A stretch of 36,492 bases of DNA from Pseudomonadota bacterium (GTDB lineage: Bacteria; Pseudomonadota; Alphaproteobacteria; Rhodobacterales; Rhodobacteraceae). The stretch is taken from NCBI GenBank assembly GCA_027592105.1, contig JAQCLA010000003.1:1-36492 (forward strand), in the 5' to 3' direction. The notes below the pieces were generated by a model, which made no database searches, was not told the DNA's origin, and saw only the letters and a list, made by a program, of their open reading frames with translations. The translations under genes and the position numbers were made by a program. Shown in pieces: positions 1 to 36,492 of the stretch (position 1 is the stretch's first letter; the number at the start of each line of letters is the position of its first letter).

Positions 1-233
1 ATTTGGCCAGGGCCAAAGATGGCAGAAACATGGCAAAAACTTGATAGATTATTGACAGCCCCTATATGTACGGCAGGGGATGTGAGCAACCCACTGGAAA
101 CTGTGTGTTTTTTCTTTGAGCTATGCGCTGAGGGAATACCTCATATGCGATTTTGGCATCACAGAATCGCATCGTTTTCAGGCAGAAGGGGTCTCACGCC
201 GGAAATGCAAGAGCAATAACAAGGAACGACGAA

Positions 234-557
234 ATGCGAGATTTCGTTGATGGCACTGCCTTCAACTTCGAACAAGGCCAGCGCGCGCGCAAGCTTTTTG
301 CCGCCGTGGTGCTTGCTGCTTTGGATGATGCCATTGCAGATGACAAAAAATACGGCAACGGCCCCGAGCAGATCGCCCGCTGGGCGCGCTCGCGCGATGG
401 CCGCGAAGTGCTGAGCTGTGCGGGTATCGACCCCAATGAGCGCGTCGTTCAGGGCTTGATGTGCTTCGTGTCGCGCGGCGTGCGGACTTCGGTCGCGCTC
501 AGCCGTGAAGAGAGTGAGCGCCGCAGCCAAGCCGAGGCGGAAGCCGAAGCCGCCTGA
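234..557 (+). CDS. small conserved hypothetical protein (resembles the DUF6280-type family of Rhodobacterales)
   Basis: ORF 153..557; ATG at 234 preceded by AAGGA; translation MRDFVDGTAFNFEQGQRARKLFAAVVLAALDDAIADDKKYG...; followed by a terminator hairpin. Confidence 0.6.
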   Translation: MRDFVDGTAFNFEQGQRARKLFAAVVLAALDDAIADDKKYGNGPEQIARWARSRDGREVLSCAGIDPNERVVQGLMCFVSRGVRTSVALSREESERRSQAEAEAEAA

Positions 558-595
558 TTGCCGTGTCGCCGCGCAAGCGGCTACCGCACCCCAAG

Positions 596-622
596 AACGC
601 GCCCCTCGCCGGGCGCGTTTTT
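596..622 (+). terminator. rho-independent terminator
   Basis: AACGCGCCC-CTCGCC-GGGCGCGTT followed by TTT, 39 nt after the upstream CDS stop. Confidence 0.8.
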
Positions 623-653
623 CGTTTTGACGGGCCGTGTGTCAGCTGATTGT

Positions 654-739
654 TGGTGCGGGCGGGGGGACTTGAACCCCCACGGCACAAAGGCCCACGG
701 ATTTTAAGTCCGATATGTCTACCATTCCATCACGCCCGC
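654..739 (-). tRNA. tRNA-Leu (anticodon UAA)
   Basis: Reverse complement GCGGGCGTGATGGAATGGTAGACATATCGGACTTAAAATCCGTGGGCC...GTGGGGGTTCAAGTCCCCCCGCCCGCACCA: 7-bp acceptor stem, T-loop GTTCAAGTC, long variable region, anticodon loop CTTAAAA, encoded CCA. Confidence 0.95.
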
Positions 740-1074
740 AACGCATCTTGGCTAACGGCTTGGGCGGGGATTGGCAATCGCTTGGGCGCGCGGGATGCCA
801 CGCATCGCGCTTTGCGGGTTTTTCACCCTGTTTCATGCCATCTTTATGTAGCGTCACACACGCGTCCTGCGCCCGCAAGCGGCCCGCTGTTGCCGCATTT
901 TCATCAGGGCGCAGAGTGAAAATGCCAGTAATTCAAGCATTAGCGCGGTCTTGAACGTTTGGGATATACCCTATTGCAACATACCTCCCAAGGTATCAAC
1001 ACAACGTCAGGATTTCGCCGCACGCGGTAAGGTGATATCAAGGCACAGCACCTTATCGCTACAAGGCCAATGGA

Positions 1075-1773
1075 ATGACCCTATCGTATCGCTACAATCC
1101 GCAGGCAAAGCCACAGACGGTCCTATACGTTCGCCTTTCGACGACAGAGCAAACCATCAGCGCACAGCGCCAGCAGGCTGAAAGCCTCGGCTACGTGGTT
1201 GATAAGGTCATCGAGGATCACATTGTGCCGGGTGTGACCACCGCATTTCTGGATCGTGAGGGTGGTCAACGTCTCTTCGCCACCTTGCGGGAGGGGGATG
1301 TTTTATTGGTGCGATGGCTGGATCGCTTGGGTCACAACTATGACGATATCCAGCGCATCATGGGCCTGTTTTTTGAGCGTGGCGTGACCATCAAGACGTT
1401 GATCAACGAGCTGACGTTCGACGCGCAACCAAAAGACGCCGAACAAAAAGCATTGCGCGATGCCATGATGTCTTTCATGTCGGCCATGGCACATGCGCAG
1501 GCGACTGCGAACCGTGAGGCACAAGCCGCAGGCATCGCCAATGCCAAGGCGCGCAACCCGACAGCCTACAAGGGTCGTAAACCTTCTTATACCCAAGAAA
1601 ACATAGATCAAATCCGCCAGATGTCCGGCGATGGTCTGGGTGTGAATGAAATTGCCCGGCGGTTGGGTTTGAGCAAGTTTCTGGTGTCACGCATCAACAA
1701 AGACACAACAGCGGCTTACGAGGCGCTCGAGCGTTGGGGCATCAACGCTGAACCGCACTCCAAAAAAGTGTAA
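1075..1773 (+). CDS. serine recombinase / resolvase family protein
   Basis: N-terminal YVRLSTTEQTISAQRQQ (catalytic Ser motif), VRWLDRLGHNYDDI, C-terminal HTH (GLGVNEIARRLGLSKFLVSRI). Confidence 0.9.
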   Translation: MTLSYRYNPQAKPQTVLYVRLSTTEQTISAQRQQAESLGYVVDKVIEDHIVPGVTTAFLDREGGQRLFATLREGDVLLVRWLDRLGHNYDDIQRIMGLFFERGVTIKTLINELTFDAQPKDAEQKALRDAMMSFMSAMAHAQATANREAQAAGIANAKARNPTAYKGRKPSYTQENIDQIRQMSGDGLGVNEIARRLGLSKFLVSRINKDTTAAYEALERWGINAEPHSKKV

Positions 1774-1796
1774 TTTCTGTCATCCCCGCCGTCGCC

Positions 1797-2336
1797 CTAA
1801 TGGCCGTCGAAGGCGCACAGCGCGTGGACAGGCACGCCCATCGCCTCAAGCCGCGCGCGGCCGCCCAGTTCGGGCAGGTCGATGACGAAGGCGCAGCCCA
1901 CGACCTCGGCGCCCAAGGCTTCAACCAGCCGAATACCCGCCTCGGCCGTGCCGCCCGTGGCCAGTAGATCATCGACGAGCAGCACCTTTTGACCTGGCGC
2001 CAGCGCGTCGTCATGAATCTCGACTGTCGCGCGGCCGTATTCGAGGGTGTAATCCTGTGCGATGGTGGCAGCGGGCAGCTTGCCTTGTTTGCGGATCGGC
2101 ACGAAACCCTTGGAGAGTTGATGGGCCACTGCGCCGCCGAGGATGAAGCCGCGCGCCTCGAGCCCCACCACCATATCGATCCGTTCGCCCACGAATGGGG
2201 CGAGCAGCTGGTCGACCGCAAGCCGAAAGCCGCGCGGATCTTGGAAGAGCGTGGTCACATCGCGAAACATGATCCCTTCATGGGGAAAATCCGGGATGGT
2301 GCGGATATAGTCTTGGATCGATTTCTGGCTCGGCAT
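1797..2336 (-). CDS. apt: adenine phosphoribosyltransferase
   Basis: [34 protein letters not shown]...[17 protein letters not shown] (PRPP-binding motif). Confidence 0.95.
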
Positions 2337-2359
2337 CGGGCTGTCCTTGAATGGGCCGC

Positions 2360-3028
2360 TCAGCGGCTTGGGTAGTGGCGGCGGAGTGCAGCGGCATCTT
2401 GCCCGCGCAGCCATACGGTGGCGTTATCGGCCTCGGAAAAGATCGAGCGTGTATAGGCCGGGCTGTCGATATCGGTCGGAAGGCCCAAGGCTTGGACCAA
2501 CTCCTCTAAAACGACGGAGGCGATCTCGCGGCGGCGAATTTCTTGGCTGATCGCGATAGCGGCTGACAAGATCGTGCCACCACGCGAGCGCAGCGCAACA
2601 CGGGCGATGGCCATTTCGCTGCCGTCAAGCTCAGCAATACTGGTGCCGGTGATCCGTGCGCCTTGCGGTGTGGCGACAAGGTAGAAGGGAATGTCGACTG
2701 TCCCCTCGTAGACGCGCCGCAAGCGCAGTGCGGTACCGGTGGCGTTGATCTCGGCGATGGCTGTGTCGATGGCGCGGTCGACAAGATCGAGCTTGTAGCC
2801 GGGAAAGCTGGGCGCGACATCGGCGATGCCGATGCGCAGATCCTGTCGCCGCGCCTCGGGCCAGCGGATCAGGGGCTTGGTGCATGTGCCGCCCGGTGGG
2901 GCCGCACAGGCGACAAGCCGGTAGAAATCTTCATCCGAGATCATGTCGGGCACGGCGATGAATTCCTGGGCCGTCGCAGCGGTGGAGGCGAGGCTGAAAA
3001 GCAGGGCAAGGGCGAGGCGGCGCAACAT
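2360..3028 (-). CDS. DUF2927 domain protein, secreted
   Basis: [21 protein letters not shown] signal peptide, then a DUF2927-like body ([27 protein letters not shown]-type motif). Confidence 0.7.
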
Positions 3029-3171
3029 GCGCACAGGTGACGCAAAGCGCGGGGCGAGTGCAAGCAGCTCGCGCGTCGCGGTGGTCGGGTTGTTGCATGA
3101 GAACCGCGTGGGAGGATGGGCCGGCATGAGTATTTGTGAAGCAAAGAGGGCGCGTTAACCTTGATGGAGGG

Positions 3172-3855
3172 TTAACGGCCAAGCTGGCGGGCCGCTTCCT
3201 TGCGGGCGAAAGGTTTGAGGGTGGCGCCATTGGTTGCCAGCCACGCGGTGACGGCATCGGGTTCGCGCTTGGACAGCTCGCGCAACCACCACGCGATGGC
3301 TTTTTGGATGAACCAGTCGCGCTCGGGGGCTAGCGTTTCGCACCAGCCAAGGATGGATTGGCGCGCCGCCGCCTCGGTCGCATTCGGGTGGCGGGCCTTG
3401 GTGAAAGGCAGCGCAAAGACCAGTGCCGCGCGCCGGGTCCACATGTGATCGGATACGGTCCATTCCGCCAATATCTGGAGGCGGCGGGGGTCTTGCATCA
3501 CCCGCTTGGCGCCGCTTTGGGCCACGGCATCGGCGATGGCCCAGCTGTCGAAATCTCGCACGAACCCGGTGATGCAATCCCATGCGGCATGGTCATCAGG
3601 GCGGATACGGGCTTGGATGAACAATTTGCCTGCCGCGATCCGCGCCTCGAAGATATCGCTGGCCCAAAGCCCTTGGGCAAGCGTGACAAGGCCGGACTGA
3701 TCCAAGGCTTTTCGCCATTCATCGGCCAAACCGCCCGTCAGCGCGTTGGACAGGCCCAGAACCTCGCGCGTTTGTTTGTGATAGGTGGCCATTTCTGCGG
3801 CGCGGGCCGGGTCGGCATGGGCGCGCAGGGCTGCGATGGCATCATCCGCTGTCAT
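3172..3855 (-). CDS. DNA alkylation repair protein (AlkD-like, HEAT-repeat glycosylase family)
   Basis: MTADDAIAALRAHADPARAAEMATYHKQTREVLGLSN...DFDSWAIADAVAQ...DHMWTRRAALVFALPFTK...WFIQKAIAWWLRELSKREPDAV; ATGA overlap with upstream GNAT gene. Confidence 0.85.
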   Translation of the reverse strand: MTADDAIAALRAHADPARAAEMATYHKQTREVLGLSNALTGGLADEWRKALDQSGLVTLAQGLWASDIFEARIAAGKLFIQARIRPDDHAAWDCITGFVRDFDSWAIADAVAQSGAKRVMQDPRRLQILAEWTVSDHMWTRRAALVFALPFTKARHPNATEAAARQSILGWCETLAPERDWFIQKAIAWWLRELSKREPDAVTAWLATNGATLKPFARKEAARQLGR

Positions 3856-4448
3856 CTTGGCCGCGCGATCAGCCCATCGAGATGGGCGCGGATGACCGGC
3901 CATTCCTGCGCGGTGATGGAATAGACCGCCGTGTCGCGGATCGTGCCATTGGGCGAGGTTTGATGCGCGCGCAAGATACCGTCGAGCTGTGCGCCCAAAC
4001 GCTCGATCGCGCGGCGCGATTGGCTATTCAGGCGGTGGGTGCGAAACTCGACCGCGAGGCAGGACCAGATCTCGAAGGCATGGCCCAGCAAAAGGCGCTT
4101 GGCCTCGGTGTTGAGCGGGCCGCGCTGGGCGGAAGGCGCGATCCAGGTCGAGCCGATCTCGACGCGCGGCGTGGCGTGGTCGATATTCATGTAGCTGGTC
4201 ATGCCGATGGGCGTGCCGGATGCATCGAGCTGAGTGAAGGGGATCATCGCGCCGATATCGCGCAGGCGCAGGCGGCGGTCGATCTCGGCCAGCATGCCCG
4301 TGGGTGCGGGGATGGCCGTGTACCACAGCTTGTGCAGATCGCCTGCCGCGCTGGCCTCGGACAGTGGTTCGGCATGCATGCGGTCAAGCGGTATCAAGGT
4401 GACTTGACGGCCGCGCAGGGTCAGGTTCGGGGGGCCAAGGCGGTTCAT
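3852..4448 (-). CDS. GNAT family N-acetyltransferase
   Basis: MNRLGPPNLTLRGRQVTLIPLDRMHAEPLSEA...GSTWIAPSAQRGPLNTEAKRLLLGHAFE...VEFRTHRLNSQSRRAIERLGAQLDG. Confidence 0.85.
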   Translation of the reverse strand: MNRLGPPNLTLRGRQVTLIPLDRMHAEPLSEASAAGDLHKLWYTAIPAPTGMLAEIDRRLRLRDIGAMIPFTQLDASGTPIGMTSYMNIDHATPRVEIGSTWIAPSAQRGPLNTEAKRLLLGHAFEIWSCLAVEFRTHRLNSQSRRAIERLGAQLDGILRAHQTSPNGTIRDTAVYSITAQEWPVIRAHLDGLIARPR

Positions 4449-6253
4449 TCCACGGTCACCGATTTGGCGAGGTTGCGGGGCTGGTCCACATCGGTGCCTT
4501 TGGCAATCGCGGTGTGATAGGCCAAAAGCTGTGCGGGGATGGCATAGACCAAGGGCGCGGCCAGCCGCCCTGCGGCGGGCAGGGTCAGGGTGGCTTGCGT
4601 GCCCTCGGCGGCGATGGCGGCACCGGCCGCATCGGTGATCAGCGTGACCTGACCGCCGCGGGCCATCACCTCTTGCATATTCGAGACGGTCTTGTCGAAG
4701 AGCGCGTCATGGGGGGCAAAGACCAGCACGGGTAGGGTGCGGTCGATCAACGCGATGGGGCCGTGTTTCAGCTCGCCCGAGGCATAGGCTTCGGCGTGGA
4801 TGTAGCTGAGTTCTTTGAGTTTCAGTGCCGCCTCAAGCGCTGTCGCATACATCACGCCGCGCCCGAGAAACAGGGCCGAGCGCGCCTCGGCCAGACCGGC
4901 GGCGATGGCAGCGATCTCGGGCTCGCAGGCGAGCGTTTGGCGCATCTGGTCGGGGACATGGCGCAGCGCGTCGAGTTCTTGCCCGATCTGGGCTGGTGTC
5001 AGCGCGCCGCGCTGGCCCGCCGCATGCAGTGCCAAAAGCGCCAGCACGGCCAGCTGGTTTGTATAGGCTTTGGTCGAGGCGACCGAAACCTCGACCCCTG
5101 CCAAGATCGCCAGCGCCACATCGCTTTCGCGCGCGATGGATGAGGTGCCCACATTGACGAGGCTTGCCACCATCTCGGCCCGTCCGCGCAGGTAGCGAAG
5201 CGCTGCCAGCGTATCGGCAGTCTCGCCTGATTGGCTGACGACAAGGGCCAGCGTGCGCGGGGCCAAGGGCGGCTCGCGATAGCGGAATTCCGAGGCGACA
5301 TCGACCTCGCAAGGGATGCCTGCGACCTGTTCGAACCAGTATTTCGCGGTCAGGCAGGAATAATAGCCCGTGCCGCAGGCCACCATCACAACCCGGTCGA
5401 AGCGCGAGAAATCGAGGCTTTCGGGAAAGACCGGCAGCGCGCCCGGCGCGTAGCGGGCCAGCGCCTCGGCCAGCACGCGGGGCTGTTCATGGATCTCTTT
5501 GGCCATGAAATGCTTGTAGCCCGCCTTGTCGATTACGGCGGCGCCGATCTCGATCCGGGTTTTGGGGCGGCTGGCGGGGGCGCCGGTTTCATCGAAGATC
5601 TCGGCGCCTTTGCGGGTGATGAAGGCGATGTCGCCCTCGTCAAGATAGGTGATCTGATCGGTCATGGGCGCCAGCGCGATGGCGTCAGAGCCGACATACA
5701 TCTCGCCCTCGCCATGACCAATGGCCAAGGGCGAGCCACGCCGCGCGGCGATCAGCAGATCATCATGCCCATCGAACAAGAAACACAGCGCAAAGGCCCC
5801 CTCGAGCCGCGCGATGGTGGCCTTGGCCGCCTCACGCGGGGTCATGCCGCCCGCCATGAAACGCGCGCAGAGATGGGCGACGGTTTCGGTGTCGGTTTCG
5901 CTTTCGAAATTGGAGCCCGCAAGCTCGGCCCGCAATTCGCGGTAATTCTCGATGATGCCGTTATGAACCACAGCCACGGAGCCGTTTTGATGGGGGTGGG
6001 CGTTGGCCTCGGAGGGCGCGCCATGGGTGGCCCAGCGGGTATGCCCGATGCCGGCCTTGCCCGGCAGCGGCTCATGCACCAGCCGGTCGGAGAGGTTGAT
6101 CAGCTTGCCCACCGCGCGGCGGCGGTCGAGGTGACCGTTTTGCAGGGTCGCGATGCCCGCGCTGTCATAGCCGCGATATTCCAGCCGCTTGAGCGCCTCG
6201 AGGATCAGGGGGGCGACCTCATGGCTGCCCAGAACGCCGACGATACCGCACAT
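4445..6253 (-). CDS. glmS: glutamine--fructose-6-phosphate aminotransferase (isomerizing)
   Basis: MCGIVGVLGSHEVAPLILEALKRLEYRGYDSAGIA...; SIS domains; C-terminal NLAKSVTVE. Confidence 0.98.
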   Translation of the reverse strand: MCGIVGVLGSHEVAPLILEALKRLEYRGYDSAGIATLQNGHLDRRRAVGKLINLSDRLVHEPLPGKAGIGHTRWATHGAPSEANAHPHQNGSVAVVHNGIIENYRELRAELAGSNFESETDTETVAHLCARFMAGGMTPREAAKATIARLEGAFALCFLFDGHDDLLIAARRGSPLAIGHGEGEMYVGSDAIALAPMTDQITYLDEGDIAFITRKGAEIFDETGAPASRPKTRIEIGAAVIDKAGYKHFMAKEIHEQPRVLAEALARYAPGALPVFPESLDFSRFDRVVMVACGTGYYSCLTAKYWFEQVAGIPCEVDVASEFRYREPPLAPRTLALVVSQSGETADTLAALRYLRGRAEMVASLVNVGTSSIARESDVALAILAGVEVSVASTKAYTNQLAVLALLALHAAGQRGALTPAQIGQELDALRHVPDQMRQTLACEPEIAAIAAGLAEARSALFLGRGVMYATALEAALKLKELSYIHAEAYASGELKHGPIALIDRTLPVLVFAPHDALFDKTVSNMQEVMARGGQVTLITDAAGAAIAAEGTQATLTLPAAGRLAAPLVYAIPAQLLAYHTAIAKGTDVDQPRNLAKSVTVE

Positions 6254-6256
6254 GGT

Positions 6257-7630
6257 TTAACCTTTCCTACCCGCCTTGATGGCGCGCAAACGCTCCATCA
6301 GGCGGATTGCCAGACCGGGCTTGTTGACCTGCTTGGCGCGGGCCAAGGCCAGCGCGCCGGGGGCCACATCCTCGGTGATGACCGAGCCCGAGGCGGTCAT
6401 GGCGCGATCGCCAAGGCTGACGGGGGCCACCAGCATGGTGTTGGAGCCGACAAAGACATCGCGCCCGATCATGGTGCGATGCTTCATCACGCCATCATAG
6501 TTGCAGGTGATGGTGCCGGCGCCGATATTGCTACCGTCCCCAATCTCGGCATCGCCGATATAGCTGAGGTGATTGACCTTGGCTCCTTCGCCGATCTGGG
6601 CCTCTTTCACCTCGACGAAATTGCCGATGCGCGCGTCATTGCCGATTTCCGCGCCGGGGCGCAGGCGGGCATAGGGGCCGATCACCGCGCCCGCGCTGAC
6701 ATGGCACCCCTCAAGATGGGAGAAAGCGCGGATGCGCGCGCCGCTTTCTACCGTGACGCCAGGGCCGAAGACGACATGCGGTTCGATCTCGGCATCGCGG
6801 CCGACCCATGTATCTTGCGCGAAAATCACGGTCTCGGGGGCTTGCATGGCGACGCCATCGGCCAGCATTGCGGCACGGCGGGCGGCTTGAAAGGCAATCT
6901 CGGCCTGGGCGAGCTCGGTACGGGAATTGATGCCCAGCGTTTCAGCCTCGGGGCAAAGAATGGCGGTGGCAGAAAGGCCCTCGGCCATGGCAAGGGCGGG
7001 CAGATCGGTAAGGTAATATTCGCCCGCCGTGTTGTGGTTGCCGACCGCGCCCAACAGGCGCAGCATGGCCGCCGCATCGCCCGCCATCAGCCCGGAATTG
7101 CAGATGGTGACGGCGCGCTCTGCCTCGGTCGCATCCTTGGCCTCGACAATGCGCAAAAGCTTGTCGCCATCCATGATAAGCCGCCCATAGCGACCGGGAT
7201 CGGCGGCATCGAAACCTAACACGACGATATCGTGATGCGCGCGCGCGGCCTGCATCGCGGCAAGGGTTTCCTCTGAAATGAAGGGTGTATCGGCGTAAAG
7301 CACGATCAGGCCGCCGGAAAAATCGGACAGGAGGGGGGCGGCTTGCAAGACGGCATGGCCGGTGCCCAGTTGTTCCTCCTGCCGGACGCATTCGGCCCAA
7401 GGGGCAAGGTCGGTGACGGTTTTCTCGACCATATCGGCCCCGTGGCCGGTGACGACGATGATGCGTGCGGGCGACAGGCTGCCCGCCGCGGCCAGCGCAT
7501 GCGCGATCAGCGGCACGCCGCCCAGCTTGTGCAGCGGTTTAGGCAGATCGGAATTCATCCGCGTGCCTTGGCCCGCGGCCAGCACGACCACTGCGATCGG
7601 CCGCTCCTCGCCCCTGTCCGAATTATCCAC
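6257..7630 (-). CDS. glmU: bifunctional UDP-GlcNAc pyrophosphorylase / glucosamine-1-P N-acetyltransferase
   Basis: VVVLAAGQGTRMNSDLPKPLHKLGGVPL plus left-handed beta-helix hexapeptide repeats. Start ambiguous: GTG at 7630 preferred over ATG at 7699. Confidence 0.95.
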   Translation of the reverse strand: MDNSDRGEERPIAVVVLAAGQGTRMNSDLPKPLHKLGGVPLIAHALAAAGSLSPARIIVVTGHGADMVEKTVTDLAPWAECVRQEEQLGTGHAVLQAAPLLSDFSGGLIVLYADTPFISEETLAAMQAARAHHDIVVLGFDAADPGRYGRLIMDGDKLLRIVEAKDATEAERAVTICNSGLMAGDAAAMLRLLGAVGNHNTAGEYYLTDLPALAMAEGLSATAILCPEAETLGINSRTELAQAEIAFQAARRAAMLADGVAMQAPETVIFAQDTWVGRDAEIEPHVVFGPGVTVESGARIRAFSHLEGCHVSAGAVIGPYARLRPGAEIGNDARIGNFVEVKEAQIGEGAKVNHLSYIGDAEIGDGSNIGAGTITCNYDGVMKHRTMIGRDVFVGSNTMLVAPVSLGDRAMTASGSVITEDVAPGALALARAKQVNKPGLAIRLMERLRAIKAGRKG

Positions 7631-7753
7631 GCTGCTGTCCCCTCGTTTTGCGCCCGTTTTTATAGATGATCCGGCGCGGCGCAAGCATTGGCGCTTCACT
7701 TTGGCCTACGCCCTGTTACACCGGCGGGCGAAAACCTGCCCAAGGGGGACCTC

Positions 7754-8419
7754 ATGCGCTGTGTGATCTTCGATTTGGATGGGACATTGGCCGATACGGC
7801 CGGTGATCTGATCGCTGCTGCCAATGCCGCCTTGGGCGCAATGGGCCATGCGCCGCAATTGGTGATGGGGCGCGATGATGCGACCGCGCTGCGCGGTGGG
7901 CGGGCGATGCTGCAACTTGCGGCCGACCGGATGGGGATGGTGCAGGCCGCGCCGATGATCGCTGCGGGCTATCCGCTTTTGTTGGCGGCCTATGGTGATG
8001 CGATCGACCAGCATACCACGCTTTACCCCGGCGCGATGGACGCGGTGGCCCGGCTGAAGGCGCGCGGCATCGCGGTGGGCATTTGCACCAACAAGCCCGA
8101 GGGTCTGGCCGAGACGCTCTTGACCCGGCTGGGCGTCAGGGCGGAATTCGCGGCCCTTGTCGGGGCCGACACATTGCCCCTGCGCAAGCCCGACCCAGCC
8201 CCGTTTTTCGAAGCCGTGGCGCGCGCAGGCGGTGCAAGGGGGCAATCTTGCCTGATCGGCGATACTGTCACCGACCGCGAGACGGCGCGCGCGGCGGGCC
8301 GACCATGTGCCTTGGTGACATTCGGACCCTTGGGCCAATCGGTGGCCGATTTGGCCCCCGAGGCATTGATCGACCATTATGACGCGCTGGATGGGGTAAT
8401 CGACCGGCTGCTTGGCTGA
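7754..8419 (+). CDS. gph: phosphoglycolate phosphatase / HAD-IA hydrolase
   Basis: MRCVIFDLDGTLADTAGDL...GICTNKPEGLAETLL...LIGDTVTDRETARAAG (HAD motifs). Confidence 0.85.
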   Translation: MRCVIFDLDGTLADTAGDLIAAANAALGAMGHAPQLVMGRDDATALRGGRAMLQLAADRMGMVQAAPMIAAGYPLLLAAYGDAIDQHTTLYPGAMDAVARLKARGIAVGICTNKPEGLAETLLTRLGVRAEFAALVGADTLPLRKPDPAPFFEAVARAGGARGQSCLIGDTVTDRETARAAGRPCALVTFGPLGQSVADLAPEALIDHYDALDGVIDRLLG

Positions 8420-8463
8420 TCGGGGCATTGACGCGGGCCTTTTGGCACTCAATTCTGTGACCT

Positions 8464-9672
8464 ATGGAAAAACCTGTCTTCACCGGCAATTTCACCCAGC
8501 AAGAACCCATCCCCGAGGCGGCGATTGCGGCCGCGCTGGATGTGATGCGCTCGGGGCGATTGCATCGCTATAACCTTTTGCCCGACGACGAGGGCGAGGT
8601 GGCCGCATTGGAGCGCGAGTTTGCCGCCTTTACCGGCGCGCGCTTTGCGCTTGCCGTGGCCTCGGGCGGATATGCGATGAGTTGCGCGATGCGCGCAATC
8701 GGTGTGCAGGCGGGCGATAAGATCTTGTCCAATGGCTGGACATTGGCGCCTGTGCCGGGGGCGATTGCAAGCCTTGGGGCCATTCCCGTTTTCGTCGAGA
8801 CGACGCAGGATTTGACCATCGATCTTGACGATCTTGCCCACAAGGCGCGCGAAAGCGGCGCGCGGGTGCTGCTGCTCAGCCATATGCGCGGCCATATCTG
8901 CGATATGGACCGGCTGATGACGATTGCGTGCGCCCATGATCTGCAGGTGATCGAGGATTGCGCCCATACGATGGGGGCGGCATGGCAGGGTGTGGCATCG
9001 GGGCGGCATGGGGTGGTCGGCTGCTATTCGACCCAGACCTATAAGCATATCAATTCCGGCGAGGGCGGGCTGATCGTATCGGATGATCCCGCGATCATGG
9101 CCCGCGCAGTGGTTTTGTCGGGTTCCTACATGTTTTATGGCAAACACACCGCCGCGCCCCCCGTTGAAATGTTCGAAAATGTAAAGTATGAGACGCCCAA
9201 TATCTCGGGGAGGATGGACCATCTGCGCGCCGCGATCTTGCGCCCACAGCTTGCCGCACTCCCCCAGCAGGTCGCGCGCTGGAACGCGCTTTACCGGATG
9301 TTGGAGGTGGGCCTGCGCAATATCGCGGGGCTGCGTGTCATCGAACGGCCGCCACAGGAAAGCATCGTGGGATCGTCGTTTCAGTTCCTTTTGCCCGATT
9401 GGCCCGCCGATCGGATGCGCGCGCTGCTTGCGGCTTGCGCCGTGCGGGGGGTGGAGTTGAAATGGTTCGGTGCGGCCGAGCCTGTGGCCTTTACCTCGCG
9501 CTATGATAGCTGGCGCTTTGCGCCGCCCCAACGCTTGCCGCGCACTGATGCGATCCTTGCCGGGCTGATCGACATGCGCTTGCCGCTGACCTTCTCGGAG
9601 GCCGATGTGCACATGATTGCGGAGATCATCCGCGATGAGGTAGTGGGCGCTAGCACACAAGCGGCGGAGTGA
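8464..9672 (+). CDS. DegT/DnrJ/EryC1/StrS family aminotransferase
   Basis: VIEDCAHTMGAAWQGVASGRHGVVGCYSTQTYKHINSGEGGLIVSDD: PLP-binding region with putative Schiff-base Lys. Confidence 0.9.
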   Translation: MEKPVFTGNFTQQEPIPEAAIAAALDVMRSGRLHRYNLLPDDEGEVAALEREFAAFTGARFALAVASGGYAMSCAMRAIGVQAGDKILSNGWTLAPVPGAIASLGAIPVFVETTQDLTIDLDDLAHKARESGARVLLLSHMRGHICDMDRLMTIACAHDLQVIEDCAHTMGAAWQGVASGRHGVVGCYSTQTYKHINSGEGGLIVSDDPAIMARAVVLSGSYMFYGKHTAAPPVEMFENVKYETPNISGRMDHLRAAILRPQLAALPQQVARWNALYRMLEVGLRNIAGLRVIERPPQESIVGSSFQFLLPDWPADRMRALLAACAVRGVELKWFGAAEPVAFTSRYDSWRFAPPQRLPRTDAILAGLIDMRLPLTFSEADVHMIAEIIRDEVVGASTQAAE

Positions 9673-9691
9673 GTGGGGCGTTTTCCGCCGC

Positions 9692-11335
9692 TTAGACTAG
9701 CCGTGAGTTTTCCTTGGCCGCGCGCACGAAATCGCGGAACAGCGGGTGCGGCTCGAGGGGTTTGGATTTCAGCTCGGGGTGGAATTGCACCCCGATGAAC
9801 CACGGATGATCCTCGACCTCGACGATTTCGGGCAGGCGGCCGTCGGGTGACATGCCCGAAAAACGCAAACCCTTCGCTTCGAGCGCCTCGCGGTACTTGA
9901 TATCAACCTCGTAGCGGTGGCGGTGGCGTTCTTCGATGTTGAGCGTGCCATAGGCCTCGGCGACCTTGGAACCCGCTTTCAGCACCGCGTCATAGGCCCC
10001 CAATCGCATCGTGCCGCCCTTGGCATCGGTCAGTTTGCGTTTGACCTTGGCATTGCCCTGCACCCATTCCTTGAGGTGGTAGACCACAGGCGTAAAACGC
10101 TTTTTCCCCGCTTCGTGGTCGAATTCCTCGGAGCCTGCATCGCTCAGATCGGCCAGATTGCGCGCCGCTTCGATCACCGCCATCTGCATGCCGAGACAAA
10201 TCCCGAGATAGGGGACCTTGCGGGTGCGGGCAAACTCGGCCGCCTTGATCTTGCCTTCGGTGCCGCGCTCGCCAAAGCCGCCGGGCACCAAGATCGCGTC
10301 GAAGCCTTCGAGATAGGGGGCAGGATCTTCGCGCTCGAAAATCTCGGCATCGATCCATTCGGCTTTGACCTTGACGCGGTTGGCGATGCCGCCATGCGTC
10401 AGCGCCTCGGCGATGGATTTATAGGCATCTTCAAGCTGGGTATATTTGCCCACGATCGCCACGCGCACTTCGCCCTCGGGGTTGGCGATGCGGTCGGCCA
10501 CATCTTCCCAAGCCGACAGGTCGGGCTTGGGGGTTGGGCTGATCTGGAAGGCGTCCAGCACCGCCTGATCCATTCCCTCGCGGTGATAGGCCAAGGGGGC
10601 TTCGTAGATCGAGGCCAGATCCTGCGCGGCGATCACGGAGTCGGGGCGCACATTGCAAAACAGCGCCAGCTTTTCGCGTTCCTTGGCGGGGATCGGCCCC
10701 TCGGAGCGGCACACAAGGATGTCGGGCGCGATGCCGATCGAGCGGAGTTCCTTGACCGAGTGCTGCGTTGGCTTTGTCTTGAGCTCACCGCTGGCCTTGA
10801 CGAAGGGCAAAAGCGTCAGATGCATGAAAATGCATTGTCCACGCGGCTTTTCTTGGCTGAATTGGCGGATCGCCTCGAAAAAGGGCAAGCCTTCGATATC
10901 GCCGACGGTGCCGCCGATCTCGCAGAGCATGAAGTCGACCTCATCCTCGCCGATGCGGATGAAGTCTTTGATTTCATTGGTGACATGGGGGATGACTTGG
11001 ATGGTTTTGCCCAAGTAGTCGCCGCGGCGCTCTTTTTCCAAGACGCTGGAATAGATCCGACCCGATGAAACCGAATCCGTCATCCGCGCGGCCACACCTG
11101 TGAAGCGCTCGTAATGGCCCAAGTCGAGGTCAGTTTCCGCCCCATCGTCGGTGACGAAAACCTCGCCATGCTCAAAGGGCGACATCGTGCCGGGGTCGAC
11201 GTTCAAATAGGGGTCGAGCTTGCGCAGCCGCACGGTAAAGCCGCGGGCCTGCAACAGCGCGCCCAACGCCGCCGATGCCAACCCCTTGCCAAGCGAGGAG
11301 ACCACACCGCCGGTGATGAAAATGAATCGCGCCAT
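9692..11335 (-). CDS. pyrG: CTP synthase
   Basis: [32 protein letters not shown]...; C-terminal glutaminase [14 protein letters not shown]. Confidence 0.98.
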
Positions 11336-11459
11336 GTCAGCAAACCTTCCCGTGCCGGAGCGCGCCGCATCATCAGCGGTCTGCCCTTATCCCTGTATCA
11401 CGGGGTTTGATGTTACGCGGATTCGGCACTTCCCCGCAAGGGATGCGACACATGATATT

Positions 11460-11481
11460 GGGTCATTCGCAAGAATGACCC
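11460..11481. repeat. perfect 9-bp inverted repeat with GCAA loop, possible secG terminator
   Basis: GGGTCATTC-GCAA-GAATGACCC; no T-run on either side. Confidence 0.6.
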
Positions 11482-11503
11482 TAAATATACGAAAATTCGC
11501 CGA

Positions 11504-11866
11504 TCAATCCGCGCGTGGCGGCAAAAGTGGCGCGTCGCCCGAGATCGGTGGCAGCAAATCGGACGCAGGCGGAAGCGCAGGGCTGTCGCCCGCTTCGGTG
11601 GCAGGGCCACCGCCGATGCGGTCAAGCACCGAAGACCCGGCCGAATTCTGCGCCGCGATGATCGTCAAGGTGATCGAGGTCGCCAAGAACGCAATGGCAA
11701 AAGCCCACGTCAGCTTGCCCAATGCAGTGGCTGCTTGCCGACCGCTCATCACACCGCCGCCGCCACCGCCAAGGCCAAGCCCGCCCCCTTCGGAACGCTG
11801 CAAAAGCACAACGCCGATGAGACAGATCGCAAGGATCAGATGGACGACGAGAATGATGTTTTCCAT
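11504..11866 (-). CDS. secG: preprotein translocase subunit SecG
   Basis: MENIILVVHLILAICLIGVVLLQRSEGGGLGLGGGGGGVMSGRQAATALGKLTW. Confidence 0.95.
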   Translation of the reverse strand: MENIILVVHLILAICLIGVVLLQRSEGGGLGLGGGGGGVMSGRQAATALGKLTWAFAIAFLATSITLTIIAAQNSAGSSVLDRIGGGPATEAGDSPALPPASDLLPPISGDAPLLPPRAD

Positions 11867-12177
11867 TGGCGGTGTCCTTCACGAGGCCTGGCTCGGATTT
11901 CGGCTTACTTATGAGATGCGGCATGCCGCCGCAAGCCCAAGTCGGTCAACCATAACGCGAGTTGTCCCTGTATTTGAAACTTTTTTATTTCCAATGCGAA
12001 TGATCGCGGTGCTGTACACGGATGTATGCCGCATTGCGCCGCGGCACAGCCGATCTTGCATGATGCGGCGGCGTGTCGCGCGAATTGGCGAAATTTGCCC
12101 GATTCGCGTGATCTTCCGCTTCCAACCCGCCCATCGGCCCGTTATAGCCCGCCCGGGTCGCAACCGGAGGATCTGCC

Positions 12178-13473
12178 ATGGCTAATGTCGTTGTTGTCGG
12201 GGCCCAGTGGGGCGATGAAGGCAAAGGCAAGATCGTCGATTGGTTGTCGGAACGTGCCGATGTGATCGCGCGTTTCCAAGGTGGCCATAATGCGGGCCAC
12301 ACGCTGGTCATCGACGGGAAGGTCTACAAGCTGAACGCGCTGCCCTCGGGTGTGGTACGTGGTGGCAAGCTCAGCATCATCGGCAATGGCGTCGTGCTGG
12401 ACCCGTGGCATTTGGTGGGTGAGATCGCCTCGATCCGCCAGCAAGGCGTGGATATCACGCCCGAGACGCTGATGATCGCGGAAAATACGCCGCTGATCCT
12501 GCCCATTCATGGTGAGCTTGACCGCGCCCGCGAGGAAGCGGCAAGTGCCGGCACCAAGATCGGCACAACCGGGCGCGGCATCGGCCCCGCCTATGAGGAT
12601 AAGGTGGGCCGCCGCTCGGTGCGGGTGGCCGATCTGGCCGATGACGCGACGCTGGTGGCGAGCGTTGACCGCGCGCTGCAACATCACAACCCGCTGCGCC
12701 GAGGCCTTGGTATTGCCGAGGTCGACCGCGATGCGCTTTTGGCCGGCTTGCGCGCCATCGCGCCCGAGATCCTGCCTTATGCCGCCCCGGTCTGGAAGGT
12801 GTTGAACGACAAGCGCAAAGCGGGCAAGCGCATCTTGTTCGAAGGGGCGCAGGGCGCGCTTCTCGATATCGATTTCGGCACTTATCCTTTTGTGACCTCG
12901 TCCAATGTGATCGCGGGTCAGGCGGCGACGGGTGTGGGGATCGGGCCGACGGCCATCGATTATGTTCTGGGGATCGTGAAAGCCTACACCACCCGCGTGG
13001 GCGAGGGGCCGTTTCCGACCGAATTGCTTGACGGCGATGGCCAGCGGCTGGGCGAGCGGGGGCGCGAGTTCGGCACCGTGACAGGCCGCAAGCGGCGCTG
13101 CGGCTGGTTTGACGCCTGCCTCGTGCGCCAGACCTGCGCCACCTCGGGCGTCAAGGGGATCGCGCTGACCAAGCTTGATGTGCTCGACGGGTTCGAGACG
13201 CTGAAAATCTGTGTCGCTTACGATCTGGATGGCCAGCGGCTTGATTACCTGCCCACCGCCGCCGATCAACAGGCGCGCTGCACGCCGATCTATGAAGAGA
13301 TGCCGGGTTGGGCCGCCTCGACCGAAGGGGCGCGCAGTTGGGCCGACCTGCCCGGAGAGGCGGTAAAATACGTGCGCCGCATCGAAGAGTTGATCGAATG
13401 CCCGGTGGCGCTACTGTCCACCTCACCTGAAAGGGACGACACGATCCTCGTGACCGATCCCTTCGCAGATTGA
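12178..13473 (+). CDS. purA: adenylosuccinate synthase
   Basis: [42 protein letters not shown]. Confidence 0.98.
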
Positions 13474-13488
13474 TCCGGACGAGGGCCC

Positions 13489-13719
13489 ATGGCGTTGACA
13501 TACAAGACACGGCGGCGGTTGTCGCTTTTGATCCTTTTGGTGGGCATGCCCGCCTATATCGCGGTGGCGTGGTGGGTGATGAGCCTGTTTGAGCGGCCCG
13601 GTATCTGGTTGGAATTCGCGATCTATATCGTGCTGGGCATCTTGTGGGTCTTGCCATTCAAGGCGGTGTTCAAGGGCGTCGGTCAGGCTGATCCCGACGC
13701 ACCGCGCGACGATCACTGA
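13489..13719 (+). CDS. DUF2842 family membrane protein
   Basis: 76 aa with two predicted TM helices, MALTYKTRRRLSLLILLVGMPAYIAVAWWVM... Confidence 0.8.
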   Translation: MALTYKTRRRLSLLILLVGMPAYIAVAWWVMSLFERPGIWLEFAIYIVLGILWVLPFKAVFKGVGQADPDAPRDDH

Positions 13720-13735
13720 GGCGGCGTCATCAATG

Positions 13736-13772
13736 AAAAAGGCCCCGTGGTGTCATAGCCCGGGGCCTTTTT
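13736..13772. terminator. bidirectional rho-independent terminator between convergent genes
   Basis: AAAAAGGCCCCG...CGGGGCCTTTTT; serves DUF2842 (+) and the 13790-16177 (-) gene. Confidence 0.9.
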
Positions 13773-13789
13773 CTTTTTGTGGCAGTGAC

Positions 13790-16177
13790 TTATTGGTCGA
13801 GCGCTGTCTGCGACAGGCGGAAGGCGCCCCGCGCGACACGCTCGATCCGGCCATGGCGCATCATGTCACCGAAGCTGTGCAACATCTCTTCGGGGCTGAT
13901 GGACTGGTCGGTCGCATCGGCGATCATGCGGAAAAGCTGCGTGCGGTCGAAGGTACCCGTGCCAAAGACGCTTTGGGCATAACCTGCGGCCAGTTCGATC
14001 ACCTCATCGATCTCGACCGCATCGCTTTGGTCGAGGATCTGCGCGAAATGCTCGGCATGTGACGCGTCAAGCATCGCATGCACCGGGGCAGGGGCAGGGG
14101 CAGGCTGTGCCTGTGCTGGGTCCGGACCAGGTACCGCAACCGCCGTAGTAGCGGCGGAGGCGAGCTCGGCGTCGGCATCGGTACGGCGGAGGTTCATGAT
14201 CACGCCTGCGCGCTGCGCCAATTGGGCAAGGCTGTTGGCGATGTTGCGCGGTGCTGCCACGGCTTGGGGTGCGGCCTCGGTCAGGCGCAGCGGGGCTGCG
14301 GCCGTGGCCGCGGCTTGCTGCATGCCGGGTGCCATGACGCGACGCGGGCGGATCGGTTCGCCACCGGCAAGCTGTGCGGCATCGTCGATGCGCTGCTCGG
14401 AGACCAAGATCAGCGGCGTGGGCCGCGCGGCATCGGCGCGGCGGGTCACATCGACACGCACACGGCGGGGACGCATGACTTGGGCCAAATCCTCGCGATA
14501 TTCGGCGGCATCATCCGCGTCCTCATCGGCAGCGGGGGCCAGTTCACGCTCGGCGCTGCGAGCGGCAACCGCGGCCTTGAGATGCGCGATATTGGCCCCG
14601 CGGCGGGTCGTATCGGCATTGCTCATCCGGCTTTCAGTGGCCGCAAAAAGACGGTCAGCGGCCTCAAGATCACCCATCTCCTGCGGCGTCTCGGGCGGTT
14701 GCGCCGGGGCGGTTTCGGCCTGTGCTTGGGGTGGTGTCACCGGTTCGGCCGGTTGTGCGATCTGCGCGGCAGGGGCGCTGGGCTGTGGGGCAGGGGCGGT
14801 GTCACGCGCGGTTGCCGCGGTGATGGCAGCCGTGATGGCGTCATCATCATCGGTGGGCGCGTTATCATCGTCGAACCCGTCATCGTAATCGTCCAACACC
14901 TCGGCCATTTGCGGCATGGGTTGCTGTGCGGCGACAGGCGCAGGGGCCAGATCTTGCGCAATCGCAGCAAGCGCCATCGTGTCGGCGTCATCATCGGCGG
15001 CCAGATCTTGCGCCTCGGCCTCAGGCTGTTGCGCGAATTCGGCGTCGAAACCCATCTCCGCCTCCGCGTCATATTCCTCTTCGGTCGACGCGCGGCGGAT
15101 ACGGGCAATGCGTTCGGCAACCGAGGCACCATCCATCGGTGCAGCATCACCAAACAACGATGCAGCATCCAGCGTGGTATCATCTTGGCCGACGTCAGCG
15201 AAGAATGCGGTGTCATCCTCGGCTGTCGGTGCCGGCGCGGACGGGGCTTCGGGGGTGGGCTGTGTCAGCTCTGCCTGCGGTGCATCGGCCAATGCTGCTG
15301 CAACAGCGGCCAGTGTGTCGGCACCATCGGTGGCCAGATCCGTAACCTGTGCCGGGGCGGTGACGCGCACGGGCGCTTCATCGGTGATGACGGCGTCAGC
15401 AGGTGCCGCTTCGGCGAGGTCGGCCATTTGCGCCAGCAGCGCGGCGTCGTCCAATGCGTCATCTGCCATGGCGATGTCATCGGCTGCGGGGAGGTCAGGC
15501 GATGTCGCCATCGCCTCGTCCGTCATCGCGGGGGCGGGTTCATCGACCAGAGTTTCCACAGTGGCGGTGTCTTGCGGCGCCGCTCCTGCGTCACCTGTGC
15601 TGTCATCTTCGAGCGCGAGGTCAGGCGTTGTCTCAGGTGCAACCTCAACTTCGGGCATGGCTTCGACAGCGGACATGATCTCAGCCTCAGCCTCAGCCTC
15701 AGCCTCAGCTTCAGCCGCCATCTCAACGTCTGCTTCCGCCACAGCTTCGGCTGCAACTTCGGGTGTCGCGTCCTGAAGCTCGGCGGGATCTACTGCCTGT
15801 CCCTCGGCGTCTGGCTCTGGCGTGATGGTGTCATCGGCCAGGTCGGCATCCGCGATCTCGGGTTGGGCAGGTGTCTGTGCCTTGGCAGGGGGCGCGACGG
15901 TGTCGGCCGTATCCAGCGGTTCGGGCTGTGCGCGCAGCAACAGGCCCGATTCCATGATCCGCGCCTCGACCCGGCGTTGGATCGCGGCCTCGGTGATGCG
16001 GTGCAGCATCTCGGTGTCGGGTGTCGGCGGCTCGGCGCCGAAATAGCGGTCTTCAGCGGCCAGATCGCGGAAATATTCTGCGATCGCCTTCATTGCCTCG
16101 AATGGTTTATCAAAGCCCTCGAGGGTACAGGAGAAAGTGCCATAAGACACCGTCAGGATCTTGTTTGCGTCACTCAT
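13790..16177 (-). CDS. large acidic Ala/Glu/Asp/Pro-rich protein of unknown function with non-repetitive N- and C-terminal regions
   Basis: 795-aa ORF; MSDANKILTVSYGTFSCTLEGFDKPFEAMKAIAEYFRDLAAEDRYFGAEPPTP... and ...FDRTQLFRMIADATDQSISPEEMLHSFGDMMRHGRIERVARGAFRLSQTALDQ. Confidence 0.85.
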   Translation of the reverse strand: MSDANKILTVSYGTFSCTLEGFDKPFEAMKAIAEYFRDLAAEDRYFGAEPPTPDTEMLHRITEAAIQRRVEARIMESGLLLRAQPEPLDTADTVAPPAKAQTPAQPEIADADLADDTITPEPDAEGQAVDPAELQDATPEVAAEAVAEADVEMAAEAEAEAEAEAEIMSAVEAMPEVEVAPETTPDLALEDDSTGDAGAAPQDTATVETLVDEPAPAMTDEAMATSPDLPAADDIAMADDALDDAALLAQMADLAEAAPADAVITDEAPVRVTAPAQVTDLATDGADTLAAVAAALADAPQAELTQPTPEAPSAPAPTAEDDTAFFADVGQDDTTLDAASLFGDAAPMDGASVAERIARIRRASTEEEYDAEAEMGFDAEFAQQPEAEAQDLAADDDADTMALAAIAQDLAPAPVAAQQPMPQMAEVLDDYDDGFDDDNAPTDDDDAITAAITAATARDTAPAPQPSAPAAQIAQPAEPVTPPQAQAETAPAQPPETPQEMGDLEAADRLFAATESRMSNADTTRRGANIAHLKAAVAARSAERELAPAADEDADDAAEYREDLAQVMRPRRVRVDVTRRADAARPTPLILVSEQRIDDAAQLAGGEPIRPRRVMAPGMQQAAATAAAPLRLTEAAPQAVAAPRNIANSLAQLAQRAGVIMNLRRTDADAELASAATTAVAVPGPDPAQAQPAPAPAPVHAMLDASHAEHFAQILDQSDAVEIDEVIELAAGYAQSVFGTGTFDRTQLFRMIADATDQSISPEEMLHSFGDMMRHGRIERVARGAFRLSQTALDQ
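15681..15716 (-). repeat. in-frame hexanucleotide tandem repeat (TCAGCC)n encoding (Ala-Glu)n
   Basis: tcagcc x4, tcagct, tcagcc, inside the 795-aa ORF (AEAEAEAEAEAE). Confidence 0.9.
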
Positions 16178-16298
16178 GGATCTCGTACTCTGCTCGACCG
16201 GGCTACGCCGGTATTTTTACTGATTGCGTTAAACGTGCCAAAATGATTCCCCACAAACGCGACCTCAATTGGGCATTTCAAAGGAGATTATCCCGAAT

Positions 16299-17018
16299 AT
16301 GGGCAATAATGTGCCGATCCATGCACCGCTGTTTCGGGCTGAACAGGGTGTGACGCTGTTGGGCGGCGGGGCTGTCGCGCACGCTGATCTGGCGCTGGCG
16401 CTGGCCCTTGCCCCTGATTTGGTCGCAGCCGATGGCGGTGCGGCGCATGGGGTTGCGGCAGGCCATATGCCCTTGGCGGTCTATGGCGATATGGACAGCC
16501 TGAGGCCCGAGATCCGCGCAGCCATCCCGCCCGAGCGCATCCATGCCTTGGCCGAGCAAGACAGCACCGATTTCGACAAGGCACTGCGCCATATTCATGC
16601 GCCGATGGTGATTGCGCTTGGTTTTACCGGCGACCGGATCGATCACGAATTGGCGGTTTATCACGGGCTTGCCGCGCGCCCCGACATGCGCTGCATCGTT
16701 TTGGGGGCGCATGATCTGGTGGTGCATGCCCCGCCGCGTTTGATGCTTGATCTGCCCGCCCAAACACGGTTGTCGCTGTTTCCCTTGACCGATGTGACCG
16801 GGCAAAGCACGGGCTTAGTCTGGCCCATTGACGGGGTCGGTTTTCACCCTGCACGCCGCATCGGCACCTCGAATATGACCAAGGCTGGAGTGGTGGAGCT
16901 ATGTTTTGATGGGCCGGGCATGCTGTTGATCGTGTCGCGTGACCATCTTGCGGCAGTGGCACAGGCAATGCGCGCGGCATCAGTTTGGTCTCGCACCACG
17001 GGCGCGCCTTGGGTATGA
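16299..17018 (+). CDS. thiamine diphosphokinase
   Basis: LLGGGAVAHADLALALALAPDLVAADGGAAHGVAAGHMPLAVYGDMDSL...QDSTDFDKALRHI...ALGFTGDRIDHELA. Upstream AAGGAG; ATG at 16299 chosen over TTG at 16269. Confidence 0.88.
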   Translation: MGNNVPIHAPLFRAEQGVTLLGGGAVAHADLALALALAPDLVAADGGAAHGVAAGHMPLAVYGDMDSLRPEIRAAIPPERIHALAEQDSTDFDKALRHIHAPMVIALGFTGDRIDHELAVYHGLAARPDMRCIVLGAHDLVVHAPPRLMLDLPAQTRLSLFPLTDVTGQSTGLVWPIDGVGFHPARRIGTSNMTKAGVVELCFDGPGMLLIVSRDHLAAVAQAMRAASVWSRTTGAPWV

Positions 17019-17056
17019 ACAACCCATGACCATGCCTACAGGAGTGACGTAGCCCC

Positions 17057-17845
17057 ATGACCGCCGAGCTTTCGCCTATCGACAAGGCCAAATATGTGGC
17101 CGCGCGCCGTGCCGTGGAATTCGTGGAAGACGGGATGCGGGTGGGTCTTGGGACCGGCTCGACCGCGGCCTGGATGGTACGCTGCTTGGGCGAATTGGTG
17201 CGCGAAGACGGGATGAAGATCACTGGCGTGGCGACATCGGCGCGCACAGCCCAGCTTGCCGCCGAAGTGGGTGTGCCGATCAAGACCCTCGACGAGGTGC
17301 GCTGGCTTGATCTGACCATCGACGGGGCCGATGAATATGACGCCAACCTCAACCTGATCAAAGGTGGTGGCGGCGCGCTGTTGCAAGAAAAGATCGTGGC
17401 CACCGCGTCGGACCAGATGATCGTGATCGCCGACCCCACCAAGCAGGTCGACGCATTGGGCGCTTTTCCACTTCCTGTGGAGGTGATCCCCTTCGGCTGG
17501 CAAACGACCAAGGCGCTGATCGAAGAGATGCTGTCCAATGTCGATGTCTTGGGCCGTGCGGCAAGCCTCCGGTTGAACGGCGGCACGCCCTTCAAGACCG
17601 ACGAGGGCAACTTCATCCTCGATCTGCATCTGCGCCGGATCGCCAACCCGACCCAGCTGAGCCTTGTGCTCAACCAGATCCCGGGCGTGGTGGAAAACGG
17701 GCTGTTTCTTGATATCTGCGATGTGATCGTGATCGGCAAACCCGATGGCACGGTCGAGGTGCGCGATATCAACAACGGCACTGTCGAGCATGAGCGCATC
17801 GATATCGCCGATACCGAGAACCTTTTCGTCGACAAAGCGGAATAG
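17057..17845 (+). CDS. rpiA: ribose-5-phosphate isomerase A
   Basis: VGLGTGSTAAWMVRCLGE...TIDGADEYDANLNLIKGGGGALLQEKIVA. Confidence 0.97.
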   Translation: MTAELSPIDKAKYVAARRAVEFVEDGMRVGLGTGSTAAWMVRCLGELVREDGMKITGVATSARTAQLAAEVGVPIKTLDEVRWLDLTIDGADEYDANLNLIKGGGGALLQEKIVATASDQMIVIADPTKQVDALGAFPLPVEVIPFGWQTTKALIEEMLSNVDVLGRAASLRLNGGTPFKTDEGNFILDLHLRRIANPTQLSLVLNQIPGVVENGLFLDICDVIVIGKPDGTVEVRDINNGTVEHERIDIADTENLFVDKAE

Positions 17846-17947
17846 TCGGAACCGGCGGGCTTGCGGCTGGTCGCATAGGCGGCGGCCGGCAGGGCCATTT
17901 TCACACGGAATATGCGGCGCGTCGCGCCCAAAAGGTGGCAAGGCAAG

Positions 17948-19309
17948 ATGACCGAGTTTGACTATGATCTTTTCGTCATCGGTGGCGGCTCGGGCGGGGT
18001 GCGCGCCGCGCGGGTGGCGGCCGCGACAGGGGCGCGGGTCGGTCTGGCCGAAGACAGCCGGATGGGCGGCACCTGTGTCATCCGGGGCTGCGTGCCGAAA
18101 AAGCTGATGGTTTTCGCCAGCACCTATCGCGAGACCTTTGATGACGCGCGCGCCTATGGCTGGGATCTGACCGAAGGCGCGTTTGATTGGCCGCGGTTTT
18201 CGGGGCAGTTGGATGCCGAATTGGACCGCCTGGAAGGTGTCTATCGCAAGCTTTTGAATGGCTCGGGCGTTGAGATCTTCGATCTGCGCGCGCGGCTTGC
18301 CGATCCCCATACCGTCGCGCTAGCCGATGGGCGCAAGATGACCGCCAAGCATATCTTGATCGCGACGGGTGGCCGCCCGGTGCGCCCCGATATGCCCAAT
18401 GCGCATTTGGGAATGGTGTCGGACGATATTTTCCAAATGAAACAGCTGCCGCGCTCCATCTTGATCGTGGGGGGTGGCTATATCGCGTGCGAATTCGCGG
18501 GCATCCTCAACGGTTTGGGCGTGGCCGTGACGCAGTTTTATCGCGGCGCGCAGATCTTGCGCGGTTTCGATGACGAGGCGCGCGGCCTGATCGCCGAGAT
18601 GATGGGCGAAAAAGGTGTCGATCTGCACCTTGGCACCGATATCGTCGAGATGAACCCAGCGGCCGATGGGGCGATCCGGGTTCTGGGGTCGAACGGATCG
18701 GACAAGATCTATGACGCGGTGCTTTTCGCTACGGGCCGCACGCCCAATACACGCGATCTGGGGCTTGATGATCTGGGCGTGGTGATGGGCCGACAAGGCG
18801 AGATCGTGGTTGATGCCTATTCTCAGACCAATATCCCCTCCGTCTATGCCATCGGCGATGTGACCAACCGCGTGACGCTGACACCTGTCGCGATCCGCGA
18901 GGCGATGGGGTTTGTCGAAACCGTGTTCAAGGGCAATCCCACGCCGGTCGATCACACGCTGATCCCTTCGGCGGTGTTCACCCAGCCCGAGTTCGGCACC
19001 GTCGGCCTGTCCGAAGAGGCCGGGCGCGCCCAAGAACCTGTTGAGATTTACGCTACATCCTTCCCCCCGATGCAGACGGCCTTTGCCGGCCGCGCGGACC
19101 GGGTGATGATGAAACTGGTGGTCAGCCAAGCGACACGCAAGGTTTTGGGCTGTCATATCGTCGCGCCACAGGCAGGCGAAATGATCCAACTTGCGGGCAT
19201 CGCGATCAAGATGGGCGCTACAAAAGAAGACTTTGACCGCACCGTTGCGGTGCATCCGACCATGTCCGAAGAACTGGTCACCATGAAAACGCCGGTGCGC
19301 ATGGCTTGA
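17948..19309 (+). CDS. gor: glutathione-disulfide reductase
   Basis: MTEFDYDLFVIGGGSGGVRAARVAA...GGTCVIRGCVPKKLM (redox-active Cys pair), C-terminal AVHPTMSEELVTM. Confidence 0.95.
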   Translation: MTEFDYDLFVIGGGSGGVRAARVAAATGARVGLAEDSRMGGTCVIRGCVPKKLMVFASTYRETFDDARAYGWDLTEGAFDWPRFSGQLDAELDRLEGVYRKLLNGSGVEIFDLRARLADPHTVALADGRKMTAKHILIATGGRPVRPDMPNAHLGMVSDDIFQMKQLPRSILIVGGGYIACEFAGILNGLGVAVTQFYRGAQILRGFDDEARGLIAEMMGEKGVDLHLGTDIVEMNPAADGAIRVLGSNGSDKIYDAVLFATGRTPNTRDLGLDDLGVVMGRQGEIVVDAYSQTNIPSVYAIGDVTNRVTLTPVAIREAMGFVETVFKGNPTPVDHTLIPSAVFTQPEFGTVGLSEEAGRAQEPVEIYATSFPPMQTAFAGRADRVMMKLVVSQATRKVLGCHIVAPQAGEMIQLAGIAIKMGATKEDFDRTVAVHPTMSEELVTMKTPVRMA

Positions 19310-19407
19310 TATTGGGGCAAAAACGCCCAGCTTTGCGTGTAAGTCGGGGCGAGAGCCCCCATATGCATATTTGACGACGACCTGATTTGTGAGGGGAACA
19401 ACAATCG

Positions 19408-20574
19408 ATGGCTGGCAATAGTGGCGGACCCTGGGGCGGTGGTGGCTCCGGTGGCGGTGACAATCGCGGCGGGAATGGATCGAATGGGCGTCCGCCGCGT
19501 GGCGGCGATCAGCAGATCCCCGAACTCGACGAGATCGTGCGCAAGGGGCAAGAACAGCTGCGCGTCTTGATGGGCGGGCGCGGTGGTCGCGGCGGTAGTG
19601 GTGGCACGGGCGGCGGCGATTTGCCGGTCAGCCCGCGCACGATCTGGGCCTTGGGCCTTGTCGCTGTGATCGGGCTTTGGCTTTACAACTCGGTCTATAC
19701 CGTGCGCCCGGAAGAACAGTCTGTTGAATTGTTCTTGGGTGAGTTTTCCTCCATCGGCTCGCCCGGTTTGAATTTCGCGCCTTGGCCGGTCGTCACAGCC
19801 GAAGTGGTCAATGTCACCTCCGAGCGGACCGAGAATGTTGGTGATATCGTCGCCAACCGTGTCGGCGGATCGAGCGGGCTGATGCTGACCACGGATGCCA
19901 ATATCGTCGATATCGATTTTCAGGTCGTCTGGAACATCAATGATCCGGCGAAATTCCTGTTCAACCTGCGTGATGGCGCCGCCACCGTGCGCGCCGTGGC
20001 CGAATCGACCATGCGCGAGATCATCGCGCGCACCGAGCTGGCCCCGATCCTCAACCGTGATCGTGGCCTGATCGCCGATGGCGCGCGCGAGGGCATCCAA
20101 TCGACGCTGGATGGCTATGATGCGGGCATCACCGTTGTCCGTGTGAACCTTGATCGGGCCGATCCGCCCGCCGAGGTGATTGACGCTTTCCGCGAAGTGC
20201 AAGCCGCCGAGCAGGAGCGTGATCGTCTGGAACGCCAAGCCGATGCCTATGCCAACCGGGTTCTCGCAGGCGCGCGCGGTGAAGCCGCGCAAGTTCTCGA
20301 ACAGGCCGAAGCCTATCGCGCGCAGGTCGTCAACGAGGCCGAGGGTGAAGCGAGCCGCTTCCTCGCCGTTCTCGACGAGTATCGCGGCGCCCCCGATGTG
20401 ACCCGTCGCCGTCTTTACCTTGAGACAATGGAGCGGGTTCTGGGCGATGTGGATCTGGTGATCCTCGACGCGCAAGGCGGTGCAGGCGGGCAAGGCGTCG
20501 TGCCTTATCTGCCGCTCAATGATCTGCGCCGCAGTACCACCGGAACCGCAACCATCACCGGGAGTAGCAACTGA
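19408..20574 (+). CDS. hflK: FtsH protease modulator HflK
   Basis: Gly-rich N-terminus, single TM, SPFH/Band 7 domain; followed directly by hflC. Confidence 0.95.
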   Translation: MAGNSGGPWGGGGSGGGDNRGGNGSNGRPPRGGDQQIPELDEIVRKGQEQLRVLMGGRGGRGGSGGTGGGDLPVSPRTIWALGLVAVIGLWLYNSVYTVRPEEQSVELFLGEFSSIGSPGLNFAPWPVVTAEVVNVTSERTENVGDIVANRVGGSSGLMLTTDANIVDIDFQVVWNINDPAKFLFNLRDGAATVRAVAESTMREIIARTELAPILNRDRGLIADGAREGIQSTLDGYDAGITVVRVNLDRADPPAEVIDAFREVQAAEQERDRLERQADAYANRVLAGARGEAAQVLEQAEAYRAQVVNEAEGEASRFLAVLDEYRGAPDVTRRRLYLETMERVLGDVDLVILDAQGGAGGQGVVPYLPLNDLRRSTTGTATITGSSN

Positions 20575-21467
20575 TGCGCCGTTTGACATATCTCATTCCC
20601 GCCGCGGTCTTGGTGATCTCGGTGGCTCTCAGCGCGATCTTCGTGGTCGATGAGCGTGAAAAGGCGCTGGTCCTGCAATTCGGCCAAATCCGTCAGGTGG
20701 TCGAAGAGCCGGGTTTGAACTTCAAAATCCCCTTTATCCAAGATGTGGTCTATTACGACGCGCGGATCTTGGCGCTTGATACCGATACGATCGAGGTCAC
20801 ACCTTCCGATGATCGTCGCCTCGTGGTCGATGCTTTTGCGCGTTACCGGATCGCCGATGTCGTGCGGTTCCGCCAAGCAGTGGGCGTTGGTGGCCTGCGC
20901 GCGGCCGAAGATCGTCTGTCCTCGATCCTGAACGCGCAGATCCGCGAAACGCTGGGTGCCGATCAGGTGACGTCGGACACGATCTTGTCGCCGGGTCGGG
21001 CCATGTTGGCCGAGCGGATTCGCGACGGCGCGCGCACCAGCGCGCTGGCCCTTGGCATCGACATTCTCGATGTGCGGCTCAAGCAGACGAACCTGCCGGT
21101 TCAAAACCTTGAGGCGACCTATGCAAGGATGCGCGCCGAGCGTGAACGCGAAGCCGCCGATGAGATCGCGCGCGGTGAAGAAGCCGCGCAGCGCGTGCGC
21201 GCCCAAGCGGATCGGACCGTGGTCGAGCTTGTCTCGGACGCACGCCGCGAAGCCGATATCGCGCGCGGTGAAGCCGATGCACAGCGTAACAGCGTCTTTG
21301 CCGCCGCCTTTGGGCAAGATCCCGATTTCTTCGAATTCTACCGCTCGATGACCGCCTATGAGCGGGCCTTGATGGGGCAGAATTCGACCATGGTGATCTC
21401 GCCCGACAGTGAATTCTTCGAGTTTCTCGGGAATTCCGGCGCGGCTGTGCCTGCACCCTTCCAGTAA
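20574..21467 (+). CDS. hflC: protease modulator HflC
   Basis: MRRLTYLIPAAVLVISVALSAIFVVDEREKALVLQFGQIRQVVEEPGLNFKIPFIQ; TGATG overlap with hflK. Confidence 0.95.
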   Translation: MRRLTYLIPAAVLVISVALSAIFVVDEREKALVLQFGQIRQVVEEPGLNFKIPFIQDVVYYDARILALDTDTIEVTPSDDRRLVVDAFARYRIADVVRFRQAVGVGGLRAAEDRLSSILNAQIRETLGADQVTSDTILSPGRAMLAERIRDGARTSALALGIDILDVRLKQTNLPVQNLEATYARMRAEREREAADEIARGEEAAQRVRAQADRTVVELVSDARREADIARGEADAQRNSVFAAAFGQDPDFFEFYRSMTAYERALMGQNSTMVISPDSEFFEFLGNSGAAVPAPFQ

Positions 21468-21479
21468 GGGACGCTGTCG

Positions 21480-21677
21480 ATGGGCCTGATGCTTTTGCTG
21501 GGGCTCGGCATGGTGCTTGTGATCGAGGGGCTGGTGTTCGCACTGGCCCCTTCGCGTTTGGATGAGTTGCTGCGGCTGATGAACCAGATCCCGGTCGAGA
21601 CGCGCCGCCTGATCGGTTTAGCGGCGATGACGCTGGGGGCGGTGTTGATTTCTTGGGCGGTCAGCTTGGGGCTTTAA
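21480..21677 (+). CDS. DUF2065 family small membrane protein
   Basis: MGLMLLLGLGMVLVIEGLVFALAPSRLDELLRLMNQIPVETRRLIGLAAMTLGAVLISWAV. Confidence 0.85.
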   Translation: MGLMLLLGLGMVLVIEGLVFALAPSRLDELLRLMNQIPVETRRLIGLAAMTLGAVLISWAVSLGL

Positions 21678-21682
21678 CGGCG

Positions 21683-21784
21683 ATGGATGACCCTTTGCAC
21701 CGCAAAATCAAGGTGCCGCGTCACGACGATGTGACAGGGAGATACGCGCAATCTGGGCCGATGGGATTGATCCCAGAGAATTAG
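21683..21784 (+). CDS. candidate small protein, 33 aa, between DUF2065 and degP
   Basis: Read by hand, absent from supplied ORF track: ATG 21683, TAG 21782; MDDPLHRKIKVPRHDDVTGRYAQSGPMGLIPEN. Confidence 0.35.
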   Translation: MDDPLHRKIKVPRHDDVTGRYAQSGPMGLIPEN

Positions 21785-21847
21785 GCCCAAATATGTGCAG
21801 TGGGTGCGCAGCCCTTGCGCCCCTTATGGCTTGGACAGGAGGAAAAC

Positions 21848-23362
21848 GTGACGATCTTGCAAGCCCGAATGCTCACACCGCGCCGCGACAACGCGGTCAT
21901 GGCTCGAACCCAAACAGGCCCCGCGCGCCAGCGCTTGGCGCTCGCTGCATTGGTCAGCGTGGTCTTGGTGATGACGATGCTGATCGCCATCACACCCGCG
22001 CGCGCGCAATCCGCGCCCCCCGCGACCTTCGCCGATCTTGTCGATCAGGTGGGCGATGCGGTGGTCAACATCACCACCTCATCCATCGTGGCCAGCCGCC
22101 AAGGCCCCGGGCCGGTGGTTCCCGAAGGTTCTCCCTTGGAGGATTTCTTCAACGATTTCCTTGACCGGCAAAGCCCCGAGCGCGGGCCGCGCCGCAGCCA
22201 AGCGCTGGGCTCGGGCTTCGTGATCTCGGAGGATGGCTATATCGTGACGAATAATCACGTCATCGAAGGCGCCGATGAGATCACCATCGAGTTTCGCGCG
22301 GGCTTCACCCTCGAGGCGGAATTGGTCGGCACCGACCCGAACACCGATATCGCCGTGCTCAAGGTCACGGCCGATGCGCCGCTGCCTTTCGTCGATTTCG
22401 GCGATAGCACCGCGATGCGGGTCGGTGACTGGGTCATGGCGATGGGCAACCCCTTGGGACAGGGCTTTTCGGTGTCGGTGGGCATCGTCTCGGCCGCCGG
22501 GCGCGCGTTGTCGGGCAGCTATGACGACTACATCCAGACCGACGCCGCGATCAACCGCGGCAATTCCGGCGGCCCGCTGTTCAACATGGCAGGCGAGGTC
22601 ATCGGCGTGAACACCGCGATCTTGTCGCCCACGGGTGGCTCGATCGGGATCGGCTTTGCCATGTCTTCGGCCGTGGTGACCAATGTGGTCGCACAGCTGC
22701 GCGAATTCGGCGAGACACGGCGCGGCTGGCTTGGTGTGCGTATCCAAGATGTCACCCCGGAACTGGCCGATGGGCTGGGCTTGGCCGAGGCGCGCGGCGC
22801 TTTGGTCACCGATGTTCCCGAAGGCCCCGCCCGCGATGGTGGGATGGAAGTGGGTGATGTGATCCTCACCTTCGACGGAGAGCCGATCGGCGACACGCGC
22901 GAATTGGTGCGTATCGTGGGCGAGCGCGCCGAAGGCCAAACCGTGCCGGTCGAAGTGGTGCGCGAAGGCGCGGCCGAGATCCTTGCCGTCACCCTTGGTC
23001 GTCGTGAAACCGCCGAAGGCGTTGCTGCCGCGACCCCCGATGCGCAGGTCACGCCGCCTGCACCCACCCAAGTTCTGGGCATGACGCTTGCGCCGCTGAC
23101 CGACGAGCTGCGTAGCCAGCTTGGCCTTGCGCCGGGTGCGGCGGGGCTGGTGATCGAAGCGGTCGATCCCGCCTCGGATGCGGCTACCAAGGGCTTGGCG
23201 GCCGGCGATGTGATCACCGAGGTGGCCCAGCAACCCGTCAGCGATGTGGCGAGTTTTCAAGCCAGCGTGCAGACAGCGACGGAGAATGGTCAGAAATCGG
23301 TGCTGCTGTTGATCCGGCGTGCGGGTAACCCCCGCTTTGTCGCGCTAAGCCTTGCCGACTGA
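21848..23362 (+). CDS. degP: Do-family serine endopeptidase (DegP/HtrA-like) with two PDZ domains
   Basis: GTG start at 21848 after AGGAGG; LGSGFVISEDGYIVTNNHVIEGADEI; DAAINRGNSGGPLFN; two PDZ-like regions. Confidence 0.93.
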   Translation: MTILQARMLTPRRDNAVMARTQTGPARQRLALAALVSVVLVMTMLIAITPARAQSAPPATFADLVDQVGDAVVNITTSSIVASRQGPGPVVPEGSPLEDFFNDFLDRQSPERGPRRSQALGSGFVISEDGYIVTNNHVIEGADEITIEFRAGFTLEAELVGTDPNTDIAVLKVTADAPLPFVDFGDSTAMRVGDWVMAMGNPLGQGFSVSVGIVSAAGRALSGSYDDYIQTDAAINRGNSGGPLFNMAGEVIGVNTAILSPTGGSIGIGFAMSSAVVTNVVAQLREFGETRRGWLGVRIQDVTPELADGLGLAEARGALVTDVPEGPARDGGMEVGDVILTFDGEPIGDTRELVRIVGERAEGQTVPVEVVREGAAEILAVTLGRRETAEGVAAATPDAQVTPPAPTQVLGMTLAPLTDELRSQLGLAPGAAGLVIEAVDPASDAATKGLAAGDVITEVAQQPVSDVASFQASVQTATENGQKSVLLLIRRAGNPRFVALSLAD

Positions 23363-23383
23363 CAAGGGCGCGCTTGCCCATCC

Positions 23384-23415
23384 AAACCCCCGGGCCTTGG
23401 TCCGGGGTTTTTTTT
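23384..23415 (+). terminator. rho-independent terminator downstream of degP
   Basis: AAACCCCCGG-GCCTTGG-TCCGGGGTTTTTTTT. Confidence 0.92.
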
Positions 23416-23438
23416 GTGGCCCGCAAGCGCCGGCGCAT

Positions 23439-23999
23439 TTAGCCGGTTTCGCCACCCGCAGCCAGCGCGGGGTCCCATAGCGCCAAGCCAAGCTGTTGGG
23501 CCGCGGCCAGTGACAAGATCTCACTATCCAGGCCTTGTGGTGCTTGAAACGCGCGGATCGCGCGCGATGTGCGGCGGTTCATCTCGCCCGTGATAGGCCC
23601 GCCATAATGCCCGCGCGCGCTGAGCGCGCGTTGCAGCGAGGCGATGAAATCGCGATCACCCGCTTCCAAGGCGCAAGGCACTTCGAACCATAATTCGCGC
23701 CGCTCGGTCACGATACGCTGATGGGTTTCGGTCACGAAGATTGCGGGTTCGCGCAGGCTGCCATCGGTATCGATCTGCGGTGGTTGAAGCATCACCTGTT
23801 CGGTCACGGTCTCGATCACCGCCGGGGTGGATTTGCGGCCATAACAGGCCAGCGGGTCGGCATCGGGTGGCCCTGCACCGCGCAAGACCTCGACCGCCCC
23901 TTCGCCCGCGATCAGCGGATTGGCAAAAGCATCGCGATCGGCCGCGGGCATGCAGGCGGCAAGGGCCAGAAGCCCGGGGCAAAGAATGGTCAGGCGCAT
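23439..23999 (-). CDS. lipoprotein with peptidoglycan-binding-like domain
   Basis: MRLTILCPGLLALAAC lipobox; FIASLQRALSARGHYGGPITGEMNRRTSRAIRAFQAPQGLDSEILSLAAAQQLGL (PG_binding_1-like). Confidence 0.8.
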   Translation of the reverse strand: MRLTILCPGLLALAACMPAADRDAFANPLIAGEGAVEVLRGAGPPDADPLACYGRKSTPAVIETVTEQVMLQPPQIDTDGSLREPAIFVTETHQRIVTERRELWFEVPCALEAGDRDFIASLQRALSARGHYGGPITGEMNRRTSRAIRAFQAPQGLDSEILSLAAAQQLGLALWDPALAAGGETG

Positions 24000-24080
24000 G
24001 TGGTCTGCTGCTCGCTGCGCGGTTTTTATCTTGGCGCCAAAGATAACCTGTTTGTGGCGATCGTGAAAGCATTGGCTTTC

Positions 24081-24461
24081 TCAGGGTTGATCGGCGGCGC
24101 GTGCGGGTTCATGCAGCCGCACCAATTCATCAAGCAGTGCCGAGATATCCTCGACCTCATCGGCCACCACATGGGTGACACCAGATTGGCGCTGCAACCG
24201 GCCGGTCACCCGCAAAAGCCGCCCCGCGATCACCGCGCGGCGAAACCGCTGGTAGATCTTTTGCCAGACGATCACATTGCATACCCCGAACTCATCCTCG
24301 AGCGTGATGAAGATCACGCCTTTGGCCGTGCCGGGACGTTGGCGCACCAGCACAAGACCCGCCACCGCCACCCGCGCCCCTTCGGGCGGCAGGTGCAGCA
24401 TGTGATGGGGCAGGCACACGGGCGGGCGTGGCCAAGTGGGGGGATGAATTTGTGGCTCCAT
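24081..24461 (-). CDS. stand-alone DnaE2 C-terminal OB-fold segment (truncated error-prone polymerase remnant or mini-gene)
   Basis: [78 protein letters not shown] matches the C-terminal tail of DnaE2; no PHP, palm or finger domains in the window. Confidence 0.75.
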
Positions 24462-24463
24462 GA

Positions 24464-24478
24464 GAACAAAGATAGAAC
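24464..24478 (-). promoter_or_regulatory. LexA (SOS) box, alphaproteobacterial GTTC-N7-GTTC
   Basis: Minus strand GTTC-TATCTTT-GTTC (plus: GAACAAAGATAGAAC), ending 2 nt before the ATG of the DnaE2-like ORF. Confidence 0.8.
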
Positions 24479-24542
24479 ATTTATCTGTGACCACAAGCCC
24501 GGCAATTCGGGCTGGAAAGCAGCCCAAGGGCATATTACCTAA

Positions 24543-24914
<372 letters not shown>

Positions 24915-24920
24915 GCTTTG

Positions 24921-24950
24921 GGCGGGGTGCAGGCCCCGCCGTCATATTTC
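24921..24950 (+). terminator. hairpin terminator after ferredoxin gene
   Basis: GGCGGGG-TGCAGG-CCCCGCC followed by GTCATATTTC (weak T-tract). Confidence 0.6.
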
Positions 24951-25070
24951 CATCAATACCGATGCAGCGCTTGCTTGCCTGCGCCCCGCCGGGGTTGACT
25001 TCACCGGCGTGGCGCTGTGTATCGGCGCGACGCCCGAGACAGCCCAACTTACCCCAAGGGGACCGCCAAG

Positions 25071-26852
25071 ATGCACGCTTTTCGCAGCCATACCTGCGCC
25101 GCCCTGACCGCCGCCGAAGTGGGTCAGACAGTTCGCCTGTCGGGGTGGGTGCACCGCCGTCGCGATCACGGCGGGGTGATCTTCATCGACCTGCGCGACC
25201 ATTACGGCATCACGCAGGTGCTTTGCGATCCCGATAGCCCGGTGTTTGCCGAGGTCGAAAAGCTGCGCGCGGAATATTGCATCCGCATCGACGGGGTCGT
25301 GAAGGCGCGCGATGCCGCGCTGGTGAACACCAAGATCCCCACAGGCGAGATCGAAGTGTTTATCCGCGATGTCACGGTCTTGGGTGGCGTGACCGGCGAT
25401 CTGCCGTTGCAGGTGTTCGGCGATCAGGAATACCCCGAGGAAACGCGGCTGAAATACCGCTATCTCGACCTGCGTCGCGAGGCGATGCAGAGCAACATGA
25501 AGCTGCGCTCGGATGTGGTGGCGTCTTTGCGGCGGCGGATGTGGGATCTGGGGTTCCGCGAATACCAGACACCGATCATCACCGCCTCTTCGCCCGAGGG
25601 AGCGCGCGATTTTCTGGTCCCTTCGCGCCTGCACCCCGGCAAATTCTACGCCCTGCCGCAAGCGCCGCAGCAGTTCAAACAGCTGTTGATGGTTTCGGGC
25701 TTTGACCGCTATTTCCAGATCGCGCCTTGTTTCCGCGACGAAGATCCGCGCGCCGACCGCTCGCCCACGGATTTCTACCAGCTCGACCTCGAGATGTCCT
25801 TTGTCGAGCAAGAGGATGTGTTCCAGACCGTCGAGCCGGTGTTGACGGGTCTGTTCACCGAATTTGGGCAGGGCCGCCGCGTCGATCAGGATTGGCCGCG
25901 CATTTCCTATGCGGATGCGGCGCTGAAATACGGCACCGACAAGCCCGATCTGCGCAACCCCATCGAGATGCAGGTGGTCTCTGATCATTTCGCAGGTTCG
26001 GGTTTCGCGATTTTCGCGCGTATCCTGGAGCAAGAGGGCACGCAGGTGCGCGCCATCCCCGCGCCCGCGGGCGGGAGCCGCAAATTCTGCGACCGGATGA
26101 ATTCTTGGGCGCAGGGGCAAGGGCTGCCCGGCATGGGCTATATCTTCTGGCGCGACGCCGAGGATGGCAGCCTTGAGGCCGCGGGCCCCTTGGCCAAGAA
26201 CATCGGCCCCGAGCGGACCGAGGCGATCCGCCAGCAGCTTGGCCTCAAGGCGGGCGATGCGGCCTTCTTCCTCGCCGGAAAACCGGCTGAGTTCGAAGCC
26301 ATCGCAGGCCGTGCGCGCACCGCCATCGGGGAAGAGCTTGGCCTGATCGACCAATCCCGCTTTGCCTTCGCATGGATCGTCGATTTCCCGATGTATGAGC
26401 GCGACGAGGCGACGGGCAAGATCGACTTTTCGCACAACCCCTTTTCCATGCCGCAAGGCGGGATGGAGGCCTTTTCCGGCGATCCGCTGAAGGTGCTGGG
26501 CTATCAATATGATCTGGCCTGCAACGGCTACGAGGTCATTTCGGGGGCGATCCGCAACCACACGCCCGAGATCATGTTCAAGGCGTTTGAGCTGGCGGGC
26601 TATGGGCAAGACGAGGTGCGCAAGCGGTTCGGCGGCATGGTCAACGCCTTCCAATACGGCGCGCCGCCCCATGGTGGCTGTGCGGCGGGGATCGACCGGC
26701 TTGTGATGATCTTGGCCGGCACCTCGAATATTCGCGAGGTGATCTTGTTCCCGATGAACCAGCGCGCCGAGGATCTGATGATGGGCGCCCCCTCCGAGCC
26801 GCTCAGCGATCAGCTGATGGAGTTGGGGCTGCGCGTGATCCCGCGGGACTGA
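25071..26852 (+). CDS. aspS: aspartate--tRNA ligase
   Basis: [51 protein letters not shown]...; [46 protein letters not shown]. Confidence 0.97.
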
Positions 26853-26860
26853 AGCGCGCG

Positions 26861-27568
26861 CTACATCATCACGGCCATCGCTTGCACCCGCTGCGAAAGA
26901 AAGGCGCTGAGCGCGCGCCGCTCAGCTGTCGCCAGATGTTCGCCGATACGGGTGGCTTGCCCCTCCAGCGCCGTGTCGCGCGCACTGCGGGCGACACCCA
27001 GCAAGAACCGCCTGAGATAGCCTAGCGGCGGCTCATCCAGCGCCAAAAGGGCGATGGCATGGGTCAGATCCTCGCGAAAGGCGATCAGATCGGGTTCGAT
27101 CGTGCCATCATCTACCGGGCGTGGCATGCGGGCGCAGATTTCGGCCGGCAGATGCGACATGATCGCGTTTTGGAACTGCGCCAAGGATTCAATGGGTTTG
27201 GCCAAGAACCCATCGCCACCTGCCTTCATCACCGCCGCCTGTGCCATCGCACGATCGGCACCCGATGTGCCGAGCAAGACCGTCACACGCGGGCGCATCG
27301 CATCCATGCGCGTGATCAGGTCAAGCCCCGACCCATCGGGCAGGCCCAGATCGACGATGGCGATGGTCGGCCTGTAGACATGCAAATGCCGCTCGGCCGA
27401 ACCGATGCAATCGGCCCGCCTGATCCGCGCGCCTGAGCGCAGGCACATCAGCCTCACCGCCTCCGAGGCGTAGCGGCTATCTTCGACCACAAGCACGGTC
27501 AGCCCCAGAAAAGGCCGATCCGCCGTCGGCCTTGGCCGGTATTCAATCTCGATCAACGCGTCATTCAT
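26861..27568 (-). CDS. response regulator receiver-domain protein with non-DNA-binding C-terminal extension
   Basis: VLVVEDSRYASEAVRLMCLRSGA...IAIVDLGLPDGSGL...LLGTSGAD...GFLAKPIE: conserved REC acidic pair, phospho-Asp, Thr/Ser and Lys. Confidence 0.85.
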   Translation of the reverse strand: MNDALIEIEYRPRPTADRPFLGLTVLVVEDSRYASEAVRLMCLRSGARIRRADCIGSAERHLHVYRPTIAIVDLGLPDGSGLDLITRMDAMRPRVTVLLGTSGADRAMAQAAVMKAGGDGFLAKPIESLAQFQNAIMSHLPAEICARMPRPVDDGTIEPDLIAFREDLTHAIALLALDEPPLGYLRRFLLGVARSARDTALEGQATRIGEHLATAERRALSAFLSQRVQAMAVMM

Positions 27569-27719
27569 GCGACATACCCCACAAAACACCCGACTCGAAC
27601 CTGTGCCCAGTAGAGCGGCACAAGGTTGATGAAGCCTTAACACCCTGCGGCGTCAGACCGCTTGGCGGTGCGTCGCGCGGCGGGGCATATCAGGAGCCAC
27701 CACGTACCGGAGGATCGCT

Positions 27720-28124
27720 ATGATCGGACGCCTGAACCATGTCGCTATTGCCGTGCCCGATCTTGACGCGGCAGCGGCGCAGTATCGCGACACGCTGGGC
27801 GCCGAAGTTGGGCCGCCGCAAGATGAACCAGACCACGGCGTGACCGTGATCTTCATCACCTTGCCCAATACCAAGATCGAACTTCTGTATCCTTTGGGCG
27901 ATGCCTCGCCCATCAAGGGGTTTTTGGAAAAGAACCCCGCAGGCGGCATTCACCATATCTGTTACGAGGTCGATGATATCTTGGCCGCGCGCGATCGCCT
28001 GCTTGCGGCGGGCGCGCGTGTGCTTGGTACGGGCGAGCCCAAGATCGGCGCGCATGGCAAGCCTGTCTTGTTCCTGCACCCCAAGGATTTCACCGGCACC
28101 CTTGTCGAATTGGAGCAAGTCTGA
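27720..28124 (+). CDS. mce: methylmalonyl-CoA epimerase
   Basis: MIGRLNHVAIAVPDLDAAAAQYRDTLGAEV...GGIHHICYEVDDI (VOC fold); RBS GGAGG. Confidence 0.92.
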   Translation: MIGRLNHVAIAVPDLDAAAAQYRDTLGAEVGPPQDEPDHGVTVIFITLPNTKIELLYPLGDASPIKGFLEKNPAGGIHHICYEVDDILAARDRLLAAGARVLGTGEPKIGAHGKPVLFLHPKDFTGTLVELEQV

Positions 28125-28405
28125 TGGGCGTTGTCACTGGCCTCGTGCTTTATGCGATCATCTGGTTCATGACGCTGTTCATCGTGCTGCAGGTGGGCGT
28201 GACCAGCCAAACGGACGCGGGCGAGCGCGTTACCGGCACCCATGGCTCGGCCCCCGTCGATGCGCAGATCAAGCGTCGCTTCTTGATCACATCCGCCGTG
28301 GCGGCGGTGATCTGGGCGGTGATCGCGGCCATCATCTTGTCGGGTGTGGTTACGGTTGCGGATTTCGATCTTTATAGCCGCTTTGGCTTGGGCGGGTCGC
28401 GCTGA
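28124..28405 (+). CDS. DUF1467 family membrane protein
   Basis: MGVVTGLVLYAIIWFMTLFIVLQVGVTSQTDAGERVTGTHGSAPVDAQIKRRFLIT; 1-nt overlap with mce. Confidence 0.85.
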   Translation: MGVVTGLVLYAIIWFMTLFIVLQVGVTSQTDAGERVTGTHGSAPVDAQIKRRFLITSAVAAVIWAVIAAIILSGVVTVADFDLYSRFGLGGSR

Positions 28406-29081
28406 TCTTGTGATAAAGATGGGTGAAGGTTGCCGCGCCGATGATCGGCACGAGCAGGTTGACCACCGGAATGGTCAGCGGCACAGCCATCACCACGCCC
28501 GCGATGAACAGCCGGCCGCCATTGGCGCGGCGAAACGCCGACGCCCCAGCCGCGTCATGGCGGCGCAAGGCGACCAGCTGGCCATATTCGCGCCCCAAGA
28601 GGTAGCCGTTCACCCCCCAAAACAATAGCGGCGCGATAGGGGCAAACAGCAAGTATGCGATCAGCGCCACAAGGTTGACCGCCACCACCACACCCAAAAA
28701 CCGCGCCGCATCGCCCAACCCTTCGATCAGGCCGATCCGACGCGCGGGGGGCAGGCCGGGATAATGGCGATCCTCGACCACATCGGCGACCTTGTCCAAG
28801 AAAATCCCCATGAAGGCGGTGGCCACGGGGATCATCAAAAGCGCCGAGAGCAGCAAGAACACCGGCAGGCCGACCCAACCGATCACGGCACCCGTCAGGT
28901 CGATCTGGCCGATCCAAGGTAGGCTGAAGCTCCCGGGCAAAAGCCAACCCAAGATCGCGACAAACCCTAGGTAAAAGACCACAAGTAGGCCGATGGTCAG
29001 CCCAAGGCCCATCGCCAAAACACAAGGAAAGCGGCGGTCGCCCAGCTGCGCGATGGCGCTGGCCACGGCCGATGCGATCAT
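28350..29081 (-). CDS. EI24 / CysZ-like integral membrane protein
   Basis: MIASAVASAIAQLGDRRFPCVLAMGLGLTIGLLVV...; several TM helices; ATGA overlap with upstream nitroreductase gene. Confidence 0.8.
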   Translation of the reverse strand: MIASAVASAIAQLGDRRFPCVLAMGLGLTIGLLVVFYLGFVAILGWLLPGSFSLPWIGQIDLTGAVIGWVGLPVFLLLSALLMIPVATAFMGIFLDKVADVVEDRHYPGLPPARRIGLIEGLGDAARFLGVVVAVNLVALIAYLLFAPIAPLLFWGVNGYLLGREYGQLVALRRHDAAGASAFRRANGGRLFIAGVVMAVPLTIPVVNLLVPIIGAATFTHLYHKISATRPSQSGYKDRNPQP

Positions 29082-29650
29082 GTGTCGACCCATGTGGCGA
29101 TCGCATCCAGATCGGGGCGCGGGCGGGCGGGCGGCTCTTGCTGGGGGGTGCCCAGATGCACGAAACCCGCCACCGCTTGTGGTGCGGCCAATCCAAAGGC
29201 TTGAGCGAGAAAATCGGCGTCGCGCGCCATCCAGCCGGTCAGCCAATGCCCGGCGAAACCTGCAGCTTGCGCTGCGTTCACAAGGCTAAGGCAGGCCAAG
29301 GCCGCTGTTTGTTCTTGTTCGATCAAGGGGATAGGTCGGTCTGTTTGCGGCGCGAAGATCACCGCCACCGTCAGCGGCGCATCGTCGAAAGCGGCGGCTT
29401 GTTTGACCAGCTTGTCGCGATCGCGCCCCTGCGCCGTGCCGATCTCGCGGGTGAGCCGCGCCATGCGCTCGATGGCGGGTTTGCGCAGGATGTGAAAGCG
29501 AAACGGCACCAGCTTGCCGTGATCAGGCACGCGGGCGGCAGCGGTCAAAAGCGCGCGCAGCATCGCGTCATCGGGAATGGGCGCGCTAAGCATGCGCACA
29601 GGCACCGAGCGGCGGTTGAGAAGGAATGAAAGCGGTGTCGTGGTATCCAT
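29078..29650 (-). CDS. nitroreductase family protein
   Basis: MDTTTPLSFLLNRRSVPVRMLSAPIPDDAMLRALLTAAARVPDHGKLVPFRFHIL. Confidence 0.9.
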   Translation of the reverse strand: MDTTTPLSFLLNRRSVPVRMLSAPIPDDAMLRALLTAAARVPDHGKLVPFRFHILRKPAIERMARLTREIGTAQGRDRDKLVKQAAAFDDAPLTVAVIFAPQTDRPIPLIEQEQTAALACLSLVNAAQAAGFAGHWLTGWMARDADFLAQAFGLAAPQAVAGFVHLGTPQQEPPARPRPDLDAIATWVDT

Positions 29651-29692
29651 CTAGCCGATCTCGTGTTGTATCTGTGACCGATCAAGGGGGTG

Positions 29693-29718
29693 GGTCGAAA
29701 AACCCGGATTTTTCGGCC
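29693..29718. terminator. hairpin downstream of topA (putative)
   Basis: GGTCGAAAAA-CCCGGA-TTTTTCGGCC, 10-bp stem with one G-U, just beyond the topA stop. Confidence 0.5.
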
Positions 29719-29730
29719 CCGCCCCCGCGA

Positions 29731-32460
29731 TCAGCCCTTTTTCGCAGCCGGTTTTGCCTTGGGCTTTGCGGCGGCTTTCTTGGGTTTGGCCGCCGCCTTG
29801 GGTTTGGCGGTCTTGGCTTTGACGGCTTTCGACCCTTTGCCGCCCTTGGCCGCTTTCTCGGCGATCAATGCGACCGCCTCTGCCAGCGTCAGCGCCTCGG
29901 GGGCGACATCCTTGGGCAAGGTGGCGTTGATCTTGTCCCATTTCACATAAGGCCCGTAGCGCCCCGCCATGACTTGGATCGGGCCGCCATGTTCCGGATG
30001 CTCGCCCAATTCGTTGAGCGGTGCTGCGGCCGTCGCACCCCGGCCGCCGCGACCGGCGGCTTTGGCGGCCAAAAGCTCGACCGCGCGGTTCATGCCGATG
30101 GTCCAGACCTCGTCCACCTCGGGCAGGTTGGCATAGATCGGCTTGGCCGCATCAGTGGATTTGTAGCTGACATAGGGGCCATAGCGCCCAATCGCGGCCT
30201 CGACGGGCTGGCCGTCTTCGGGGTGGGGGCCGATCATCCGGGGCAGGTTCAACAGCCTGAGGGCCGCGTCCAGGTCCATCGACGCCACCTCCCAACCCTT
30301 GGGCAGCGAGGCGCGCTTGGGCTTGGGCTCTTCGCTGGTGGCCTCGCCAAGTTGGACATAAGGGCCGAAGCGCCCGTCACGCAGCGTTACGGGCAATGAG
30401 CTGTCGGGGTCCACGCCCAGCATCTTGCCATCGCCACCCAGCGATGTGCCATCTTCGCCCTCCGGGTTCGGCGGGCCGAAGGGGCGGGTATAGCGGCACT
30501 CGGGGTAGTTCCCACAGCCTATAAAGGCCCCGCCAGACCGCGCCGTGCGCATGGAAAGCCGGCCTGTGCCGCACGATGGGCAGCCGCGCGGGTCCGATCC
30601 ATCGGGCTTGGGCGGGAACAGATGCGGTTCCAGCACCTCGTTGATCTTTTCCAGCACTTCGGTGATGCGCAATTCGGCGGTCTCGGCCAGCGAGGCCGAG
30701 AAATCACGCCAAAATGCGTCAAGCACGCTTTTGTATGCGCGCGCGCCTGCGCTGACCTCGTCAAGCTGGTTTTCCAGATCGGCGGTAAAGTCGAACTCGA
30801 CATATTTGCCAAAGTAATTGACCAAGAATGCCGTCACCAATCGCCCCTTATCCTCGGGGATCAGGCGGTTTTTCTCTTTGCGCACATAGCCGCGCGCCAC
30901 GATCGTATCGAGGATCGAGGCATAGGTGGATGGCCGCCCGATGCCCAGTTCCTCCATCCGCTTGACCAAGGTCGCCTCGGTGTAGCGGGGGGGTGGCTGG
31001 GTGAAATGCTGCTGGCCCAGCACCGCGCCATCGCCCGACAAAAGGGCGGCCGCATCTTCGGCCATGCCCGATTGGGGCGCAGATTTGCCGGCGAGCTTGG
31101 CCCAATCATCCGACAGCGCGCGTGCAGCGGGTTTGAGCGCCTCGCCGCGCGCCATTTGCGGCAGGCGGCGGCTTTCTTCATCCTCGGCATCGTCGCGGCC
31201 TTCCTCATAGACCTTGAGGAATCCGTCGAACAACATGACTTGCCCCGTCGCGCGCAACTCGACCTGTGCGTCTGCGCTGGCGATGGTCACGGTGGTGCGT
31301 TCAAGCCGGGCGGCCTCCATCTGGCTGGCGATGGTGCGTTTCCAGATCAATTCGTAAAGCTTGCGCTGGTCATCTTCGCTCAGGCGCAAGTCGCCGGGGG
31401 CTTTCTCCATATCGGTGGGGCGAATACATTCGTGCGCCTCTTGCGCATTCTTGGCCTTGTTTTTGTACATGCGCGGATCGGCGGGGACATATTCGGCGCC
31501 GAAACGCGCCTTTATCGCGTCGCGCGCCGCATGGACCGCCTCGGGGGCCATGTCGATGCCATCGGTCCGCATATAGGTGATATGGCCCGCCTCATAGAGG
31601 CGCTGGGCGGCACTCATGGTCTGGCGCGCACCCATGCCGTATTTGCGGCTTGCCTCTTGTTGCAGGGTCGAGGTCATGAAGGGGGGCGCGGGGTTGCGAT
31701 TGGCGGGCTTTGCCTCGACATCCGTGACCGATAGGGCGCGCGAATGCACCGCTTGTACGGCAAGGCTGGCCTCGGCGGCAGTGGCAAGGTCGTGCTTGTC
31801 GAGCTTGCGGCCACGCAGATGGGTCAGGCGCGCTTCGAATTGTTGGCCGCGCGCTGTCTCGAACACGCCGCGCACCGACCAATATTCGCGGCCACGAAAG
31901 GCCTCGATCTCCATCTCGCGGTCGGTGATGATCCGAAGTGCCACGGATTGCACGCGGCCTGCCGATTTCGCGCCGGGCAGCTTGCGCCACAACACCGGCG
32001 ACAGGTTGAAGCCCACCAGATAATCAAGTGCGCGGCGCGCCAGATAGGCCTCGACCAGCTCCATATCGACTTGGCGAGGGTTTTTCATCGCCTCGGTCAC
32101 GGCGGATTTAGTGATGGCGTTGAAAACCACGCGGCTGACGGGGGTGCCCGCCTTGATCGCCTTGCGGCTGGTCAGCGCCTCTTGCAGGTGCCAGCTGATC
32201 GCCTCGCCCTCGCGGTCGGGGTCGGTGGCGAGGATCAGAACCGGGTCATCTTTCAGCGCATCGGCGATGGCTTTGACATGTTTGCGCGAGTCGGTGGCAA
32301 TCTCCCACTCCATCGCGAAACCCTGTTCGGGGTCGACCGAGCCATCCTTGGAGGGCAGGTCACGCACATGCCCATAAGAGGCCAACACAGTGTAATCGCT
32401 GCCAAGATAGCTGTTGATGGTCTTGGCCTTGGCGGGCGATTCGACGACGACGACGGGCAT
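29731..32460 (-). CDS. topA: DNA topoisomerase I
   Basis: MPVVVVESPAKAKTINSYLGSDYTVLASYGHVRDLP...LATDPDREGEAISWHL...ITYMRTDG; Lys-rich C-terminal tail. Confidence 0.98.
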   Translation of the reverse strand: MPVVVVESPAKAKTINSYLGSDYTVLASYGHVRDLPSKDGSVDPEQGFAMEWEIATDSRKHVKAIADALKDDPVLILATDPDREGEAISWHLQEALTSRKAIKAGTPVSRVVFNAITKSAVTEAMKNPRQVDMELVEAYLARRALDYLVGFNLSPVLWRKLPGAKSAGRVQSVALRIITDREMEIEAFRGREYWSVRGVFETARGQQFEARLTHLRGRKLDKHDLATAAEASLAVQAVHSRALSVTDVEAKPANRNPAPPFMTSTLQQEASRKYGMGARQTMSAAQRLYEAGHITYMRTDGIDMAPEAVHAARDAIKARFGAEYVPADPRMYKNKAKNAQEAHECIRPTDMEKAPGDLRLSEDDQRKLYELIWKRTIASQMEAARLERTTVTIASADAQVELRATGQVMLFDGFLKVYEEGRDDAEDEESRRLPQMARGEALKPAARALSDDWAKLAGKSAPQSGMAEDAAALLSGDGAVLGQQHFTQPPPRYTEATLVKRMEELGIGRPSTYASILDTIVARGYVRKEKNRLIPEDKGRLVTAFLVNYFGKYVEFDFTADLENQLDEVSAGARAYKSVLDAFWRDFSASLAETAELRITEVLEKINEVLEPHLFPPKPDGSDPRGCPSCGTGRLSMRTARSGGAFIGCGNYPECRYTRPFGPPNPEGEDGTSLGGDGKMLGVDPDSSLPVTLRDGRFGPYVQLGEATSEEPKPKRASLPKGWEVASMDLDAALRLLNLPRMIGPHPEDGQPVEAAIGRYGPYVSYKSTDAAKPIYANLPEVDEVWTIGMNRAVELLAAKAAGRGGRGATAAAPLNELGEHPEHGGPIQVMAGRYGPYVKWDKINATLPKDVAPEALTLAEAVALIAEKAAKGGKGSKAVKAKTAKPKAAAKPKKAAAKPKAKPAAKKG

Positions 32461-32611
32461 GTACTGATTTCCTGTTCCGGCCGGGGGCCTAATGGCGGCG
32501 GACCATGTGGGCGTTGTGGGCGCCTTGTCAATGCGTCAGGAGCCGGTGAAAAGCCCCTCATTTTTAATGAGAGATTTTTTGGCGCCTTGTGGCGGCGATG
32601 CCTTTGACCGG

Positions 32612-33790
32612 TCAGAGCCGGGTCAAAAGACCGCCACCACCGCGCTGAATGCGCCCGGCCAGTTCGAGGATCGCCAAGGCCTGCGCCACGGCGCGGGGCG
32701 GTTGGCCGAGGTCGCGGATCAGCTGATCCTCGGCCACCGGCGCGCTGCCCATCAGGGCAAGGATCGCCCCCTCCAGCCCGCCATCGGGGCGGGGTGTGGG
32801 GGCAGGGGATGGCGCGATCATGTCGCTGGGTGATGGGCGCGGGCGGGTGCGGGGCGCGCTTGCGTCTTGGCCCCCCGCGACTGGGCCCAATGCGGCGATC
32901 ACATCCTCGGCGTTGCGCACAAGCGTGGCACCATCGCGGATCAACAGGTTGCCGCCACCTGCGCGCGCATCCATCGGATGGCCCGGCACGGCCATGACCT
33001 CGCGGCCCTGATCAAGCGCGATCCGCGCGGTGATCAGCGAGCCTGACCGCGTCGCGGCTTCGACCACGATCACGGCGCGCGCCAGCCCCGACACGATACG
33101 GTTGCGGCGCGGGAAATGGCGTGCCTGCGGATGCAGGCCAAAGGGCATTTCGCTGAGCAACAGCCCCTTTTGCGCGATCTCGGCGGCGAGATCGGTATTT
33201 TCGGCGGGGTAGATGCAATCAAGCCCGCCTGCCAGCACCGCGATGGTGCCGCTGTCCATGCTGGCGTGATGGGCCAACGCGTCGATCCCGCGGGCCAGCC
33301 CCGAGGCGATGACAAAGCCTGCCGCCCCCAGATCGGCGGCCAGCCGCCGCGCCATCCGCGCCCCCAGCGCCGAGGCATTGCGCGTGCCAACCATCGCCAC
33401 CACGGGGCGCGTCAAAAGCGCGACACCCCCCTTGGCCCAAAGGATGGGCGGCGCATCGGCGACATCGGCCAATGCGGCGGGGTATGCGGCATCACCCAAG
33501 CACAGCATCCGTGCGCCGGCGCGCTTGGCGGCCTTGATCTCGGCCAGGGCCACGGGTTCGGGGCAGGGGGTGTAGCTGTCCACGCCTGCCGCCTGCGCAA
33601 TCGCGGGCAGGGCGCCCAGCGCCTCTTGCGCGCTGCCATGCGCATCCATCAGCCGCAGATAGGTTGCAGGCCCCACGCGCCGCGAACGGATCAGGCGCAG
33701 TCGCGCGATTTGATCCGCCTCATCGGCGACAGGGGGCGGCACGAAGATGGGGGCGGGTTCGTCAAATCCGAACGCGATCTCGTATGGCAT
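32612..33790 (-). CDS. dprA: DNA-processing protein DprA
   Basis: VGTRNASALGARMARRLAADLGAAGFVIASGLARGIDALAHHASM...PRRNRIVSGLARAVIVVEAATRSGSLITARIA. Confidence 0.95.
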   Translation of the reverse strand: MPYEIAFGFDEPAPIFVPPPVADEADQIARLRLIRSRRVGPATYLRLMDAHGSAQEALGALPAIAQAAGVDSYTPCPEPVALAEIKAAKRAGARMLCLGDAAYPAALADVADAPPILWAKGGVALLTRPVVAMVGTRNASALGARMARRLAADLGAAGFVIASGLARGIDALAHHASMDSGTIAVLAGGLDCIYPAENTDLAAEIAQKGLLLSEMPFGLHPQARHFPRRNRIVSGLARAVIVVEAATRSGSLITARIALDQGREVMAVPGHPMDARAGGGNLLIRDGATLVRNAEDVIAALGPVAGGQDASAPRTRPRPSPSDMIAPSPAPTPRPDGGLEGAILALMGSAPVAEDQLIRDLGQPPRAVAQALAILELAGRIQRGGGGLLTRL

Positions 33791-33854
33791 GGCGCCATGC
33801 CTAGCCGCGAAATGGTTAACGCCCCGTTACTGCCCCGTCACCGATGCGCGCGGA

Positions 33855-35279
33855 TCACGCGGCAGAGCCGCCCACGGTCAGCCCGCCGATCATCAGCGTC
33901 GGCTGGCCCACGCCCACAGGCACCCATTGGCCCGCCTTGCCGCAATTGCCCATCCCGGGGTCCAGCGCCATGTCATTGCCGATGGCGCGGATCTGTTGCA
34001 GCGCGGTGGCGCCATCCCCGATCAGCGTCGCGCCTTTGACCGCGGCGCCGATGACGCCGTTCTTGACCCGGTAGGCCTCGGTGCAACTGAACACGAACTT
34101 GCCATTGGTGATATCGACCTGACCGCCGCCGAAGCCTACGGCATAGATCCCATCCTTGAGATCGGCCAAGATCCCCGCAGGGTCGGCATTGCCGCCCAGC
34201 ATATAGGTGTTGGTCATCCGCGCCATCGGCGCATGGGCATAGCTTTCGCGCCGCCCATTGCCGGTGGGGGCGACCCCCATCAGCCGGGCGGATTGGCGAT
34301 CTTGCATATAGCCCACCAAGATCCCGTCATCGATCAGCACGTTTTTCGCGCTGGGCGTGCCTTCGTCATCGACCGAGATCGAGCCGCGCCTGTCGGGGAT
34401 CGTGCCGTCATCAAGCACGGTCACGCCGGGTGCGGCGATGCGTTGGCCCATCAGCCCGGCAAAGGCGGATTGGTTCTTGCGGTTGAAATCCCCCTCAAGC
34501 CCGTGGCCCACCGCCTCATGTAGCAAGATGCCCGGCCAGCCGGGGCCAAGCACCACATCCATGATCCCCGCCGGGGCGGAGACAGAACCAAGATTGACGA
34601 CCGCGATGCGCAGCGCCTCGTGGACCAGCCCTTCCCAATGGGTGCGCTCCATCAGGCTGGTGAGGCCGATTCGGCCCCCCCCACCCGCGCTGCCGGATTC
34701 GCGCCGACCATTCTCTTCGGCGATGATCGAGACATTGAGCCGGACCATCGGTCGCACATCGCGCATCCGCGTGCCCTCGGGGCGCAGAATCTCGACCTCT
34801 TGATGGCTGGCGGCAAGCGAGGCCGAGACCTGCACGACACGCGGGTCGAGCGCGCGGGCATAGGCGTCGATCTCGGCCAGCATGGAGAGTTTCACGCCGA
34901 ACTCCGCCCCTGCCATCGGGTCGGCATCGGTATAAAGATGACGGTTCGTACCCATCGGTGCATCGGCCAGAACACCGCCGCCTGCACCAACGGCCAGCCG
35001 GGTGGTTTCACTGGCGCGGCGCAAGGATGCTTCGGAAATCTCGGTGGAATGGGCATATCCCGCCACCTCACCCTTGACCGCGCGCAGGCCGAACCCCTCG
35101 GCGGCGTCGTAACTTGCGGTCCGCACACGCCCGTCATCGAAGACCAAAACCTCCGAGCGGCGGCGTTCGAGAAACAGCTCGCCATCTTCGGCCCCGTCGG
35201 TGGCCGCGCGCAAGATCGCAAGCGCCGCTTCTTCGTCGATCAGCGTCTCGAATGGGCGGAAAGGGGGGTGTTGGGACAT
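33855..35279 (-). CDS. tldD: metalloprotease TldD
   Basis: VVLGPGWPGILLHEAVGHGLEGDFNRKNQSAFAG (HExxxH motif) and ERRRSEVLVFDDGRVRTASYDAAEGFGLRAV. Confidence 0.95.
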   Translation of the reverse strand: MSQHPPFRPFETLIDEEAALAILRAATDGAEDGELFLERRRSEVLVFDDGRVRTASYDAAEGFGLRAVKGEVAGYAHSTEISEASLRRASETTRLAVGAGGGVLADAPMGTNRHLYTDADPMAGAEFGVKLSMLAEIDAYARALDPRVVQVSASLAASHQEVEILRPEGTRMRDVRPMVRLNVSIIAEENGRRESGSAGGGGRIGLTSLMERTHWEGLVHEALRIAVVNLGSVSAPAGIMDVVLGPGWPGILLHEAVGHGLEGDFNRKNQSAFAGLMGQRIAAPGVTVLDDGTIPDRRGSISVDDEGTPSAKNVLIDDGILVGYMQDRQSARLMGVAPTGNGRRESYAHAPMARMTNTYMLGGNADPAGILADLKDGIYAVGFGGGQVDITNGKFVFSCTEAYRVKNGVIGAAVKGATLIGDGATALQQIRAIGNDMALDPGMGNCGKAGQWVPVGVGQPTLMIGGLTVGGSAA

Positions 35280-35463
35280 GTCGCCTCCGGCGCTGAAGGG
35301 CTGCGTTGAAAATGACCTGTGTCAAATCCGAGCAGGGGTGAGACATTTCGACCAAATGCCTTGGCTTGTCCTCAGCTATATGGTCCACACCACAAAGAAC
35401 GCAACGGCGCGTCGCAGATCAACTTATGGCTGTGCACGCCCGGGATAGACAGGACAGACCGGC

Positions 35464-36354
35464 ATGACCATTCGCAAGACGCTCAGCGGCCTCGGGGCCG
35501 CGATTGGTGCAACCATCATCGCGGGCATGGCAACGGCCCAGACCGTCGGCATGCGCGATGGTCTCGAGATTATCGGCGCGCCGACACCGGGCGCGATCGG
35601 CTTTCAGCCCGGCGTGACCGAGTTGGCCCGCGATGTGCGCGCGCTCGACACTTTCTTGCTGGTGATCATGACAGTCATCGTGCTGTTCGTGACCGCATTG
35701 CTGTTTTGGTCGATCATCCGCCATAACGCCAAGGCGAACCCGACGCCTGCAAGCTTTACCCACAACACCAAGATCGAGATTACCTGGACGGTTGTGCCGA
35801 TGATCATTCTGGTGGTGATCGGCGCCTTCTCGCTGCCGATCTTGTTCAAGCAGCAATCCATTCCCGAGGCCGAGGTGGTGGTCAAAGCCACAGGCTACCA
35901 GTGGTATTGGGGCTATGAATACCCCGAGCATGGCATCGTCTATGACAGCTTCATGCTGCGCGAGGACGAGTTGGCCGAGTATGGCTATGGCCGCGACGAA
36001 TATCTGCTGGCCACCGACACCGCCGTCGTTGTGCCGACAGGTGCCGTGGTCGTGGTGCAGGTCACCGGCGCCGATGTGATCCACTCTTGGACCATCCCCG
36101 CCTTTGGCGTGAGGCAAGACGGCGTTCCGGGTCGTCTGGCCGAATTGTGGTTCGAGGTCGAGGAAGGCCAAGAGGGCGTCTATTTCGGCCAATGCTCGGA
36201 GCTGTGCGGCGTGAACCATGCCTATATGCCGATCACGGTCTTTGCCGTGACGCAGGCGGAATACGATGCTTGGATCAATGGCGAGGCGCAGGATTTCGCC
36301 AGCGCCGGTGGCATGCGCGCACCGCGCATTCTGGAACTGGCTTCGGCTGATTAA
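35464..36354 (+). CDS. coxB: cytochrome c oxidase subunit II
   Basis: Signal peptide, two TM helices, CuA motif YFGQCSELCGVNHAYMPI. Confidence 0.97.
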   Translation: MTIRKTLSGLGAAIGATIIAGMATAQTVGMRDGLEIIGAPTPGAIGFQPGVTELARDVRALDTFLLVIMTVIVLFVTALLFWSIIRHNAKANPTPASFTHNTKIEITWTVVPMIILVVIGAFSLPILFKQQSIPEAEVVVKATGYQWYWGYEYPEHGIVYDSFMLREDELAEYGYGRDEYLLATDTAVVVPTGAVVVVQVTGADVIHSWTIPAFGVRQDGVPGRLAELWFEVEEGQEGVYFGQCSELCGVNHAYMPITVFAVTQAEYDAWINGEAQDFASAGGMRAPRILELASAD

Positions 36355-36362
36355 TCCGGTTA

Positions 36363-36380
36363 GCCGGGCCTTGGCCCGGC
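36363..36380. repeat. strong inverted repeat in the coxB-ctaB intercistronic region
   Basis: GCCGGGCC-TT-GGCCCGGC; further small hairpins follow to 36405. Confidence 0.7.
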
Positions 36381-36435
36381 CAGCTTGATTGCTGGGCAAC
36401 AGCCCGGCCTAAGGACAGGAAACACGGCACAGGCC

Positions 36436-36492
36436 ATGACCGACGCAACAACCAACACCACCATCCAAGCCGCCGAGGGCGAGGCCTGTTTC
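36436..36492 (+). CDS. ctaB: start of probable protoheme IX farnesyltransferase (truncated by window end)
   Basis: MTDATTNTTIQAAEGEACF...; assigned mainly from position directly after coxB. Confidence 0.5.
   Translation, partial: MTDATTNTTIQAAEGEACF

Follow-up and report, generated by a model that had tools for sequence, protein, structure and literature searches.

The standalone OB-fold gene analysed here, from the Rhodobacteraceae genome Pseudomonadota bacterium GCA_027592105.1 (positions 1-36,492 of contig JAQCLA010000003.1, referred to as the window), is best explained as one half of a split dnaE2, whose product would act in trans as an SOS-induced OB subunit of a DnaE2-ImuB mutasome; we place the probability of this reading at roughly 0.78. 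The SOS translesion polymerase DnaE2 would in this lineage consist of two polypeptides, an OB-less core comprising the polymerase and HhH parts and a separate OB-fold subunit (Table 1).

Table 1 Features in the window at and around the standalone OB-fold gene.
Feature	Position	Strand	Details
Standalone DnaE2 OB-fold gene	24081..24461	-	ATG at 24461, stop codon 24081-24083, 126 aa
OB domain and N-terminal WPRPP motif	within the 126-aa protein of 24081..24461		OB domain about residues 22-113; motif residues 10-14
LexA box GTTCTATCTTTGTTC	24464..24478	-	perfect GTTC-N7-GTTC, ends 2 bp before the OB-gene ATG
Probable -10 element TATCTT, inside LexA box	24469..24474	-	inferred; TATnTT conserved inside the box
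Probable -35 element TTGTGG	24491..24496	-	inferred; 16 bp upstream of the -10 element
2Fe-2S ferredoxin gene, divergent neighbour	24591..24914	+	PF00111, E=5.8e-14; marks the ancestral OB-gene site
Putative peptidoglycan-binding protein, downstream neighbour	23439..23999	-	PF01471, E=6.3e-7; site marker outside the system

The 126-aa protein matched positions 948-1039 of the 1047 in the NCBIfam DnaE2 model NF004225 (PRK05672; E=1e-31), and the best DnaE1 model was far weaker (E=1.5e-7); its score of 109.9 bits on NF004225 does not reach the cut-off of 939 bits, which applies to whole proteins. The OB-fold family PF01336 was matched with E=4.5e-11 (43 bits versus a Pfam cut-off of 27), and the SSB family PF00436 stayed at 12.5 bits, under its Pfam cut-off of 26. 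The scores on the DnaE2 model and PF01336 ruled out an unrelated OB family and uphold the first-pass annotation, which had taken the open reading frame for the C-terminal OB-fold of DnaE2. An AlphaFold model showed the strand-helix order of an OB-fold at low confidence (mean pLDDT 59.6), and because of this low confidence its fold matches to the OB-folds of RPA, CST and SSB and to AspRS are indicative only; a search of solved structures by sequence gave no meaningful match.

The remainder of dnaE2, imuA and imuB are missing from the window, as that annotation had also stated, and a dnaE2 core and an imuB-like gene were found elsewhere in the assembly (2.74 Mb, 377 contigs, 78% complete). The core, on contig C3 (locus L005, 1498-4440), scored 1206-1207 bits on NF004225 and covered positions 5-938 only, ending in a genuine stop codon; the part that it lacks (948-1039) is the part encoded by the window gene. 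Since the core stops just before the start of the OB-fold, dnaE2 is split into two genes. A LexA-like box, GAACAAAAGGTGAAT, directly precedes the start of the core, and an ImuB-like protein is encoded on contig C121 beside the box GTTCATGTTTTGTTC. No imuA-imuB pair was seen beside this core or beside three other split cores for which flanking open reading frames were listed. The ImuA model NF033429, which is confounded by RecA, gave two matches in the genome, one of them likely RecA. At locus L127, an imuB-like gene (287-1984, minus strand) lies apart from dnaE2 with its own LexA box at 2004-2018 and no recognised imuA beside it.

The same division recurs across the family. Among 298 Rhodobacteraceae genomes, one per genus, searched with the OB protein and the DnaE2 model, with hits cross-tabulated and then corrected by targeted search and by reading loci one by one, OB-less DnaE2 was assigned to about 131, the truncated core end having been read directly in about 30 genomes and inferred in the others from a score below that of full-length proteins. 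About 128 of these 131 carry a separate OB gene; none was detected in G045, from whose assembly the ferredoxin neighbour is also missing, or in G162 and G100, and G143 was assigned to neither group. Full-length DnaE2 was found in 121 genomes, plus about ten more in which it is fragmented or lower-scoring, and these genomes are without the OB gene except for genuine standalone OBs in G035, G238 and G295. A truncated core is present as well in G035 and in G295 (in the latter as a contig-edge piece), and a broken remnant of one in G238; the OB match of G178, at first sight a fourth case, seems to be part of a full-length gene. Roughly 35 genomes are DnaE2-less, and the OB gene occurs in only one of them, G052, the single clear break in the co-occurrence: its OB gene (locus L205, 1659-2039) is intact and has a LexA box, and the genome lacks a DnaE2 core. 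The culturable Roseicyclus mahoneyensis is among the carriers of the OB gene (locus L112). In a class-wide sample, OB matches outside Rhodobacteraceae lay in frames longer than 1000 aa, that is, in fused proteins; the two exceptions, in shorter frames, were G634, which has a second, fused copy, and G709, close to the end of a contig. The order-level search sampled Rhodobacteraceae again. These distributions indicate a split DnaE2 with near-complete complementarity of core and OB gene.

An alternative interpretation is that the OB domain left DnaE2 and works alone, as an independent SOS-induced single-strand DNA-binding protein that does not join the polymerase. The intact gene and LexA box of G052 leave room for such a role, given that a core is missing there, and the low-confidence fold matches the OB-folds of RPA, CST and SSB, but we consider this unlikely because the OB gene nearly always accompanies an OB-less DnaE2 and is missing elsewhere, because DnaE2-type signature residues are kept, and because the OB gene of G002 has decayed alongside a full-length DnaE2. 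The split-polymerase reading has points against it too, namely the OB gene without a core in G052 and that of G238, beside a broken core and a full-length DnaE2. A second alternative, that the OB domain is dispensable, with the OB-less core complete as a polymerase and the OB gene maintained as a minor accessory for some other reason, draws on the lack of an OB domain in some C-family polymerases (PMC3919608) and on the cores without a detected OB gene in G162 and G100. However, the absence is weakly supported in both genomes because the assemblies are 84% complete (G100) and broken into 320 contigs (G162), and co-occurrence is otherwise almost complete; we regard this second explanation as quite improbable.

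The surroundings of the OB gene point to a single ancestral site beside the ferredoxin gene, which divergently adjoins it in 81 of 84 loci; a peptidoglycan-binding gene lies nearby in many relatives. In fused-DnaE2 genomes with recognisable neighbours, the ferredoxin gene stands directly beside the peptidoglycan-binding or degP gene, and the site between them holds neither an OB gene nor a LexA box. These empty sites ruled out that an imuA-imuB-dnaE2 cassette was deleted locally at the window site, and with it the earlier suggestion that a deletion had fused the SOS promoter of such a cassette to the end of dnaE2. At the gene itself, dN/dS was 0.07-0.20 at dS of 0.34-1.0 (window gene versus 16 relatives), which indicates purifying selection rather than decay of the OB gene. 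The related idea of a decaying scar, in which a deletion joined an SOS promoter to the dnaE2 end, would suit a fragment that comprises the C-terminal domain only, with the remainder outside the window, but it is hardly credible and was refuted by this selection, by the retention of the gene in about 130 genera and by the empty ancestral site in fused relatives. The proposal that the OB-fold had been kept as an independent SOS protein survives in part: retention is borne out by dN/dS and by the spread across genera, and a free-standing orphan is the poorer reading given the OB-less core in the same genome. Four genomes of about 2-2.5 Mb (G284, G172, G033 and G092; loci L206-L209) also have their OB gene at the ferredoxin site and preceded by a perfect LexA box, but it is divergent (38-51% identity) and without the WPRPP motif.

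The box before the window gene is the only perfect GTTC-N7-GTTC match in the window, where chance alone would give about 0.9; by itself it is therefore not significant, and its meaning rests on comparison across homologues. A perfect GTTCTATnTTTGTTC-like box lies just upstream of 80 of 84 OB genes (79 plus locus L025), against a background frequency of 0.108 per kb, and across the 84 loci its end is most often 2-3 bp from the start codon. Chance occurrence, possible from the window alone, was ruled out by this conservation, and the ATG does sit directly on a LexA box as first described. TTGC or TTGT is conserved at the -35 position in most of 45 aligned loci, and a conserved TTG lies about 20 bp upstream of the TATnTT inside the box, an arrangement in which LexA would cover the -10 element and the OB-gene transcript would start at or near the ATG. 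Split dnaE2 cores have a conserved box of their own, GAACAAAAnGTGAATATA, and in 19 of 21 no more than one of its eight fixed bases is mismatched, a level reached by 5.9% of random windows. LexA-type boxes accompany the OB gene, the dnaE2 core and the imuB-like gene at separate loci, from which we infer that the OB gene is SOS-induced upon DNA damage.

In the mechanism that we propose for the split polymerase, DNA damage would inactivate LexA, and the OB gene, the core and imuB would be derepressed together; the OB protein would then bind the single-stranded template, join the DnaE2-ImuB mutasome non-covalently and restore in trans the role that the domain has in cis in other DnaE2s. Binding of single-stranded DNA, physical association in trans and docking are predictions from sequence. 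DnaE2-type OB signature residues are largely common to standalone and fused OBs, and an N-terminal motif of the type W-P-[RK]-P-P occurs in 73 of 85 standalone OBs versus 1 of 50 fused proteins, counts that are not independent because close relatives are among the 85. This standalone-specific motif is a candidate docking element and might be the point at which the OB protein docks. We advance more tentatively, and at somewhat worse than even odds, the further idea that the OB domain, with a LexA promoter and a WPRPP docking motif of its own, is a subunit titrated separately, whose supply controls error-prone synthesis; if true, this would make DnaE2 a natural case of a split C-family DNA polymerase whose OB subunit acts in trans.

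Damage-induced mutation in many bacteria is the work of DnaE2 mutasomes, but little is known of what the OB domain adds to them. The roughly 130 genera in which core and OB are separate, together with fused relatives, intermediates and natural losses, form a natural experiment, and because the two are separate the role of the OB domain can be tested directly by simple gene deletion; a large set of apparently OB-less DnaE2s would in fact be two-component. Our search of openly accessible papers found no description of a two-gene DnaE2 core/OB arrangement, and to that extent agrees with the first-pass view that a stand-alone OB-fold version was undescribed. Full-length DnaE2 (ImuC) and the ImuA-ImuB-DnaE2 mutasome share with the present system the polymerase family, the OB domain, its signature residues and LexA-type control, with an ImuB-like gene in the present genome too, but here the OB domain is encoded apart from the core, at another locus and with a LexA box of its own, and imuB lies at its own locus, apart from dnaE2, rather than in a cassette. 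Several DnaE2 sequences without an OB domain were described by Timinskas et al. 2013 (PMC3919608); they resemble the cores studied here, for which the missing domain was found in trans, whereas the sections of that paper dealing with them mention no separate OB gene. A 2026 survey (PMC12926913) describes many mutasome variants, and a separate OB gene is absent from its relevant passages; the standalone ImuB-C proteins of DnaE2B systems presented there are likewise cases of a mutasome domain as a separate DnaE2-linked protein, but ImuB-C is another domain (the ImuB C-terminal one) and comes from other lineages. The DnaQ/epsilon proofreading exonuclease offers a precedent for a C-family polymerase function that can be a domain of the polymerase or reside in a subunit of its own, although it is an exonuclease and not, as here, a DNA-binding OB domain.

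A tree of DnaE2 cores placed the split cores in one group with the fused DnaE2 of G279 as their sister (support 82), and the OB of G279, at 68% identity, is unusually near the standalone OBs. The core of G195 falls near the base of this tree in an unresolved position. At its locus (L074), a gene in the opposite orientation separates the core (4001-7219) from an OB gene 1 kb downstream (about 8174-8729); this detached OB has its own LexA box, GTTCTTGGTATGTTC, and retains the conserved DnaE2 tail, HPRDQAKRLFPSRDFH, at its end, and the arrangement is likely an intermediate of the gene split. The detached OB of G085 keeps part of the DnaE2 tail and lies away from the ferredoxin gene, with a LexA box upstream of its long frame, and two split cores end in a DnaE2-like tail (HPRNVRFFS and HPRNMRHFA). 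In the simplest history, the OB would have detached with a LexA promoter and moved beside the ferredoxin gene and the core would have lost its OB, in one or a few events.

Later arrivals of full-length dnaE2 were accompanied by decay of the OB gene in G002 or of the core in G238. In G002, which has a full-length DnaE2, a degenerate OB-gene remnant is left at the ferredoxin site (L184, about 2139-2258). The plasmid-borne imuA-imuB-dnaE2 cassette of Dinoroseobacter shibae (PMC9426580) agrees with the idea of mobile full-length cassettes, of which the one on contig C4 of G035 would be an example. In G295, the core of the full-length DnaE2 (L094) is nested in the split clade, and the OB gene is without a LexA box in a genome that also holds the truncated core fragment; this full-length dnaE2 is possibly a secondary fusion. 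The fused DnaE2s of one group (L088-L107) end in a conserved C-terminal tail, HPREQAKKLFPSRDFH, which could be a binding motif.
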